DNA of 64,000 nt from Trujillonella endophytica (GTDB lineage: Bacteria; Actinomycetota; Actinomycetes; Mycobacteriales; Geodermatophilaceae): NCBI RefSeq assembly GCF_900110555.1, contig NZ_FOEE01000007.1, positions 186,001-250,000 of the forward strand, in the 5' to 3' direction. The notes beneath the pieces were generated by a model. The model was not told where the DNA came from. It ran no database searches and saw only the letters and a list, made by a program, of their open reading frames with translations. The position numbers and the translations under genes are program-made. How positions within the stretch are numbered: the stretch's first letter is position 1; each line of letters opens with the position of its first letter. Of this stretch, positions 1 through 64,000 are shown piece by piece.

Positions 1-1
1 C

Positions 2-259
2 ATCCACCACGAGGACCTCCGCCGCGCCCAGCCGGGCTGGGAGCCCCGCGACCTCCCGCAGGCCGACCGCGACCAGCTGTGGCGCACCGCGACGCTGTTC
101 GCCCGGCGCGTCCGCCGCGGACTGGTGCTGCGCCGCACCGACGTCCCGGGGGTGGAGAAGCGCATCGGCAAGGCCGGGACCACCCTGGCCGGCGACCCGA
201 TGGAGCTGCTGCTGTGGACCTCGGGCCGCACGGCCGTCGCCCGCGTCGAGCAGTCGTGA
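2..259 (+). CDS. TIGR03085-like mycothiol-dependent-fold metal-binding protein, 3' part
   Basis: Only the last 85 codons are inside the window; the gene enters from the left edge and stops at TGA 257-259. The visible part begins with IHHEDLRRAQPGWEPR, a signature I associate with the TIGR03085 branch of the DinB/mycothiol-dependent maleylpyruvate isomerase superfamily, and ends with the MELLLWTSGR segment typical of that fold's last helices. Members are four-helix-bundle proteins with a His-based divalent metal site; the substrate of this subgroup is unknown. The N-terminal metal ligands are outside the window. The neighbouring methyltransferase is convergent, so no operon link is visible. 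Confidence 0.6.
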   Translation: MHHEDLRRAQPGWEPRDLPQADRDQLWRTATLFARRVRRGLVLRRTDVPGVEKRIGKAGTTLAGDPMELLLWTSGRTAVARVEQS

Positions 260-301
260 GCGGAGTCGCTCGGTGACGCTTTCCGTCACCGAGCGACTCC
301 G

Positions 302-1324
302 TCACCGCGGGCGGGCCTCGAGCACGTGCACCCCGGCATCGGTCGCGACGTCGGCCGTGAGCCGCAGCCCCGCCGTGTGGAGCAGGGCGGCGTACTCCGC
401 CGCGGTCCGCTCGCGACCGTGCAGCAGCACGAGCATGTGCAGGTCCATCCGCACCGCGGCGGGGTCGTCCACCGCCCGTTCCGGGAGCACCGCCTCGACG
501 ACCAGCAGCAGCGAGTCGGGCCGCATCGCCGCGCGGCACGTCCGCAGCACCTGCAGCGCCTCGGCGTCGTCCCAGTCGTGCAGCACGCGGGAGAGCAGGT
601 AGGCGTCCGCCCCGCCGGGCACCTGCACGAAGAAGTCCCCGCCGACCGCGGTGAGGTCGCTGCCGTCGACGACCTCCGGCAGGTCGAACAGCATCAGCCG
701 GGCGCGCGGCGCGCGGTCGCGCACCGCCCGCAGCAGGGTGCCCCGGCCGCCGCCGACGTCGACCACCGAGGCGAGGCCGGACACGTCGTAGGCGTCCACC
801 ACCGCCCTGGCCTCGCGGGCCGAACGGTCGGCCATCGACGCCTGGAAGGCGGCCCGCCGTTCCGGCTGCGCGGACAGGCTCGCGAAGAAGGCCTGCCCGT
901 GCACGAGCTCGAACGGGGTGCCGCCGGTGCGGACCGCGTCGAGCAGGCCTGCCGCGGCGCCGTAGTAGACGTCGGCCCGGGCGGTCACCGCGCCGCGCAT
1001 CGACGACGGGACGCCGGGCTGCAGCAGCCGGCCGGCGTCGGCGAGGGCGAACCGGCCGTCGGCGTGCTCGGCCAGCACCTCCTCCGCCGCCAGGCCGCGG
1101 AGCACCCGGCGCAGCGGGCCGGGGCGGGCGCCCAGCTCGGCGGCCAGGGCCTCGGCGTCCCGCGGTCCGGCGGCGAGCGCCTCGGGCACACCGAGGGCGA
1201 CCGCGACGTGCAGCAACTGGGTGATCAGGTAGCCGTCGGCCAGCCGAGCCAGCCGATCGGGCGTCGAGCCGGGCACCGCGCCATGGTGGCAGCGCCGGGG
1301 ACCGCGGCACGGGTCGCGGCGCAT
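302..1324 (-). CDS. SAM-dependent O-methyltransferase (AcsB/hydroxyneurosporene type)
   Basis: Small-molecule O-methyltransferase with the two-part layout of the plant-like O-MT family. An N-terminal winged-helix dimerisation domain (about residues 15-100, LARLADGYLITQLLHVAVALG) precedes a Rossmann SAM-binding domain with the glycine motif VVDVGGGRGTLL. RVLHDWDD matches the catalytic-region motif R-x-LHDWxD. The substrate cannot be read from sequence. The start is uncertain: ATG 1324 has AGGAG 14 nt upstream overlapping the hisF stop, while GTG 1276 would give a protein starting at PGSTPDRL and fits homolog lengths. It lies 17 nt after hisF on the same strand, so it is probably co-transcribed, although no role in histidine synthesis is expected. 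Confidence 0.85.
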   Translation of the reverse strand: MRRDPCRGPRRCHHGAVPGSTPDRLARLADGYLITQLLHVAVALGVPEALAAGPRDAEALAAELGARPGPLRRVLRGLAAEEVLAEHADGRFALADAGRLLQPGVPSSMRGAVTARADVYYGAAAGLLDAVRTGGTPFELVHGQAFFASLSAQPERRAAFQASMADRSAREARAVVDAYDVSGLASVVDVGGGRGTLLRAVRDRAPRARLMLFDLPEVVDGSDLTAVGGDFFVQVPGGADAYLLSRVLHDWDDAEALQVLRTCRAAMRPDSLLLVVEAVLPERAVDDPAAVRMDLHMLVLLHGRERTAAEYAALLHTAGLRLTADVATDAGVHVLEARPR

Positions 1325-1341
1325 CGCCGGCCGCGCCGCTC

Positions 1342-2136
1342 CTAGGACCGCGGGTGGTCGGCCTCGCCGCGGACGGGGATGCCGGCGCCGGCCAGCGCGG
1401 CCTTGACCTCGCCGATCCGCATCTTCCCGAAGTGGAAGACGCTGGCGGCGAGCACCGCGTCGGCGCCGGCCTCCACCGCCGGGGCGAAGTGGTCCACCTC
1501 GCCCGCTCCTCCGCTGGCGATCACCGGCACGGTCACCTCGCGGCGCACCGCCCGGATCAGCTCCAGGTCGAAGCCCGCGAGCGTGCCGTCGGCGTCCATC
1601 GAGTTCAGCAGCACCTCGCCGACGCCCAGCGCGGCGGCCTGCACGACCCACTGCACGGCGTCGCGGCCGGTGCCGCGCCGCCCCCCGTGGGTGGTGATCT
1701 CGAAGCCGGAGTCGGTGACGGCGCCGTCGCGGCAGCGCCGGGCGTCGAGGGAGAGCACGAGCACCTGGTTGCCGAACCGGTCGGCGATCTCGCTGATCAG
1801 CTCCGGCCGGGCGACCGCGGCGGTGTTGACGGCGACCTTGTCGGCGCCGGCCCGCAGCAGCCGGTCGACGTCCTCGACGCCGCGCACCCCGCCGCCGACG
1901 GTGAGCGGGATGAAGACGCTCTCGGCGGTCCGGCGGACGACGTCGTAGGTGGTCTCCCGGTTGCCGGAGCTGGCGGTGATGTCGAGGAAGGTCAGCTCGT
2001 CGGCGCCCTCGGCGTCGTACACGCGCGCCATCTCCACCGGGTCACCGGCGTCGCGGAGGTCGACGAAGTTCACGCCCTTGACGACCCGGCCGGCGTCGAC
2101 GTCCAGGCACGGGATCACCCGCACTGCCAGGCTCAC
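1342..2136 (-). CDS. hisF: Imidazole glycerol phosphate synthase cyclase subunit HisF
   Basis: The 264-residue TIM barrel opens with [22 protein letters not shown], the HisF N-terminus with the first catalytic Asp. It contains [10 protein letters not shown] and [14 protein letters not shown], the phosphate-binding loops of the last strands. With HisH (9220-9858) it forms the amidotransferase that makes imidazole glycerol phosphate and AICAR from PRFAR. It overlaps the RidA-family gene upstream by 4 nt (stop of one, start of the other), which indicates translational coupling in a priA-ridA-hisF unit. The C-terminus has a slightly extended tail of about eight residues. Confidence 0.97.
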
Positions 2137-2525
2137 GCTGCCGGCTCCCGCACCGCGTCGGCCTCGATCTCCACCAGCATCGCCGGGTCGATCAGCGCCG
2201 ACACCTCGACCATCGTCGCCGCCGGCCGGATCACCCCGAAGACCTCCCCGTGGGCGCGGCCGACCTCCTCCCAGCGGCCGATGTCGGTGACGTACATCCG
2301 GGTGCGGACGACGTCGCCGAGGGTGAACCCGGCCCGCTCCAGCGACCGCGAGATGGTGGCCAGCACGTGCCGGGTCTGCGCCGCGGCGTCCCCGGGGTGG
2401 ACGACGACGCCGTCCTCGGTCGCCGTCGTGCCGCTCACCCAGGCCGCGTCACCGCGGACGACGATCCGGCTGTAGCCGACGACCGGCTCCCACGGGTTGG
2501 CCGACCCCAGGTTCAGCACGGTCAT
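2133..2525 (-). CDS. RidA/YjgF-family enamine/imine deaminase-like protein
   Basis: A 130-residue single-domain protein with the RidA fold: [18 protein letters not shown], the central [18 protein letters not shown] helix, [11 protein letters not shown], and a conserved end with [25 protein letters not shown]. Canonical RidA hydrolyses reactive 2-aminoacrylate and related enamines. The Arg of the active site is seen as VVRTRMYV, but the subgroup is not certain. It is tightly coupled, overlapping priA by 4 nt upstream and hisF by 4 nt downstream. The position suggests it clears reactive intermediates or supports histidine and purine metabolism; this is inference only. Confidence 0.9.
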
Positions 2526-3253
2526 GACGACTGCTCCGTCACCCGCAGCGCCTCCGGCAGCGTGAACGCGCCGGCGTACAGCGCCTTGCCCACGATCGCG
2601 CCCTCGACGCCGATCGCGGTCAGCCCGGCCAGCGCGCGGATGTCGTCGAGCGAGCTGACGCCGCCGGAGGCGATCACCGGCCGCGGGGTGGCGGCGCAGA
2701 CCTCGCGGAGCAGGTCCAGGTTCGGCCCGCGCAGGGTGCCGTCCTTGGTGATGTCGGTGACCACGTAGCGGGCGCAGCCCTCGGCGTCCAGGCGGGCGAG
2801 GGTCTCGTAGAGCTCGCCGCCCTCGCGGGTCCAGCCGCGGGCGGCCAGCCGGGTGCCGCGCACGTCGAGGCCCACCGCGATCCGGTCACCGTGCTCGGCG
2901 ATGGCGCGGGCGCACCAGTCGGGGGACTCCAGGGCCGCGGTGCCGAGGTTGACCCGGCGGCACCCGGTGGCCAGGGCCGCGGCCAGGGACTCGTCGTCGC
3001 GGATCCCGCCCGACAGCTCCACGTCGACGTCGAGCTCGCCGACCACGCGGGCCAGCAGCTCGCGGTTGCTGCCCCGGCCGAACGCGGCGTCCAGGTCGAC
3101 CAGGTGCACCCACTCGGCGCCGTCGCGCTGCCAGGTCAGGGCCGCCTCGAGCGGGTCCCCGTAGGAGGTCTCGCTGCCGGCCTCCCCCTGCACCAGGCGC
3201 ACGGCCTGGCCCTCGGCGACGTCGACGGCGGGGAGGAGCTGCAGCTTCGGCAC
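2522..3253 (-). CDS. priA: PriA: bifunctional HisA/TrpF phosphoribosyl isomerase
   Basis: A 243-residue (beta/alpha)8 isomerase. In actinobacteria the HisA homolog PriA isomerises both ProFAR (histidine) and PRA (tryptophan), because trpF is usually absent. [19 protein letters not shown] holds the first catalytic Asp, [12 protein letters not shown] and [13 protein letters not shown] are the phosphate-binding loops, and [16 protein letters not shown] carries the second catalytic Asp. GTG 3253 is chosen because the conserved sequence starts there; the in-frame extension upstream is low-complexity. It is the first gene of priA-ridA-hisF and is divergent from the SDR gene at 3387. Dual activity is family knowledge and not proven here. 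Confidence 0.95.
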
Positions 3254-3386
3254 GCAGCAAGGATATGGAGCGTTCCGCGGACCCCTTGCCGGCGGTCCGC
3301 GCGGCCCCGGTGGTACCGCCTCGCGGACCCGGGCATGGTGGGTCCCGGCCTCGCCGACGAGGCCGGTGCCTCGATGGGAGAACAGC

Positions 3387-4208
3387 ATGACCGGACGGTT
3401 CACGGGCAAGGTCGCCTTCGTCACCGGTGCCGCGAGGGGGCAGGGCCGCGCGCACGCGGTCCGACTCGCCCGGGAGGGGGCCGACGTCCTCGCGCTCGAC
3501 GTCGCCGGCCCGCTGCCGGCCGGGGTCCCCTACGACCCGGCCACCCCGGAGGACCTGGCGGAGACGGCGAAGCTCGTGGAGGCGCAGGACCGGCAGATCC
3601 TGACCCACCAGGGCGACGTGCGCGACCTCGAGGACATGACGGCGTTCGTCGAGCGGGGCGTCGCCGAGCTCGGCCGGCTCGACCTGGTCGTGGCCAACGC
3701 CGGCATCTGCATGCCCCAGACCTGGGACGAGATCACGCCGCAGAACTTCCGCGACACCATCGACATCAACGTCGTCGGGGTGTGGAACACCGTGATGGCC
3801 GCCGCGCCCCACGTCATCGCGGGCGGCAACGGCGGGGCGATGGTGCTGACCAGCTCCTACGCGGGCAAGAAGATGCAGCCGTTCATGATCCACTACACCA
3901 CCAGCAAGCATGCCGTCACGGGGATGACCCGCGCCTTCGCCGCCGAACTGGGCAAGCACGGCATCCGGGTGAACTCGCTCCACCCCGGCGGCGTCGCCAC
4001 TCCCATGGGCGGCGGCGACATGATGACCCAGATCGAGCGGACCAACGCGTCCAACCCGAAGCTCGCCGCCATGGGGACGACGTTCATCGAGCCGGCGTGG
4101 GCCGAGCCCGAGGAGATGGCCGACGCGGTCGCGTTCCTGCTCTCCGACGAGGCCCGGTTCATCACCGCCGAGCACCTGTCGGTGGACGGGGGCTCGCAGT
4201 ACTTCTGA
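3387..4208 (+). CDS. Mycofactocin-coupled type SDR oxidoreductase
   Basis: A 273-residue short-chain dehydrogenase/reductase. It has the NAD(P) glycine motif [23 protein letters not shown] (VVANAGIC), a Ser in VLTSSYAG and the catalytic YxxxK (YTTSKHAV). The [14 protein letters not shown] start and the long insertion after the second strand ([24 protein letters not shown]) are characteristic of mycofactocin-coupled SDRs (TIGR03971-like), which keep their nicotinamide bound and pass electrons to mycofactocin. ATG 3387 has GGGAG 6 nt upstream. No mycofactocin maturation genes lie in the window, so the coupling rests on subfamily resemblance. The substrate is unknown, probably an alcohol. Confidence 0.88.
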
Positions 4209-4287
4209 CCGGTCGCGACACGCGGCCCGCGCGGGTCCCCCGAGGCCGCCGCGCGGGCCATACCGGCTGCAGTGCCAGGCTGGGGGC

Positions 4288-4887
4288 GTGGAGTTCGCCG
4301 AGGTCGTCCGCCGCCGCCGCATGGTCCGCGACTACGACCCGGACCGGCCGGTGCCCGCGGAGGTCCGCGACCGGCTGCTGGCGCACGCGATCCGCGCGCC
4401 CTCCGCCGGGTTCAGCCAGGGGTGGGCGTTCCTGGTCCTGGAGACCGACGCGGAGCGTGCCGCGTTCTGGGCGGCCACGACCGGGGAGGGCACCCCCGAC
4501 CGCTGGCTGACCCGGATGCGCCGCGCCCCCCTCCTCGTCGTGCCCTTCTCCTGCAAGGACGCCTACCTGGACCGCTACGCCGAGCCCGACAAGGGCTGGA
4601 CCGACCGCGACGAGGCCCGCTGGCCCGTGCCGTACTGGGACGTCGACACGGGCATGGCCGCCCTGCTGATGCTGCTGACCGCGGTCGACGAGGGCCTGGG
4701 CGCCTGCTTCTTCGGCGTTCCCGGGGAGCGGGTCGCGGCGCTGCGGGCGGCTTTCGGCGTGCCGGACACCCACCGGCCCGTCGGAGTCGTGGCCGTCGGC
4801 TACCCCGGCGACGGCGACCGGCGCTCCCCCTCGCTGCGTCGCGGCCGCCGCGGGGTGGACGAGGTCGTGCACCGCGGCCGATGGTGA
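4288..4887 (+). CDS. Nitroreductase-family FMN oxidoreductase
   Basis: A 199-residue nitroreductase-fold protein. The N-terminus FAEVVRRRRMVRDYDPDRPV is the FMN-binding RRSxRxF-like motif, RAPSAGFSQGW is the second FMN contact, and GLGACFFGVP with VGVVAVGYP form the C-terminal flavin-binding part. It probably reduces a small electrophile or quinone with NAD(P)H; the natural substrate cannot be deduced. Translation starts at GTG 4288, 79 nt after the SDR stop on the same strand, so the two may be co-transcribed. Its stop at 4885-4887 runs into the direct-repeat box ahead of the next gene. Confidence 0.9.
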   Translation: MEFAEVVRRRRMVRDYDPDRPVPAEVRDRLLAHAIRAPSAGFSQGWAFLVLETDAERAAFWAATTGEGTPDRWLTRMRRAPLLVVPFSCKDAYLDRYAEPDKGWTDRDEARWPVPYWDVDTGMAALLMLLTAVDEGLGACFFGVPGERVAALRAAFGVPDTHRPVGVVAVGYPGDGDRRSPSLRRGRRGVDEVVHRGRW

Positions 4888-4894
4888 GAGCGCC

Positions 4895-4911
4895 CTCATC
4901 CGGGTCTCACC
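4895..4911 (+). promoter_or_regulatory. Predicted response-regulator box, two half-sites at 11-bp period
   Basis: CTCATC at 4895-4900 is followed exactly 11 bp later by CTCACC at 4906-4911, 32 nt before the GTG start of the APH-fold kinase. The same arrangement recurs upstream of the two acidic protein genes around the local two-component system (6179-6206 and 9194-9178). Head-to-tail half-sites one helical turn apart are typical of OmpR/PhoB-type regulators. An imperfect inverted arm GGTGAGA (4883-4889) also faces TCTCACC. Confidence 0.55.
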
Positions 4912-4943
4912 GGGCCGTCACGGGCGCGGACCAGCCTGGCCCG

Positions 4944-6152
4944 GTGTCGACTGCCCTCACGGCCTCCTGGCCGCCGTCCCTGCAGGTCCTGCTCGGGCCG
5001 CCCGCCGCCGACGTGTGGGAGCCCGTGCTGGCCCCCCGGTCCGGTCGGCTCCTGGGCCTGCGCGCGAGCACGGTGTCGCTGCGCGCCGACGGGTCGGCGA
5101 CCGTGCGGTACACCGCTGAGGTCGGCTGGGCCGACGGCCGCACCACCCGCGAGTCGCTGGCCGCCGTCACGGGCAGCCGGATCCCGCCCGGCGCCGCCGT
5201 CGTCGAGGGGCAGGTCGGGGAGGACGGCGCGACGGTGACGGTCGGCCTCTGGCGGTGGCCGGACGACCCGGCGCTGCCCGGCCTGTCCTGGGCGGCGTCG
5301 GCGGCGCGCACCGCGCAGCGGCTGGCGACCCTGGGCGTGGGGACCGGACCCGTCCGGCTGCGGCTGCGCGCCTACCGGCCGGGCCGCCGCGCCGTCGTCG
5401 AGGTGAGCGGGGCGACCGGCCGCTGGTTCCTCAAGGTCGTGCGGCCGGCGCACGCGGGCGCACTGGCCGCCCGGCACGCGGCGCTGTCCCCCGCCGTCCC
5501 CGTGCCGCCCGTGCTGGCCGCCACCGACGACGGCGTGCTCGTCCTACCGGCCCTGGAGGGCACCCCGATGCGGGCGGCGCTACGCGACGATCCCGCGGCG
5601 GTGCCCCGGCCGGCGGAGCTGGAGAGGCTGCTCGACGCGCTCCCCGTCGTCCGGGGGGACCGGCGCGCACCCGCCGATCCGGTGACGCGGGCCCGGTCGT
5701 ACGCGACCGTGGTGGGGCTGACCCGGCCCGCGCTGGTGCCCCGGCTGGACCGGCTCGTCGCCGCGGTCGAGGAGGCGGTGCGGCCGCAGCCCGTCGTCGC
5801 TGTCCACGGCGACTTCTACGAGTCCCAGCTGCTGGTCGACGCCGGCCGCGTGGTGGGCTTGCTCGACGTCGACACCGCCGGGCCCGGGGCGCGGATCGAC
5901 GACTGGGCCACCCTCCTGGGCCACCTCGCGCTGCTGGAGCAGCTCGGCGCGACCCCGGCGCCGGTGACCGCCTACCGGAGGCGGGTCGAGGCGCACCTGG
6001 CCGGGCGGTGGCCGGCCGGTGAGCTGCGGACGCGCGTCGCCGGCGTGCTGATCGGGCTGGCCACCGGCCCGTTCCGGGTGCAGCAGCCCGGCTGGGTCGA
6101 GGCGACGGAGGCCCGGGTGGGCCTGGCCGAGGAGTGGGCGGGCCCGGCCTGA
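4944..6152 (+). CDS. APH-fold phosphotransferase (aminoglycoside phosphotransferase family)
   Basis: A 402-residue protein with a C-terminal kinase lobe of the APH/choline-kinase fold. VHGDFYESQLLV (about residues 287-298) is the catalytic loop, although the usual metal-binding Asn is replaced by Gln. VVGLLDVDTAG carries the second metal Asp, and GRWFLKVVRP offers the nucleotide-binding Lys. The N-terminal 150 residues are a separate, unrecognised beta-rich domain. The acceptor is unknown; homologs are often called aminoglycoside phosphotransferase by fold only. GTG 4944 is preferred over ATG 4881 because the 11-bp direct repeats at 4895-4911 would otherwise lie inside the gene. It may belong to the regulon of the RR at 6646-7305. 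Confidence 0.8.
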   Translation: MSTALTASWPPSLQVLLGPPAADVWEPVLAPRSGRLLGLRASTVSLRADGSATVRYTAEVGWADGRTTRESLAAVTGSRIPPGAAVVEGQVGEDGATVTVGLWRWPDDPALPGLSWAASAARTAQRLATLGVGTGPVRLRLRAYRPGRRAVVEVSGATGRWFLKVVRPAHAGALAARHAALSPAVPVPPVLAATDDGVLVLPALEGTPMRAALRDDPAAVPRPAELERLLDALPVVRGDRRAPADPVTRARSYATVVGLTRPALVPRLDRLVAAVEEAVRPQPVVAVHGDFYESQLLVDAGRVVGLLDVDTAGPGARIDDWATLLGHLALLEQLGATPAPVTAYRRRVEAHLAGRWPAGELRTRVAGVLIGLATGPFRVQQPGWVEATEARVGLAEEWAGPA

Positions 6153-6178
6153 GCGACTCCGCCGCCGATGAGAGCCCC

Positions 6179-6206
6179 CTCATCGGGCTCTCCCGCGGGC
6201 CTCATC
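6179..6206 (+). promoter_or_regulatory. Predicted response-regulator box, three half-sites at 11-bp period
   Basis: Three in-phase half-sites begin at 6179 (CTCATC), 6190 (CTCCCG, degenerate) and 6201 (CTCATC), each exactly 11 bp apart, ending 53 nt before the GTG start of the acidic secreted protein. An inverted copy, GATGAG at 6167-6172, precedes them. GAGAGCCC (6170-6177) and GGGCTCTC (6185-6192) could also pair as a hairpin ending the kinase transcript. The match with the sites at 4895 and 9178 is the main evidence for regulation. Confidence 0.6.
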
Positions 6207-6259
6207 GGCGGCGGCGAGGGTGGGGATGTCCGCGAGAACCGCACCTCAGGAGGAACCCC

Positions 6260-6592
6260 GTGACCCGACGCCCCGCGCCCTGGAAGATCGTCACCATCGG
6301 CACCGCCCTCACCGGGCTGGGCCTGGCCGGCGCCGGGGTCGCCGCCGCCGACGACGGCCCGGCGCCGGCCCCCGCGTCGATCGAGGTGGCCGCCGACGAC
6401 ACGGCGGACACCCCGGACGCGGCCGATGCGAGCCCGGACGCGCAGGCCGATGCTTCTCCGGAGACCGCCGACTCGCCCGCCGAGAGCGCCGTCGACAGCC
6501 CGGCCGACACCACCCCGGACGACGCCACCCCCGACGACGCCACCCCGGACGACGCCACCCCGGACGACACCGACACCCCCGGCGACGACTGA
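6260..6592 (+). CDS. Small acidic secreted protein with TPDDA repeats
   Basis: A 110-residue protein with a clear Sec signal: basic MTRRPAPWK, hydrophobic IVTIGTALTGLGLAGAG and an Ala-x-Ala cleavage region VAAADDG around residue 30. The mature part is almost wholly Asp, Ala, Thr and Pro, ending in four tandem TPDDA/T units. There is no recognisable domain. GTG 6260 has a strong CAGGAGGA ribosome site 6 nt upstream. It is convergent to the response regulator gene and carries three 11-bp-phased half-sites upstream. The composition suggests a cation-binding or wall-spanning, unstructured exported protein, analogous to the acidic tail of the protein at 8827-9144. Function unknown. Confidence 0.85.
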   Translation: MTRRPAPWKIVTIGTALTGLGLAGAGVAAADDGPAPAPASIEVAADDTADTPDAADASPDAQADASPETADSPAESAVDSPADTTPDDATPDDATPDDATPDDTDTPGDD

Positions 6593-6645
6593 GCCGGCGA
6601 CCGGGCCGCGGCCGGCGTCCCTCGGGGCGCCGGCCGCGGCCCGTC

Positions 6646-7305
6646 TCAGCCGACGAGCCGGTACCCCATCCCGCGCACGGTCTCGATCCGCTCCGGGCCG
6701 AGCTTGCGCCGCAGGTACCGCACGTAGACGTCGACGACGTTGGATCCCGGGTCGAAGTCGTAGCCCCACACCGAGCTGAGCAGCTGCTCCCGGGAGAGGA
6801 CCTGCCCCGGGTGCCGCAGGAAGGTCTCGGCCAGGGCGAACTCGCGGGCGGAGAGGTCCACCGTGCGCGGGCCGACCGTGGCCCGCCGGGTGCGCAGGTC
6901 CAGGGCGAGGTCGCCGGCGGTGAGGACCGTGATCTCGGCCGAGCGGGCGCCGGCCAGCCGCAGCCGTACGCGCGCCAGGAGCTCCTCGAAGCGGAACGGC
7001 TTGGGCATGTAGTCGTCGGCGCCGCCCTCGAGGCCCGCGACGGTGTCCTGCACGCTGTCGCGGGCGGTCAGCACGACCACCGGGACGGCGTTGCGCTCGG
7101 CCCGCAGGGCGCGGAGCACGGCGAACCCGTCCAGCACGGGCAGTCCGATGTCCAGGACGACGAGGTCGAACTCCCCGCTGCGCGCCCGGTCCAGCGCGGA
7201 CAGCCCGTCACCGACCACCGCCGTGGCGAACCCGTTGGCCCGCAGGCCCTTCTCGATGAACGAGGCGATGCGCGGCTCGTCCTCGGCGATCAGCACCGCG
7301 CTCAT
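6646..7305 (-). CDS. OmpR/PhoB-family response regulator
   Basis: A 219-residue two-domain regulator. The receiver domain has the acidic pair at EDEP (residues 8-10), phosphoacceptor Asp52 in LVVLDIGLP, the Thr of VVLTARD and the Lys of MPKPF. The C-terminal winged helix (about 125-219) ends with the classic VDVYVRYLRRKL...TVRGMGYRL recognition helix and wing. Its ATG overlaps the kinase stop by 4 nt (ATGA), so it is translationally coupled and is the third gene of the 9144-6646 operon. It likely binds the CTCATC direct repeats with 11-bp period found at three nearby promoters, including its own operon's. Confidence 0.95.
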   Translation of the reverse strand: MSAVLIAEDEPRIASFIEKGLRANGFATAVVGDGLSALDRARSGEFDLVVLDIGLPVLDGFAVLRALRAERNAVPVVVLTARDSVQDTVAGLEGGADDYMPKPFRFEELLARVRLRLAGARSAEITVLTAGDLALDLRTRRATVGPRTVDLSAREFALAETFLRHPGQVLSREQLLSSVWGYDFDPGSNVVDVYVRYLRRKLGPERIETVRGMGYRLVG

Positions 7306-8837
7306 CGGGGGCCTCCCTCGGGGTCGGGGTCGGGGCAGTCGGGATCGTCCGGGCCCTCGGGAGCCAGGGCGTCGTCGTCCGGGCCCGGGTCGTCCGGTGG
7401 CGCGGGGCGGGCCGGCAGGACCAGCCTGAACGTCGCGCCCTCGCCCGGGCGGCTGAGCAGCTCCACCCGGCCGCCGTGGGCGGCCGCGATCGCCTGCACC
7501 ACCGCCAGTCCCAGCCCCGCCCCGTCGGTGCGCCGGGCCCCGCCCTCCCCGCGGGCGAAGCGGTCGAACACGCGCGCCCGGTCGCCCTCGGCGACACCCG
7601 GGCCCGTGTCGGCGACCCACACCCGCAGGTCCCCCGCAGCGATCCGGCTCCCGACGGTGATCCGGTCGCCGGGGCGGGTGTAGTGCGCCGCGTTGTCGGC
7701 GAGCGCGACCACCGCCTGGGTCACCCGTTGCGGATCGAGCAGCAGGTCGGCGTGGGCGGTGTCACCGAGCCGCCAGTCCCGGTCGCCGAGCCGGCGCACC
7801 TTGCCCAGCACCTCGGTGGTGAGCGCGGCGACGTCGACGGGCTGGAGGCGGACGAACTGCGGCTGCTCGGCGCGGGCCAGCAGGAGCAGGTCGGAGACCA
7901 TCCGGTTCATCCGGCCGAGCTCGTCGTCGACCAGGGCCACCGTCTCGTGGACGTCGTGGGGATCGCCGGGGTCGAGGACCTCCAGGTGCCCGCGGACGAT
8001 CGTGATGGGCGTCCGCAACTCGTGGCCGGCGTCGTCGAGGAAGCGGCGCTGGGCCGCGACGCCGCGCTCCACCCGGTCGAGCATCGCGTTCACCGAGCGC
8101 GCCAGGTCGGCCAGCTCGTCGTCGGCGCCCTCGGGCACCGGGATGCGGCCGGAGAGGTCGGTCTCGGTGATGCCGGCCGCGGTGGCGGCCACCTGCCGCA
8201 CGGGCCGCAGCACGCGCCCGGCGACCACCCAGGCCCCCGCGGCGGCGAGCACGAGGGTGACCGCCCCGACGCCGAGCATCAGCTGCGCCACGTCGTCGGC
8301 GGCCTGCCGCTCCTGGTCGGCGAAGTAGGCCACGACCACGACCCCGCGGGCCGGATCGCCGTCGAGGGTGAGGGGGACGGCGAGGTAGCGGACCTCGCCC
8401 GCGCCGCTCTCGTACCGCCCCGCGGCCGGTTCGGTCACGTCCCCGACGAGCCGGGTGAACGCGGCGTCGGCGCTGAGCAGGACGGGCGCCTCGACCCGGC
8501 TCTGGAAGCGGTAGACGCCGTCGACGTAGCCGAGGAACTTCTCGTTGGGCCGGGCCAGGTTGTAGGTGATCACGGTCCGCAGGACGTCGGCCACCGAGCC
8601 GAACGGCTCCCCGGTCTCCGGGTCGAGCCCGGTCCCGACGATCTGGGTGAACTCGACGACCTCGGCCTGCAGCGCGGAGTCCATCCGCTCGTCGATCTCG
8701 GACACCAGCAGCCGCCACGTCACGAAGGTGACCAGCCCCAGCGCGAGCAGGACCAGGAGCAGGACCCACCCGATGATCCGGGTCCGCGCCGCCCGCGGCG
8801 TCCACCGCCGGCTCCGGATCCGTTGCTCAGTCGTCAC
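7302..8837 (-). CDS. Two-component sensor histidine kinase
   Basis: A 511-residue membrane kinase. TM1 is at about 21-43, an extracytoplasmic sensor region of about 140 residues follows, TM2 is at about 186-210, HAMP runs to about 262, HisKA carries phosphoacceptor His272 in DDAGHELRTPITI, and HATPase_c has the N box (ADNAAHY), DTGPG and GAGLGLAVV. The last 30 residues are an unusual Asp/Pro-rich tail (PDDPDCPDPDP). GTG 8837 lies 11 nt inside the preceding acidic-protein gene, so expression is coupled. The sensor domain is not a recognised ligand-binding family. Its partner is the downstream OmpR-type regulator. Confidence 0.94.
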   Translation of the reverse strand: MTTEQRIRSRRWTPRAARTRIIGWVLLLVLLALGLVTFVTWRLLVSEIDERMDSALQAEVVEFTQIVGTGLDPETGEPFGSVADVLRTVITYNLARPNEKFLGYVDGVYRFQSRVEAPVLLSADAAFTRLVGDVTEPAAGRYESGAGEVRYLAVPLTLDGDPARGVVVVAYFADQERQAADDVAQLMLGVGAVTLVLAAAGAWVVAGRVLRPVRQVAATAAGITETDLSGRIPVPEGADDELADLARSVNAMLDRVERGVAAQRRFLDDAGHELRTPITIVRGHLEVLDPGDPHDVHETVALVDDELGRMNRMVSDLLLLARAEQPQFVRLQPVDVAALTTEVLGKVRRLGDRDWRLGDTAHADLLLDPQRVTQAVVALADNAAHYTRPGDRITVGSRIAAGDLRVWVADTGPGVAEGDRARVFDRFARGEGGARRTDGAGLGLAVVQAIAAAHGGRVELLSRPGEGATFRLVLPARPAPPDDPGPDDDALAPEGPDDPDCPDPDPEGGPR

Positions 8838-9144
8838 CGTCGGGCCCGCCGTCCCCGGTGGCGTCGTCGTCCCCGTCGTCGGTCGGGTCGTCGTCGGGTC
8901 CGTCCTCGTCGTCATCGTCGTCGTCGTCGACCGGCGGCGGCGGGACGACGTCGGTCGAGGGCGCGGGCCTCCCCGTCGCCGGCGGGACCGGCGCCGGGCC
9001 CGGGGCACGGTCGGGGACGACGATCGGTGCGGGCGCGCCGGGCGGGCCGGCGTCCGCCGGGCGCAGCGCCGCCCAGCCACCCCAGCCGAGCGCGATCAGC
9101 GCCGCGACGGCGAGCAGCGTCAGGACGACCGGCCGGGAGCGCAC
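8827..9144 (-). CDS. Small membrane-anchored or secreted acidic protein, first gene of the two-component operon
   Basis: A 105-residue protein with an N-terminal hydrophobic segment (VVLTLLAVAALIALGWGGWA, about residues 6-25) acting as an uncleaved anchor or signal. A Pro/Ala linker follows, then an extreme acidic tail (DDDDDDDEDGPDDDPTDDGDD). No known domain. The ATG is at 9144; the 3' end overlaps the kinase start by 11 nt, so it is co-translated with the sensor. Being first in a kinase-regulator operon, with an Asp-rich external tail, it may be an accessory sensor or a divalent-cation or cationic-peptide binder; this is inference. The two half-sites at 9194-9178 lie 33 nt upstream. Confidence 0.85.
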   Translation of the reverse strand: MRSRPVVLTLLAVAALIALGWGGWAALRPADAGPPGAPAPIVVPDRAPGPAPVPPATGRPAPSTDVVPPPPVDDDDDDDEDGPDDDPTDDGDDDATGDGGPDGDD

Positions 9145-9177
9145 GGCCGACAGCCTGCCCGCAGCGGGTGGCCGGCC

Positions 9178-9210
9178 GGTGAGACGGGGATGAGAGCGCT
9201 CTCATCCCCG
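9178..9210 (-). promoter_or_regulatory. Predicted response-regulator box plus 26-bp perfect palindrome
   Basis: Read on the minus strand, CTCATC (9194-9189) is followed 11 bp later by CTCACC (9183-9178), the same layout as at 4895 and 6179, 33 nt before the start of the acidic-protein/kinase/regulator operon. The first half-site sits inside a perfect palindrome spanning 9185-9210 with core GATGAGAGCGCTCTCATC, so a third half-site faces the other way. This fits autoregulation by the encoded regulator. The palindrome alone could instead suit a LacI-type dimer. Confidence 0.6.
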
Positions 9211-9219
9211 CCGGGCCGA

Positions 9220-9858
9220 TCAGAGCGTGTTCAGCCAGTTGGTGAGCAGCCGCGCGCCGGCGTCGCCGCTCTTCTCCGGGTGGAACTGGGTGGCCGACAG
9301 GGCGCCGTTCTCCACGCCCGCGACGAACCGGTCGCCGTGCTCGGCCCACGTCACCCGCGGCGGCCGGAGCGCGGAGTCCGCGCCGTCCTGGCCGAGGGTG
9401 AACTCGCGGACGCCGTAGGAGTGCACGAAGTAGAACCGCTCGTCGGCCAGGCCGTCGAACAGCACCGACCCCTCGGGGGGCTGGACGGTGTTCCAGCCCA
9501 TGTGCGGCAGGACCGGGGCCTGCAGCGGCTCGACGACGCCGGGCCACTCGCCGCAGCCCTCGGCGTCGTGACCGTGCTCGACGCCGCGCTCGAACAGGAT
9601 CTGCATGCCCACGCAGACCCCGAGCACCGGGCGCCCTCCGGCCAGCCGGCGGCCGATGACCCGCGGCCCGTCGACGGCCCGCAGGCCGTCCATGCACGCG
9701 GCGAAGGCGCCGACGCCCGGGACGACCAGACCGTCGGCGTCGAGCGCGGCGGCGGAGTCGGCGGTGACCGTCACGTCGGCGCCCACCCGGGCGAGGGCGC
9801 GCTCGGCCGAGCGCAGGTTGCCCGACCCGTAGTCGAGGACGACGACCTTCTTCTTCAC
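9220..9858 (-). CDS. hisH: Imidazole glycerol phosphate synthase glutaminase subunit HisH
   Basis: A 212-residue class I glutamine amidotransferase. [18 protein letters not shown] opens the family. The nucleophile is Cys82 in [14 protein letters not shown], and the catalytic His and Glu are in [11 protein letters not shown] near residue 190. It supplies ammonia to HisF, which here is encoded 7 kb away at 1342-2136 beyond an inserted block. GTG 9858 is chosen because the family sequence starts there. The gene is last in hisD-hisC-hisB-small protein-hisH, with 112 nt between it and the small membrane gene. Confidence 0.96.
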
Positions 9859-9970
9859 GCCTGCCACGGTACCGACGAGCACCGCGGTGCCGTCGCGCAT
9901 TCCTCGGTCCTGGCTCTCCTGCAGGGGCCCGCCGCGAGCGTGCGAGCGGTGGGGGGCAGGAGGTCCTTGC

Positions 9971-10147
9971 TCACACCAGGCGGAGGATCCCCGAGGCCGT
10001 GGCGAGGACGGCGGCGATGAGCAGGATGCCCGCGAACCCGACCTGCGGGCCGCTGCGCCCCTGCGGGCCCGGGTCCGCCCGCCAGGTGCTCCAGGCGCCG
10101 CCGATCAGGAAGCCGCCCAGGACGAGCAGCAGGATGCCGGTGTTCAC
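9971..10147 (-). CDS. 58-residue two-helix membrane protein between hisB and hisH
   Basis: GTG 10147 to TGA 9971 encodes 58 residues with two hydrophobic helices, [16 protein letters not shown] (about 4-19) and [20 protein letters not shown] (about 36-55), joined by a short polar loop [15 protein letters not shown]. It starts 6 nt after the hisB stop on the same strand, so it is in the his operon. A short membrane ORF at this place is common in actinobacterial his operons as I recall; its role is unknown. No strong ribosome site is visible, which fits translational coupling to hisB. Confidence 0.75.
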
Positions 10148-10153
10148 GCGGGA

Positions 10154-10750
10154 CTACAGGGCGCCCTTGGTGGAGGGCACGCCGCTGGTCCGCGCGTCGA
10201 GGGCGACGGCGGTGCGCAGGGCCCGGGCGAGCGCCTTGAACTGGCCCTCGACGATGTGGTGGGCGTCGCGGCCGGCGTAGAGGACCCGCACGTGCAGGGT
10301 GATCCGCGCGTTGAACGCGAAGGTCTCCAGGACGTGCCGGGTGAGCGACGTCGGGTAGTCCGGCCCGATCATCGGGGTCATGTTCTCGGGCTCGGCGTGC
10401 ACGAAGAAGGGGCGGCCGGAGAGGTCCACCGCCGCCTGCACCAGGACCTCGTCCATCGGGATCGTGGCGTCGCCGTAGCGGGTGATGCCCTTCTTGTCGC
10501 CGAGGGCCTGCGCGAAGGCCTGGCCGAGGGCGATCGCGACGTCCTCAACCGTGTGGTGCGCGTCGATGTGCAGGTCGCCGTCGGCCTGCACGGTGAGGTC
10601 GATGCCGCTGTGCCGGCTCAGCGCGGTGAGCATGTGGTCGTAGAACCCGACGCCGGTGCTGACCGAGCTCGTGCCGGTGCCGTCGAGGTCGACCTCGACG
10701 ACCAGCTTGGTCTCGCTGGTGGCGCGCTCCACTCGTGCGGTGCGGTTCAT
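10154..10750 (-). CDS. hisB: Imidazoleglycerol-phosphate dehydratase HisB
   Basis: A 198-residue monofunctional dehydratase that removes water from IGP to give imidazole acetol phosphate in histidine synthesis. Both Mn-binding His motifs are present, [15 protein letters not shown] and [19 protein letters not shown], with the family start [14 protein letters not shown] and [15 protein letters not shown]. It has no phosphatase domain, so histidinol-phosphatase must be a separate gene outside the window. The stop of hisC is 5 nt upstream. Confidence 0.97.
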
Positions 10751-10755
10751 GCCGT

Positions 10756-11892
10756 TCAGTCTCCCAGGCGGTGGGCGGGTGCCACCTCACCCAGGGCGGT
10801 GAGGAAGGCCTCGGTCTCGGCGGGGGTGCCGGCGGTGACCCGCAGCCAGCCGGGGATGCCGACGTCGCGGACGAGCACATCGTGGTCCAGCAGCGCCTGC
10901 CAGGCGGCGCGCGCGTCGGCGAAACGCCCGAAGAGCACGAAGTTGGCGTCGCTGGGCACGCTGGTCAGCCCCAGCCGGGGCAGCTCGGCGACGATCCGGT
11001 CGCGCTCGGCCTTGACGGCGTCGACGGTGGCCAGCAGCGCGTCGGTGTGCGCCAGCGCGGCCCGGGCGGCCGCCTGGGTGAGCGCGGACAGGTGGTAGGG
11101 CAGGCGGACGAGCTGCAGCGCGTCCACCACGGCGGGGTCGGCGGCCAGGTAGCCCAGCCGCAACCCGGCCATTCCGAAGGCCTTGCTCATCGTGCGGCTG
11201 ACGACCAGCCGCGGCCGGTCGGGCAGCAGGGCCAGGGCCGACGGCGTCCCGAGCCGGGCGAACTCGGCGTAGGCCTCGTCGACGACGACCATGCCCTGGG
11301 TAGCGGCGTAGAGCGCCTCGACGGTGGCCGGCTCGACCGCCGTGCCGGTCGGGTTGTTCGGACTGGTCACGAAGACGACGTCGGGCCGCAGCTCGCGCAC
11401 CTGGGCGACCGCGGCGTCGGCGTCGATGGTGAAGTCGGCGCGGCGGTGCCCGTCGATCCAGGCGGTCCCGGTGCCGGCGGCGATGATCGGGTGCATCGAG
11501 TAGGACGGCGTGAAGCCCAGCGCGGTCCGGCCGGCGCCGCCGAAGGCCTGCAGGAGCTGCTGCAGCACCTCGTTGGACCCGTTCGCCGCCCACACCTGCT
11601 CCGGCCCGACGCGGTCCCCCGCGGTCCGGGTCAGGTAGGCCGCGAGGTCGGTCCGCAGTGCGACGGCGTCCCGGTCGGGGTAGCGGTTGAGCTCCACCGA
11701 CGCCTCCGCCAGCGCCGTCGCCAGGTCGGCGAGCAGCTCCGGGGGCAGCGGATAGGGGTTCTCGTTGGTGTTCAGCCGGTGCGCGACCTTCAGCTGCGGG
11801 GCGCCGTAGGGGGTCTTCCCGCGCAGCTCCGGCCGCAGCGGGAGCGCGTCGACGGACGTCAGCTCGGCCGGGCCGTCCTGCGTCGCCGTCAT
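10756..11892 (-). CDS. hisC: Histidinol-phosphate aminotransferase HisC
   Basis: A 378-residue fold-type I PLP aminotransferase that converts imidazole acetol phosphate and glutamate to histidinol phosphate. [13 protein letters not shown] is the HisC N-terminal motif, [12 protein letters not shown] binds the cofactor, [10 protein letters not shown] holds the Asp/Tyr pair, and the Schiff-base Lys is in [19 protein letters not shown]. The start overlaps the hisD stop by 4 nt. Confidence 0.96.
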
Positions 11893-13193
11893 GCGCGCTG
11901 CCGCGCCCGCACCGCCGCCGCGTGGGCCGGCAGGTCCTCGGCGCCGGCGAGGGCGTCGATGTGGCCGGCGACCTCGGCCAGCGCCCGCTCGTCGTAGTCG
12001 ACGACGTGGATGCCGCGCAGGAACGACTGCACGGACAGGCCGCTGGAGTGCCGCGCGCAGCCGCCGGTGGGCAGCACGTGGTTGGAACCGGCGCAGTAGT
12101 CGCCCAGGGAGACCGGCGAGTAGGCGCCGACGAAGACGGCCCCGGCGTTGCGCACCCGCGCGGCGACCGCGCGCGCGTCGCGGGTCTGGATCTCCAGGTG
12201 CTCAGCGGCGTAGGCGTCGACCACGCGCAGGCCGGCCTCGACGTCGTCGACCAGGACGATGCCGGACTGGCTGCCCTCGAGCGCCGTGGTGATCCGGTCG
12301 GAGTGCTTGGTCGCCGCGACCTGGCCGGGGACCAGGGCCAGGACGGCGTCGGCCAGCTCCTCGCTGTCGGTGACCAGCACGGCGCCGGCGAGCGGGTCGT
12401 GCTCGGCCTGGCTGATCAGGTCGGCGGCCACGTGCACCGGGTCGGCCGTGTCGTCGGCCAGGATGGCCACCTCGGTGGGGCCGGCCTCGGAGTCGATGCC
12501 GATGAGCCCGCGCAGCAGGCGCTTGGCCGCCGTCACGTAGACGTTGCCGGGGCCGGTGACCAGGTCGACCGGCTCGCAGGAGCCGGCGCCGTAGCCGAAG
12601 ACGGCGATCGCCTGGGCGCCGCCGACCGCGTAGACCTCGCCCACGCCGAGCAGCGCGCAGGCCGCGAGCACGCCCGGGTCGGGCAGCCCGCCGTTGTCGC
12701 GCTGCGGCGGGGAGGCGACGGCGATCGACTCGACGCCGGCGATCTGCGCCGGGACGACGTTCATGACCACGCTGGACAGCAGCGGCGCGAGCCCGCCGGG
12801 CACGTAGAGGCCGACGCGGCGCACCGGCACCCACCGCTCGGTCACGGTGCCGCCGGGCACGACCTGGGTGGTGACGTCGGTACGGGCCTGGTCGGCGTGC
12901 ACCCGCCGGACCCGGGCGATGGCCTCCTCCAGCGCGGCGCGCACCGCCGGGTCGATCGTGGCCAGGGCCTCGTCGATGGCGGACTGCGGCACCGCGAAGT
13001 CCTCGCTGTCCACGCCGTCCAGCCGCGCGGTGATCTCCCGGACGGCCTGGGCGCCGCGCACCCGCACGTCCTCGCACAGCGGGCGGACGGTGGTCAGCAC
13101 CGAGTCGATGTCGGTGGCGGCGCGCGGCAGGAGATCGGAGAGCTCGCGCACCCCGGGCAGCGCGGATCCGCGCAGGTCGATGCGGCTGAGCAC
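11889..13193 (-). CDS. hisD: Histidinol dehydrogenase HisD
   Basis: A 434-residue NAD- and Zn-dependent enzyme catalysing the last two oxidations from histidinol to histidine. It has the hisD signature region ([29 protein letters not shown] spread over 12380-12480) with the QAEHD Zn ligands, and [20 protein letters not shown] near the C-terminus. GTG 13193 is preceded by GGAGG with a 7-nt gap. It is the first gene of the minus-strand his operon and divergent from the LON-domain gene at 13361; the 167-nt gap must hold both promoters. Confidence 0.96.
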
Positions 13194-13360
13194 GGGGATG
13201 CCTCCGGGCAGGGGCGAGGGGACGGCGACCTCCCAGGGTAGTCGCCGCCCGCCGTGGCTCCCACGGTCCCCGTGCACCGCCCGTGTCCCCGCGCGTTCCC
13301 CCGGTGGGCCGTGCGTCGCCCACCGCGGGGCGCCGGAGCGGAGGGCCCTAGGCTCGCCGC

Positions 13361-14209
13361 GTGGGTCAGGTCATCCCGCTCTTCCCCCTGGGCACGCCCC
13401 TGTTCCCGGGCGTCGTCCTGCCCCTGCGCATCTTCGAGCCCCGCTACCGCCGGCTCATGCGCGACCTGCTCGTGCAGCGGGCCGAGGAGCGCACCCCCGG
13501 CTTCTTCGGCGTCGTCGCGATCCGGCAGGGCTGGGAGGTCGAGCAGGTGGCGCCGGCCGAGGCGCTCTACGACATCGGCTGCACCGCCCGGCTGCAGTCG
13601 GTGCGGCCGCTGTCGGACGGCGGGTTCTCCGTCGTCACCGTCGGCGGTGACCGGTTCCGGCTGCTCGACGTGCTGGTCACCGAGGACCCGCCGTACCTGC
13701 AGGCCGAGGTGGAGTGGCTCGCCGACGAGGAGGCGGCCGAGGAGGCCGCCGGTGACGCCGACGGCCTGGTCGGGCTGCCCGGCCAGGGTCCGCTGGGCCC
13801 GCCCGACGAGGCGGCCGCGGCCGGTCTCGACGAGCTGGTCAGCTCCGTGGCCCGGGGCTCGATGGACGTGCTGGTGCACGGCGTGGGCGACCTGTTCGCC
13901 CGCTACGTCGCCGCGGTCGCCGCGCTGCGCGGCGGCGACGGCGAGGACGTCGACCAGGCCCCCACCGACGAGGAGAGCGCCGCGCTGATGGAGGCGGTGG
14001 GCGACGACCCGCGGGCGCTGTCCTACCTCGTGGCCTCGGCCGCGCTGCTGACCACCGAGGACCGGCAGGCGCTGCTCGCGGAGTCGGCGACCCGGCGCCG
14101 GCTGGCGACCGAGTCCCGGCTGCTGCGCCGCGAGCTGACGCTGCTGGAGACGATCGGCGCGGTGCCGGCGCCGTTGCAGCGCTTCGCCGGCCCGCGCAGC
14201 GTCAACTGA
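13361..14209 (+). CDS. LON substrate-binding-domain protein (no protease domain)
   Basis: A 282-residue protein starting [33 protein letters not shown], the N-terminal substrate-binding domain of Lon proteases. The AAA and Ser-Lys protease domains are absent. It includes the actinobacterial acidic insertion ([18 protein letters not shown]) and ends in a helical region with [21 protein letters not shown]. Stand-alone LON-domain proteins are common in actinobacteria; the function is unclear, possibly as a substrate-recruiting adaptor. It is transcribed divergently from hisD. Confidence 0.88.
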
Positions 14210-14267
14210 GCCCCGCGGGCGCCCCCGCGGCGCTCGACGTCACCGACTCGCGCCGACCGTCCGCCGT

Positions 14268-14380
14268 CCGCCGTGCGCGCGCCACCGTCCGCGCGCCACC
14301 GTCCGCGCGCCATTGCGGGTCTTGTGCAGCCGTTGCGGGTCCTGCAGCACCCTCAACGGCGGTACGACGCCCGCAATGCC
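14268..14380. repeat. Cluster of short direct and inverted repeats
   Basis: In the 231-nt gap between the convergent LON-domain and DUF2567 genes, a 14-bp unit GCCACCGTCCGCGC is repeated twice (14281-14308). Two TTGCGGGTC copies follow 20 bp apart (14313, 14333). CATTGCGGG (14311-14319) is inverted as CCCGCAATG (14370-14378). These may fold into a shared terminator, but no U-rich tract is seen. Confidence 0.55.
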
Positions 14381-14440
14381 ACCGGGCTCGACTCCTGCCG
14401 CACCCGCCGCATCGCCGGCCGCCACGGGCCGGCGGTCGGG

Positions 14441-15094
14441 TCAGCTCCGGCGCGGGTCGTCCGCGGCAGCGCGACCGAGGTCGTCGCGCGAGGCCAGCAG
14501 GGTGGCGACCACGTAGACCAGGACGGCGACGAACGGCGCCACCGTCAGCGCCGGCGTCGACGCCAGCTCCAGGCGGGTGGTCACGGTGGCACCGACGTCG
14601 TCGAGCTCCGCGGCGTCCGGTCCGGGACCGAGCAGCTCGCCGAGCTGCCACGCCAGCAGGCCCGCCATCCCGGTGCCGACCGCCAGGCCGGCCAGCAGGG
14701 CGACGCCGCGTCGCCGGCGCAGCAGCCACCCGGCGATCCCGGCGAGCAGGCCGAGCCCGGCCATGATCAGCACGAAGACGGCATCGTCGGCGGCGAACAG
14801 CTCGGCGGAGGTGTCGCCGAGCGGCTGGACGCCGTCGGCGACCACGCGGTAGTCCTCCCGGGGCGCCAGCAGCCACCACATCAGACCGGCCGGGATCCCG
14901 GTCAGCGCGAGGACGGCGGTCAGCCGTGCGGCCGGCAGCAGGTCGGCGCGGAGCTCGGCGCGGCCGCCCGGGCGGCCGGCCGCGATCCAGGACCGGCGGG
15001 CCGGACGGTCGTCCCGGGCCGCGCCGGTGCCTGCCGCGGCGCCCGGCTCGGCGGCCGACTCGGTGGCCGGGGCCGGGCCGGCGGTGTCGTTCAC
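14441..15094 (-). CDS. DUF2567-like integral membrane protein
   Basis: A 217-residue protein with a disordered Ala/Gly/Pro-rich N-terminus of about 50 residues and four predicted hydrophobic helices (LTAVLALTGIPAGLMWWLLA, AVFVLIMAGLGLLAGIAGWLL, VALLAGLAVGTGMAGLLAW and PFVAVLVYVVATLLAS). This layout, with the APREDYRVVADGVQPL external loop after helix 1, resembles the actinobacterial DUF2567 family, whose function is unknown. GTG 15094 is chosen; an in-frame ATG at 15187 would only add low-complexity sequence. It lies just downstream of dnaE1 on the same strand (95-nt gap). Confidence 0.7.
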   Translation of the reverse strand: MNDTAGPAPATESAAEPGAAAGTGAARDDRPARRSWIAAGRPGGRAELRADLLPAARLTAVLALTGIPAGLMWWLLAPREDYRVVADGVQPLGDTSAELFAADDAVFVLIMAGLGLLAGIAGWLLRRRRGVALLAGLAVGTGMAGLLAWQLGELLGPGPDAAELDDVGATVTTRLELASTPALTVAPFVAVLVYVVATLLASRDDLGRAAADDPRRS

Positions 15095-15188
15095 GCCCCC
15101 AGTGAACCTCCCCGGCTCGGTCACGGTGCCGCCGCACCCGCCCGGCCGGTCACCGGGGGTGGGGCCGGAGCCAGGGCAGGGGCGCACA

Positions 15189-18100
15189 TCAGAGGAGGGC
15201 GACGCTGGTCGGCCCGAGCAGCGCCTTGATGTCGCCCATCAGCGCGGTGCTCGGCCGCACGCGCAGCCCCTGGTCCAGCCGCAGCACGGTCTCGCGGCCG
15301 CCGTTGATGAGCTTCAGCTGGACCTCCGTGGTGCCGGGGTGGCTGCCGAGCACCTCGCGGAGCCGCTCCACCACCGGCGGGGTGCAGCGCGCCGCGGGCA
15401 TCGAGACCAGGACGGGCCCGCGCGGCCCCTCGGTCAGCTCGGGGACCGTCACCTCCGAGCCGAAGATCGACGGCTGGTCGTCGCGCCGGCTGACCCGGCC
15501 CTTGACCACGACGATCTGGTCGCGGACGACGCGCTCGGACACCTCGGCCCAGGTCTTGGGGAAGAACAGCACCTCGATGCCCGACTCGAGGTCCTCCAGC
15601 GTGGCGATCGCCCACGGCGCGCCCTGCTTGTTGGTCCGCGGCCCGACCGCGGTGAGGATGCCGGCGACCGTGACGTTCGCGCCGTCCTCCACCCCGCCGG
15701 CGTTGATCTCGGCGATCGGGGTGTCGGCGTGCGAGGTCAGCACGTGCTCCACCCCGTGCAGCGGGTGGTCGGACACGTAGAGGCCGAGCATGTCGCGCTC
15801 GAACATCAGCCGCTCGTTCTTCGACCAGTCCGCCGTCGGCACGGTGATGTCGAGGGCACCGGCGAACGGGTCCTCTGCCTCGCCGTCGGCGCCGAAGCTG
15901 CCGAAGAGGTCGAACTGGCCCTCGGCCTCCTTGCGCTTGAGGCCCATGGCCGAGTCGACCGCCTGCGCGTGGACGGCGACGATCCCCTGCCGCGAGTGGC
16001 CCAGCGAGTCGAACGCACCCGCCTTGGCGAGGGACTCGATGACCTTCTTGTTGCATGCCACCGTGTCGATCTTGCGCATGAAGTCGGCGAAGTCCTTGAA
16101 CGCGCCCTTCTCCTCGCGGGCCCGGACGATCGAGTCGACGACGTTGTGGCCGACGTTGCGCACCGACGCCAGGCCGAAGCGGATGTCGGTGCCGACGGCG
16201 GTGAAGTCCCACGACGACTCGTTGACGTCGGGCGGGAGGACCTTGATGCCCATCCGCCGGCACTCGGCCAGGTAGACCGGCCGCCGGTCCTTGTCGTCCT
16301 GGACGCTGGTCAGCAGCCCCGCCATGTACTCGGCCGGGTAGTTGGCCTTGAGGAACGCCGTCCAGTACGAGATCAGCCCGTACGCGGCCGAGTGCGCCTT
16401 GTTGAAGGCGTAGTCGGCGAAGGGGACGAGGATGTCCCAGAGGGTCTTGACCGCGGCGGCGGAGAAGCCGTTGGCCTTCATCCCGGCCTCGAAGCCGACG
16501 TACTCCGCGTCCAGGACCGACTTCTTCTTCTTGCCCATGGCGCGGCGCAGCAGGTCGGCCTTGCCGAGGGAGTACCCGGCGACCTTCTGCGCGATCGCCA
16601 TGACCTGCTCCTGGTAGACGATCAGGCCGTAGGTCTGCCCCAGGATCTCGTCCAGCGGCTCGGCGAGCTCCGGGTGGATCGGGGTGATCTCCTGCTGGCC
16701 GTTCTTGCGCAGCGCGTAGTTCGTGTGCGAGTTCGCACCCATGGGCCCGGGCCGGTACAGCGCGCCGACGGCCGAGATGTCCTCGAAGTTGTCCGGGCGC
16801 ATGAGCCGCAGCAGCGACCGCATCGGCCCGCCGTCGAACTGGAAGACCCCCAGCGTGTCGCCGCGGCCGAGCAGCTCGTAGGTGGCCTTGTCGGTGAGGT
16901 CCTTGCTGATCTCGTCGAGGTCGATCGGTGCCTTGCCGTTCAGGACGATGTTGCGCAGCGCGTCGTCCAGGACCGTCAGGTTGCGCAGGCCCAGGAAGTC
17001 CATCTTCAGCAGCCCGAGCGTCTCGCACGTCGGGTAGTCGAACTGCGTGATGATCGCGCCGTCGGCCTCGCGGCGCATGATCGGGATGCTGTCGACCAGC
17101 GGGTAGCGGCCGATGATGACGCCGGCGGCGTGCACGCCCCACTGGCGCTTCAGCCCCTCGAGCTTGCGGGCCTGGTCGACGACCTCGGCGGCGCCCGGGT
17201 CGGACTCGTAGCGGGCGCGGAACTCCGCGGCCTCCTTATAGCGCTCGTGCTTGGGGTCGAAGACCCCCGACAGCGGGATGCCCTTGCCCATCACGTCCGG
17301 CGGCATGAGCTTGGTCAGCTCGTCGCCCACCGAGAACGGCCGGTCGAGCACGCGGGCGGCGTCCTTGATCGCGGCCTTCGCCTTGATCGTGCCGTAGGTG
17401 ACGATCTGGCTGACCCGCTCCTCGCCGTACTTCTGCGAGACGTACTGGATGACCTCGCCGCGGCGGCGGTCGTCGAAGTCGATGTCGACGTCGGGCATCG
17501 ACACGCGCTCGGGGTTGAGGAACCGCTCGAAGATCAGGCCGTGGGCCAGGGGGTCGAGGTCGGTGATCCCCATCGCGTAGGCGGCCAGCGACCCGGCGGC
17601 CGAGCCACGCCCCGGACCGACGCGGATGCCGTTGTCCTTGGCCCAGTTGATGAAGTCGGCGACCACGAGGAAGTACCCCGGGAAGCCCATCTGGCAGATG
17701 ATCCCGGTCTCGTAGTCGGCCTGCTTGCGCACGTGGTCGGGGATGCCGCTCGGGTACCGCTTGTGCAGGCCGCGCTCGACCTCCTTGATGAACCAGGAGG
17801 TCTCGTCCTCGCCCTCGGGGAGCGGGAAGCGGGGCATGAGGTCCGCGCCCTCGGTGAACTGCACCTCGCACTGCTCGGCGACGAGCAGCGTGTTGTCGCA
17901 GGCCACGCGGAGGTCGCCGTCGAACAGCGCGCGCATCTCGGCGGAGCTCTTGAGGTAGTAGCCGTCGCCGTTGAACCGGAAGCGGTTGGTGTCGGCCAGC
18001 CGCGATCCGGTCTGGATGCACAGCAGCGCGTCGTGCGCCTGCGAGTCCTCCTTGTGCGTGTAGTGCAGGTCGTTGGTGGCCAGCAGCGGGATGCCGAGGT

Positions 18101-18749
18101 CCTTCGCGATCGCCATGAGCGCCGGGCGGGTCTTCTTCTCGATCGACAGCCCGTGGTCCATCAGCTCGGCGTAGAAGTTCTCCCGCCCGAAGATGTCCTG
18201 GAAGTCGGCCGCGGCCTGGCGGGCGCGGTCCTCCTTGCCGGCGCGCAGCCACATGTTGACCTCGCCCGAGGGGCAGCCGGTCGTGGCGATGAGGCCCTTG
18301 CCGTAGCGCTCCAGCAGGTCGCGGTCGAAGCGCGGCTTGCGGTACTGCCCCTCGAGGCTGGCGAGCGAGGAGATGCGGAAGAGGTTGTGCATCCCCTCGG
18401 TGGTGCGGGCCAGCAGCGTCATGTGCGTGTACGCGGCCTTGCCGCGGTTGTTCCCGCCGTCGCCCTCCTCGTCGAGGAGCTTGTCGCCGAAGTCGAACGG
18501 CGCCCGGTCGAACCGCGACCCGGGGGTGTAGTAGCCCTCCATGCCGATGATCGGCTTCACGCCGGCTGCGTTGGCCTGCTTGTAGAAGTCGTAGGCACCG
18601 AAGACGTTGCCGTGGTCGGTCATCGCCAGCGCCGGCATTCCCTGCTCGGCGGCGGCCCTGGTGACCTCCGGCAGCTTCGCCGCGCCGTCCAGCATCGAGT
18701 ACTCGGTGTGGACGTGCAGGTGGACGAAGGAGTCGGACTGGCTGCTCAC
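15189..18749 (-). CDS. dnaE1: Replicative DNA polymerase III alpha subunit DnaE1
   Basis: A 1186-residue main replicative polymerase. The N-terminal PHP domain begins FVHLHVHTEYSMLDGAAKL with the HxH metal motif; in actinobacterial DnaE1 this domain carries 3'-5' proofreading activity. The palm domain includes GPGRGSAAGSLAAY and the catalytic PDVDIDFDD. The finger and thumb region holds QTYGLIVYQEQVMAIAQKVA. A C-terminal OB domain is near VTVAGILTAVGPRTNKQG, followed by the tau-binding tail. The length is normal. GTG 18749 is chosen because the family N-terminus starts at once; the upstream in-frame extension is low-complexity. Confidence 0.97.
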   Translation of the reverse strand: MSSQSDSFVHLHVHTEYSMLDGAAKLPEVTRAAAEQGMPALAMTDHGNVFGAYDFYKQANAAGVKPIIGMEGYYTPGSRFDRAPFDFGDKLLDEEGDGGNNRGKAAYTHMTLLARTTEGMHNLFRISSLASLEGQYRKPRFDRDLLERYGKGLIATTGCPSGEVNMWLRAGKEDRARQAAADFQDIFGRENFYAELMDHGLSIEKKTRPALMAIAKDLGIPLLATNDLHYTHKEDSQAHDALLCIQTGSRLADTNRFRFNGDGYYLKSSAEMRALFDGDLRVACDNTLLVAEQCEVQFTEGADLMPRFPLPEGEDETSWFIKEVERGLHKRYPSGIPDHVRKQADYETGIICQMGFPGYFLVVADFINWAKDNGIRVGPGRGSAAGSLAAYAMGITDLDPLAHGLIFERFLNPERVSMPDVDIDFDDRRRGEVIQYVSQKYGEERVSQIVTYGTIKAKAAIKDAARVLDRPFSVGDELTKLMPPDVMGKGIPLSGVFDPKHERYKEAAEFRARYESDPGAAEVVDQARKLEGLKRQWGVHAAGVIIGRYPLVDSIPIMRREADGAIITQFDYPTCETLGLLKMDFLGLRNLTVLDDALRNIVLNGKAPIDLDEISKDLTDKATYELLGRGDTLGVFQFDGGPMRSLLRLMRPDNFEDISAVGALYRPGPMGANSHTNYALRKNGQQEITPIHPELAEPLDEILGQTYGLIVYQEQVMAIAQKVAGYSLGKADLLRRAMGKKKKSVLDAEYVGFEAGMKANGFSAAAVKTLWDILVPFADYAFNKAHSAAYGLISYWTAFLKANYPAEYMAGLLTSVQDDKDRRPVYLAECRRMGIKVLPPDVNESSWDFTAVGTDIRFGLASVRNVGHNVVDSIVRAREEKGAFKDFADFMRKIDTVACNKKVIESLAKAGAFDSLGHSRQGIVAVHAQAVDSAMGLKRKEAEGQFDLFGSFGADGEAEDPFAGALDITVPTADWSKNERLMFERDMLGLYVSDHPLHGVEHVLTSHADTPIAEINAGGVEDGANVTVAGILTAVGPRTNKQGAPWAIATLEDLESGIEVLFFPKTWAEVSERVVRDQIVVVKGRVSRRDDQPSIFGSEVTVPELTEGPRGPVLVSMPAARCTPPVVERLREVLGSHPGTTEVQLKLINGGRETVLRLDQGLRVRPSTALMGDIKALLGPTSVALL

Positions 18750-18953
18750 GGGCGGTCGTGCTCCTCGGTGGTCGTGCGTGCCCGGCCGTCGGCGTGCCGG
18801 CGGGCGACCGGTGGGGAAGACCGGCGTGCGGGGGATCTCGGCCGGCTCACCCCAGCGGGGGCCCCGGGGGGCCGACCCCGATCCTCGCACTGAGAGGTGT
18901 CTACGCCGAGGGTCTGACGGAACGTGTCCCGGGCCCGCGAGGGGTCCGGTCCG

Positions 18954-19459
<506 letters not shown>

Positions 19460-19463
<4 letters not shown>

Positions 19464-20236
19464 CGCACGCCCGCCGGGGGCAGGGCGCGCGTGGGCACGG
19501 CCAGGAACCGCAGGTCGATCAGCGCGTGCAGCAGCACCGGCAGCAGCAGCGACCCGCTGTCGAGGTAGATCGCGGCCATCACCGCGCCGAGCAGGCCGGT
19601 GACCAGCACGCCGCCCGCGCCCTGGTAGGCGTGCGCCACCCCGAAGGCCACCGCGGCGACGGCGATCAGCACCGCCGTCGGCGGCCCGCCCGCGACCGCG
19701 GAGACGACGGCCAGGAAGAAGCCGCGGTACAGCCACTCCTCGCAGATGCCCGCCGTCAGCCCGACCGCGGTGAACAGCCGCCGCTCCCCCGGGGTCCGCG
19801 GCAGCAGCGCCAGCGTCGAGTGCATCGAGGGCTCCGCGTGCCGGCCCGCGCCCTCGGCCGGCGCCGGAAGGTGCGTCAGCGCGCCGCCGCGCAGTGCACG
19901 CGTCGAGGCGACGACGAACGCCACCACCAGCAGCGCCAGCGCCGTCGCCAGCGGGCCGGGCCAGCCGTCCGGCCAGCGCAACCCGACCGCCGCGGCGTCC
20001 ACCTCCGGCGCGGACAGCCAGATCACCAGCGCGAGCAGCGCCAGGCCCCACTCCAGGACCAGCAGCCGGGCGTAGAAGGACCGCCGCGCGCCGGCGTCGG
20101 TGCGCAGCCGCCCCTCGAAGCGGCGGTGCAGCACCGCACCCACGACCGGCTCCCCCACCACCAGGTAGCCCGCGACGACGACGGCCGACAGCGCCGCCGG
20201 ACCGTAGTCGGCGAGCGACGTCGGCAGCGCGTCCAC
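19460..20236 (-). CDS. CPBP-family intramembrane metalloprotease (Abi/RCE1-like)
   Basis: A 258-residue polytopic membrane protein with about seven hydrophobic helices. The three CPBP motifs are intact: ICEEWLYRGFF (EExxxR), FGVAHAYQG (FxxxH) and LHALIDL (HxxxD), forming the intramembrane glutamate metalloprotease site of the RCE1/Abi group. Bacterial roles vary, including prenylated-peptide cleavage and bacteriocin self-immunity; none can be assigned here. GTG 20236 lies 7 nt after the rluD-like stop and the stop overlaps the GNAT start, giving an apparent rluD-CPBP-GNAT unit. Confidence 0.92.
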
Positions 20237-20243
20237 GCCTCGC

Positions 20244-21182
20244 CTACGCCTCGGCCCGCAGGATCGCCAGCGCCCCCGCCAGGTCTGCCGGGTATCCGCT
20301 GGTGAACTCGACCCAACGGCCGTCGGCCGGGTGCGCGAAACCGAGGCGGACCGCGTGCAGCCACTGCCGCTCGACCCCGAGCCGGGCCGCCAGCGTGGGG
20401 TCGGCGCCGTACGTCGGGTCGCCCACGCACGGATGGCGCATCGCGGCGAAGTGGACCCGGATCTGGTGGGTGCGCCCGGTCTCGAGGTGGACGTCGACCA
20501 GGCTCGCGGCCGCGAAGGCCTCGAGAACCTCGTAGTGGGTCACCGAGGGCCGGCCCCCGGTGACGACGGCGAACTTCCAGTCGTGCCGGGGGTGCCGGTC
20601 GATGGGAGCGTCGATCGTGCCGCGGCTGGGGTCGGGGTGACCCTGCACGAGGGCGTGGTAGCCCTTGTCCACCGTGCGCTCCTTGAACGCGGCCTTGAGC
20701 GCGGTGTAGGCGCGCTCGCTCTTGGCCACGACCATGAGGCCGGTGGTGGCGGCGTCCAGGCGGTGGACCACCCCCTGGCGCTCGGCGGCGCCCGAGGTGG
20801 AGATCCGGTAGCCGGCCGCGGCGAGGCCGCCGATGACGGTCGGCCCCTCCCAGCCCGGGCTCGGGTGCGCCGCGACGCCGACGGGCTTGTCGACGACGAC
20901 GAGGTCGTCGTCGTCGTGCACGATCGTCATGCCGGTGACCGGCCTGGGCGCCGCGGGCTCCCCCGGAGGCGGCGGCAGCTCGACCTCGAGCCAGCTCCCG
21001 CCGCTCAGCCGGTCGCCCTTGCCGCGCACCCGCCCGTCGACGACCACGCCGCCGGCATCGGCCAGGTCGGCCGCGGCGGTCCGGGTCAGCCCGAAGAGGC
21101 GGGAGAGCGCCTGGTCGACGCGCTGGCCCTCCAGCCCGTCGGGCACCGGCAGCGCGCGGTAGGCACCCGGGGAGCTGGTCAC
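20244..21182 (-). CDS. rluD: RluD-type 23S rRNA pseudouridine synthase
   Basis: A 312-residue protein. The N-terminal S4 RNA-binding domain ([22 protein letters not shown]) is followed by the RluA/RluD catalytic domain with the nucleophilic Asp in [38 protein letters not shown] and VGDPTYGAD are also diagnostic. RluD isomerises uridines in helix 69 of 23S rRNA; the exact target positions here are inferred from family. GTG 21182 follows the lspA stop by about 55 nt on the same strand, a common lspA-rluD arrangement. Confidence 0.94.
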
Positions 21183-21236
21183 GGCTCCATTGTGACCGGC
21201 CGTGCCGACGACCGGACGCAGCGGCGCCGGCACGCC

Positions 21237-21860
21237 TCAGGCGCGCGCGTCACCGGGCTCGCCGTCGTCCCCGCCCGGCGCGGGGTCGTCGGCGCGCGAG
21301 CCGTCGAACTCGATGCCGCGCAGGGCCAGCACTGCGCCGAGGATGCCGCCGCAGGTGATCGCCGAGTCGGCGACGTTGAAGATCGGGAAGAACTCCCCAC
21401 CCGGCGCGAACACCGAGATGAAGTCGACGACGCCGCCGCGCAGGAAGCCCGGGTCGCGGAACACCCGGTCCAGGAGGTTGCCGACGGCGCCGCCGAGCAC
21501 CAGGCCGAGGGCGACGGCCCAGCCCAGCGAGAACAGCCGGCGGGCCGCGCGCACGATCACGACGGCCACGGCCACGGCGATCAGGGTGAAGAAGACCGTG
21601 AAGCCCTCGGCGAAGGAGAACGCGGCCCCGGTGTTGCGGGCGTGCGTCAGGTGCAGCGCCCCGCCCAGCAGCCGGACGTCCTCGCCGCGGTCGAGGGTGG
21701 CGACCACGAGCAGCTTGGTGGCGAGATCCAGGAGCAGCACGCCGACGGCGATCGCCAGGAGCAGCCGGGTGCGGGGGCGGCGTCCCGGCGCGGGGCTCGC
21801 ACCGGTACCGGCGCCCCCCGGCGCGCCGTCGCGGGCGTCCTCGGGCTCAGCGGACAGCAC
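21237..21860 (-). CDS. lspA: Lipoprotein signal peptidase LspA
   Basis: A 207-residue signal peptidase II that cleaves diacylated prolipoproteins at the membrane. Four helices are visible. The catalytic aspartates sit in VGNLLDRVFRDPGFLRGGVVDF and FPIFNVADSAITCGG, and the conserved NTGAAFSF loop is present. It has a longer Ala/Gly/Asp-rich N-terminus (about 35 residues) and a charged C-tail (DDPAPGGDDGEPGDARA). GTG 21860 is preceded by AGGAG with a 4-nt gap. It is divergent from mqo. Confidence 0.95.
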   Translation of the reverse strand: MLSAEPEDARDGAPGGAGTGASPAPGRRPRTRLLLAIAVGVLLLDLATKLLVVATLDRGEDVRLLGGALHLTHARNTGAAFSFAEGFTVFFTLIAVAVAVVIVRAARRLFSLGWAVALGLVLGGAVGNLLDRVFRDPGFLRGGVVDFISVFAPGGEFFPIFNVADSAITCGGILGAVLALRGIEFDGSRADDPAPGGDDGEPGDARA

Positions 21861-21983
21861 GCGCTCCTGGGGATCTGAGGGGACCGGCACGACCGGACGA
21901 CCCGTCGACGATAGCCTCGGGCCGCAAGGCTCCCCGGGGCTCCGGCGCACCGGACCGCGGCCACCACGCCGCTCCGCGTGATC

Positions 21984-22011
21984 CATCTCATGCCGGGTAC
22001 GACGCATCTCA
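21984..22011. repeat. CATCTCA direct repeat in the lspA-mqo divergent region
   Basis: CATCTCA occurs at 21984-21990 and 22005-22011, a 21-bp spacing of about two helical turns, 78 nt before the mqo start, followed by an inverted GATGAG at 22016-22021. It resembles but does not match the 11-bp-phased CTCATC sites near 4.9-9.2 kb. It could be an activator or repressor site for mqo. Confidence 0.4.
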
Positions 22012-22088
22012 CACCGATGAGGGGGCGTGCCCGGGCCGAGGAAGGCCGATGGTCGTGTCGGACCTCGTACCCGGCCAGGAAGGCAATC

Positions 22089-23582
22089 GTGTCCACCGAG
22101 CTCGCCCCCGCCACCGACCCCGACGTCGTGCTCGTCGGCGGCGGAATCATGAGCGCGACCCTCGCGTCGCTGCTCGGCATCGTCTCCCCCGAGTGGAGCA
22201 TCGCCGTCTTCGAGTCGGGTCCGGCCGTCGCCGGGGAGAGCTCGGACGCGTGGAACAACGCGGGCACCGGCCACGCCGCCCTGTGCGAGCTGAACTACAC
22301 ACCCGCGGGCCCCGACGGCCGGGTCGACCCCACCAAGGCGATCACGATCAACGAGCAGTTCCAGCTGTCGCGCCAGTTCTGGTCGCACCTGGTCCGCGAG
22401 GGCATGACGGGCTCGCCCAAGGAGTTCATCACCCCGGTCCCGCACATCAGCTTCGTGACCGGCGCCGAGGGGCGCGGCTACATGCGCAACCGCTTCACGG
22501 CCCTCACGTCGCACGCCCTGTTCGAGGGCATGGAGTACACCGACGACCCGGCGACCTTCGCCGAGTGGGTGCCGTTGATGATGGCCGGGCGCGACCAGGG
22601 CGAGGTCGTGGCCGCCACCCGCGCCGTCGCCGGCACCGACGTCAACTTCGGCGCCCTCACCCGGCTGCAGTTCGACGCCGCCGAGCCCCGGGGCGTGCAC
22701 GTGCACGTCGACCAGCGGGTCACCGACCTCGAGCGCATGGACGACGGCCGCTGGAAGGTCACGGTCAAGGACTCCGTCAGCGGCGAGCGGCGCACCGTGC
22801 GCGCCCGGTTCGTCTTCGTCGGCGCCGGCGGGGGCGCGCTGCCGCTGCTGCAGAAGGCCGCCATCCCGGAGATCCGCGGATTCGGTGGCTTCCCGGTCAG
22901 CGGCGAGTTCCTGCGCACCCGCTCCCCCGAGCTGGTCTCCCAGCACCAGGCCAAGGTCTACGGCCAGGCCGCCGTCGGCGCCCCGCCGATGTCGGTGCCG
23001 CACCTGGACCTGCGCCTGGTCGACGGCGAGTACTCGCTGCTGTTCGGCCCCTACGCGGGCTGGTCGCCGAAGTTCCTCAAGTCCGGGTCGATGCTCGACC
23101 TGCCGCTGTCGGTCAAGCCGAACAACCTCGGTTCCATGCTCGGCGTCGCCCGCACCGAGCTGGCCCTGACCAAGTACCTCATCGGCGAGCTCCTGCAGTC
23201 CCGCAGCGCGCGGCTCCGCACGCTCCAGGGATTCGTGCCGCAGGCCGAGCAGGGCGACTGGGACATCATCACCGCCGGCCAGCGCGTGCAGGTCATCAAG
23301 CGGGACCCGGGCAGCGGCAAGGGGGTCCTGCAGTTCGGCACCGAGCTCATCACCGGCGCCGACGGCACGATCGCCGGCCTGCTGGGCGCCTCCCCCGGAG
23401 CCTCGACCGCGGTGTCGGCGATGCTCACGCTGATGGAGCGCTGCTTCCCGCAGCACATCGACGCGTGGCGGCCGGCCCTGCAGGACGCGATCCCCTCCTA
23501 CGGGCGCGACCTCCGCAACGACCTGCAGCTGCTCACCGAGATCCGCACCGAGACGTCGAAGACGCTCGAGCTCGTCGGCTAA
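22089..23582 (+). CDS. mqo: Malate:quinone oxidoreductase
   Basis: A 497-residue FAD-dependent peripheral membrane enzyme that oxidises malate to oxaloacetate and passes electrons to the quinone pool, bypassing NAD-linked malate dehydrogenase. The N-terminal FAD motif is VVLVGGGIMSATLASLL. The Mqo signatures SSDAWNNAGTGHAALCELNY, FGPYAGWSPKFLKSGS and the C-terminal GASPGASTAVSAMLTLMERCF are present. GTG 22089 has a good AGGAAGG ribosome site. Length is normal. It is monocistronic, bounded by divergent lspA and a repeat array downstream. Confidence 0.96.
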   Translation: MSTELAPATDPDVVLVGGGIMSATLASLLGIVSPEWSIAVFESGPAVAGESSDAWNNAGTGHAALCELNYTPAGPDGRVDPTKAITINEQFQLSRQFWSHLVREGMTGSPKEFITPVPHISFVTGAEGRGYMRNRFTALTSHALFEGMEYTDDPATFAEWVPLMMAGRDQGEVVAATRAVAGTDVNFGALTRLQFDAAEPRGVHVHVDQRVTDLERMDDGRWKVTVKDSVSGERRTVRARFVFVGAGGGALPLLQKAAIPEIRGFGGFPVSGEFLRTRSPELVSQHQAKVYGQAAVGAPPMSVPHLDLRLVDGEYSLLFGPYAGWSPKFLKSGSMLDLPLSVKPNNLGSMLGVARTELALTKYLIGELLQSRSARLRTLQGFVPQAEQGDWDIITAGQRVQVIKRDPGSGKGVLQFGTELITGADGTIAGLLGASPGASTAVSAMLTLMERCFPQHIDAWRPALQDAIPSYGRDLRNDLQLLTEIRTETSKTLELVG

Positions 23583-23590
23583 CCCCGCCC

Positions 23591-23690
23591 CCGGGGCAAC
23601 TCCGCACTTCCGCCCCGGGGCAACTCCGCGCTTCCGCCCCGGGGCAACTCCGCACTTCCGCCCCGGGGCAACTCCGCACTTCTGCTCGGG
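23591..23690. repeat. 24-bp tandem repeat array A (inverted orientation)
   Basis: Four units with exact 24-bp period; the CAACTCCGC core starts at 23597, 23621, 23645 and 23669. Units differ by single bases (A/G in the core). The array lies between the mqo stop and the stop of the convergent DUF559 gene. Its reverse complement reads CAGAAGTGCGGAGTTGCC, the same family as arrays at 24700 and 35502. Each unit contains a CCCCGGGG palindrome joining neighbours. Confidence 0.92.
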
Positions 23691-23693
23691 ATG

Positions 23694-24581
23694 TCAGGGC
23701 GCCTTGAACCCGGCCTCCGCGAGGGCGGCCCGGATCCGCGCGACGAGGGCGTCCATCGACCGGAGGTCGTGCGCCGCCAAGCGGATCACCCGCCAGCCCG
23801 CGGCGGCGATCCGCGACAACCGGACGTCGTCCCTGGCGATCTGCAGCTCGTCGAAGTGGTACTCCCCCTCGTACTCCACGATGAGGCGGGCTTCCGGCCA
23901 TGCCAGGTCGACGGTGCCCAGCCACGCGCCGTCCTCGACGACGTCGAACTGGAGCACCGGGGCGGGCAGGCCGGCGAGCGCACAGGCCACTCTCACCCAG
24001 GACTCCGGCGGCGAGGCGCTGCGCCGGTCCACCAGCTCGAACGCGCGGCGCGCTCGCCGTGACCAGCGGGTACCGGCCCGCTCGCGGAGGATGGCGCCGA
24101 GGTCCCCCTCGTGCAGCAGGTCGGTCCGGAGCATGGCGTCGAGCACGCCGACCGCCGTCGCCGTCGTCTCGAGGGCGCCCACCTCCCATGCGGTGCGCCG
24201 CGCCGTCGTCCAGCGCATCCCGTAGCCGTCGTCGGCGACGTCCGAGGGTGGGAGAGCGGTCTGGTGGACCCGGACACCGGCCGGTCCCCGCCATGCGGTC
24301 GGCCCCGGGACGACGACGGTCACGGGATCGCCGTAGCCGGGGCTCGGCGCGCCCAGGACCGCCGCGGCCGACCGGCCTCCGAGCGCCGCGCCGTCGGGCA
24401 TCAGCAGCGCCGCGGCACGGCACCGCAGCAGGTGGTCCCGCGGCTGGGACACATCGGCGTACACGCCCTGCAGCACTCGGAGGAAGGGGCCGTCGGCGAG
24501 CTGACGCCGGGTCAGCACACCGTCGGCGATGGCGTGTGCTCCGACGAAGACGCCGGTCACCCCTTGGGTCTTCAGCAGCAT
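23694..24581 (-). CDS. DUF559/AbiEi-like protein with Vsr-type endonuclease fold
   Basis: A 295-residue protein of a type abundant in actinobacteria. An N-terminal AbiEi-antitoxin-like winged helix (VLTRRQLADGPFLRVLQGVYAD) is followed by a middle region (GGRSAAAVLGAP...VRVHQTALPPSDV) and a C-terminal DUF559 domain, PD-(D/E)xK related, with LGTVDLAWPEARLIVEYEGEYHF and DDVRLSRIAAAGWRVIRL. Nuclease activity is plausible but not shown for this group. ATG 24581 is chosen (MLLKTQGVTGVFVGAHAI); an upstream in-frame start at 24686 would reach into the repeat array. It is flanked on both sides by arrays of the same 24-bp repeat in opposite orientation. Confidence 0.8.
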   Translation of the reverse strand: MLLKTQGVTGVFVGAHAIADGVLTRRQLADGPFLRVLQGVYADVSQPRDHLLRCRAAALLMPDGAALGGRSAAAVLGAPSPGYGDPVTVVVPGPTAWRGPAGVRVHQTALPPSDVADDGYGMRWTTARRTAWEVGALETTATAVGVLDAMLRTDLLHEGDLGAILRERAGTRWSRRARRAFELVDRRSASPPESWVRVACALAGLPAPVLQFDVVEDGAWLGTVDLAWPEARLIVEYEGEYHFDELQIARDDVRLSRIAAAGWRVIRLAAHDLRSMDALVARIRAALAEAGFKAP

Positions 24582-24699
24582 GCGTCCGATGGTGGCGACA
24601 TCCCGGTTCGGGGGCCGCTCCGTCGTCCACAGGCGGGCCTTTCTGCACACCCAGGCCGTGCCCCTTGCGCACGACGGCCTCGCCACCGCCCCGCGCGCG

Positions 24700-24784
24700 A
24701 AATTGCCCCCGGGCGGAAGCGCGACATTGCACCGCGCAGAAGCGCGGAATTGCCCCGGGGCAGAAGAGCAGAATTGCCCAAAGG
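24700..24784. repeat. 24-bp tandem repeat array B
   Basis: Four ATTGC cores at 24702, 24726, 24749 and 24773, spaced 24, 23 and 24 bp. Units read CAGAAGCGCGGAATTGCCCC with variants. The single-base length change shows the array is not constrained to one reading frame. It lies between the antiporter 3' end and the DUF559 gene 5' end, inverted relative to array A on the other side of that gene. Confidence 0.9.
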
Positions 24785-24797
24785 CGGGGGGCGGGGG

Positions 24798-26309
24798 TCA
24801 GTCGGTCCCGGTGGGGCTGCCCGACTCCCCGCGCCAGCTCGCCAGCCGGCCGGCGCGGCTGACCGCCCGCAGCCGGCGCTCGGCCTCGGCCCGCGACCGG
24901 CGGGCCGAGACCAGCAGCACCTGGTCCCCGCGACGCAGCTGGGTGCCGGCGTCGGGCACGAACGAGCGGCCCTCGCGCACGATGAGCACCACGGCGGCGT
25001 CGTCGGGCAGGCGCAGCTCGGGCAGGTAGACGCCGTGCAGCCGCGAGCCCGCGGGCACCGTGAGCTGCATGAGCTCGGCGTCCAGCTCCTCCAGCGGGGC
25101 GGCCTCCACGTCGACGTCACGCGGCGTGACCGGGGCGGCGATCCGCAGCCGCCGGGCCACCCACGGCAGCGAGCCGCCCTGGATGACCGTGAAGACGACG
25201 ACCAGCACGAAGACGATGTCGAAGATCCGGGTCGCGCCGGGCACGTCGGCGGCGATCGGGAAGGTCGCCAGGACGATGGGGACGGCGCCGCGCAGGCCCG
25301 CCCAGCTGATGAAGGCCTGCTGCGCCCACGGCATCCGGAACCAGACGAGGCTCGCCGCGACCGACAGCGGCCGCGCCACCAGCAGCAGCGCGCTGCCGAC
25401 GCCCAGCGCCGGCAGCAGCGCCTCTCCCAGCCGGCTCGGCGAGGCCAGCAGCCCGAGGAGCACGAACAGCCCGATCTGGGCCAGCGACGCCATGCCCTCG
25501 GCGAACCCGATGCTGGCGGTGCGGTGCGGCAGCATGGCGTTGCCGAGCACGACGCCGGCGAGGTAGACCGCGACGAATCCGGAGGTGTGCGCGAGGGTCG
25601 CCCCGGCGAAGGCGAGCACGCAGATCGCCAGGGTCGCCAGGGGGTAGAAGCCGGCCAGCGGCAGCGCCACCCGCCGCAGCAGCGCCGCGCCGCCGAAGGC
25701 GATCAGCAGCCCGACGGCGGCGCCCCCCGCCAGCTCGAGCACGATCTCGACGCCGACCAGCCACCAGGAGCCGTGGCCGTCGCCGGTCAGGTAGGCCGCG
25801 AACGCCGTCACCAGGAGGATCGCCGGGGCGTCGTTCAGCCCGCTCTCGGCCTCGATGGACGCCGCCAGGCGCCGCGGCAGCGGCAGCCGTCGCAGGGCCG
25901 CGAAGACCGCGGCGGCGTCCGTGGAGCCGATGACCGCGCCGAGCAGGAGGGCGAAGCCCCAGCTCTCGCCCAGCAGCAGGACCGTGAACGCGCCGGTGAC
26001 GGCGACGCTGACCGCGACGCCGACCGTCGCCAGCGTCAGTCCCGGCCCGATCGCCCGCCGGACGTCGGACCACCGGGTGGTGAGCCCGCCCTCGGCGAGG
26101 ATGACGACGAGCGCGGCGACCCCCAGGGTCTGGGTCAGCTCGACGTCCTCGAACTGCACCCCGAGGCCGCTCTCGCCGAGCGCGACGCCGAGCGCCAGGT
26201 AGATCAGCAGGCTGGGCAGGCCGAGCCGATCGGCCAGCCGCAGCGCGACGGCGGCGACCAGGACGACGAGCGACCCGAGGGCGAGGGCGGCGGCGACCGT
26301 CGTGCTCAC
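24798..26309 (-). CDS. Potassium/proton antiporter of the CPA1 NhaP2/CvrA type with TrkA-C domain
   Basis: A 503-residue protein: a 12-13 helix cation/H+ exchanger domain (about 1-390) and a soluble C-terminal RCK_C/TrkA-C domain (about 395-475, QLTVPAGSRLHGVYLPELRLPDDAAVVLIVREG). Motifs include LGAVIGSTDAAAVFA and AESGLNDAPAILL, the CPA1 ion-binding ND region, and SWAGLRGAVPIVLATFP. It probably exports K+ in exchange for protons and is gated through the C-domain. GTG 26309 is preceded by GGGAG with a 5-nt gap. It is divergent from ileS. Confidence 0.93.
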   Translation of the reverse strand: MSTTVAAALALGSLVVLVAAVALRLADRLGLPSLLIYLALGVALGESGLGVQFEDVELTQTLGVAALVVILAEGGLTTRWSDVRRAIGPGLTLATVGVAVSVAVTGAFTVLLLGESWGFALLLGAVIGSTDAAAVFAALRRLPLPRRLAASIEAESGLNDAPAILLVTAFAAYLTGDGHGSWWLVGVEIVLELAGGAAVGLLIAFGGAALLRRVALPLAGFYPLATLAICVLAFAGATLAHTSGFVAVYLAGVVLGNAMLPHRTASIGFAEGMASLAQIGLFVLLGLLASPSRLGEALLPALGVGSALLLVARPLSVAASLVWFRMPWAQQAFISWAGLRGAVPIVLATFPIAADVPGATRIFDIVFVLVVVFTVIQGGSLPWVARRLRIAAPVTPRDVDVEAAPLEELDAELMQLTVPAGSRLHGVYLPELRLPDDAAVVLIVREGRSFVPDAGTQLRRGDQVLLVSARRSRAEAERRLRAVSRAGRLASWRGESGSPTGTD

Positions 26310-26410
26310 TGCCGCTCCCGGTCCACGCGCGCAGTCTCCCGTACGCGTGTTCCGAGCCCGTTCCGCGACGCTGCCGCCGGCGCGCTGCACGGTTCGGGGA
26401 CAATGGGCAC

Positions 26411-29400
26411 GTGAGCTCCTCCGGCCCGTTCCGCGCGCTGCCCCCGCAGGTCGACCTGCCCGCCCTCGAGCACGACGTGCTGCGCCGCTGGGAGGACGCC
26501 GAGGTGTTCGCCCGCACGCTGCAGGCGTCGGCGGGCCGGCCGCAGTGGAACTTCTACGAGGGCCCGCCCACGGCCAACGGCCGGCCGGGCACGCACCACA
26601 TCGAGGCCCGCGCGTTCAAGGACGTCTTCCCCCGCTTCAAGACCATGCAGGGCTGGCACGTCCCCCGCCGGGCCGGCTGGGACTGCCACGGCCTGCCCGT
26701 GGAGATCGCCGTCGAGCAGGAGCTGGGCTTCGCCGGGAAGCCCGACATCGAGCGCTACGGCATCGCCGAGTTCAACGCGCGGTGCCGCGAGTCGGTGCTG
26801 CGGCACGTCGACTCGTTCTCCGAGCTCACCCGCCGGATGGGCTACTGGGTCGACATGTCCACCGCCTACTGGACGATGGACCCGCACTACGTCGAGAGCG
26901 TCTGGTGGTCGCTCAAGCAGGTGTTCGAGAAGGGCCTGCTCGTCGAGGACCACCGGGTGGCCCCGTACTGCCCGCGCTGCGGCACCGGCCTGTCCGACCA
27001 CGAGGTCGCCCAGGGGTACGAGTCGATCACCGATCCCTCGGTGTACGTGAGCCTGCCGGTCACCAGCGGCGAGTGGGCCGGCAAAGCCGACCTGCTCGTC
27101 TGGACGACGACGCCGTGGACGCTGCCGTCCAACACCGCGGTCGCCGTCCACCCCGAGGTCACCTACGTCGTCGTCCGCACGACGCACCAGGGCAGCGAGC
27201 GCACCGTCGTCCTCGCCGAGCCGCTGGTCGACGCCGTCCTCGGCGCCGACACCCCCCGCGAGGTCCTGGCCCGCACGACCGGCCGCGACTGGGAGCGGGT
27301 GCACTACCAGCGGCCGTTCGAGCTGGTCGCGTTCCCCGAGGCTCCCGACGGCGGCCCGGTCGACGCGCACTTCGTCGTCCTCGCCGACTACGTCACCACC
27401 GACGACGGCACCGGCCTGGTGCACCAGTCCCCCGCCTTCGGCGCGGACGACCTCGCCGTCTGCCGCGGCTACGGCCTGCCCGTGGTGAACCCGATCGACT
27501 CCACCGGGCACTTCCTCGCCGACGTCGGGCTCGTCGGCGGGCACTTCTTCAAGGCCGCCGACGACCTGCTCGTGGTCGACCTGCAGCAGCGCGGGGTGCT
27601 GTGGCGCGAGCAGCGCTACGAGCACAGCTATCCGCACTGCTGGCGCTGCCACACGCCGCTCATGTACTACGCGCAGCCGTCCTGGTACATCCGGACCAGC
27701 GCGGTCAAGGACCAGCTGCTGGCCGAGAACGAGAAGACCCGCTGGTACCCCGAGACGATCCAGTGGGGGCGCTACGGCGACTGGCTGCACAACAACGTCG
27801 ACTGGGCGCTGTCGCGCGACCGGTACTGGGGCACGCCGCTGCCGATCTGGCGCAACGACGCGGACCCGACGCGCGTGGTGGCCGTCGGATCACTCGCCGA
27901 GCTCTCCGAGCTCTGCGGCCGGGACGTGTCGGACATCGACCCGCACCGGCCGTTCATCGACGACGTCACCTTCACCCTGCCCGGCGAGGAGGGCACCTTC
28001 CGCCGGGTGCCCCAGGTGATCGACGCCTGGTACGACTCCGGTTCCATGCCCTTCGCCCAGTGGGGCGCGCCGCACCGCAACAACGAGCAGTTCGAGGCCG
28101 CCTACCCGGCGCAGTTCATCTGCGAGGCGATCGACCAGACCCGCGGCTGGTTCTACTCGCTGATGGCCGTCGGCACGCTGGTGTTCGGCGAGAACTCCTA
28201 CGAGAACGTGCTCTGCCTGGGCCACATCCTCGCCGAGGACGGCCGCAAGATGAGCAAGCACCTGGGCAACATCCTCGAGCCGATCCCGCTCATGGACCGG
28301 CACGGCGCCGACGCCGTCCGCTGGTTCATGCTGGCCGGCGGCTCGCCGTGGTCGGCCCGCCGGGTGGGCCACGAGACGCTGTCCGAGGTCGTCCGCAAGG
28401 TGTTGCTCACCTACTGGAACACCGCCAGCTTCTTCACCCTCTACGCGGAGACCAACGGCTGGGACCCGGCCGCGAGCCCGGCTCCCCCCCGGGCGCAGTG
28501 CCCGCTGCTGGACCGCTGGGCGCTGGCCACCCTCGCCCAGGTCACCGAAGAGGTCACCGCCGCGCTCGAGGACTTCGACACCCAGGGCGCCGGCCGGCTG
28601 CTCGCGCAGTTCGTCGACGACCTGTCCAACTGGTACGTGCGCCGCTCCCGCCGCCGCTTCTGGGACGGCGACCCGGCCGCGCTGGGCACCCTCCACGAGG
28701 TGCTGGACGGGCTGACCCGGCTGATGGCGCCGTTCACCCCGTTCCTGACCGACGAGGTCTGGACACGGGCCGTCGTCCCCGGTCGGGCCGCCGCGGAGGG
28801 GCAGGTCGACTCCGTGCACCTGGCCTCCTGGCCGCAGCCCGACGCCGAGGCCCGCGACCCGCAGCTGGTCGAGCAGGTCGCGCTGGTCCGCCGGCTGGTG
28901 GAGCTCGGCCGCTCGGCCCGCACGTCGTCGAAGGTGCGCACCCGCCAGCCGCTGGCCCGCGCCCTGGTCGCCGCGCCGGGGTGGGCGCAGCTGCCGCGGG
29001 ACCTGGTCGCCGAGGTGGCCGACGAGCTCAACGTGCTCGAGCTCACCGAGCTGTCCGCCGTCGAGGGCGAGCTCGTCGACGTCAGCGTGAAGATCGACTT
29101 CCGCGCGGTCGGCCGGAGGCTGGGCAAGCAGGTGCAGGCGGTGGCGAAGGCCGTGGCCGCGGCCGACGCCCCGGCGCTGGTGACCGCGTACCGGGCCGGC
29201 GGCGCGTCGGTCGTGGTCGACGGGCAGCCGGTGGCGCTGGAGGACGGCGACCTGATCGTCACCGAGACCCCGCGCGAGGGCTGGACCGTGGCCAGCGGCG
29301 GCGGCCTCGCCGTGGCGCTGGACCTCACGCTGACCCCCGAGCTCGAGCGCGCCGGCCTGGTCCGCGAGGCCGTCCGCCTGGTGCAGGAGGCCCGCAAGGC

Positions 29401-29593
29401 CGCGGGGCTCGCGGTCAGCGACCGGATCGAGCTGCGCTGGACGGCGGACGGCGCCCTGGCCCGGGCGCTGACCGAGCACGCCGACAGCGTCGCGGCCGAG
29501 GTGCTCGCGTCGTCGGTGCTCCCGGCGACCGCCGGCGACGGGCCCGGCGTCGAGGGTCCCGACGGGTCGCGCTTCTGGGTGGCCCGCGCCTGA
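26411..29593 (+). CDS. ileS: Isoleucyl-tRNA synthetase, eukaryal-like type
   Basis: A 1060-residue class I synthetase. The HIGH region is degenerate, PPTANGRPGTHHIEARAFKD, and the KMSKS loop is EDGRKMSKHLGN. The CP1 editing domain is seen around VWTTTPWTLPSNTAVAVHP, and the C-terminus lacks the bacterial zinc finger. The degenerate HIGH and the C-terminal layout fit the eukaryal-like IleRS (type 2), which is often less sensitive to mupirocin; that property is inferred. GTG 26411 is chosen. The 101-nt gap to the divergent antiporter is too short for a T-box leader. Confidence 0.96.
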   Translation: MSSSGPFRALPPQVDLPALEHDVLRRWEDAEVFARTLQASAGRPQWNFYEGPPTANGRPGTHHIEARAFKDVFPRFKTMQGWHVPRRAGWDCHGLPVEIAVEQELGFAGKPDIERYGIAEFNARCRESVLRHVDSFSELTRRMGYWVDMSTAYWTMDPHYVESVWWSLKQVFEKGLLVEDHRVAPYCPRCGTGLSDHEVAQGYESITDPSVYVSLPVTSGEWAGKADLLVWTTTPWTLPSNTAVAVHPEVTYVVVRTTHQGSERTVVLAEPLVDAVLGADTPREVLARTTGRDWERVHYQRPFELVAFPEAPDGGPVDAHFVVLADYVTTDDGTGLVHQSPAFGADDLAVCRGYGLPVVNPIDSTGHFLADVGLVGGHFFKAADDLLVVDLQQRGVLWREQRYEHSYPHCWRCHTPLMYYAQPSWYIRTSAVKDQLLAENEKTRWYPETIQWGRYGDWLHNNVDWALSRDRYWGTPLPIWRNDADPTRVVAVGSLAELSELCGRDVSDIDPHRPFIDDVTFTLPGEEGTFRRVPQVIDAWYDSGSMPFAQWGAPHRNNEQFEAAYPAQFICEAIDQTRGWFYSLMAVGTLVFGENSYENVLCLGHILAEDGRKMSKHLGNILEPIPLMDRHGADAVRWFMLAGGSPWSARRVGHETLSEVVRKVLLTYWNTASFFTLYAETNGWDPAASPAPPRAQCPLLDRWALATLAQVTEEVTAALEDFDTQGAGRLLAQFVDDLSNWYVRRSRRRFWDGDPAALGTLHEVLDGLTRLMAPFTPFLTDEVWTRAVVPGRAAAEGQVDSVHLASWPQPDAEARDPQLVEQVALVRRLVELGRSARTSSKVRTRQPLARALVAAPGWAQLPRDLVAEVADELNVLELTELSAVEGELVDVSVKIDFRAVGRRLGKQVQAVAKAVAAADAPALVTAYRAGGASVVVDGQPVALEDGDLIVTETPREGWTVASGGGLAVALDLTLTPELERAGLVREAVRLVQEARKAAGLAVSDRIELRWTADGALARALTEHADSVAAEVLASSVLPATAGDGPGVEGPDGSRFWVARA

Positions 29594-29605
29594 GGGGTCG
29601 GGCGA

Positions 29606-30316
29606 CTACCGGCGGGCCGCCTTGCGGGCGCGGGCCAGGTCGGCGAGGTGCCGGTCGGGCGAGCAGACCGCGCAGGGGCTGAAGCCGTCACCGCGGGCCT
29701 CGGCCACCGGCAGCGGGATGGTGGCGCGGCCGCGGAGCCAGGAGCAGTCGGCCAGGTGGTAGCGCGGGTGCTCGTCGACCACGAGCACCTGGTCGCGCAG
29801 GTCCACCACCAGGAGGAGATCGGTCACCTCGACGTCCTCCTCGGGCGGGTCGTCGCCGTCGTCGGGTCCGGTGGTGGCGGGCGGCGTTACCGCGCCGGCC
29901 GGCTCGGCGTCCGTCGCGGCCGTGGCTGCCGGCTCTGCCGGCGGGGTCACCGCCTCCCCGGCCGGGCGTGCGGTCGCGTCGGCGTCGGAGACGTCGGCCG
30001 GACCCGAGTGCCGGCCCGCGCGCTCCGCGGTCACCGCGAGCGGACCGTCGGCCGCCCGGTCGGTCGACCGTGCCGGGCTGCGGTCCGACGACCGGGTCGG
30101 GGCGCGGTCGGCACCGATGGAGCCGGCCCCGCGGGTCGCCGTCCCGCCGTCCGCGACGGCGCGTGATCCCGGGCGCAGCCGCACCGCGATCAACAGCACG
30201 GCGGCCGCCGCGCAGCACGCGACGCAACTCCAGTAGTAGCCCGTCGTCCCGGTCGCCAGCCCGCCCACGAACAGGCCCAGCCCGGCGAGCACCAACAGTC
30301 CGGCCGCCAAGATCAC
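29606..30316 (-). CDS. Two-helix membrane protein with C-terminal Cys-containing domain
   Basis: 236 residues. Two N-terminal transmembrane helices (ILAAGLLVLAGLGLFVGGL and WSCVACCAAAAVLLIAVRL) are followed by about 100 residues of disordered Ala/Pro/Asp-rich linker. A small conserved C-terminal domain, VVDEHPRYHLADCSWLRGR and FSPCAVCSPDRHLADL, has His and three Cys that could bind a metal. I do not recognise a named family. It is convergent with ileS and lies downstream of the divIVA terminator on the same strand. GTG 30316 is the only start giving the full first helix. Possible role in envelope redox or division by location only. Confidence 0.75.
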   Translation of the reverse strand: MILAAGLLVLAGLGLFVGGLATGTTGYYWSCVACCAAAAVLLIAVRLRPGSRAVADGGTATRGAGSIGADRAPTRSSDRSPARSTDRAADGPLAVTAERAGRHSGPADVSDADATARPAGEAVTPPAEPAATAATDAEPAGAVTPPATTGPDDGDDPPEEDVEVTDLLLVVDLRDQVLVVDEHPRYHLADCSWLRGRATIPLPVAEARGDGFSPCAVCSPDRHLADLARARKAARR

Positions 30317-30378
30317 GGCCCGACTGTAGCCGCGGACGGACGCCGATCGCCCCTCGACGCACACCCCCCGGCAGACGC

Positions 30379-30417
30379 AGGAGGGCCCCCGGACCATGTC
30401 GGTCCGGGGGCCCTCCT
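30379..30417 (-). terminator. Strong GC-rich hairpin terminator after divIVA
   Basis: A perfect 17-bp stem (30379-30395 with 30401-30417) with a 5-nt loop ATGTC lies 18 nt after the divIVA stop. It begins AGGAGGGCCCCCGG and has no following U-tract, typical of high-GC actinobacterial terminators. It marks the end of the long division-gene transcription unit. Confidence 0.9.
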
Positions 30418-30434
30418 GGAGGCCGTGCTGCCGC

Positions 30435-31163
30435 TTACGCGGAGGCGTGCTGGTTCTGCCGGCCGGCGGGGGCGGGCTCGGCCGAGCCGCGACCGTCCAG
30501 GTCACGCAGGTGGGACTCGAGGTAGGACCGCAGGCGGGTGCGGTACTCACGCTCGTAGGTCCGCAGTTCCTCGATCTTGCGCTCGAGGCTGCTCCGCTTC
30601 TGCTCGAGGCCGCTGACGACCTCCGTGTGCCGGCGCTCCGCGTCCTGCTCGAGGGCGGCGGCCTTGGCGCGGGCCTCGCGCTCCATGGTGTCCACCCGCG
30701 TGCGGGCGTCGCTGATCATGGTGTCGGCCCGCATCTTGGCCTCGCTGACCATCTGCTCGCTCTTGGCGCGGGCGTCGGTGAGCATGCGGTCGCTGGAGGT
30801 CTTGGCGCCGGACACCATCTCGTCGGCCTGGGCCTTGGCCTCGTTGACGTACCGGTCGGCCGTCTCGGTGGCCAGGGCCAGCATCCGGGAGGCGCGGGCG
30901 CTGTCGTCCTCGCGCGGCGCGGCGGCCGGCGGCGGGGGCGCCTGCACGGGGGCGGGTGCCGGCGCGGGGGCGGCCTTCTCCACGGCGACGGCGGGCGTGC
31001 GGCCGGTGTTCGCGCGGAGCTCGTTGTTCTCCTCGATGAGCCGCGCGAGCTCCGCCTCGACCACGTCGAGGAAGGCGTCCACCTCGTCCTCGTCGTAGCC
31101 GCGCTTGCCGATCGGTGGCTTCTTGAAGACGACGTTGTGGACGTCGGCAGGCGTGAGTGGCAA
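30435..31163 (-). CDS. divIVA: Polar growth protein DivIVA (Wag31)
   Basis: A 242-residue coiled-coil protein. The N-terminal membrane-curvature domain [33 protein letters not shown] is diagnostic. A proline/alanine linker ([16 protein letters not shown]) and a long coiled coil (about 100-225) follow. In actinobacteria it marks the poles and recruits the elongation machinery. Translation starts at TTG 31163 with GAGGTGAG upstream; no ATG or GTG could give the conserved N-terminus. It is last in the ftsZ-pgeF-yggS-sepF-yggT-divIVA run. Confidence 0.96.
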
Positions 31164-31274
31164 CTAGCTCACCTCGGGTCGGACAGCGGGATCAGGGACG
31201 TTCTGGACGAGCGGCGGCGAGTGCCACCCGACGCGCGGTGACGCCACGGACTGTGCAGATCACATCCACGTGAC

Positions 31275-31565
31275 CTACACGGCTTGCCGGAGCGTGATGT
31301 CGCGCAGGATGAACACGGCGATCAGGAGCACCATAAACCCGAGGTCCAGCCGGATGGCGCCCAGGTTCAGCGGTGGGATGACCTTCCGGACCGCCTTCAG
31401 CGGCGGGTCCGTGGCGGCGTAGACGACCTCGAGGCCCGCCGCGACCAGGCCCGAGGGGCGCCAGCTGCGGGCCAGCACCATCACCCAGTCGACCACGAAG
31501 CGCGCGAAGAGCAGCACGAGGAAGACGAGCAGGACCGATGACACGATCGTCCAGAAGAGAGCCAC
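31275..31565 (-). CDS. yggT: YggT-family membrane protein
   Basis: A 96-residue protein with two hydrophobic helices (IVSSVLLVFLVLLFARFVVDW and LGFMVLLIAVFILRDITL) flanking the conserved loop YAATDPPLKAVRKVIPPLNLGAIRLD, the YggT/YlmG signature. Between sepF and divIVA it fits the ylmEFGH-type division neighbourhood; family members affect nucleoid or division organisation. The exact function is unclear. Confidence 0.94.
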   Translation of the reverse strand: MALFWTIVSSVLLVFLVLLFARFVVDWVMVLARSWRPSGLVAAGLEVVYAATDPPLKAVRKVIPPLNLGAIRLDLGFMVLLIAVFILRDITLRQAV

Positions 31566-31631
31566 GGTCCTCGATCGTCCAGGGGCACCGGTGTGCCGCG
31601 TCCACCGCCGGTCACGGGCGACCGGCGGCGC

Positions 31632-32327
31632 CTAGGACTGGTTGAAGAAGCCGCCCTCGCGGATCTTCGCCTTGTCCTCGGCGGTCACGTCGACGTCCCG
31701 CGGACTGAGCAGGAAGACCTTCGCCGTGACGCGCTCGATACTACCGCGCAGCCCGAACGACAGACCCGCAGCGAAGTCGACGAGCCGCTTCGCGTCGGCG
31801 TCGTCCATCTCCGTCAGGTTCATGATCACGGGCATGCCGTCGCGGAAGCTCTCGCCGATCTGACGGGCCTCGTTGTACGTGCGGGGGTGCAGCGTGGTGA
31901 TCCGGTAGGGCTGCGGCGCGGGAGCCGGCTGGGGGGTCACCACGACCGCGGGCTCGCGGACCTGCGCGGCGGCACCGCCGGAACCGCCGGCCGAGGCACC
32001 CGAGGGCGAGGACAGCCGGGTCGCCGGCGTGATGCCCGGCGCGGGGGCGAGACCGAGGTTGCGGGTGGACCCGCTGCGGCGCAGCGCCACCGGCTCGGGG
32101 GTCACCTGCGGCTCGGGAGCCGGCAGCTCTTCCTCGTAGTAGTCGTAGCGCGGGTCGTCGGCGCCCACGAGATGGGCGTCGTCGTAGCCGTCCTCCGGAA
32201 AGCGCCCGTACCGGCGATCGTCGTAGCGGTCGTCGGACTGACGGGCGTCGTACCGGCCGTAGGCGCGGGCGTCGTCGTCCTCGACGAGCCCGAGGTAGAT
32301 GCCCATCTTCCGCATGGCTCCGGCCAT
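31632..32327 (-). CDS. sepF: Cell division protein SepF
   Basis: 231 residues. The N-terminal amphipathic membrane anchor ([20 protein letters not shown]) is followed by a disordered Asp/Tyr-rich linker and the C-terminal SepF/DUF552 domain (about 145-225) with [42 protein letters not shown]. SepF tethers FtsZ to the membrane and stands in for FtsA, which actinobacteria lack. ATG 32327 has GGGAGG 5 nt upstream. It follows yggS by 13 nt. Confidence 0.96.
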
Positions 32328-32340
32328 CGGACCTCCCCCT

Positions 32341-33099
32341 CTACTCGGACCCTCGGGGTCCGCGTGACTGGTGTGACTCGCGTGGCTGGTGAGTCGCATC
32401 TGACGGGGAGGCTAGGGGTCGATCGCCGAAGATCGCGGTACCGACACGCACGAGCGTGCTGCCGGCTTGCACCGCGGCCTCGAGGTCACCGCTCATGCCC
32501 GCCGACAGACCCGCCGCCTCCGGGTGGGCGGCCCGCAGCCGCCGGGAGAGCTCCGCCAGCCGTCCGAACGCCGCGGCCGGGTCCTCGCCGCGGGGGGCCA
32601 CCGCCATCAGCCCCAGCAGGCGCACGCCGGGCTGGGCGGCCACGGCGTCGGCGAGCGCGGGGACCTCGTCCGGCCGGGCACCGCCGCGGGCGGCGAGCTC
32701 ACCCTCCGGGCCGCCGAGGTCGACCTGCAGGTACACCTCGACCGGCCGGCCGCTCTCCTCCCCCAACCGGCCCAGGACGCCGACGAGCGACGCCCGGTCC
32801 ACCGAGTGCACGACCGCGCCCAGCCGGGCGACGGCGGCGGCCTTGTTGCGCTGCAACTGGCCCACGAAGTGCCAGCGGAGGTCGACGCCGGCCAGCTCCG
32901 CGGCCTTGGTCGCCAGCTCCTGCGCCCGGTTCTCGCCGAAGTCGTGCTGCCCGAGCGCGGCCAGGGCGCGGACGTCCGCGGCCGGCCACGTCTTGCTGAC
33001 GGCGAGCAGGCCCACCGACGCGGGGTCCCGGCCGGCGGCCCGGGCGGCGGCGTCGATCCTGGCGCGGACCGCCCGCAGGTTCTCGGCGAGCGCGGTCAC
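32341..33099 (-). CDS. yggS: YggS/PLPBP pyridoxal-phosphate homeostasis protein
   Basis: A 252-residue single-domain TIM-barrel PLP protein. The PLP Lys is in [44 protein letters not shown] and the phosphate-binding [27 protein letters not shown] complete the family pattern. It buffers PLP and amino-acid/keto-acid balance and has no known catalytic turnover. GTG 33099 lies 7 nt after the pgeF stop. The C-terminal 20 residues ([16 protein letters not shown]) are an extra tail. Confidence 0.95.
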
Positions 33100-33106
33100 G
33101 GGGGTG

Positions 33107-33838
33107 CTACCCGAGCCAGACGACGCCGGCCTGGCGTCCGGTGACCCCGTCGCGGCGGTGGGAGAACAGGGTGCGGTCCTCGACCGTGCACCGCGGGTCG
33201 TGCACGACCTCGGGGATGCCGGCCCGGCGCAGCACCTCGTCGACCCCGGCGCGCAGGTCGAGCCCGGTCGTGCCCGTCCGGGTGCGGACGGCGGCGGCGG
33301 GCGCCACCCGGGCGACGTCGGCCTGCATCTGCTCGGGCACCTCGTAGCAGGCCCCGCACACGGCCGGGCCGAGCAGCGCCGTGACGTTGCGCGCGCGGGC
33401 GCCCAGGCTCGCCATCGCCGACAGCGCCGCGGGGACGACGCCCTGGCGCAGCCCCTCGCGCCCAGCGTGGACGGCGGCGACGATGCCGCGGTCGGCGTCG
33501 GCGAGCAGCAGCGGCACGCAGTCGGCCACCAGCACGCAGAGCACGAGGCCGGGGGTCGCCGTGACGACGGCGTCCGTCGCGGGCAGCGGCCCCGGCACCG
33601 GGCCGTCGACCACGGTGACGCCGGTGCCGTGCACCTGGTCCATCCACACCAGCCGGTCGGCGGCGACGCCGAGTTCGCGAGCGAGCCGGTCGCGGTTGGC
33701 CGCGACGTCGTCCGGCGCGTCACCGACGTGCGCGCCGAGGTTGAACGAGTCGTAGGGCGACGCGGACCGGCCGCCCCGCCGATCGGAGACGACCCTGCGG
33801 GGTCGTACCGACGACGGAGCGGCCGGAACGGAGGTCAT
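33107..33838 (-). CDS. pgeF: PgeF/YfiH laccase-domain protein
   Basis: A 243-residue CNF1/YfiH-fold enzyme. MDQVHGTGVTVVD (first metal His), VADCVPLLLAD (Cys) and AAVHAGREGLRQGV (second His) form the Zn site. Family members act as purine nucleoside phosphorylase/deaminase, and the E. coli member corrects misincorporated residues in peptidoglycan precursors, which suits its place next to ftsZ. The assignment to one activity is not possible from sequence. It begins 24 nt downstream of the ftsZ stop. Confidence 0.93.
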   Translation of the reverse strand: MTSVPAAPSSVRPRRVVSDRRGGRSASPYDSFNLGAHVGDAPDDVAANRDRLARELGVAADRLVWMDQVHGTGVTVVDGPVPGPLPATDAVVTATPGLVLCVLVADCVPLLLADADRGIVAAVHAGREGLRQGVVPAALSAMASLGARARNVTALLGPAVCGACYEVPEQMQADVARVAPAAAVRTRTGTTGLDLRAGVDEVLRRAGIPEVVHDPRCTVEDRTLFSHRRDGVTGRQAGVVWLG

Positions 33839-33861
33839 GGGCCCGACGCTACCGGGACCCC

Positions 33862-35139
33862 TTACTGGCGCAGGAACTCCGGGATGTCGAGCTCCTCCTC
33901 GAAGTCCTCGCTCGACAGCGGCCGCCGTCCGGCGGCGTTCCCGGCCGGCGAGCCGGAGATCGGCGGCAGGGGCGGAACGGTGATCCCGCCCGCGACCGGC
34001 GTGCCCGGCCGGGCCGGAGCGGGCGCCGGGGCGACCGGCGGAACCTGCCCGACCAGCCGCTCCCCCGTGGCCGCCGGAGCGACCGGACGGACCGCCTGGG
34101 GGGCCGGAGCGGGCCGCGGCGTGACCGCCGGCGGGGCCGCGGGGGCACCGGTGGCGACCGTTGTCGCGGCGCTGTCCTTGCGGACGCTGGGCCGGCCGCT
34201 GTCGAAGCCGGCCGCGATCACGGTGACCCGCACCTCGTCACCGAGCGCGTCGTCGATGACCGCGCCGAAGATGATGTTGGCGTCTGCGTGCGCCGCGTCG
34301 GAGACGAGCGAGGCCGCCTCGTTGATCTCGAACAGGCCCAGGTCCGACCCGCCGGAGATCGACAGGAGCACGCCGTGGGCGCCCTCCATCGAGGCCTCCA
34401 GCAGCGGACTGGCGATCGCCTGCTCGGCGGCCAGCAGGGCCCGGTTGTCCCCGCGGGCGCTGCCGATGCCCATCAGCGCCGAGCCCGCACCGGACATGAC
34501 CGACTTGACGTCGGCGAAGTCCAGGTTGATCAGGCCGGGCGTGGTGATGAGGTCGGTGATGCCCTGCACGCCGGACAGCAGCACCTGGTCGGCGGTGCGG
34601 AAGGCGTCCATCACGCTGACGTTCCGGTCGCCGAGCTGGAGCAGCCGGTCGTTGGGGATGACGATGAGCGTGTCGCACTCGTTGCGCAGCTCCTCGATCC
34701 CCGACTCGGCCTGCACGGCCCGCCGCTTCCCCTCGAAGGAGAACGGCCGGGTGACGACGCCGATGGTGAGCGCGCCGAGCTTCCGGGCGATCGAGGCCAC
34801 GACGGGGGCGCCACCGGTGCCGGTGCCGCCGCCCTCGCCCGCCGTCACGAAGACCATGTCGGCGCCCTTGAGCACCTCTTCGATCTCCTCGCGGTGGTCC
34901 TCGGCGGCCTGCCGGCCGACGTCGGGCTGCGCGCCGGCGCCCAGCCCACGGGTGAGCTCGCGGCCGACGTCCAGCTTGACGTCGGCGTCGCTCATCAGCA
35001 GGGCCTGGGCGTCGGTGTTGATGGCGATGAACTCGACCCCCTTGAGGCCGACCTCGATCATCCGATTGACCGCGTTCACCCCGCCGCCGCCGATGCCGAC
35101 GACCTTGATGACCGCGAGGTAGTTGTGCGGAGGTGTCAT
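33862..35139 (-). CDS. ftsZ: Cell division GTPase FtsZ
   Basis: A 425-residue tubulin homolog that forms the Z ring. It has [16 protein letters not shown], the tubulin signature [13 protein letters not shown], NxDxxD-type T7 loop residues ([12 protein letters not shown]), a proline/alanine linker of about 85 residues and the C-terminal peptide DIPEFLRQ that binds SepF. ATG 35139 has GGGAG 7 nt upstream; an alternative ATG 33 nt upstream adds [11 protein letters not shown], which is not conserved. A 469-nt gap separates it from ftsQ, and its own promoter lies there. Confidence 0.97.
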
Positions 35140-35164
35140 GTTGGGGCTCCCGACCTCGACCCTC

Positions 35165-35195
35165 ATCCTCAAGTAAAGCCTTATAGTTATGTCAA
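35165..35195 (-). promoter_or_regulatory. AT-rich conserved element upstream of ftsZ, probable promoter
   Basis: The only AT-rich patch in this region. On the minus strand it reads TTGACATAACTATAAGG then CTTTACTTGAGG, 25-55 nt before the ftsZ start. TTGACA (35195-35190) is a perfect -35 hexamer; the -10 is less clear, with TTTACT 13 bp and TTGAGG 17 bp away. A very similar AT-rich block precedes ftsZ in many actinobacteria, as I recall. Confidence 0.55.
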
Positions 35196-35501
35196 CTGGG
35201 TCGACGCGGACGAAGTTAGGTGGGTCGCGAGGGGCGCTACAAGCACCGCCCCCGGCCCGGCGTGTCGCATCGGCGCGATCTCATCGATCCCCTACGACCC
35301 GTTGGTCACATCAGCACCACTGATCGTGACGACCCGCGGTTGATCCGTCTCAGGTCCGGCTTGACCTGCCCGACCCGCCGAAGCGCCGGCCCGCGCAGAT
35401 CCTTTTCCGGTCCGGGCGTGTCGGGAGTCGCCTGCGTGTCGCCGTGACCGCCCCTCGGAACGGGTCGGAGGCGCCGCGCGACGGGCTGTGACCGGAACCG
35501 T

Positions 35502-35568
35502 GCAGAAGCGCGGAATTGCGCGGTGCAGAAGCGCGAAGTTGCCCCGGGCAGAAGCGCGGAATTGCCCG
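35502..35568. repeat. 24-bp tandem repeat array C, in ftsQ-ftsZ gap
   Basis: Three copies of CAGAAGCGCG at 35503, 35526 and 35549 (23-bp spacing), each followed by GAATTGC or GAAGTTGC, the same unit as arrays at 23591 and 24700. It sits 41 nt downstream of the ftsQ stop in the 469-nt gap before ftsZ. The rest of the gap (35200-35500) shows no ORF of note beyond the ftsZ promoter region. Confidence 0.88.
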
Positions 35569-35608
35569 GATCGGGGCGGGGCCGGCGGGGCGGTCGGGAC
35601 GGCGCGCG

Positions 35609-36394
35609 TCAGCGGAGGACGACGGCGTCGGGCGTGCTGACGTCGATCGTCGCGGCCGGGTCCAGGGCCCCGGCGGCGACCTGGTCGAGCAGGGCGACCA
35701 GCACGTCGGCCTTCTCGGCGGAGTCCGCCGCGGTTCCCCACAGCACGGTCGTCCCATCGGTGAGCACCAGCGTCACGTCGTTGCCCGAGCGCGCCGCGAC
35801 GGCGCCGACCCGGGCGCGCACGTCGCGGGGCAGCTCCACCAGCGCGGCCAGCCCGGCGCGCGTCGCCGCGTCCTCGGGTCCCGGGGTGGCGACCTCCAGC
35901 GGCACCACGCCGTCCGGGGCCTCGCCGGTGACGGTGTCGAACAACACACCCCCGGCGTCCACCAGCGAGCGGGTGCCCGCCTGCTCCACCACGGCGACCG
36001 GCACGCGCTCCTCGACGGTGATCACCACCGTCTGCGGCCAGCCGCGGGTCACCTGCACCGAGGCCACCTGGGGCAGCCGGGCGACGCGGGCGGCAGCGGC
36101 GTCGACGTCGACCCGCAGCAGCGGCGTCCCCTCGGCCACACCGGCGGCGGCGCGGACCTGGTCCGCGGTCAGCGAGCCGGCGCCGTCCACCCGAACGGTC
36201 GACACGGCCAGCAACGGGCTCCCCCACACCACCCACACCGCGACGGCGACGGCGGTGACGGCGAGCCCGATGCGGATCACCAGCCGGCGGCGCGGGTCGG
36301 CCGGGCGGGAGGGGCGCGGCGTCCGCGCGGGGCGACGGGCGGCCTCGGGCGGCGTCCCGCGCAGCCGGTCGCGGGTGGTGGCGGCGCGGCTCAC
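35609..36394 (-). CDS. ftsQ: Cell division protein FtsQ
   Basis: A 261-residue bitopic protein: a cytoplasmic Arg/Pro-rich tail, one helix (LVIRIGLAVTAVAVAVWVVW, about 38-57), then a POTRA domain (LLAVSTVRVDGAGSLTADQVRAAAG) and the FtsQ beta domain (WPQTVVITVEERVPVAVVEQ). It links FtsL and other late divisome proteins in the periplasmic space. GTG 36394 overlaps the murC stop by 4 nt. The domain order is normal. Confidence 0.95.
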   Translation of the reverse strand: MSRAATTRDRLRGTPPEAARRPARTPRPSRPADPRRRLVIRIGLAVTAVAVAVWVVWGSPLLAVSTVRVDGAGSLTADQVRAAAGVAEGTPLLRVDVDAAAARVARLPQVASVQVTRGWPQTVVITVEERVPVAVVEQAGTRSLVDAGGVLFDTVTGEAPDGVVPLEVATPGPEDAATRAGLAALVELPRDVRARVGAVAARSGNDVTLVLTDGTTVLWGTAADSAEKADVLVALLDQVAAGALDPAATIDVSTPDAVVLR

Positions 36395-37854
36395 CGGTCC
36401 GCGGCCGGGTCGTCGGGACCCGGGGCCTGCTCCGCCTCCCGCGCGGCCAGCGCCGCGAGTACCTCGGGGCCGACCATCGAGACGTTGCCGGCGCCCATGG
36501 TGATCACGAGGTCACCGGGCCGGGCGCGCCCGGCCAGGGCCGGCGCGGTGGCCGACCACGAGGGCTCGAAGTGCACCCGGCCCGCCGGCAGCGGCACCGC
36601 GGAGGCGACCATCGCCCCGGTCACGCCGGGCACCGGGTCCTCGCGGGCGCCGTAGACGTCCATGACCACGACCTCGTCGGCCAGCCCCAGCGCCTCGCCG
36701 AACCCGGCCGCGAACTCCCGGGTGCGGCTGTAGAGGTGCGGCTGGAAGGCGACGACGACGCGCCCCTCCCCCGCCACCGCCCGGGCGGCATGCAGCTGGG
36801 CGCGCACCTCCGTGGGGTGGTGGGCGTAGTCGTCGTAGACGCGGACCCCGCCGGCGACGCCCTTGAGCTCGAACCGGCGGTGCACGCCGCCGAACCGGCC
36901 CAGCCCGCCGATCAGCTCCGCCGCGGGCAGCCCGAGCTCCAGGCCGGCGAGCAGCGCGGCCGCGCTGTTGCGGGCCATGTGCTCCCCCGGCAGCCGGATG
37001 CTGACGCGTCCCAGCGGCTCGCCGTCCAGGACCGCCGTCCAGCTGGTCGTCTCGCTGCCGACCTCGATGTCGACCAGGCGCAGGTCCGCGTCCGCGGCGG
37101 TGCCGTAGGTCCGCACCCGGGCCGTCACGGGCACCCCGCGCAGCCGCGCGGACCCGGGGTCGTCGGCGCACAGGACCACGAAGCCGTCGGGGTCGACCGT
37201 GCCGAGGAACCGGTCGAAGGCCTCCTCCACGGCGGCCAGGTCGCCGTAGTTGTCCAGGTGGTCGGCCTCCACGTTGGTCACGATCGCGCCGTGCGGGGCC
37301 AGCAGCAGGAACGAGCGGTCGCTCTCGTCGGCCTCGGCCACGAAGACGTCGCCCTCGCCCGCATGGGCGTTGCTGCCCGACTCGTTGAGGTCGCCGCCGA
37401 TCGCGAAGGACGGGTCCACGCCGCAGGCCTGCACGGCGACGGTGAGCATCGACGTGGTCGAGGTCTTGCCGTGCGTGCCGGCGACCGCGACGCTGCGCCG
37501 GCCGGCCATGACGGCGGCCAGCGCCACCGCCCGGGGCAGCACGCGCAGCCCGCGCTCGCGGGCGGCGGCGAGCTCCGGGTTGTCCTCCCGGATCGCGGTG
37601 GAGACGACGACGGTGTCGGCGTCGCCGAGGTTCTCCCCGGCGTGCCCCAGCGCCACCCGCGCGCCCAGCGCCCGCAGCGCCAGCAGCGTCGGGGTGTCCC
37701 GCCGGTCGCTGCCCGAGACCCGGACGCCGCGGGCCAGCATGATGCGGGCGATGCCGCTCATGCCGGCGCCGCCGATGCCGACGAAGTGCACCGCGCCCAG
37801 GTCGGCCAGCGCGGGAATGGGGTCCTTCCAGGCGGCCACCGCCGCGGCGCTCAC
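36391..37854 (-). CDS. murC: UDP-N-acetylmuramate-L-alanine ligase MurC
   Basis: A 487-residue Mur ligase that adds L-Ala to UDP-MurNAc with ATP. The UDP-binding N-domain starts [20 protein letters not shown], the ATP loop is [15 protein letters not shown], and the C-domain carries [18 protein letters not shown] 37854 overlaps murG by 4 nt. It is cytoplasmic and the first step of stem-peptide synthesis. In this cluster the next ligase, MurD, is not encoded nearby. Confidence 0.97.
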
Positions 37855-39011
37855 GGCGCGCCCCCGGGGCCCGCGGCGCCGGCCACCTCGAGCACGATGT
37901 CGGCCAGCCGCTCGTCGGCGTCGGGCACGCCGACCGCGGCCGCGTGCGCGGCGTAGGCGGCCAGGGCCGACGGCTCGGTGAGCAGCGGGACGAGGTGCTC
38001 GGCGATCCAGCCCGAGGAGAGCTCGGCGTCCTCCACCAGCACCCCTCCCCCGGCGTCGACCACGGGCAGCGCGTTGCGGCGCTGCTCGCCGTTGCCGATG
38101 GGCAGCGGCACGAACGCCGCGGGCAGGCCGACGGCCGACAGCTCGGCGACGGTCACCGCCCCCGCCCGGCAGAGTGCCAGGTCCGCGGCGGCGTAGGCGA
38201 GGTCCATGCGCTCCAGGTAGTCGACGACGACGTACGGCGCCTGACCCGCCGCGCGGGCCGGCACCGTCACGTCGGTGTTCTTGGGGCCGCGGGCGTGCAG
38301 GACCTGGATCCCGGCGGCGGTGAGCGCGTCGGCGACCCCGGCCGCGGCGCGGTTGAGCGACGCGGCGCCCTGGGAGCCGCCGAACACCAGCAGCGTCGGC
38401 CGGTCGGCGTCCAGTCCGAAGGCGGCCCGGGCCTCTGCCCGCCGCGCCGGGCGGTCCAGCGAGCTGATCGCCGTCCGCAGGGGCATGCCCACGTGCTCGG
38501 CCCGGCGCAGCGGCGTGCCGGGGACGGTGACGGCCACCCGCGCCGCGATGCGCGCCCCGATGCGGTTGGCGAGGCCCGGCAGGGCGTTCTGCTCGTGCAC
38601 GACGACCGGGGTCCCGGACCGCTCCGACCGCCCCCGCCGCCCCCGGGCGGCCAGGTAGGCCGGCAGCGCGACGTACCCGCCGAACCCGACGACGACGTCG
38701 GCGCCGAGGTCGTCCAGGAGCCCGCGCGTCTCCCGGACCGCCCCGATCAGCCGCCCAGGCACGCGGAGCAGGTCGAGGGTGGGCCTGCGCGGCAGCGGGA
38801 CCGGCGGGATCAGCCGCAGGTCGTAGCCGCGGGCCGGCACCAGCCGGGTCTCCATCCCCCGCGCGGTGCCCAGGCAGGTGATCCGGATCCCGCCGGGCAC
38901 CGCGCCCGCGCGGCGCAGCAGGGCGTCGGCGAGGGCGAGCATCGGCTCGATGTGCCCGCCGGTGCCGCCGCCGGCCAGGACGACGCCGACCGGTCCGCCG
39001 GCCGCGCTCAC
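37851..39011 (-). CDS. murG: MurG lipid II N-acetylglucosaminyltransferase
   Basis: A 386-residue GT-B glycosyltransferase that converts lipid I to lipid II at the inner membrane face. [20 protein letters not shown] is the N-domain glycine loop, [16 protein letters not shown] and [16 protein letters not shown] are signature loops, and the UDP-GlcNAc site is near [23 protein letters not shown] 39011 overlaps the ftsW stop by 4 nt. Confidence 0.97.
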
Positions 39012-40552
39012 CGGGGCCGCCGGGGGGCGTCGGGCGCCGCGGCGCGGGCCCGCGGCGGTGGCTGCCGGCGGGCCTCGCCGGCGCGGGACCGGTCGGCCGG
39101 ACCGCGCCGCTCGCGGGGCACCGGGCCCCGGTCGCGGGGCGGGCGGGTGCCGGCGTCCGCGGGCGCGGGGACGCGCACGACCGTCCGCCCGGCGGAGCCC
39201 CGGTCGGGGCCGGCGGGGCGGGCCTCGGGGGCCGGGCGGCGCCGGCTGCGCGAGCGGACCGGGTCGACGGCGTGCGCCGGCACCGGCAGCAGCAGCCGCG
39301 CCAGCCGGCCGGCCCGGCGCTGCCGCTGGTACTCGATCGCGTCGGGCTCGGAGCGCGCGAAGCGGATGAGCAGGCCGACGATGAACAGCGTGAGCACCAG
39401 CGACGTGCCGCCGGCGGACACCAGCGGCAGCGTCACCCCGGTGACCGGACCCAGACCCACCACGTACCCCATGTTCATCGCCGCCTGGCCGACCAGCCAC
39501 ACGGTGATGGCGACGCAGGCCAGTTGCACGAACCGGTCCGCCGAGCGCCGGGCGATGCGGAACCCCGCGTAGGCCAGCACCCCGTACAGGGTGATCACGA
39601 CCAGGCAGCCGAGGAAGCCCATCTCCTCGCCGATGATCGCGAAGATGTAGTCCGACTCCGCCTCGGGCAGCAGGTTCCACTTCATGGCGCTGTTGCCCAG
39701 ACCCACGCCCCAGAAGCCGCCGGTGGCGAGGGCGTAGAAGCCGCGGATGGCCTGGAACCCGGAGTCGGTGGGGTCGGCCTCGGGGTTCAGGAACGAGGTC
39801 CAGCGCTCCAGCCGGTAGGCCGAGGTGGTGACGAGCAGGAGCACCCCGGCGACGCCGATCGCGCCCAGGCCGGCCCAGACCCGCCAGGGCGCGCCGGCGG
39901 CGAGCAGCAGGCCGGCGAGGACCAGGCCCATCGTCACCGTCGCGCCGAAGTCCGGCTCGAGCATGAGCAGCCCGCAGATGACCACGAACACCGGCAGCAG
40001 CGGCACGAGCAGGCTCGGGACGGTGAGGTAGCTCGCCCGCAGCGCGAGGACGTGCGCCCCCCACAGCGCGAAGACGAGCTTGCCCGCCTCCGACGGCTGG
40101 AAGTTGGTGAAGCCCAGGTCGAACCAGGCCCGCGAGCCGTTGAGCTCGGTGCCGATCCCGGGGACGGCGACCAGCAGCAGCAGCGCCAGCACGGCGAGCA
40201 GCGCGATCGGCGCCCAGCGCCGCAGCACCGCGGTCGGCAGCCGCACCGCGACCAGGAGGGCGACCAGGCCGATCAGGGCGAACACCACCTGCTCGACGCC
40301 CGGCCGCCAGGCGGGCTGGTCGGCGAGCGCGGCCTCGATGGCCGAGGCGGAGAACACCATGACCAGGCCGATGGCCAGCAGCATCCCGGCCGCGCCGATG
40401 ACCAGGTGGCAGCTGGTCATCGGTCCGTCGAGCCACGGCGGCAGCGCGAGGGTGCGCCCGCGGCCGGCGGCCCGGCCGCCGCGCGCGGGGGGCTCGGTGG
40501 CGGACGCCGCGCGGGCGCGGCCGGTCGCGGCCCGACCTGCGGTGGGGTCCAT
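39008..40552 (-). CDS. ftsW: Septal peptidoglycan glycosyltransferase FtsW (SEDS)
   Basis: A 514-residue SEDS polymerase with about ten helices. [37 protein letters not shown] and [20 protein letters not shown] are SEDS motifs. A basic disordered C-terminal tail of about 120 residues (Arg/Pro/Ala-rich) extends beyond the last helix, as in mycobacterial FtsW. It polymerises lipid II with FtsI. ATG 40552 is chosen. It follows mraY directly, with only 92 nt between them and no murD. Confidence 0.95.
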
Positions 40553-40644
40553 CCCGCCATCGTGGCCGCTGCGGGACGCCGCGGCGGGGAGCATGCGGGC
40601 GTGTCGCGTGGGTGGCGAGTGACCTGCGGGACCCCGGACAGTCC

Positions 40645-41724
40645 TCACAGGCCGGTGAACGACAGCCAGTCGGCGTAGAACAGGCCCAGCCCGAAGGCCA
40701 CGGCCATGCCGGTGACGAGCCAGAACCGCACGATGACGGTGTTCTCCTGCCAGCCGGCCAGCTCGAAGTGGTGGTGCAGCGGGGCCATCCGGAACACCCG
40801 CCGGCGGGTCGCCCGGAAGAAGGCCACCTGGATCACCACCGACAGCGTCACCGCCACGAAGAGCCCGCCGAGGACGACCAGCAGGAGCTCGGTGCGGGTG
40901 ACGATCGCCAGCCCCGACAGCAACCCGCCCAGGGCCAGGGAGCCGGTGTCGCCCATGAAGATCTTGGCCGGGCTGGTGTTCCACCAGAGGAAGCCCAGGC
41001 ACGCGCCCATGGCCGCGACCGCGACCAGGGTGACGTCCAGCGGGTCGCGCACCTCGTAGCAGCCCTCGACCGCCGCGGTGGAGCAGTCGTGGGTGAACTG
41101 CCAGAACGAGATGACGACGTAGGAGCCGAACACCATCGCCGAGGCGCCGGCGGCCAGCCCGTCGAGGCCGTCGGTGAGGTTCACCGCGTTGGAGAACCCG
41201 GCGATGAACAGGTAGGCCAGGACCACGAACAGGATCGGCCCGAGGGCCAGCGGCGCGATGTCGCGGACGTAGGACACGAACGTCGAGGCCGGGGTGACGT
41301 CGCCGTCGTCCGGGAAGTTCATCGCCAGGATCGCGAAGGTGAGCCCGACGACGAGCTGGCCGACCAGCTTGGCGGTCTTGTTCAGCCCGAGGCTGCGCCG
41401 GTACCGGATCTTGAGGTAGTCGTCGAGGAAACCGACGGTGCCCAGCCCCACCATGAGGAACAGCAGCAGCAGCCCGGTCGCGGTGACGCCGCGGCCGGGT
41501 TGGCCGAGCAGGAACAGGTGCGCGACCAGGTAGCCGCCGACGGTCGCGCCGACGATGACGGTGCCGCCCATCGTGGGCGTGCCCTTCTTCGCCAGGTGCG
41601 TCTCGGGCCCGTCGTCGCGGATCTCCTGGCCGAAGCCCTTGCGGCGGAACAGGTGCACCGCCATCGGCGTGGCCAGGATGGAGAACACCAGGCCGAAGGC
41701 GCCGGCGATGAGGACGGACTTCAC
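40645..41724 (-). CDS. mraY: Phospho-MurNAc-pentapeptide translocase MraY
   Basis: A 359-residue, ten-helix membrane enzyme that transfers phospho-MurNAc-pentapeptide to undecaprenyl phosphate, making lipid [35 protein letters not shown] (catalytic Asp) and [22 protein letters not shown] (HHH motif) are all present. GTG 41724 overlaps the murF stop by 4 nt. Confidence 0.97.
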
Positions 41725-43118
41725 GCGGCCGTCCCCGCGGAGAGCAGATCGGCGGCGAGCAGTTCCAGCCCGTAGGCACGGCTGGCCTTGACCAGCACCA
41801 CGTCGCCGGGCACGAGCACCTCCGTCAGAAGCGCGCGGGCGGCAGCCCGGTCCGGCACGTGCACCGACCCCTCTCGGTCCCGGGCACCCGCGGCGCGGGC
41901 CCCGGTCGCTATCCCTACCGCATCGGGGCCCACGGCAACGATCACATCGACGCCCGCGGCGACCGCGTCGCGGCCGAGCCGCTCGTGCTCCGCGGCCGCG
42001 GCCGGTCCCAGCTCCCCCATCGCGCCCAGGACGGCGACGCGGCGGGTGCCCGCCATCCCGGCCAGCGCGGCGAGCGCGGCCCGCATCGACTCCGGGTTGG
42101 CGTTGTAGGCGTCGTTGACCACCACGACGCCGTCCGGCCGGCGGGTGACCTCCATCCGCCAGCGGCTGCGCGCCCCGGCGGCCGAGAGCGCGCGCGCCAC
42201 CGCGGCCGGGGCCATGCCCGCGGCCAGGGCGGCCCCGGCGGCGGACAGGGCGTTGGCGACCTGGTGCTCGCCGACGACCTGCAGCGCCACGGGGTGCCGC
42301 TCGCCGGCTGCGGCGAGGGTGAAGGAGGCCCGGCCCTCGCCGTCGAGCCGCACGTCGGTGGCGCGCACCTCGGCGTCGTCCGCCCGGCCGGTGGTGAGCA
42401 CCCGCGCGCGGGTGCGCGGGGCCATGCCGAGCACGCGCGGGTCGTCGGCGTTCAGGACGGCGGTGCCGTCGGCCGGCAGCGCCTCCACGAGTTCGCCCTT
42501 GGCGCGGGCGGTGCCCTCCGGCGAGCCGAACTCGCCCAGGTGCGCGGACCCGACGTTGAGGACGACGCCGATCCGTGGCCGGGCCACCGCGCACAGCCGG
42601 GCGATGTGGCCGGGCCCGCGCGCGCCCATCTCCAGCACCAGGTAGCGGGTCGAGGCGTCGGCCGACAGCACCGTGAGCGGCAGGCCGATGTCGTTGTTGA
42701 ACGAACCCGGCGGGCTGACCGTGGGCCCGGCCTCGGCCAGCACCTGGCCGAGGAGGTCCTTGGTGGAGGTCTTGCCGGAGGACCCGGTGATGCCCAGCGT
42801 CACCAGGCCGTGGCCGACGAGCCGGCCGTGCACCGCGGCGGCGAGGCGGCCCAGGGCGGCCACGGCGTCGTCGACGACCACGCACGGCAGCGCGTCGTCG
42901 GGTCGGGTGGTCAGCGCCCCCGCGGCGCCGGCCGCCGCCGCGGCGACGAGGAAGTCGTGCCCGTCCACCCGCTCGCCGGGCAGCGCCACGAACAGGTCGC
43001 CGGCGGCCACGGTGCGCGAGTCGATGGTCACCGCGCCGGCCACCGGGGCGTCGGGCGCGCCGCCGGTCAGCCGGCCGCCGACCGCCTCGGCGACCTCCCG
43101 CAGCGTCAGGGCGATCAC
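41721..43118 (-). CDS. murF: MurF UDP-MurNAc-tripeptide-D-Ala-D-Ala ligase
   Basis: A 465-residue Mur ligase. The N-domain includes VTIDSRTVAAGDLFVALPGERVDGH, the ATP loop is LGITGSSGKTSTKDLL, and the C-domain contains VVVNDAYNANPESMRAAL, a MurF hallmark. It joins D-Ala-D-Ala to the tripeptide in the cytoplasm. GTG 43118 overlaps murE by 4 nt. Confidence 0.97.
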   Translation of the reverse strand: MIALTLREVAEAVGGRLTGGAPDAPVAGAVTIDSRTVAAGDLFVALPGERVDGHDFLVAAAAAGAAGALTTRPDDALPCVVVDDAVAALGRLAAAVHGRLVGHGLVTLGITGSSGKTSTKDLLGQVLAEAGPTVSPPGSFNNDIGLPLTVLSADASTRYLVLEMGARGPGHIARLCAVARPRIGVVLNVGSAHLGEFGSPEGTARAKGELVEALPADGTAVLNADDPRVLGMAPRTRARVLTTGRADDAEVRATDVRLDGEGRASFTLAAAGERHPVALQVVGEHQVANALSAAGAALAAGMAPAAVARALSAAGARSRWRMEVTRRPDGVVVVNDAYNANPESMRAALAALAGMAGTRRVAVLGAMGELGPAAAAEHERLGRDAVAAGVDVIVAVGPDAVGIATGARAAGARDREGSVHVPDRAAARALLTEVLVPGDVVLVKASRAYGLELLAADLLSAGTAA

Positions 43119-44659
43119 GGGGCGCCCACCCGGGTCAGGACCTCGCGCAGCACCACGCGGTCGTCGAAGGGCGTCACCACACCGGCGACCTCCTGGCCCG
43201 TCTCGTGCCCCTTGCCCGCGACCAGCACCGTGTCCCCGGGCCGGGCCCGCGCGACGGCCTCGGCGATGGCCGCCCGCCGGTCGCCGACCTCCAGGACCGC
43301 CGCCCGCCGGCCTGCGGGCACGCCGGCGATCATCGCGGCCCGGATCGCCGCGGGTTCCTCGGAGCGGGGGTTGTCGTCGGTGACCACGAGCAGGTCGCTG
43401 CCCTCGGCGGCGGCGGCACCCATCGCCGGCCGCTTGCCGGGATCGCGGTCACCGCCGCAGCCCAGCACGGTGATCACCCGGCCGGCGGTGGCGCCACGCA
43501 GGGCGTGCAGCGCGGTGGCCACCGCATCGGGGGTGTGGGCGTAGTCGACGACGGCGACGAACGGCTGGCCGGCGTCCACCGGCTCCATCCGGCCGGGCAC
43601 CACGGTGTCGGCGATGCCGCGCAGCGCGGTCTCGACCGGCACGCCGACGGCGTCGAGCAGGGCGACGGCGAGCACCGCGTTGGCCACGTTGAACCGCCCG
43701 GGCAGCCGCACGCGGGCGGGCCAGGTGCGGCCGCCGGGACCGCGCAGGGTGAAGGCGGAGCCTCCGTCGGGAGCGACGGTGACGTCCGACGCGGTCCAGT
43801 CCGCGGGGTGCTCGCCGGAGCTCGCCACGGTCACGGGGCGCCGTCCCTCGAGCATGCCCGTCAGCCGGCGGCCGTGGGCGTCGTCGACGTCGACCACCTC
43901 GACGCCGGCGCGGCCGTCGAACAGCAGCGCCTTGGCGAGGAAGTAGTCCTCGAGGTCGCGGTGGAAGTCCAGGTGGTCCTGGCTGAGGTTGGTGAAGCCG
44001 GCCGCGGTGAAGGGCACGCCGCCGACGCGGCCGAGCACGAGCGCGTGGCTGGACACCTCCATGACGACGACCTCGACGCCGGACGCGGCCATGCCGGCCA
44101 GCAGGGCGTGCAGGACCGGCGCCTCGGGGGTGGTCCGGGCGCTGGGGAGGGCGGTCGGCTCGGCGCCGGGGAGGCGGGTCCGGGTCTGCACCGTGCCGAT
44201 CAGCCCGGTGCCGCGGCCGGCGGCGGCCAGCCCGGCCTCGACCAGGTAGGCCGTCGTCGTCTTGCCGTTGGTGCCGGTGATGCCGACGACCTGCATCCGG
44301 CGGGCCGGCTCGCCGTACACCCGGGCGGCCACCGCGCCGAGCACGGCGCGGGGGTCGTCGACGACCAGGACCGGCAGCGCGGGATCGGTCACCGCCGCGT
44401 GGCCGGCGGGGTCGGTGAGCACCGCGACGGCCCCGGCGGCCAGGGCGTCGGCCAGGTAGGCCGCCCCGTGGGTGCGGGCACCCGGCAGCGCGGCGTAGAG
44501 GTCACCGGCGTGCACGTCGGTGGAGGCGAGCGTGACGCCGGTGACCGTCGTCGCCGGATCGCCCTGCACGGGGGCGCCGACGAGGTCGGCCAGCTCGGCG
44601 AGGGACAGCGGCGCGGTGCCCGCGGGCCGGGGCGCCGCCCCGGGCGCGGTCGGGGTCAC
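43115..44659 (-). CDS. murE: MurE UDP-MurNAc-dipeptide-meso-DAP ligase
   Basis: A 514-residue Mur ligase. ATP loop VVGITGTNGKTTTAYLVE, and the specificity motif DNPRSEEP in VVTDDNPRSEEPAAIRA indicates meso-diaminopimelate as the third residue rather than lysine. VVDYAHTPDAVATALHALR is also conserved. GTG 44659 is chosen. It begins 117 nt after the ftsI stop, a gap without any ORF of note that may hold an internal promoter. Confidence 0.97.
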   Translation of the reverse strand: MTPTAPGAAPRPAGTAPLSLAELADLVGAPVQGDPATTVTGVTLASTDVHAGDLYAALPGARTHGAAYLADALAAGAVAVLTDPAGHAAVTDPALPVLVVDDPRAVLGAVAARVYGEPARRMQVVGITGTNGKTTTAYLVEAGLAAAGRGTGLIGTVQTRTRLPGAEPTALPSARTTPEAPVLHALLAGMAASGVEVVVMEVSSHALVLGRVGGVPFTAAGFTNLSQDHLDFHRDLEDYFLAKALLFDGRAGVEVVDVDDAHGRRLTGMLEGRRPVTVASSGEHPADWTASDVTVAPDGGSAFTLRGPGGRTWPARVRLPGRFNVANAVLAVALLDAVGVPVETALRGIADTVVPGRMEPVDAGQPFVAVVDYAHTPDAVATALHALRGATAGRVITVLGCGGDRDPGKRPAMGAAAAEGSDLLVVTDDNPRSEEPAAIRAAMIAGVPAGRRAAVLEVGDRRAAIAEAVARARPGDTVLVAGKGHETGQEVAGVVTPFDDRVVLREVLTRVGAP

Positions 44660-44776
44660 GGGGCTCCAATCTACCGGCGATCACGACGAGACCCGCGCAC
44701 GGCACGGAAGGCTCGAGCGGCTCCCGTGCAGCGCCCCGCGCCGCGCGGAGCGTGGCGTGGGGGGCACGGGGGTCCT

Positions 44777-46642
44777 TCACCCGGTGAGGTCGAACTCGGG
44801 ACGACCGGTGCCCGAGGGGACGACGCCGGCCGCGGTGAGCACGTACCGCATCACGTCGGCGAACACGGGCGCGGCGACCTGGCCGCCCTCGGCCGAGCTG
44901 GTCGGGCGCTCGAGGTCGACCGCGACGACGTACTGCGGGTCGTCGGCGGGAGCGAAGCCGACGAACGTGGTCACGTAGCCGCCGCCGGTGTAGCAGCCGC
45001 ACTCGGGGTTGGCCCGCTGGGCGGTGCCGGTCTTGCCGGCGACGCGGAAGCCGTCGACCTCGCCGAGGGGCGCCGTGCCGCCGGGGCCGACGACCGCCTC
45101 GAGCATGTAGGCGAGGTCGGCCGCGGTCTCCTCGCCGATCACCCGGGTGGGCTGCGGGCGCTCGGCCGGGGTCACGGTGCCGTCGGCCGCGGTGACCGAG
45201 GAGACCAGGCGGGGGTCGATGCGGACGCCGCCGTTGGCGATCGCCTGGTAGACCGAGGCCATCTGCAGGGTGGTGACCGAGACGCCCTGCCCGATGGGAA
45301 CGTTCGCCGCGCGGCTCGCCGTCCAGTCCTCGGCGGGCTCGAGGATGCCGGCGCTCTCGCCGGGCAGCTCGATGCCGGTCCTCCCGCCGATCCCGAACGC
45401 CCGCAGGTACTCCTCGAGGCGCTCGTCGCCCAGCTGGCGGGCCAGCATGATCGTGCCGACGTTGCTGGACTTGGCGAGGATGCCGGTCACCGTCCAGTCG
45501 ACCGGCTCGTGGTCGTGGGCGTCGGTGACGACGACGTCGCCGGCCTGGATGTGTCCCGGGACGGTCAGCACCGTCTCGGGAGTGGCCAGCCCCTCCTCGA
45601 TCGCCCCGGCCAGCGTGACGGCCTTCATGACCGAGCCGGGCTCGAACACCTGGGAGACCACGGGGTTGCCGAGGAGGTCGGGGTCGGTGCTGCGGGCCGC
45701 TCCGGGGTCGTAGCCGGGGCAGCTGCCCATCGCGACGACCTCACCGGTGTGCACGTCGAGGACGACGGCGGAGGCGCGCGTGGTCGCGCCGTCGGAGCAG
45801 GCCTGCGCCAGCCGCTGCTCCATGACGAACTGGACGTCGGCGTCGAGGGTCAGCCGGACCGTGCCGCCGTCGACGGCCGGCGTCGACTCGTCGATGCCCG
45901 AGGGGATGGGATTGCCGCCGCTGCCGACCTCCACGCGCCGCTCGCCGTCGGTGCCGGCCAGCTGCTCGTCGAAGCGCTGCTCGATCCCGGCCAGCCCGGC
46001 GCCGTCCCGGCCGACGAAGCCGACCACCTGGCCCCCGACGGATCCGGCCGGGTACAGGCGCACCGGCTCGTCCTCGAAGCGGATGCCGGGCAGCTCGAGC
46101 TCCTCGATGGCGCCGACGGTCTCGGTGCTGACCTGGTGGGCCAGCTGCACGTACCGGCCGTCGCGCGAGAGCAGCTCGGTGAGGTCGGACACGGGGACGT
46201 CGAGCAGGGTCGTCAGTGCCAGCGCCGTCCGCTGCGGATCGCTGACGAGCAGCGGATCGGCGACGACGAGCGAGGCGGCCACGGTGTAGGCGAGGGGATC
46301 GCCGTCGCGGTCGAGGACCTGCCCGCGCAGCGCGGCGATGTCGTCGGTGCGCAGCCGGGCCTGGGACGCGGCCTCGGCGTACTCCCCGCCGTCGACCCCT
46401 TGGAGCAGCACCAGCTTGCCGGTGACCAGCAGGAGCGCGGCGGCGATGAAGGCCATGCCGACCCGCAGGCCGCGCGCGGGCAGCACGGGGAGCGTGGCGC
46501 GGCGGCGGCGGCCGGCGGCGCGGCGGGGCACGAAGGCGCCGGTCGCCCGCGGGGACTCGGGCGCGCCGGTGCGCGGGGCGCGCCGCGGAGCGGGGCGGTC
46601 GCCGGCCCGCCGGCCGGGGGGCGGGCGGTGCGGGGAGGACAC
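44777..46642 (-). CDS. ftsI: Septal transpeptidase FtsI (class B PBP)
   Basis: A 621-residue class B penicillin-binding protein. A basic N-terminal tail and one helix (LRVGMAFIAAALLLVTGKLVLL) are followed by a dimerisation domain and the transpeptidase domain with SxxK in FEPGSVMKAVTLAG, SxN in LAKSSNVGTIML and KTG in RVAGKTGTAQRANP. It cross-links septal peptidoglycan with FtsW. CGC (ECGCYTGGGY) near the active site is a small actinobacterial-type insertion. GTG 46642 lies 2 nt after the ftsL stop. Confidence 0.96.
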   Translation of the reverse strand: MSSPHRPPPGRRAGDRPAPRRAPRTGAPESPRATGAFVPRRAAGRRRRATLPVLPARGLRVGMAFIAAALLLVTGKLVLLQGVDGGEYAEAASQARLRTDDIAALRGQVLDRDGDPLAYTVAASLVVADPLLVSDPQRTALALTTLLDVPVSDLTELLSRDGRYVQLAHQVSTETVGAIEELELPGIRFEDEPVRLYPAGSVGGQVVGFVGRDGAGLAGIEQRFDEQLAGTDGERRVEVGSGGNPIPSGIDESTPAVDGGTVRLTLDADVQFVMEQRLAQACSDGATTRASAVVLDVHTGEVVAMGSCPGYDPGAARSTDPDLLGNPVVSQVFEPGSVMKAVTLAGAIEEGLATPETVLTVPGHIQAGDVVVTDAHDHEPVDWTVTGILAKSSNVGTIMLARQLGDERLEEYLRAFGIGGRTGIELPGESAGILEPAEDWTASRAANVPIGQGVSVTTLQMASVYQAIANGGVRIDPRLVSSVTAADGTVTPAERPQPTRVIGEETAADLAYMLEAVVGPGGTAPLGEVDGFRVAGKTGTAQRANPECGCYTGGGYVTTFVGFAPADDPQYVVAVDLERPTSSAEGGQVAAPVFADVMRYVLTAAGVVPSGTGRPEFDLTG

Positions 46643-46644
46643 GC

Positions 46645-47388
46645 TCAGCCCCCGGCGCCGGGCGGCGGGACCGGCGGCGGCGGGGCCTCGGCGGGCACCG
46701 GGACGCCGCGCAGCGTCCCGGTCCCGTCCGGGGCGAGGACGAGGTGACCGGCGGTCCCGGCGGGGACGAGCCCCGCCGCCGCCGCGGCCTCCGCCAGCGC
46801 GGCCGGCGTGCCCGCGGCGATCACCTGCTGCTCCAGCCGCTCGAGCCGCTGGACGCGCTCGACGTTCTCCGCGCGCTGCTCGGTGGCGTTCAGCGAGTTC
46901 ACCGCGATCGCCGTGTTGAGGAACAGCAGGGCCAGCGTCGTGCCCAGCAGCAGGCCCACGATCAGGAGCACGAACGGGGCGCGGCGCCCGGTGCCCGCGC
47001 CCACCACCGACCGGCGGCGCGGCTCGGCCACGACGGGTGCCGGCGCCTCGCGCGGGACCGGGCGCGAGGGGCGGGTGCGCAGCGCACCGGCCCGCACGGG
47101 GGCGGTGTGCGCGCGCCCCCGGACCGGGGCCACCGCCGGCCGCGGGCCGGTGGCCGGCCGCGGCGCGGGGGTGGCGGGGGTGGCGGCCTCGGGGGTGGGC
47201 CGGGGCGCCGCGGGGCGGGCGGCGGCCGCGCGGGGCGTACCGCTGCGGGGCGTGCCGGAGCGGGGCGTGCCCGAGCGGGGCGTGCCGGTGCGGGGCGTGC
47301 CGGTGCGCGGTGCCGGGCGCGCCGCCCGCGGGCTGCCGGAACGGGCGCCGTCGTCCTCGGGCCGGGGCGCCCGTGCCGCCGCGCTCAT
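46645..47388 (-). CDS. ftsL: FtsL-like septum protein with N-terminal GTPR repeats
   Basis: A 247-residue bitopic protein between rsmH and ftsI, the position of ftsL. The long cytoplasmic N-terminus starts with five tandem [10 protein letters not shown] units and continues Ala/Pro/Arg-rich to about residue 130. A single helix ([20 protein letters not shown]) follows, then a short coiled coil ([23 protein letters not shown]) and a Pro-rich tail. The layout matches actinobacterial FtsL, but the sequence is poorly conserved, so the call depends on context. ATG 47388 overlaps rsmH by 4 nt. Confidence 0.85.
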
Positions 47389-48347
47389 GCCGCCCGCCGG
47401 ACCCGCTCGGCCGCGCGGACGCGCGCCGAGGCCGACCGCGGGTTGGCCGCCACCTCGGCGTCCGACGGCGCCTCGCCGCCGCGCGTGACCAGCCGCAGGA
47501 CGGGGGCCAGCTCGGGCACGGGCACCGGGAACTCGGGCGGGGTCCGGTCGGCGGCGCCGGCGGCCAGCACCTGCTTGACGATCCGGTCCTCGAGGGAGTG
47601 GAACGTGATGACGACGACGCGACCGCCCACGGCCAGCGCGTCCAGGGCGGCCGGGAGCGCGCGCTCGAGCACGCCGAGCTCGTCGTTGACCTCGATGCGC
47701 AGCGCCTGGAAGGTCCGCTTGGCGGGGTGGCCCCCGGTGCGCCGCGTGGCCGCCGGGATGGCGGAGCGCACGAGCTCGGCCAGCCGGGCGGTCCGCGTGA
47801 AGGGCTCGCGGCGGCGCTCCCGCTCGATGGCCGAGGCGATCCGGCCGGCGAAGCGCTCCTCGCCGTAGACCCGCAGCACGCGGGCGAGCTCGCCGGCGCT
47901 GTAGGTGTTCACCACGTCGGCGGCGGTGCGGCCGACGGTGGGGTCCATGCGCATGTCGAGGGGGGCGTCGGCGGAGTAGCTGAACCCGCGGTCGGGGCGG
48001 TCCAGCTGCAGGGAGGAGACGCCGAGGTCGAACAGGATGCCCTGGACCTCGTCGATCCCGAGGGAGTCGAGCACCTGCGGCAGCTCGTCGAAGACGGCCG
48101 GCACGAGGGTGGCGCGGTCGGCGTGACCGGCGGCGGCGATCCGGCGGGCGGCCTCCGCGCGGGCGTCGGGGTCGCGGTCCAGGCCGATCAGGCGGAGCCC
48201 CGGATGGGCGTCGAGCATCGCGAGGGAGTGACCGGCGAGCCCGAGCGTGGCGTCGACGAGCACGGCCCCGGGGGCGGCGCAGGCGGGAGCGAGCAGCTCG
48301 GTCACGCGCTCGAGGAGCACGGGGACGTGCACCGCGCTGCTGCTCAT
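47385..48347 (-). CDS. rsmH: 16S rRNA (cytosine1402-N4)-methyltransferase RsmH
   Basis: A 320-residue SAM methyltransferase (MraW). [15 protein letters not shown] is the family start, [19 protein letters not shown] the SAM loop, [22 protein letters not shown] and [22 protein letters not shown] are signatures. It methylates C1402 of 16S rRNA. It is separated from mraZ by a 369-nt gap with hairpins, unusually long for these two genes. Confidence 0.97.
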
Positions 48348-48506
48348 CGTCGACTGCTCCTCGAACGGGTCGTGTGCGGGCTCGTCCCATGGTGGCGCGG
48401 AGCGCGGCGTCGGCGGGGTCAGCGGCCGGGCGGGTCGCGGATCGGCTGGTGCCGGTGGGGCCTGAGGTGCAGGGGGCGGTCTCGGGCGCCCCGCGGAGCG
48501 TTCGCC

Positions 48507-48703
48507 TGGCGCCGGGGAAGTGCGTCAGGAGGGGCTCCGCGGGGGCGCCGGAGTCCGCCGGGGTCCGGCCGGGGCCGGATCGCGACGTGCCGAGGGAAGT
48601 CGGCGGGCTCCGCGGGAGGACCGAGTCGCGGGGAAGGCGACTCGGGCCGGGCCGGTCGAGCCGCAGGGAAGACGGCTCGGTCGGGGGGTGCGGAGGAAGT
48701 CGC
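48507..48703 (-). other. Array of hairpins with CTTCCC loops in the mraZ-rsmH gap
   Basis: In the 369-nt mraZ-rsmH gap the + strand repeats GGGAAG five times (48515, 48594, 48631, 48666, and GGAAG at 48695), each inside a small inverted repeat. The best on the minus-strand transcript are 48621-48645 (9-bp stem, loop CTTCCCC), 48657-48679 (7-bp stem) and 48589-48604 (5-bp stem, loop CTTCCC). Those at 48507-48527 and 48690-48703 are imperfect. The rest of the gap shows no coding signal. Confidence 0.7.
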
Positions 48704-48716
48704 TGGGCGGTGCGGC

Positions 48717-49151
48717 TCAGGACAGGGTCGGCATCCCCTCGCTCTCCATCGCGGCGTAGGCGGCTTCCTGCTCGGCCACGTAGGAGTCCCACATGGCGGC
48801 GTCCCAGATCTCGAACCGGGTGTCGACGCCGACGACGACGACGTCCCGGTCCAGGCCGGCGTACTCGCGCAGGCTCGCCGGGATGGTGATGCGGCCGGTC
48901 TTGTCGGGCTCGACCTCGACCATCGAGCCGAAGCTCATGCGGGCCCGCATGCGGGCCTCGGCGGTGTCGGACGGCGCCATGGCGGCGGCGGTGCGGCTCT
49001 GCTCGGCGACCCGGGCCATGGTGAGGCCGTAGACGCAGCGCTCCTGGCCCTTCTTGATCACCATGCCGTCGCCCACGAGGTCGCGGAAGCGGACGGGGAG
49101 CGCGAGCCGGCCCTTCTCGTCGAGGCGCAACGGGTAGCTGCCGACGAACAC
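48717..49151 (-). CDS. mraZ: MraZ transcriptional regulator of the dcw cluster
   Basis: A 144-residue AbrB-fold DNA-binding protein with two MraZ repeats: MFVGSYPLRLDEKGRLALPVRF and PDKTGRITIPASLREYAGL, each with the DEKGR/DKTGR motif. It binds decamer repeats upstream of its own promoter and represses the division cluster. GTG 49151 begins the gene. The putative operator, five CCCAC-type repeats at exact 10-bp spacing, is at 49216-49260. Confidence 0.97.
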   Translation of the reverse strand: MFVGSYPLRLDEKGRLALPVRFRDLVGDGMVIKKGQERCVYGLTMARVAEQSRTAAAMAPSDTAEARMRARMSFGSMVEVEPDKTGRITIPASLREYAGLDRDVVVVGVDTRFEIWDAAMWDSYVAEQEAAYAAMESEGMPTLS

Positions 49152-49215
49152 CGGACCACCTCCCCCATGTCGTCCTCCCTGACTTCCCGCGGGGACCCGG
49201 GACGGGCCCTACCTC

Positions 49216-49260
49216 CCCACCGGGCCACACAGTAACCCACTGGCCCCCACTGGACACCAC
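49216..49260 (-). promoter_or_regulatory. MraZ operator: five decamer repeats
   Basis: Read on the minus strand, GTGGG-type pentamers occur every 10 bp: GTGGT (49260), GTGGG (49250), GTGGG (49240), GTGTG (49230) and GTGGG (49220). E. coli MraZ binds TGGGN direct repeats with 5-nt spacers, the same 10-bp period. The block lies 65-109 nt before the mraZ start. A sixth GTGGG at 49291-49287 is out of register by 1 bp. Confidence 0.85.
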
Positions 49261-49431
49261 CTGACGCCATGTCGTGACCGCTTTCCCCCACCGGTCCCCG
49301 TGCAGGTCACCGGCCCGGCGCACGGTGCTGGCCGCCCGGACCCGGGGACGCCGCCGCGGCCGCCCGGGCCCCCTCTGCCGGGCCCCCGATCCGGCCGGAT
49401 CGGGCCCGGTGGAGCCCCGGAGGGCCGCCGC

Positions 49432-49504
49432 GGGGGCGGGGTGGGGGCGGGTGGGGGCGACCGTGGGGCGCGGTGGGGCCGGAGGTGGGGCGCGGTGGGG
49501 CCGG
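49432..49504 (+). repeat. G-run tract and 20-bp repeat upstream of moxR
   Basis: Five G-runs of 5, 4, 5, 3 and 5 bases are separated by single C or T bases (49432-49457), an ideal G-quadruplex pattern on the + strand. A 20-bp unit starting GTGGGGCGCGGTGGGG follows, repeated at 49463 and 49485. The rest of the 486-nt gap between mraZ and moxR holds the MraZ operator and presumably the moxR promoter; no ORF is supported. Confidence 0.8.
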
Positions 49505-49637
49505 GGCGCGATTCCCGGGCGGAGGCGCTCCCCTACCGCGACCCTCCGCCGGCGTGCGGGCAGCACCGAGGATGCGGGGCCCGGGCCGCCGCGTCCGGGA
49601 CCGGCCGCAGGTGGCCTCCGCCACGTACCGTGAGCCG

Positions 49638-50606
49638 GTGACCGACGTGTACCGGCCCGTCCCCGCGGTCGACGTCGCCGCCACCGGCGCCCGGATCGCC
49701 GCCGCCATGGAGCGCGTCGTGCGCGGCAAGAGCGACCTCGTCCGGCTGTCCCTGGTGGTGCTGCTGGCCGAGGGCCACCTACTGGTGGAGGACGTCCCCG
49801 GCGTCGGCAAGACGACGCTGGCCAAGGCGCTGGCCGGATCGATCGACGCCAGCGTGCGCCGCATCCAGTTCACCCCCGACCTGCTGCCGAGCGACGTGAC
49901 CGGCGTGGCGGTGTACGACCAGGAGTCCCGCGAGTTCGAGTTCAAGCCGGGGGCGGTGTTCGCCAACGTCGTCGTCGCCGACGAGATCAACCGCGCCTCG
50001 CCCAAGACCCAGTCGGCGCTGCTGGAGTGCATGGAGGAGCGGCAGGTCACCGTCGACGGCGTCAGCTACGAGCTGGCGCGGCCGTTCATGGTCGTGGCCA
50101 CCCAGAACCCGATCGAGATGGAGGGCACCTATCCCCTCCCCGAGGCCCAGCGCGACCGCTTCACCGCGCGGGTGTCGATGGGCTACCCCGACCGGGACGC
50201 CGAGCTGGCCATGCTGGACGACCAGACCGGCATCGACCCGCTGAGCACGCTGCGGCCGGTCGCCGACGCGGCCGCCATCCGCGACCTGGTCGCCGCGGTC
50301 GGCGAGCTGCACGTGTCCGAGGCGGTCCGCCGCTACGTCGTCGCCCTCGTCGAGGCGACCCGGCGCGCACCGGAGCTGCGACTGGGCGCCTCACCGCGCG
50401 CGGGCCTGCAGCTGCTGCGCACCGCCCGGGCCGCCGCGGCGCTGGCCGGCCGCGACCACGTGCTGCCCGACGACGTCCAGGCGATGGCCGTGCCGGTGCT
50501 CGCCCACCGGCTGCTGCTGTCCGCGGACTCGGCGGCCGCCCGGCGCACCGGCGAGCAGGTGGTCACCGGTCTGCTGCGCACCACCCCCGTGCCCCGCGGG
50601 CGCTGA
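49638..50606 (+). CDS. MoxR-family AAA+ ATPase
   Basis: A 322-residue AAA+ chaperone-like ATPase. Walker A is EDVPGVGKTTLAKAL, Walker B VVVADEINRASPKTQSALLE, sensor 1 MVVATQNPIEMEGTYPLPEAQ and sensor 2 near GASPRAGLQLLRTA. MoxR proteins act with DUF58/VWA partners in complex maturation and stress response. GTG 49638 is chosen. Next comes a DUF58 gene 2 nt after its stop and then a transglutaminase, the usual three-gene set. Confidence 0.95.
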   Translation: MTDVYRPVPAVDVAATGARIAAAMERVVRGKSDLVRLSLVVLLAEGHLLVEDVPGVGKTTLAKALAGSIDASVRRIQFTPDLLPSDVTGVAVYDQESREFEFKPGAVFANVVVADEINRASPKTQSALLECMEERQVTVDGVSYELARPFMVVATQNPIEMEGTYPLPEAQRDRFTARVSMGYPDRDAELAMLDDQTGIDPLSTLRPVADAAAIRDLVAAVGELHVSEAVRRYVVALVEATRRAPELRLGASPRAGLQLLRTARAAAALAGRDHVLPDDVQAMAVPVLAHRLLLSADSAAARRTGEQVVTGLLRTTPVPRGR

Positions 50607-50608
50607 CC

Positions 50609-51946
50609 GTGGCGCGCGGGCCGGTCGGTGCGGCGCTGGCCTCGCTGACCGTCCGCGGGCGATGCATGGTCGCCGTCGGGCTGACCCTGCTGGGGCTGGG
50701 CGCGCTGCTCGGTGAGCTGCCGCTGCTCCAGGTCGCCGTCTTCGTCCTGGCCCTGCCGCTGCTGTCCGCGCTGGGGGTGGCCCGGCGGCGGTTCCGGCTG
50801 TCCACCCGCCGCACGGTGACGCCGACCCGGGTGCCGCGCGGCGGCACGGCCGACGTCCTCCTCGAGGTCACCAACGCCGACCGGCGGGCGGGCGGGCTGT
50901 GGCTGCTGACGGAGCCGCTGCCGGTCGAGCTCGGCCCCGAGCCGACGTACGTGCTGGAGCGGCTGGCCGCCGGCACCACCGCGGCGCTGCACTACCGGGC
51001 CTCGGGCTCCCGGCGGGGCCGCTACCGGCTCGGGCCGCTGCGGCTGCGGCTGGTCGACCCCTTCGGGCTGGTGACGCGTTCGGTGACCGGCACCGACGCC
51101 GCGGAGCTGCTCGTGGTGCCGCGCGTGCGGCCACTGGCGGCGGCCGGGCCGGCGGCCGGGGTCGGCGGCAACGGCGAGGGGGCCCGGCGCTCGATCGCCG
51201 TCCACGGCGAGGACGACGTCAGCACCCGCGCCTACCGGCACGGCGACGACCTGCGGAAGGTGCACTGGCGGGCGACGGCGCGCACCGGCGAGCTGATGGT
51301 CCGGCTGGAGGAGCGCCCGTGGCGCTCCTCGGCCACCCTGCTGCTGGACACCCGCGCCCGGGCCCACCTGATCGCCCCCTCCGGCACGCCGGCGGCCGCC
51401 GCCGGGGAGGGGCCGGGCGACAGCCTGGAGTGGCTGGTCGAGGCCGCGGCCTGCATCGGCACCGCCCTCACCGCCCGGGGCGCGGCGCTGCGGGTGCTCA
51501 CCGACGCCGGCGAGCTCCCCGCCACCGATCCCCGCCGCGGGCTGGCCGCCGACGAGCTCCTCGACCGCCTCGCCGTCCTCCAGCCCTCGCGGCGCGCCGA
51601 CCTGTCCGGCCTGGCCGAGCTCACCGCCCGGGCCGGCGGCGACGGCCCCGTGGTGGCCCTGCTCGGTGCCGTCGGCGCCGCGGACGTCGCCCCGCTCACC
51701 CGGGCCCGTACCGGCCCGGGGGCCGGCCTGGCCGTGCTCGTGGACGTCGGCGGGTACGCCGCCACGACCGGCGGCGCGCGGGCCCGCCGCTCCTCCTCCG
51801 AGGCCGCCCGCTCGGCTCTCGCCCAGCAGCGGGAGGAGGCCGTCGTCCTCCTGCGCGACGCCGGCTGGCGGGTGGTCGTCGCCCGGGCCGGGGCGCCCGT
51901 GGAGGAGGCGTGGGCGGCGCTCACGTCGACCGGGGTCCCGGCGTGA
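50609..51946 (+). CDS. DUF58 domain-containing protein
   Basis: 445 residues. Two N-terminal hydrophobic helices (MVAVGLTLLGLGALLG and LLQVAVFVLALPLLSALG) are followed by a beta-rich region and the DUF58 motif GEDDVSTRAYRHGDDLRKVHWRATARTGELMVRLEE, then a VWA-like C-terminal half. Family partners of MoxR are probably co-chaperones. It starts at GTG 50609 and its stop overlaps the next gene's GTG by 4 nt (51943-51946). Confidence 0.93.
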   Translation: MARGPVGAALASLTVRGRCMVAVGLTLLGLGALLGELPLLQVAVFVLALPLLSALGVARRRFRLSTRRTVTPTRVPRGGTADVLLEVTNADRRAGGLWLLTEPLPVELGPEPTYVLERLAAGTTAALHYRASGSRRGRYRLGPLRLRLVDPFGLVTRSVTGTDAAELLVVPRVRPLAAAGPAAGVGGNGEGARRSIAVHGEDDVSTRAYRHGDDLRKVHWRATARTGELMVRLEERPWRSSATLLLDTRARAHLIAPSGTPAAAAGEGPGDSLEWLVEAAACIGTALTARGAALRVLTDAGELPATDPRRGLAADELLDRLAVLQPSRRADLSGLAELTARAGGDGPVVALLGAVGAADVAPLTRARTGPGAGLAVLVDVGGYAATTGGARARRSSSEAARSALAQQREEAVVLLRDAGWRVVVARAGAPVEEAWAALTSTGVPA

Positions 51947-54366
51947 GCGCGCCGTCGCCGGCCGCCGCGACGGTCCGGCAGGACGCCGGGACGACGCTGG
52001 CCGCCGCAGGGGCCACCGCGCTCGGGGCGGGCGCGCTGGCGCCGGTGTTCACCGACGACCGCTGGCTGCCCGGGGTCCTGGCCGCGGTGGCGGCGGTGTC
52101 CCTGGCCGGGCTGGCCCTCCGGCTGGCCGGGCCGGCGCTGTGGGGCTGGGCCTCGGGCGGCCGGCCGCCGTCGTCCCGGTGGGCCGCGCTGGGCGTGCCG
52201 ATCGTGCCGATCGGTCAGCTCCTCGCGCTCGCCTGCGTCCTCACGGGCCTGTTCGCCCCGGAGCGCGCCGTGGCCCGGTGGGTGCCCACCCCGGAGAGCG
52301 TGGCCGACCTGGGCGCGGTCCTCGTCGACGGCAGCGCCCAGATCCGGGAGCAGTTCACCCCCGTCGTGGCGGTGTCCGGGCTGTGCGCGCTCACCGCGCT
52401 GATGATGGGCATCCTGGCGGTGGTCGTGGACCTCGTGGCGGTCGGCGGCCGGCAGCCGGCGCTGGCCGCCCTCGCCCTCCTCGTCGTGTTCTGCGTGCCG
52501 GTGAGCACCATCGACGGCGGCATCGGCCTGTGGCCCGTCGCGCTGCCGATGGCCGGACTGGTCCTGCTGCTCTGGGCCGACCAGCACCAGCGGCTGGCCT
52601 GGGCGCCCCGGCGGGCCGGGGGACCGCGCCGGGTGACCGGGGCCCTGACCGCCGTCCGCACCGGGCTGCTGGCCCTGGCCGCCGCGATGGTCCTGGGATC
52701 GCTGGTGCCCCGGCTCGGCGAGGGCGACTTCGCCGCGGCGTGGCCGTCGGGCTCGGACGGCCCGGGCGGCTCCTCGACGGGGACGTCGCTGGACCCCGCG
52801 GCCGCCCTGCAGGGCGAGCTCACCCGCGAGGACCCCATCGACCTGCTGCGGGTCCGGGCCTCGGCGCCCGATCCGGGGTACCTGCGGGCGGTCGCGCTGG
52901 ACGTCTACGACCCGGAGCTGGGCTGGACCCTGGGCGGGCTCGACGGCGGGCGCTCCCTGGCGCGGGCCGAGGTGCTGGCGCCGCTGCCCGACGGTGCCCC
53001 CGGCCGGGAGGTCGAGGCCACGGTCACGGTGCTCGGGCACGACGACCAGTTCCTGCCCGTGCTCGCCTCCCCCCTCGCCGTCAGCCTCGACGGCGCCGAG
53101 GACTGGCGGTTCGACTCCTTCTCGGCGACGGTCTTCGCGCCGGACGTCACCACCGAGGACGACCTCACCTACCTCACCACCGGGGTGGAACCGCGGCCCA
53201 CGCCCGAGCAGCTGGCCGGGGCGGGGCCGGTGTCCCCCGGCCGGCCGGAGGCCGCCCTCGGCGCCCCACCGCCGCTCGACCGCTCCGTGACCGATCTCGT
53301 GGCGGCGCTGACGGCGGACGCCGGCACCCCGGCCGAGGTGGTGCAGGCCGTCTACGGCTTCATGACCGACCCGGCGAACGGCTGGGAGTACAGCCTCGCC
53401 ACCGAGCCGGGGACCACCGGCGACGACCTGGCCGACTTCCTGATCAACCGCCGCGGGTACTGCGAGCAGTACGCGGGCGCGATGGCGGCGCTGGTCCGCG
53501 CGGCCGGGATACCCGCCCGGCTCGTCCTCGGCTACACGCCCGGCATCCCGCAGGCCGACGGCAGCCGGGTGGTCACCAGCAACGACGCGCACGCCTGGGT
53601 CGAGGTCTTCTTCGACGGCCTCGGCTGGCTGCCCTACGACCCGACGCCGATCGACGCCGACCGAGCGGTCACCCTGCCCTGGGCGCCGCGCCCGCCGGAC
53701 CTGGAGATGGACCCGCGGACCGACCTGCCGTCCGTGCCGCTCCCCGCGCCCGCTCCGGTGGTGCCCCCGGTCGACGCGGGGATCGGCGACGACGCCGCCG
53801 CCGCGGACGGGACGGGGACGCCGGATCGGCTGGCCACCACCCTGCGCGTGGCCGGCGGGGTGCTGCTCGCCGCCGCGCTGGTCGCGGCCCCGGCCGCCGT
53901 CCGGGTGCTGCAGCGGCGCCGGCGGCTGGCGGCCGGCAGCCCGGCCGCGGCGTGGGACGAGCTCGCCGCCACCGCCCGGGACCTGGGGCTGCCGTGGGAT
54001 CCGTGGTGGACCCCCCGCCAGGTCGCCGCCCGCCTGGGCGAGACGCTGCCCCGCACGCCGGCGGTCGGCCGGGGCCTGCACCGCTCCGGCGGGGGGCGCG
54101 ACGCCGACGCGCGCGCGGCGGTGGCCCGGCTGGCGGGCGCGGAGGAGTCGGCCAGCTACGCCCGGCCCGGGAGTGCCCCGGAGCCCGCGGACCTGGCGCA
54201 GGCGCTGCGCACGGCGCGCCGGGGGCTGCTGGCCGCCGCCGAGCCCCGGGTCCGGTTGCGGGCGCTGCTGTGGCCGGCGTCGGTGCCGGAGACGCTGCTG
54301 ACCGGCCGCGGTGTGCAGCGGCTGCGCCGGATCGGGGCCGGGCGCCGTCCCCGGACCGCGGCCTGA
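51943..54366 (+). CDS. TgpA-like membrane transglutaminase (DUF3488 and transglutaminase core)
   Basis: 807 residues. An N-terminal block of about six helices (DUF3488/TgpA_N, about 1-240) is followed by an external domain and the transglutaminase core, with Cys in NRRGYCEQYAGAMAALVRAAG, His in SNDAHAWVEVFFDG and Asp in WLPYDPTPID. One more helix (RVAGGVLLAAALVAAPAAV) and a cytoplasmic DUF4129-like tail follow. Such proteins work with MoxR and DUF58 partners and are needed for viability in some bacteria (TgpA). The substrate is unknown, perhaps cell-wall or exported protein amides. A terminator follows at 54372. Confidence 0.92.
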   Translation: MSAPSPAAATVRQDAGTTLAAAGATALGAGALAPVFTDDRWLPGVLAAVAAVSLAGLALRLAGPALWGWASGGRPPSSRWAALGVPIVPIGQLLALACVLTGLFAPERAVARWVPTPESVADLGAVLVDGSAQIREQFTPVVAVSGLCALTALMMGILAVVVDLVAVGGRQPALAALALLVVFCVPVSTIDGGIGLWPVALPMAGLVLLLWADQHQRLAWAPRRAGGPRRVTGALTAVRTGLLALAAAMVLGSLVPRLGEGDFAAAWPSGSDGPGGSSTGTSLDPAAALQGELTREDPIDLLRVRASAPDPGYLRAVALDVYDPELGWTLGGLDGGRSLARAEVLAPLPDGAPGREVEATVTVLGHDDQFLPVLASPLAVSLDGAEDWRFDSFSATVFAPDVTTEDDLTYLTTGVEPRPTPEQLAGAGPVSPGRPEAALGAPPPLDRSVTDLVAALTADAGTPAEVVQAVYGFMTDPANGWEYSLATEPGTTGDDLADFLINRRGYCEQYAGAMAALVRAAGIPARLVLGYTPGIPQADGSRVVTSNDAHAWVEVFFDGLGWLPYDPTPIDADRAVTLPWAPRPPDLEMDPRTDLPSVPLPAPAPVVPPVDAGIGDDAAAADGTGTPDRLATTLRVAGGVLLAAALVAAPAAVRVLQRRRRLAAGSPAAAWDELAATARDLGLPWDPWWTPRQVAARLGETLPRTPAVGRGLHRSGGGRDADARAAVARLAGAEESASYARPGSAPEPADLAQALRTARRGLLAAAEPRVRLRALLWPASVPETLLTGRGVQRLRRIGAGRRPRTAA

Positions 54367-54371
54367 GACGA

Positions 54372-54407
54372 CGGCAGCCGCCGTCCCCGCGGGGACGACG
54401 GCTGCCG
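54372..54407. terminator. Bidirectional hairpin terminator
   Basis: CGGCAGCCG (54372-54380) and CGTCCCC (54382-54388) pair with GGGGACG (54391-54397) and CGGCTGCCG (54399-54407), giving a 16-bp stem with one internal mismatch and a 2-nt tip. It lies between the convergent transglutaminase and DUF3040 stops and can serve both. Confidence 0.88.
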
Positions 54408-54420
54408 GGAGCCGGGCGGG

Positions 54421-54822
54421 CTACTGGTCGTAACGGCGGCGGAAGCGCTCTTCGAGCCGGTTCTTCAGCGGCGGACGGCGGGGCTTGCTGCCGCGACCGC
54501 CGCCGGCGGCCCCGCGGCCGCCGGGTGCAGCACCGGAGGTCTGCTCGGGGGCGCCGGTGGCCGATCGGTAGTTGAGGACGACGAGCGCCGCGCCGGCGAA
54601 CATCACCACGAAGCCCAGGAACCCGAGGACGACCAGCTTGGCCACCCCGCCGATCAGCAGGGCCAGCCCGACGAGCACCAGGAGCGCGCCGAGTTGCAGC
54701 TTGCGCCGGGCCTTGAGCCGACGGTCGCCGGTCCGTACGGAGGAGGCGAACTTGGGATCGTCGTCGACGAGGGCGCGCTCGATCTGCTCCAGCAGTCGCT
54801 GCTCGTGCTCGGAGAGCGGCAC
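54421..54822 (-). CDS. DUF3040 membrane protein
   Basis: A 133-residue actinobacterial protein starting VPLSEHEQRLLEQIERALVDDDPKFASSVR, the DUF3040 signature. Two helices (LGALLVLVGLALLIGGVA and VLGFLGFVVMFAGAALVVL) and a basic C-tail follow. GTG 54822 is preferred because GGAGG lies 5 nt upstream and the conserved SEHEQ motif begins there; ATG starts further out add little. The family is often near dinB and dcw genes in actinobacteria. Function unknown. Confidence 0.9.
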   Translation of the reverse strand: MPLSEHEQRLLEQIERALVDDDPKFASSVRTGDRRLKARRKLQLGALLVLVGLALLIGGVAKLVVLGFLGFVVMFAGAALVVLNYRSATGAPEQTSGAAPGGRGAAGGGRGSKPRRPPLKNRLEERFRRRYDQ

Positions 54823-55037
54823 CGGGACCTCCATGTGGGCGGAGCCATGGCCGTCGGAGGCTCCCGCCGACGGTGACACCGAGGATACGAGCCGATTGCG
54901 GGGCGCGAAAGGCGAGTCGTCCCCGACCCGCCGCCGAATCCCGCGAGATCACTCCCAGGGGTGCCCCGGGAGCCCGTCGGAGTCTCCACGACGGGTGCGG
55001 ACACTGCGACGGTGGGCCTCCGGGAGGGCTCGTGGCC

Positions 55038-56285
55038 TCAGGGGGTCCGACGAACGGGGAGCGTCCGGGGTTCCCGTCGGCCGGGCGTGTCCCGGTCCCC
55101 GGCGTGCCGCAGGAGCGTGGCCGGGCGGACCGCTCCGGCGCCGAAGCGGCGGGCCGCGCGGTCGGCGGCGAGCTCGGCGTCGCGGCGGCCGTGCTCGCGC
55201 TCCCCCAGCTCGAGCTGCCGCGGCGTGGCACCGGCCTGGACCAGGCGCTCGGCGCGCACCCCGACCAGCCGGATCCGCGCCCGGTCCAGCCCGAGCGCGT
55301 CGAACAGGGCGCGGGCGGTCTCGTAGACCTCCTGCCCCACGTCGGTGGGGACGTCGAGGGTGCGGCTGCGGGTGATCGTGGTGAAGTCGGCGAAGCGAAC
55401 CTTGATGCTCACCGTGCGGGCCAGCCAGCCCCCCGCCCGCAACCGGCCGGCGGTGCGCTCGGCCAGCCGCAGCAGCTCCCGGTGGATGACGGCGGGGTCG
55501 TCGACGTCGGTGCCGAAGGTCTCCTCGTGCCCGGCCGACTTCTCCGGCTCGTCGGGCACCACCCGGCGCGGGTCGCGCCCCCAGGCCAGCTCGTGCAGCG
55601 CGCCGCCGGCCGCCGCGCCGACCGCACGCTGCAGCGTGCGGGCGGGCACGTGCGCCAGGTCGCCGACGGTGCGCAGCCCCAGCCGCAGCAGCACCTCCTC
55701 CGTCTTGGCGCCCACCCCCCACAGCGCCCCGACCGGCAGCGGGTGCAGGAAGTCCATGACCTCGGCGGGGCGGACCACCAGCAGCCCGTCGGGCTTGGCG
55801 CGCGTGGAGGCCAGCTTGGCGACGAACTTGGTGCCGGCCACGCCCACCGAGCAGGTGATGCCCTGCTCGTCGAAGACCCGCGCCCGCAGGTACTCCCCGA
55901 TCTGGGCCGCGTCGCCCAGCCGGCGGCCGGCGCCGGAGACGTCGAGGAAGGCCTCGTCCAGCGACAGCGGCTCGACCAGGGGCGTGACCGACCGGAACAG
56001 CGCCATGACCGAGCGGGAGACCTCGGCGTAGAGCGCCAGGTCCCCCGGCAGCACCGTGGCGGTCGGGCACAGCCGCAGCGCGCGGGCGGTGGGCATGGCG
56101 GCGTGCACCCCGTACCGGCGGGCCTCGTAGGTGGCCGAGGTGACCACGCCCCGGTTGCCCTGCCCGCCGACGATCACCGGCGTACCGGCCAGCTCCGGGT
56201 GCCGGCGGACCTCCACGCTGGCGAAGAAGGCGTCCATGTCCACGTGCAGCAGGGAGCACCCCTCCGCCCGGCTCGCCCCGCCCAC
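55038..56285 (-). CDS. dinB: DNA polymerase IV (Y family) DinB
   Basis: 415 residues. The palm begins LLHVDMDAFFASVEVRR with the catalytic Asp, and SLDEAFLDVSG gives the acidic pair. The steric gate region is FFASV, helix-hairpin-helix motifs follow (VGAKTEEVLLRLGLRTVGDLA) and the little finger is around WLARTVSIKVRFADFTTITRS. It carries out error-prone translesion synthesis. GTG 56285 has GGAGG 5 nt upstream. A perfect actinobacterial SOS box (56296-56311) is directly upstream, so LexA repression is expected. Confidence 0.95.
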   Translation of the reverse strand: MGGASRAEGCSLLHVDMDAFFASVEVRRHPELAGTPVIVGGQGNRGVVTSATYEARRYGVHAAMPTARALRLCPTATVLPGDLALYAEVSRSVMALFRSVTPLVEPLSLDEAFLDVSGAGRRLGDAAQIGEYLRARVFDEQGITCSVGVAGTKFVAKLASTRAKPDGLLVVRPAEVMDFLHPLPVGALWGVGAKTEEVLLRLGLRTVGDLAHVPARTLQRAVGAAAGGALHELAWGRDPRRVVPDEPEKSAGHEETFGTDVDDPAVIHRELLRLAERTAGRLRAGGWLARTVSIKVRFADFTTITRSRTLDVPTDVGQEVYETARALFDALGLDRARIRLVGVRAERLVQAGATPRQLELGEREHGRRDAELAADRAARRFGAGAVRPATLLRHAGDRDTPGRREPRTLPVRRTP

Positions 56286-56295
56286 ACGCCCTCCT

Positions 56296-56311
56296 TCGAA
56301 CTGGTGTTCGA
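56296..56311 (-). promoter_or_regulatory. LexA/SOS box of dinB
   Basis: TCGAACTGGTGTTCGA is a perfect match to the actinobacterial LexA palindrome (TCGAAC-N4-GTTCGA). It is 10 nt before the dinB GTG and touches its ribosome-binding site, so LexA could block RNA polymerase or elongation. The box sits in the 218-nt divergent region shared with the repeat-peptide gene. Confidence 0.92.
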
Positions 56312-56503
56312 CCAGATGGGGAGGACAGTACGGCGCTCCGGGCGCCGCGTGCACGCCGGCCGCGTGTCGTGACCGAGCCGTTGCCGACGCGGAGGCGGGA
56401 ACCGGATCTCCGCTGGTCGGGGCCGGTGTGTGAGAGCAGGATGATCGAGGTAAGGCACGTCCTGCGGGCCGCCGTCCGGTGGCCCACGAACGATGGGAGC
56501 AGC

Positions 56504-56833
56504 ATGGCGCTCGACGACGACGACATGACCAGCGTGGCCGACGGTGGAGCCGATGGCGGCGCGGACGGCGGTGCGGACGGCGCGGCGGGTCACGGCCCGT
56601 CCGACGGCGGCGCGGCCGGTGGCGGCAGCGACGGCGGCGCGGACGGTGGCGCGGACAGCGGCGCCGGTGACGGTGGCGCCGACGGCGGTGCCGACAGCGG
56701 CGCCGGTGCCGGTGACGCCGGTGCCGACGGTGGCGCGGACAGCGGCGCCGGCGACGGCAGCGCGGGTGACGGTGGCGCCGACGGCGGTGCCGACGGCAGC
56801 GCCGGTGACGGCGGCGCGGACGGTTCGGCCTGA
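56504..56833 (+). CDS. Repetitive Asp/Gly/Ala peptide (DGGA repeats), candidate substrate
   Basis: A 109-residue protein. A short acidic leader (MALDDDDMTSVA) is followed by about 95 residues built from Asp, Gly, Ala and a few Ser, chiefly DGGA and DSGA tetrads. No signal peptide, Cys or aromatic residue is present beyond one His and one Pro. ATG 56504 has GGGAG 4 nt upstream. Synonymous codons vary freely between repeats (GGC/GGT/GGA, GCG/GCC), so the repeat seems maintained at protein level. Its stop overlaps the likely CTG start of the JmjC oxygenase. Proposed, by inference, as the peptide modified by that enzyme. Confidence 0.75.
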   Translation: MALDDDDMTSVADGGADGGADGGADGAAGHGPSDGGAAGGGSDGGADGGADSGAGDGGADGGADSGAGAGDAGADGGADSGAGDGSAGDGGADGGADGSAGDGGADGSA

Positions 56834-58161
56834 GCTCCTCCCCCGCCGGACAGGGCCGGCCGGTCGATGACCGGCCGGCCCTGCGCCGGTGCACCTCCCT
56901 CGACCCGCGGGTCTTCGCCGAGCAGTACTGGGCCCGCCGGCCGCTGCTGACCCCCGCCGCCGAGAGCGGCGCCGACTTCTCCGACCTGCTCGACCTCGCC
57001 GCCGTCGACGAGCTGCTCTCCCGGCGCGGGCTGCGCACCCCGTTCCTGCGGATCGCCCGGGACGGCGCCGTCGTCGACACCGCACGCTTCACCTCCTCCG
57101 GCGGCGCGGGCGCCGAGGTGGCCGACCAGGTCTCCCCCGACGCGGTCCTCCGGCTGTTCGCCGAGGGCAGCACCGTCGTCCTGCAGGGGCTGCACCGGCT
57201 CTGGCCGCCGCTGATCGAGTTCGCCGACGCCCTCGCGGCCGACCTCGGGCACCCGACGCAGGTCAACGCCTACGTGACCCCGCCGTCCTCGCGCGGGTTC
57301 TCCGCCCACTACGACGTGCACGACGTCTTCGTGCTGCAGATCGCCGGCGAGAAGCACTGGCGCATCCACGCCCCGGTGCACCCCGACCCGCTGCGCAGCC
57401 AGCCGTGGACCGACCACCGCGACGCGGTCGCCGCCGCTGCCGAGGGCGAGCCGGTGATCGACGCGGTGCTGCGCCCGGGCGACGTCCTCTACCTGCCCCG
57501 CGGGTACCTGCACTCCGCCACCGCGCTGGGCGAGGTCAGCGCGCACCTGACCGTCGGCATCCATCCGGTGACCCGGTGGGCCGCGGCCGAGGCCGCGCTG
57601 GACCTCGTCCGGGAGCTGGCCGCCGGCGACCCGGAGCTGCGCCGGTCGCTGCCGCTGGGGGTCGACCTGGCCGATCCCGCGGCCGGGGCCGACGACGTGT
57701 CCGCCGCCCTCGCGGGGCTGCGCGACTGGCTGGACCGGGTGGACCCGGCCGAGGTCGCCGACCGGGTGCGCAGCCGCACGTGGGCCCAGGTGCGCCCCGA
57801 GCCCGTCCCGCCGCTGGCCCAGGCGAGCGCCGCGGCCGCGCTGACGCCGGACACCGTGCTCACCCTCCGCCGCCGGCTGCGCTGCCAGCTGCGCGAACCC
57901 GCCGACGGCCGGGTGGTGCTGATCGGCGGCCGCCGCCGGCACGAGTTCCCGGCGAGCGCCGGCCCCGCGCTGGCCGCACTCGTCGCGACCGGTGAGCTCA
58001 AGGTCGCCGACCTGCCCGGCCTGGCACCGGCGGACCAGCTGACGCTGGCCCGCCGCCTCGTGACCGAGTCCGTGGTGGTCGTGGCCGATGCCGTGCTGCC
58101 CGGCGGGAACCGGTCAGGGCACGATGGGTCCCGTGACGGCGCTCTCGGGACAGGACGATGA
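56830..58161 (+). CDS. JmjC-domain Fe(II)/2-oxoglutarate oxygenase (ROX/NO66-like)
   Basis: A 443-residue cupin. The N-terminal region is RVFAEQYWARRPLLT...AVDELLSRRGLRTPFLRIARDG. The JmjC core has the Fe triad HxD in SAHYDVHDVFVLQ (His160, Asp162) and the distal His228 in GDVLYLPRGYLHSA. A C-terminal winged-helix-like part follows. This is the ribosomal-oxygenase type (YcfD, NO66, MINA53) that hydroxylates protein side chains. No ATG, GTG or TTG exists in frame before 57118, but conserved sequence extends about 75 codons upstream. CTG 56830 overlaps the peptide's TGA by 4 nt, like a GTGA junction. The start is inferred. Confidence 0.78.
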   Translation: MSSSPAGQGRPVDDRPALRRCTSLDPRVFAEQYWARRPLLTPAAESGADFSDLLDLAAVDELLSRRGLRTPFLRIARDGAVVDTARFTSSGGAGAEVADQVSPDAVLRLFAEGSTVVLQGLHRLWPPLIEFADALAADLGHPTQVNAYVTPPSSRGFSAHYDVHDVFVLQIAGEKHWRIHAPVHPDPLRSQPWTDHRDAVAAAAEGEPVIDAVLRPGDVLYLPRGYLHSATALGEVSAHLTVGIHPVTRWAAAEAALDLVRELAAGDPELRRSLPLGVDLADPAAGADDVSAALAGLRDWLDRVDPAEVADRVRSRTWAQVRPEPVPPLAQASAAAALTPDTVLTLRRRLRCQLREPADGRVVLIGGRRRHEFPASAGPALAALVATGELKVADLPGLAPADQLTLARRLVTESVVVVADAVLPGGNRSGHDGSRDGALGTGR

Positions 58162-59167
58162 CCCGGGCGTTCCCGCCGACGTGACCGGCGCGGAGGCAGC
58201 CGGGGGCGCGGCGCGGTCCGCCCGCCCGGCGGGGAAGCTCGACGAGACGCGCTGCTCCGTGCGCGCGGCGAACCGGGGCGACTCCCCCGCCGCGACGGCC
58301 GCGCCCGCCCTCCGCTGGATCCTCATCGAGCAGCCCGGGCCGTGGGGGCGTGACGCGCTGACCCAGTCACGCCTGGACCCGGTGGCGGCCGGTCGCCTGG
58401 CGCAGCGCTCGCGCGCCGAGGGCGTGCGGGTGCTCCTCATCCGTCGGCCGGACGCGCGGGCCGGCCAGTCGGGGCGGCGCTGGGCCTACGTCGACGGCCG
58501 GGAGGGCCGGCGGGGCGCCTGGTGGTCGGTCCGGGAGTCCGACCTCGAGGTCGCCGACGCGCCGTGGGACGGCAGCGTGGGCGAGCCGCGCGAGGACCTC
58601 ACCTACCTGGTGTGCAGCCACGGCGGGCACGACGCCTGCTGCGCGCTGCGCGGCCGGCCCGTGGCCCGCGGCCTGCTCTCCGCCGGCGCGGACGTGTGGG
58701 AGTGCAGCCACCTGGGCGGGGACCGGTTCGCCGCCAACGTCGTCGTCCTGCCGCTGGGGATCTACTACGGGCGGGTGCCCGACGACGGCGCGGACCTGCT
58801 CGCCGCGCACGAGAAGGAGCAGGTGGCGCTGCCCTGGCTGCGCGGGCGCGCCGGGCTCCCGCCGGCCGTGCAGGCCGCCCAGCACCACGCGCGCGCGGAA
58901 CTGGGTCTGCTGGGCGTCGACGACCTCCCGGCCCGGCGGGCCACCCGGCTCACCCCGGCCGGCAACCCCGTGGAGCGCTGGGAGGTCGCGCTGGCCGGGG
59001 AGGACGGCGACGTCGTCGTCGAGCTGGAGTGCCGGCCCACCGAGACGGCGTTCCGGCTGACCTGCTCCGCGACGCACGACGCGCACGCCCGGGTGTGGGA
59101 CGTGCTCTCCACCGCGGTCACCTCGGCCGGCCGGACCGTGACGACCACGGGGCGCCGCCGCCTCTGA
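58124..59167 (+). CDS. Sucrase/ferredoxin-like [2Fe-2S] thioredoxin-fold protein
   Basis: 347 residues. The family signature LVCSHGGHDACCALRGRPVARGL and VWECSHLGGDRFAANVVVLPLGIYYGR holds Cys164, Cys172, Cys173 and Cys194 with nearby His residues, the presumed [2Fe-2S] site of the Apd1/sucrase-ferredoxin-like group. The N-terminal RCSV Cys at about 44 is also conserved. ATG 58124 lies 38 nt before the JmjC stop, so the two genes overlap and are co-translated. It could supply electrons to the oxygenase; this is inference from context. A start at GTG 58133 is also possible. Confidence 0.88.
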   Translation: MGPVTALSGQDDDPGVPADVTGAEAAGGAARSARPAGKLDETRCSVRAANRGDSPAATAAPALRWILIEQPGPWGRDALTQSRLDPVAAGRLAQRSRAEGVRVLLIRRPDARAGQSGRRWAYVDGREGRRGAWWSVRESDLEVADAPWDGSVGEPREDLTYLVCSHGGHDACCALRGRPVARGLLSAGADVWECSHLGGDRFAANVVVLPLGIYYGRVPDDGADLLAAHEKEQVALPWLRGRAGLPPAVQAAQHHARAELGLLGVDDLPARRATRLTPAGNPVERWEVALAGEDGDVVVELECRPTETAFRLTCSATHDAHARVWDVLSTAVTSAGRTVTTTGRRRL

Positions 59168-59186
59168 GCCGCCGGCGCCGCCGCGC

Positions 59187-59651
59187 TCAGCGCTGCCTGC
59201 CCTCCCGGAACAGGGCGAGGGCCTTGTCGATACGCCGCTGCCGGGTCTCCGGGCTCTTGGCGCCCGCGACCGTGTCGCAGTGGTAGCGCTGCAGGCTGGT
59301 GGAGAGGGTGGCGAAGAAGGCCCCGGCGATCGCGTCGGCGGCCAGCGCGGCCGCGAGGTCCGCCGGGATCTCGACCTCGCGCGGGGTGTCGGCGACGGTG
59401 AGCGTGACCCGCACCGGATCCCCGCCGGCCAGCCCGGTCGCCTTCCGGACGGCGGCGCTCACGCTCACCATGCTGGTCCCGCCCATGACCCCGACCGTGG
59501 TCCGGTACCGGTGCCCGTTCAGGTCGACGAGCACCGGCGGCCGCCTGCCGGCGCCCAGCCGCTCGATCAGCTCGTCGGGCACGGCGATCCCGGTGTTGTT
59601 GCCGGTCGCGGTCAGCGTGGTCTCGAAGGTGACGCCGTCCGGTGCGGTCAT
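59187..59651 (-). CDS. YdeI/DUF1905 protein
   Basis: A 154-residue protein with an N-terminal DUF1905 domain (VTFETTLTATGNNTGIAVPDELIERLG, then VLVDLNGHRYRTTVGVMGGTSMVSVSAAVRKATGL) and a C-terminal YdeI/OmpD-associated segment (FATLSTSLQRYHCDTVAGAKSPETRQRRIDKAL). The biochemical role is unknown. ATG 59651 overlaps the upstream phosphodiesterase stop by 4 nt. It is convergent with the ferredoxin-like gene. Confidence 0.9.
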   Translation of the reverse strand: MTAPDGVTFETTLTATGNNTGIAVPDELIERLGAGRRPPVLVDLNGHRYRTTVGVMGGTSMVSVSAAVRKATGLAGGDPVRVTLTVADTPREVEIPADLAAALAADAIAGAFFATLSTSLQRYHCDTVAGAKSPETRQRRIDKALALFREGRQR

Positions 59652-60838
59652 CGGATCATCTCCTGGTCGAGGGCGCGGCCGTGGGCCACGAGCACGGGGA
59701 TCGCGAGCTCGACTCCGGTGAGGGAGCCGTGATAGGCCGCCAGGCGGCTGGGGCCGGGTTCCTGGCGGGTGGCGGTGAGCGCCCAGGTGCCCCGCGCCAG
59801 CGCGACGACGTCGCCGACCCGCTCGGCCAGGGCGTCGTCGACCGGGCCGAACACGCCGCTGGCGAAGGCCTCGTCGCGGGAGACCACCCACGCGCGGGCG
59901 CCGAGGACCTCGCGCCAGCGCTGCACCACGTCGTCGGCCGCGCCCGGGATCGTGTGCGCGTAGCGGGCGCGGGGCTCGCCGGCGAGCAGCCGCACCCCGT
60001 CGAGCAGGCCGGGGGTCTCGTCGAGGTCGAGCCGGGTCCCGGCGGGGACGTCGATCATCCCGTGGTCGGCGGTCACGATCAGCGCCGCGTCGTCGGGCAG
60101 CCCGGCGACGACCTGCTCGACGAGCCGGTCGACCAGCGCGAGCTGCGCCCGCCAGGCCGGGGAGTCCACGCCGCGGACGTGGCCGGTCAGGTCCAGCTCG
60201 GGCGTGTAGCCGTAGGCGAGGGTGCGCGGGCCGGCGGCGACGGCCTGCAGCAGCCCGGCCGCGAGGTCGCCGCCGCTGACGGTGCCGGCGTAGGCCGCGC
60301 CCCGGTAGGCCGCGTCGGACAGGCCCGATCCGCGGTAGAGGTAGGGGGCGACGGTCGTGACGGTGACGCCGGCGCCGGCGGCCTGCTCGAAGACGGTGCG
60401 CTGCGACTGCCACGCCCGGGGGTCGGGGTCGTCGGTCCACTGGGTGTGGTTGAGGGTGCGGTCCTCCCCGGGCACCGCCGTGACGAAGCCGAGGACTCCG
60501 TGGCTGCCCGGCGGCAGGCCGGTGCCGAGCGTGGTCAGGCTGACCGGCGTGGTGCTCGGGCAGGGCGCGGAGACGTCGCCGACGGGGCTGGCCAGGGCGG
60601 CCAGCGTGGGCGCGATGGCGGCGTGCTGCCGGACGAGGTCGGCCCCCAGGCCGTCCACCAGCAGGACGGCGACGCGGCGGGCCCCGCCGAGCGCGGCGCC
60701 CAGCCCGAGCGGGTCGGCGGGCACGTTCCCGCGGTGCACCCGCACGCCGAGGGCCGCGGCCACTCCGGGGAGGACGTCGCCGAGCGTGGCGCGGCCGTAC
60801 CCGGGGACGGCGAGGTCCGACGGGAGGGAACTGCTCAC
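59648..60838 (-). CDS. Alkaline phosphatase-superfamily phosphodiesterase
   Basis: A 396-residue type I phosphodiesterase/nucleotide pyrophosphatase. VAVLLVDGLGADLVRQH carries the first metal Asp, PCPSTTPVSLTTLGTGLPPG the Thr nucleophile region, and the second site is DLTGHVRG and VTADHGMIDV. There is no signal peptide, so it is likely cytoplasmic. The natural ester is unknown. GTG 60838 overlaps the methyltransferase stop, and the end overlaps the YdeI gene, so three genes form one tight unit. Confidence 0.92.
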   Translation of the reverse strand: MSSSLPSDLAVPGYGRATLGDVLPGVAAALGVRVHRGNVPADPLGLGAALGGARRVAVLLVDGLGADLVRQHAAIAPTLAALASPVGDVSAPCPSTTPVSLTTLGTGLPPGSHGVLGFVTAVPGEDRTLNHTQWTDDPDPRAWQSQRTVFEQAAGAGVTVTTVAPYLYRGSGLSDAAYRGAAYAGTVSGGDLAAGLLQAVAAGPRTLAYGYTPELDLTGHVRGVDSPAWRAQLALVDRLVEQVVAGLPDDAALIVTADHGMIDVPAGTRLDLDETPGLLDGVRLLAGEPRARYAHTIPGAADDVVQRWREVLGARAWVVSRDEAFASGVFGPVDDALAERVGDVVALARGTWALTATRQEPGPSRLAAYHGSLTGVELAIPVLVAHGRALDQEMIR

Positions 60839-61593
60839 GGCCGGGTGGCGAGGACGTGCAGACCGGCGGCGGCGTCCCGGTACGGGGAGAGCTCCGCCAG
60901 CCGGAGCTCGAGGCGGCGCACCGCGTCGGGGTCCGCGCCGGAGGAGGCGTCGAGCAGGTCGGCCACGACGGAGACACCGCGCCACTCCCCCGGCTGCAGT
61001 CCGGCGTCGCGGACGAGCGCCAGCAGGTCCTCGGGACCGAACCGCCGGGCGGCCGGCCGGGTGCGGCCGGGCGCCGGGTCGCGGCCGTCGAGCAGGGCGA
61101 GGGCCTCGACGGGGTGGCCGCCGAGGGCGCGGGCGAGGACGGCGCCGGCGCGGTTGGCGGTCGCCACGCTCACCGTGCCGCCGGGTCGCACGGCGCGGGC
61201 GACCTCGCCGAGGGTGACCGCGGGGTCGTCGACGACCTCGAGCACGGCGTGGCACAGCGCCAGGTCGTAGTCGCCGTCGGCGCCGGGGGTCGCGGTGAGC
61301 GGCAGTTCGTGCAGGCGGTCGCCGTCGCCCTGCACGGCGCGCACCGAGCCGCCGACGCCGGCGGTGTCGGCGCGGCGGCGGAGGGTGGCGAGCGCGTCGG
61401 CGCTGGGGTCGACGACGGTGACCGAGTGGCCGAGCAGTGCCAGCGGGACGGCGAGGGTGCCGCTGCCGCCGCCCACGTCGAGGACCCGCAGCGGAGTGCC
61501 GGCCGCGACGAGCGGGTCGAGCGCGGCCCAGACGGCGGCGGTGCGGGCGGGCAGCTTCTCCGCGGCGGACGAGGCGGAGGCGGGGGGCGGCAC
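60835..61593 (-). CDS. Class I SAM-dependent methyltransferase (CmoM-like)
   Basis: 252 residues. SAM loop LRVLDVGGGSGTLAVPLALLG, acidic VTVVDPSADALATLR, then DYDLALCHAVLEVVDDP and RAVRPGGTVSVATANRAGAVLARAL, a pattern close to CmoM-type tRNA methyltransferases. The C-terminal part includes RRFGPEDLLALVRDAGL. The target is uncertain. GTG 61593 starts VPPPAS. It is first in the methyltransferase-phosphodiesterase-YdeI unit. Confidence 0.88.
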   Translation of the reverse strand: MPPPASASSAAEKLPARTAAVWAALDPLVAAGTPLRVLDVGGGSGTLAVPLALLGHSVTVVDPSADALATLRRRADTAGVGGSVRAVQGDGDRLHELPLTATPGADGDYDLALCHAVLEVVDDPAVTLGEVARAVRPGGTVSVATANRAGAVLARALGGHPVEALALLDGRDPAPGRTRPAARRFGPEDLLALVRDAGLQPGEWRGVSVVADLLDASSGADPDAVRRLELRLAELSPYRDAAAGLHVLATRP

Positions 61594-61649
61594 CCGGCCG
61601 AGCCTAGTGGCGCCCCGCCCTCCGGCCCCGTCCAGAGGCTCGCGCCGAG

Positions 61650-62153
61650 CTAGCGAGGCGGGAGGGGGGCGGGGTCCTTCGTGGCGTCGGCGGCGCGTTC
61701 GAGGTCGGCGATCACGAGCTTGCGCATCGTGAACATCGCCTGGACGGCGCGCTGCCGCCGCTCCGGGTCCGGGTCGGCCTGCAGCTCCATCAGGCGGGTC
61801 GGCGTGACCTGCCAGGAGACCCCGTAGCGGTCCTTGAGCCAGCCGCACTCGCTCTCCTCGCCGCCCTCGGTGAGCCGGTCCCAGTAGTGGTCGACCTCGG
61901 CCTGGTCGGCGCACATGATCATGAAGGAGACGGCCTCGCTGAAGGCCCAGTCCGCCTTGCCGCCGTTGAGGGCCATGTACTCGGTGTCCCCGAGACGGAA
62001 GTTCACGGTCAGGACCTGCCCCTCCCGCTGCGGGTCCTCGGCGCCGAACCTGAGGGTGTCGAGCAGCTCGGCATCGGGCCAGATCGAGGTGTAGAAGCGG
62101 GCGGCCTCCTCCGCCTCGGTGTCGAACCACAGGCTGATCACGGTCTTCGGCAT
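61650..62153 (-). CDS. VOC-family (PhnB-like) protein
   Basis: A 167-residue vicinal-oxygen-chelate fold protein of the PhnB/3-demethylubiquinone-9 methyltransferase-like group: KTVISLWFDTEAEEAARFYTSIWP, EYMALNGGKADWAFSEAVSFMI, ESECGWLKDRYGVSWQVTP and MFTMRKLVIADLERA. The function is unknown; such proteins are often misnamed methyltransferases. ATG 62153 has GGGGAG 9 nt upstream. Confidence 0.93.
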   Translation of the reverse strand: MPKTVISLWFDTEAEEAARFYTSIWPDAELLDTLRFGAEDPQREGQVLTVNFRLGDTEYMALNGGKADWAFSEAVSFMIMCADQAEVDHYWDRLTEGGEESECGWLKDRYGVSWQVTPTRLMELQADPDPERRQRAVQAMFTMRKLVIADLERAADATKDPAPLPPR

Positions 62154-62217
62154 GGCGGTCGCTCCCCTCTCGGCGGCGTGCTGGTCGTCATGGGAGGACG
62201 GTCCGGGCACCCGGAAC

Positions 62218-62835
62218 TCATCGCTGCGGAGTGCGACCCGCCAGCCACGCCGTCCAGTGCGGGCGGACGAGGTCGGCCAGCGCGGCGTACCCGGCGGCTC
62301 CCGGGTGGGCGCCGTCGCCCGCGGCGACCTCGCGCATCCAGGTCGGGTTCCCGGCCAGGTGCCCGACGACGGGCACGTGGGGCACCGCGTGCTCGGCGCA
62401 GACCTGCGCGAAGCGGTCGTCGAGGGCCGCGGTGCGTTCGGTGTGCGCGTCGTCGGCGACGGGCGGTGGGCCGACCACGAGCACCGGCCAGCCGGCCGCC
62501 GCCGCTCGATCGAGCATGCCGGTGAGGGCGGCCACCGACCGGTCGGGCGCCAGCCGGGGCACGCCGTCCTCGTGCGCCGTGTCGTTGACGCCGACGGAGA
62601 GCACGACCCGCGGCTCCCACGCCCCGCCCGCCAGGCGCGGCGTGCACTCGGCCGCCCACCGCGCGGCGACCTCGGCGCTGGTCTGCCGGCGCACACCGAG
62701 GACGTAGCGGGTCAGCGGCAGGCCGGCGCGCTCGCTGTCGGCGGCCAGCCTGCCGGTCCAGCCGAGGTGCTCGGGGTCGCCGACCCCGGCCACGAAGGAG
62801 TCGCCGACGAAGCAGATGCGCAGATCCCGGATCAC
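62218..62835 (-). CDS. SGNH/GDSL hydrolase
   Basis: A 205-residue esterase-like enzyme. Block I ICFVGDSFVAGVGDP has the catalytic Ser, block III is VVLSVGVNDTAHEDG with the Asn, and block V is AGDGAHPGAAGY with Asp and His. No signal peptide is present. GTG 62835 gives the conserved start. It follows dnaE2 by 11 nt on the same strand, so co-transcription is likely. Confidence 0.92.
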   Translation of the reverse strand: MIRDLRICFVGDSFVAGVGDPEHLGWTGRLAADSERAGLPLTRYVLGVRRQTSAEVAARWAAECTPRLAGGAWEPRVVLSVGVNDTAHEDGVPRLAPDRSVAALTGMLDRAAAAGWPVLVVGPPPVADDAHTERTAALDDRFAQVCAEHAVPHVPVVGHLAGNPTWMREVAAGDGAHPGAAGYAALADLVRPHWTAWLAGRTPQR

Positions 62836-62846
62836 GCACCCATCCT

Positions 62847-64000
62847 TCAGTGGCCGGAGCTGCCGGGGCTGGAGTGCCACAGCTTCCGCGGCGGGGCGGC
62901 GCCCCGCCCACTCGCCGCCCGGCGGGCCGCCGTGGCCGCGTCGTCGCCGGCCGGCTTGATGTCGGCGTAGGGCGACATCCGGAAGCCGGTCGGGTGGACC
63001 AGCACCGGCTTGACCACCACCGGCCGCGCCCCGTGGGAGGCCGCGGCCCCGGCGATCGCCTGGTCGGTGTACGCCCCCGGGGCCGCCATCTGCTCGGCGA
63101 CCGCCGCCAGGCCGCCGGTCTCCCAGCTCTCGTGGAGGGCCGGCAGCTCCCACGCCCCGGTGGCCCGGATCGACACCCCGCGCGGCCCGGTGCGCCGCAG
63201 CACGCCGCGGATGACCAGCAGCCACGAGTGGAACACCGTCGCGGCGTAGGGACCCTGCACGTCCTCGAAGAAGGTGGAGTCGGTGCAGCCGGTGCCGTCG
63301 TCCAGGGTCACGAACACCACCCGCCGCCCGGAGCGGATCGGCGGGGTCTGGGTGGCCACCTTCACCCCGGCGACGAGCACCTCCGACCCGCTGCGGCAGG
63401 TCAGCAGCTCCCCCGCCGGCACCGCGCCGATCGCCGACAGGAAGCGGCGGTAGAAGTCGACGACGTGCCGGCTGGCGTCCAGCCCGAGCACCTCCAGCTC
63501 CGCGCGGACCAGTTCGGCGTCGGTGAACTCGGGCAGCCCGCTGCCGGCGGCCCAGCCCAGCGCCGTCTCCTCCGGCTCCTCCTCCCCGCCGCCGTCCTCC
63601 TCCGGCAGGTCCAGACCGAGCAGGTCCAGGCTCAGCTGGCCGACCGCGCCGGCCCGGGCGCCGCTGCGGCTCCACCGGTCCAGCTCGCTGATCTGCAGCA
63701 GCAGGTCGCGCCGGGTGACCGCCGACCGGCTGCGGGTGGGGCGCCCGGCCTCCCGGTCGCGGACCCCGAAGCCGTAGAGCGCATCGAACCCCCCGGCCAG
63801 CACCAGCCGCTCGACGACCGGCCGGGACGCCGACGCCCGCTGCCAGAAGTCGTTGAGCGAGCGGTAGGGCTGGCCGGCGACGACGCGGGCGACCTCGTCG
63901 TCGGAGATGCCCTTGACGTCGGCGAGGGAGAGCCGGATGCCGTAGCGGGAGGGGTCGGGCAGCGCGGGCGGCATCCACTCCGGCCGCCGCCACGCCTCGG
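62847..64000 (-). CDS. dnaE2: Error-prone DNA polymerase DnaE2 (ImuC), 3' part
   Basis: The gene enters from the right edge; about 385 C-terminal codons are visible. LSLADVKGISDDEVARVVAG and VERLVLAGGFDALYGFG are the helix-hairpin-helix region, LEVLGLDASRHVVDFYRRFL the region before the OB domain, and VAGVKVATQTPPIRSGRRVVFVTLDDGTGCTDSTFFE the OB fold. These motifs and the short C-terminus fit DnaE2 rather than DnaE1 (which is at 15189-18749). DnaE2 works with ImuA' and ImuB in SOS mutagenesis; neither is in the window. Its promoter and any SOS box lie outside. Confidence 0.93.
   Translation of the reverse strand, partial: EAWRRPEWMPPALPDPSRYGIRLSLADVKGISDDEVARVVAGQPYRSLNDFWQRASASRPVVERLVLAGGFDALYGFGVRDREAGRPTRSRSAVTRRDLLLQISELDRWSRSGARAGAVGQLSLDLLGLDLPEEDGGGEEEPEETALGWAAGSGLPEFTDAELVRAELEVLGLDASRHVVDFYRRFLSAIGAVPAGELLTCRSGSEVLVAGVKVATQTPPIRSGRRVVFVTLDDGTGCTDSTFFEDVQGPYAATVFHSWLLVIRGVLRRTGPRGVSIRATGAWELPALHESWETGGLAAVAEQMAAPGAYTDQAIAGAAASHGARPVVVKPVLVHPTGFRMSPYADIKPAGDDAATAARRAASGRGAAPPRKLWHSSPGSSGH

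Follow-up and report, generated by a model that had tools for sequence, protein, structure and literature searches.

Several oxygenases of the JmjC family modify protein side chains: FIH is an Asn/Asp hydroxylase, and NO66 and MINA53 hydroxylate His. NO66 (RIOX1), MINA53 (RIOX2), and YcfD belong to the JmjC_2 group (PF08007), and the oxygenase described here has the JmjC domain, the iron site, and the full-length winged-helix architecture in common with them. Unlike these proteins, it has the gene for an Asp-repeat peptide as its neighbor, in most cases together with a Suc_Fer gene, and its likeness to them implies no ribosomal substrate. The Suc_Fer-like partner recalls the thioredoxin-like [2Fe-2S] ferredoxins, which include yeast Apd1 and Aim32, proteins with a bis-histidine HxxxH [2Fe-2S] motif.

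Iron hydroxylases are also found in RiPP clusters. According to the accessible parts of the reports, PbsQ and BpmG serve biphenomycin-like clusters and SmaO/SmaX a graspetide cluster, PesHI makes 3-hydroxyaspartate (a precedent for Asp beta-hydroxylation of a ribosomal peptide), and the JmjC or cupin enzyme of the pbs and bpm clusters acts alongside other modifying enzymes (PMC12257519, PMC13097080, PMC13060819). These cassettes pair a small precursor with an iron oxygenase, as here; however, an Asp-repeat precursor and a Suc_Fer partner are not described in those parts. A 2025 survey of the RRE, as far as its text was accessible, reports that PF08007 JmjC proteins of fish and algae contain an RRE-like fold and that bacterial homologs (∼30% identity) occur "in RiPP-like genomic contexts" (PMC12710340). 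Unlike the present cassette, these proteins are described there without a precursor, Asp repeats, or a Suc_Fer partner. No publication describing peptide, JmjC enzyme, and Suc_Fer-like protein together emerged from full-text literature searches, in keeping with the initial annotation of this DNA, which knew of no such system.

Results

The window, the whole 64,000-nucleotide stretch of Trujillonella endophytica DNA analyzed here, carries on its forward strand a gene for a 109-amino-acid (aa) Asp-Gly-Ala repeat peptide (positions 56504 to 56833), recognized from its open reading frame (ORF) and translation, alignment, and composition. The ORF starts with an acidic leader, MALDDDDMTSV (about 56504 to 56536, + strand), followed by ∼98 residues of DGGA-type repeats with DGGADGSA at the C-terminal end. 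The initial annotation had described a protein almost wholly of Asp, Gly, Ala, and Ser, and these residues indeed make up 94% of the 109 aa (43 Gly, 26 Ala, 24 Asp, and 9 Ser). It had also read codon variation between the repeats as selection on the peptide itself, which two comparisons corroborate. When 57 peptide genes were each shifted by 12 nt against themselves, mismatch fractions at codon positions 1, 2, and 3 were 0.263, 0.306, and 0.514; between the window peptide and its nearest relative (L032), 25 synonymous and 10 nonsynonymous differences were counted over 93 aligned codons. The repeats are a protein-level feature. Pfam and NCBIfam offered no convincing family name for the peptide, three weak matches to MSCRAMM adhesins being ignored.

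Most precursors share a leader of roughly the form [LVI]-x-D-[DE]-[DE]-[IM]-x-T, a permissive pattern that, tallied by eye, flagged 115 of the 137 called peptides. The acidic leader is absent from the precursors of L149, L151, L153, and L157, and an Asp-rich yet nonrepetitive protein replaces the repeat peptide in L158 and L161. Between genomes, the short leader is constant and the repeats are variable: as is characteristic of RiPPs, a small precursor combines a conserved leader with a variable core, the four leaderless loci being among the exceptions. In peptide cores, cut roughly as the residues after the leader pattern or otherwise the last 70 residues, Asp outnumbers Glu by 1,912 to 310 (∼6:1). 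The L154 core is purely Asp, Gly, and Ala apart from its first Pro and Val. Core type tracks the enzyme tree, with 3 changes compared to a mean of 29.7 after shuffling; none of the 500 shuffles gave so low a number.

JmjC relatives were detected in 108 of 112 Geodermatophilaceae genomes. Its distribution beyond this family is patchy, with the cassette in 24 of the 296 genomes of a phylum sample at an E value of 1e-60, and in other classes the same design appears with DGDATD- or DADASD-type cores. Peptide matches were present in 20 of the 296 genomes of a class-wide sample, and all 20 adjoin a JmjC match, coordinates being compared by eye. Under a lax rule, which builds Asp into every core and also fires at 242 of 2,586 random positions (9.4%), an Asp-rich peptide lies just upstream of the JmjC gene in all 127 strong loci with at least 250 nt of upstream sequence. 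A stricter composition rule, fixed after many peptides had already been inspected, was satisfied at 104 of 127 strong and weak loci combined and by 0 of 3,460 control ORFs. At weak JmjC loci (score under 200, counted separately), the lax rule found an upstream match in 10 of 14, some of them doubtful (L169 and L188). In six strong loci no peptide was called (L066, L070, L073, L077, L087, and L205); these have at most 236 nt before the contig start, and partial peptides are discernible in L066, L070, and L087. The counts omit L094, a partial JmjC match, and L003 to L031, which were not re-oriented. Suc_Fer genes lie downstream of the JmjC gene at 116 of 132 strong loci (16 are without one) and at 0 of 14 weak loci; Suc_Fer is a usual yet dispensable member of the cassette. 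The order peptide-JmjC-(Suc_Fer) is kept over many families and several classes of Actinomycetota. Linkage of a modifying enzyme to its precursor, a further RiPP characteristic, is therefore present at 127 of 127 strong loci and in 20 of 20 class-sample genomes. This is the opposite of JmjC homologs mostly lacking an adjacent peptide, the outcome that the initial annotation had named as telling against its proposal, and the co-occurrence search that it had suggested finds the peptide and JmjC genes linked, usually with Suc_Fer as well.

The second gene (56830 to 58161, + strand; Pfam, alignment, and structural model) encodes an oxygenase of the NO66/MINA53/YcfD type that matches PF08007 at 1e-28. 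Its Fe(II) site (57307 to 57513, + strand) comprises H159 (57307 to 57309), D161 (57313 to 57315), and H227 (57511 to 57513), each invariant in 27 aligned rows, so the intact HxD...H site earlier ascribed to a ribosomal-oxygenase-type JmjC enzyme is upheld. The claim that this gene follows the peptide gene without a gap held for adjacency but not for the junction: translation of the JmjC gene probably begins at CTG 56830, which shares bases with the peptide stop codon TGA (CTGA), the first ATG, GTG, or TTG in the frame lying only at 57118, already within the conserved protein. Of the 41 loci counted as Geodermatophilaceae (the window plus those of L032 to L075 with a called peptide; the L046 record is titled Bacillus), 40 show the CTGA junction, and 27 of these 40 are without ATG, GTG, or TTG ahead of the F..YW anchor. 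Other families have GTGA, TTGA/TGATG, TAGTG, or TAATG junctions, and a simple stop-start overlap is absent in L062, L083, and L084. These overlaps suggest that translation of the peptide and that of the enzyme are coupled.

The structural model of the enzyme (pLDDT 86) aligned with NO66 over 388 to 393 residues (Z score, 26.7 to 27.9), that is, over the full length including the C-terminal winged helix. The JmjC_2 domain and HxD...H site are thus accompanied by a predicted JmjC, dimerization, and winged-helix architecture like that of NO66, MINA53, and YcfD. Profile scores were 109 bits for NO66, 94 for MINA53, 49 for a Rhodothermus YcfD-like enzyme, and 34 for Escherichia coli YcfD; by this measure human NO66 is a closer sequence relative of the enzyme than E. 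coli YcfD is. In the model, the C-terminal domain (residues ∼335 to 420; 57835 to 58092, + strand) takes the position of the NO66 winged helix and is a candidate leader-binding part. Alignment of a PqqD (RRE) profile with this domain by hhalign gave a probability of 2.9%, compared to 2.4% and 6.0% for other parts of the enzyme used as controls, and a phmmer search of the PDB for an RRE in the C-terminal part returned two chance matches only.

The third protein (58088 to 59167, + strand; Pfam, alignment, and structural model) matches PF06999 at 8e-17 with 62.3 bits, above the cutoff of 34.9. The earlier designation as sucrase/ferredoxin-like therefore stands, with its start corrected: the homologous start is probably the ATG at 58124 rather than 58088. 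Residues 168 to 255 are modeled as a thioredoxin-like [2Fe-2S] ferredoxin domain similar to Fd4 (Z score, 13.4), and the C-terminal part weakly resembles cystatin-derived scaffolds; Foldseek alone gave weak matches (best E value, 0.011). The PF06999 match and the Fd4-like domain are common to this protein, the Suc_Fer-like family, and Aquifex Fd4. In contrast to the thioredoxin-like ferredoxins (Fd4, Apd1, and Aim32), it is extended by an additional region at the N terminus and another domain at the C terminus. Alignment points to C175 (58613 to 58615), C183/C184, H207 (58709 to 58711), and D211 (58721 to 58723) as probable cluster ligands (58613 to 58723, + strand). Several Geodermatophilus proteins have Cys at the position of D211. 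The HxxxH motif of the Apd1/Aim32 type was not found in the Suc_Fer-like proteins; instead, the window and most of the loci with a recognizable motif have HxGGD, and several Geodermatophilus have HxGGC.

The peptide gene has an 8-bp hairpin in its 5' leader (56466 to 56485, + strand), and four of the eight pairs are changed on both sides among 37 loci. Comparison of upstream regions revealed a conserved block, GTGTG...GAGGTA, on the 5' side of the hairpin (56426 to 56452, + strand) that is possibly the operon promoter. No IdeR iron box was found at up to five mismatches in 56 upstream regions. A LexA box was present in 30 of the 56 (1 of 56 when shuffled), 29 of the 30 from Geodermatophilaceae; it was not taken as regulation of the peptide because in the window it adjoins a divergent gene, presumably DinB-like given its motif. 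A neighbor survey of 37 chosen loci, based on simple gene calls in which several Suc_Fer genes were missed, found no widely common protease or exporter beside the cassettes. The widest neighbor cluster beyond the trio covered 6 of the 37 loci, all Geodermatophilaceae, and a few pairs or triples were common to other loci. The three proteins had no PADLOC match to anti-phage defense at an E value of 0.001, and no phage relative was confirmed in viral_contigs.

Discussion

Given that the peptide-oxygenase gene set is conserved in many Actinomycetota, the JmjC enzyme very probably decorates the Asp-repeat peptide. The excess of Asp over Glu and the existence of some His-free peptides make Asp beta-hydroxylation of the core our best guess. 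We therefore favor, as a reasonably probable reading, an operon that makes and modifies a ribosomal, Asp-rich multi-repeat peptide whose Asp residues are beta-hydroxylated by the JmjC enzyme. The enzyme would bind the leader, possibly by means of the winged helix at its C terminus, and move along the core, hydroxylating Asp with Fe(II), O2, and 2-oxoglutarate, while the Suc_Fer-like protein would keep the iron reduced or carry out redox chemistry on the modified peptide. This peptide would carry beta-hydroxyaspartate at high density and could plausibly bind a metal, iron or calcium.

The residue modified could instead be the His of H-D-G-G-A-D-G units, with the Asp repeats as a spacer or metal-binding tail. 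His hydroxylation is possible since 101 of 136 cores contain His, the residue targeted by NO66 and MINA53, the enzyme shares its fold with His hydroxylases, and HDGGADG-type units recur in Microbacteriaceae and several genomes of the same order. However, the L154, L170, and L195 peptides have no His at all, the window peptide has one His to 24 Asp, and His is found in just 9 of 33 cores not of the DGG type (rows that include the doubtful weak-class loci L169 and L188), and we consider this reading quite unlikely. The enzyme might also be the lineage's ribosomal oxygenase and the peptide an acidic regulator, chaperone, decoy, or metal supplier rather than a substrate. NO66, MINA53, and YcfD are its closest solved structures, and a search with the enzyme gave one match only in the window's genome. 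Against this, core type shifts with the enzyme clade and the repeats vary while the short leader persists, as expected of a substrate; moreover, related JmjC genes adjoin other Asp-containing small peptides, and in L178 and Streptomyces clavuligerus a gene for an S9 peptidase (prolyl oligopeptidase) lies near distant JmjC relatives, which suggests maturation. We judge a peptide that is not the substrate to be very unlikely.

That same peptidase gene, ABC-transporter genes in S. clavuligerus, and Microbacteriaceae precursors with two or three near-identical units of ∼22 to 25 residues each would also suit a classical RiPP, a secreted bioactive natural product trimmed and exported by genes elsewhere in the genome. 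Yet the absence of a widely common protease or exporter near the cassettes in the 37 loci surveyed and the retention of the enzyme in nearly all Geodermatophilaceae genomes, more like core physiology, make such a product unlikely. The extreme composition, in GC-rich DNA where many long spurious ORFs open, raises the question of whether the peptide gene is a gene at all; conservation of leader and position in many genera, the codon-position pattern, and the control ORFs led us to reject a low-complexity artifact, to which we assign almost no probability.

For the Asp-hydroxylated peptide that we favor, its occurrence in almost all Geodermatophilaceae and the absence of any widely common transporter or protease neighbor among the loci surveyed suggest a physiological, perhaps intracellular, role over that of a secreted antibiotic. 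The central prediction is several +16-Da steps on a single repetitive peptide. If the proposal is correct, many actinobacteria produce an unrecognized modified peptide by means of an enzyme from the human ribosomal-oxygenase family. The substrates of NO66-type enzymes would then be of two kinds, and the Suc_Fer-like protein would gain a concrete partner, in a small, self-contained test system. More tentatively, as a possibility that we hold to be short of even odds, the product of this two- or three-gene operon may be a templated poly-(beta-hydroxyaspartate), a ribosomal metal-binding polymer of a new peptide-modification class that is part of core physiology in almost all of this family and scattered across Actinomycetota.

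The peptide cassette in the window

The three ORFs that the initial annotation had proposed as a peptide modification cassette were all recovered by ORF reading of the window on the + strand: the repeat peptide (56504-56833), the open JmjC frame (56809-58161), and the Suc_Fer-like protein (58088-59167). In Pfam, the JmjC protein matched PF08007 (1e-28) and the Suc_Fer-like protein PF06999 (8e-17); the peptide had no Pfam match, and none of the three matched NCBIfam or PADLOC. In the nearest relative, Blastococcus sp. TF02A-26 (locus L032), the JmjC protein is 87% identical, and sequence comparison places the genome close to Geodermatophilaceae such as this strain.

When each of 57 peptide genes was aligned to its own copy offset by 12 nt (one repeat), the mismatch fraction was 0.263, 0.306, and 0.514 at codon positions 1, 2, and 3. 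Third positions differed most, marking the repeats as a protein-level feature. Over 93 codons, the window gene and that of L032 showed 25 synonymous and 10 non-synonymous differences. In an alignment of 19 peptides, the acidic leader was kept and the following repeats varied in number and spelling; DGGADGSA stood at or near the C-terminal end in most.

A conserved 8-bp hairpin precedes the peptide coding sequence in its 5' leader (56466-56485; window and 36 other loci, alignment A3), with changes on both sides in 4 of 8 pairs. A GTGTG...GAGGTA block lies just upstream. The region may serve as an operator or, in the transcript, as a regulatory element. A perfect LexA-type box, CGAACTGGTGTTCG (56297-56310), is located between the peptide gene and a neighbor in divergent orientation that we take, from its motif, to be DinB-like; a LexA-type site was found upstream in 30 of 56 loci, compared with 1 of 56 shuffled.

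Linkage of peptide and oxygenase

JmjC was found in 108 of 112 Geodermatophilaceae genomes. The window peptide as query gave a match in 70 of the 112, of which 67 lay directly upstream of the JmjC match on the same contig (compared by eye) and three near contig starts (genomes G029, G069, and G074). In a class sample of 296 genomes, the JmjC profile matched 96, and 52 of these (counted by eye) had an individual match that scored 200 bits or more; a Subtercola peptide as query matched 20 of the 296, all 20 adjoining a JmjC match.

The initial annotation had held that JmjC homologs mostly without an adjacent peptide would refute its reading; the survey showed the opposite pattern. Of the 133 JmjC loci with scores of 200 or more, 127 had a peptide under a laxer rule, the other six beginning at a contig end; with at least 250 nt upstream, the count was 127 of 127 versus 242 of 2586 random positions, although Asp cannot be proved universal by rules that themselves demand it. 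In two of the 127, L158 and L161, the upstream protein is Asp-rich without being repetitive, and both loci lack Suc_Fer. A stricter composition rule, fixed after many peptides had been seen but before counting, was passed in upstream DNA by 104 of 127 loci and by none of 3460 control ORFs; by group, 56/58 named loci, 23/29 class top loci, 17/20 other class matches, and 8/20 weaker relatives passed. Eleven loci of the first three groups failed the rule, yet a peptide can be seen at all of them except L158. Close relatives are mixed in (44 of 62 named loci are L032-L075, treated as Geodermatophilaceae), so neither these counts nor those above represent independent events. Comparative genomics thus strongly backs the cassette reading.

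The first usual start codon in the JmjC frame, at 57118, is already within the conserved protein. At 56830-56833, a CTG overlaps the peptide TGA (CTGA). Of the 41 loci grouped as Geodermatophilaceae, 40 share this arrangement, and in 27 of the 40, ATG, GTG, and TTG are all absent between the CTG and the first conserved motif. Junctions in other families read GTGA, TTGA/TGATG, TAGTG, or TAATG, and three loci (L062, L083, L084) have no simple overlap. Judged from these junctions, the JmjC gene most likely starts at CTG and is translationally coupled to the peptide, although CTG conservation may have another cause, since the last peptide Ala codon, GCC, creates it. The CTG start is apparently family-wide, and public genomes may misannotate the gene there.

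Distribution and partners

Outside Geodermatophilaceae, the cassette is patchy. Of 296 genomes sampled across the phylum, 24 matched at E 1e-60 or better, and 13 of these lie outside the class. Among the 13, the L205 locus is truncated at a contig end, and in L199 an Asp-rich frame ends at the JmjC start; the remaining 11 have an Asp-rich peptide directly upstream of JmjC, most with leaders such as LSDDDIET or VEDEDIVT and with a core of the DGDATDTTDGDA or the DADASDADA type. Twelve of the 13 have Suc_Fer. Core type (DGG-type, 103 rows, versus all others, 33, including two doubtful peptides) follows the enzyme tree, built with FastTree only and with several long branches: 3 changes versus a shuffled mean of 29.7, with 0 of 500 shuffles as low.

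Suc_Fer lies downstream of JmjC in 116 of 132 strong loci and was found at none of 14 weak relatives (score under 200). Sixteen strong loci lack it; among the 15 of these whose downstream ORFs were listed, 14 have other ORFs and L116 none. The minimal unit seems to be peptide plus JmjC. Beyond the trio, the widest-spread neighbor cluster occurred at 6 of 37 chosen loci, every one Geodermatophilaceae.

Among weak relatives, L178, L175, L181, and L168 have a short peptide upstream of JmjC whose conserved tail resembles VTSRDVTAGGDSDGTDSSSDFI; these loci may form a distinct RiPP-like type of cluster. In L178, the adjacent peptide is EVEDLPEVTSRDVTAGGDTDGTDGSSDFI, and an S9 prolyl oligopeptidase gene lies upstream. 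At another distant relative, on Streptomyces clavuligerus plasmid pF1D18A (L187), a hypothetical protein of 48 residues (DFVIADNDPSDPPIAIADPDPFDPVI), its tail rich in Asp and Pro, lies beside a cupin/JmjC gene, with an S9 peptidase and an ABC transporter annotated.

Structural models

In superposition, 388 residues of the JmjC model (pLDDT 86) aligned with human NO66 at Z 27.9 and rmsd 4.8; Z was 26.8 for MINA53, 21.3 for YcfD, and about 13 for FIH. The enzyme-group sequence profile (window 56833-58158) scored NO66 at 109 bits, MINA53 at 94, a Rhodothermus YcfD-like enzyme at 49, and E. coli YcfD at 34; the far better scores for the human enzymes than for E. coli YcfD may bear on the origin of eukaryotic ribosomal oxygenases. 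A 2025 survey of RREs (PMC12710340) mentions RRE-like domains on JmjC PF08007 proteins and places bacterial homologs in RiPP-like contexts. In profile comparison, the JmjC C-terminal domain matched PqqD no better than controls did, and we therefore do not claim a leader-binding RRE there.

In the Suc_Fer model (pLDDT 85), a thioredoxin-like [2Fe-2S] domain matches Aquifex Fd4 (Z 13.4 over 85 residues, rmsd 1.7), while the C-terminal region weakly resembles cystatin-derived affimers (Z 7.3). The conserved residues C175, C183/C184, H207, and D211, the last being Cys in several Geodermatophilus, probably bind the cluster. Apd1 and Aim32 carry a second His at the D211 position (58721-58723); here the motif reads HxGGD or, in several Geodermatophilus (such as L033, L034, L039, and L058), HxGGC, a natural Asp/Cys swap at a presumptive ligand.

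Probable target residue and proposed mechanism

Asp far outnumbers Glu in the peptide cores (1912 versus 310), so more than acidity is being conserved. For the DGGA type, the target could alternatively be the His of HDGGADG units, His being present in 101 of 136 cores; however, apart from an initial Pro and Val, the L154 core is built of Asp, Gly, and Ala alone, and His is absent from the L154, L170, and L195 peptides, which favors Asp as the target. Published work describes beta-hydroxylation of Asp in ribosomal peptides by other enzymes (PMC13097080, PMC13060819).

With Asp as the target, the leader would be recognized, hydroxylation would proceed along the repeats, and Suc_Fer would give redox help. 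The product might, at a guess from beta-hydroxyaspartate chemistry, be a metal binder; in siderophores, beta-hydroxyaspartate provides metal-binding chemistry. Judging from its genes, the trio would work like a RiPP-type peptide modification system, a likeness that we do not extend to membership. A full-text literature search, with most subscription papers outside its reach, found no paper describing the trio. No widely shared exporter or protease neighbor was found at the 37 chosen loci, and this, together with near-universal presence in one family, argues for a cellular role.
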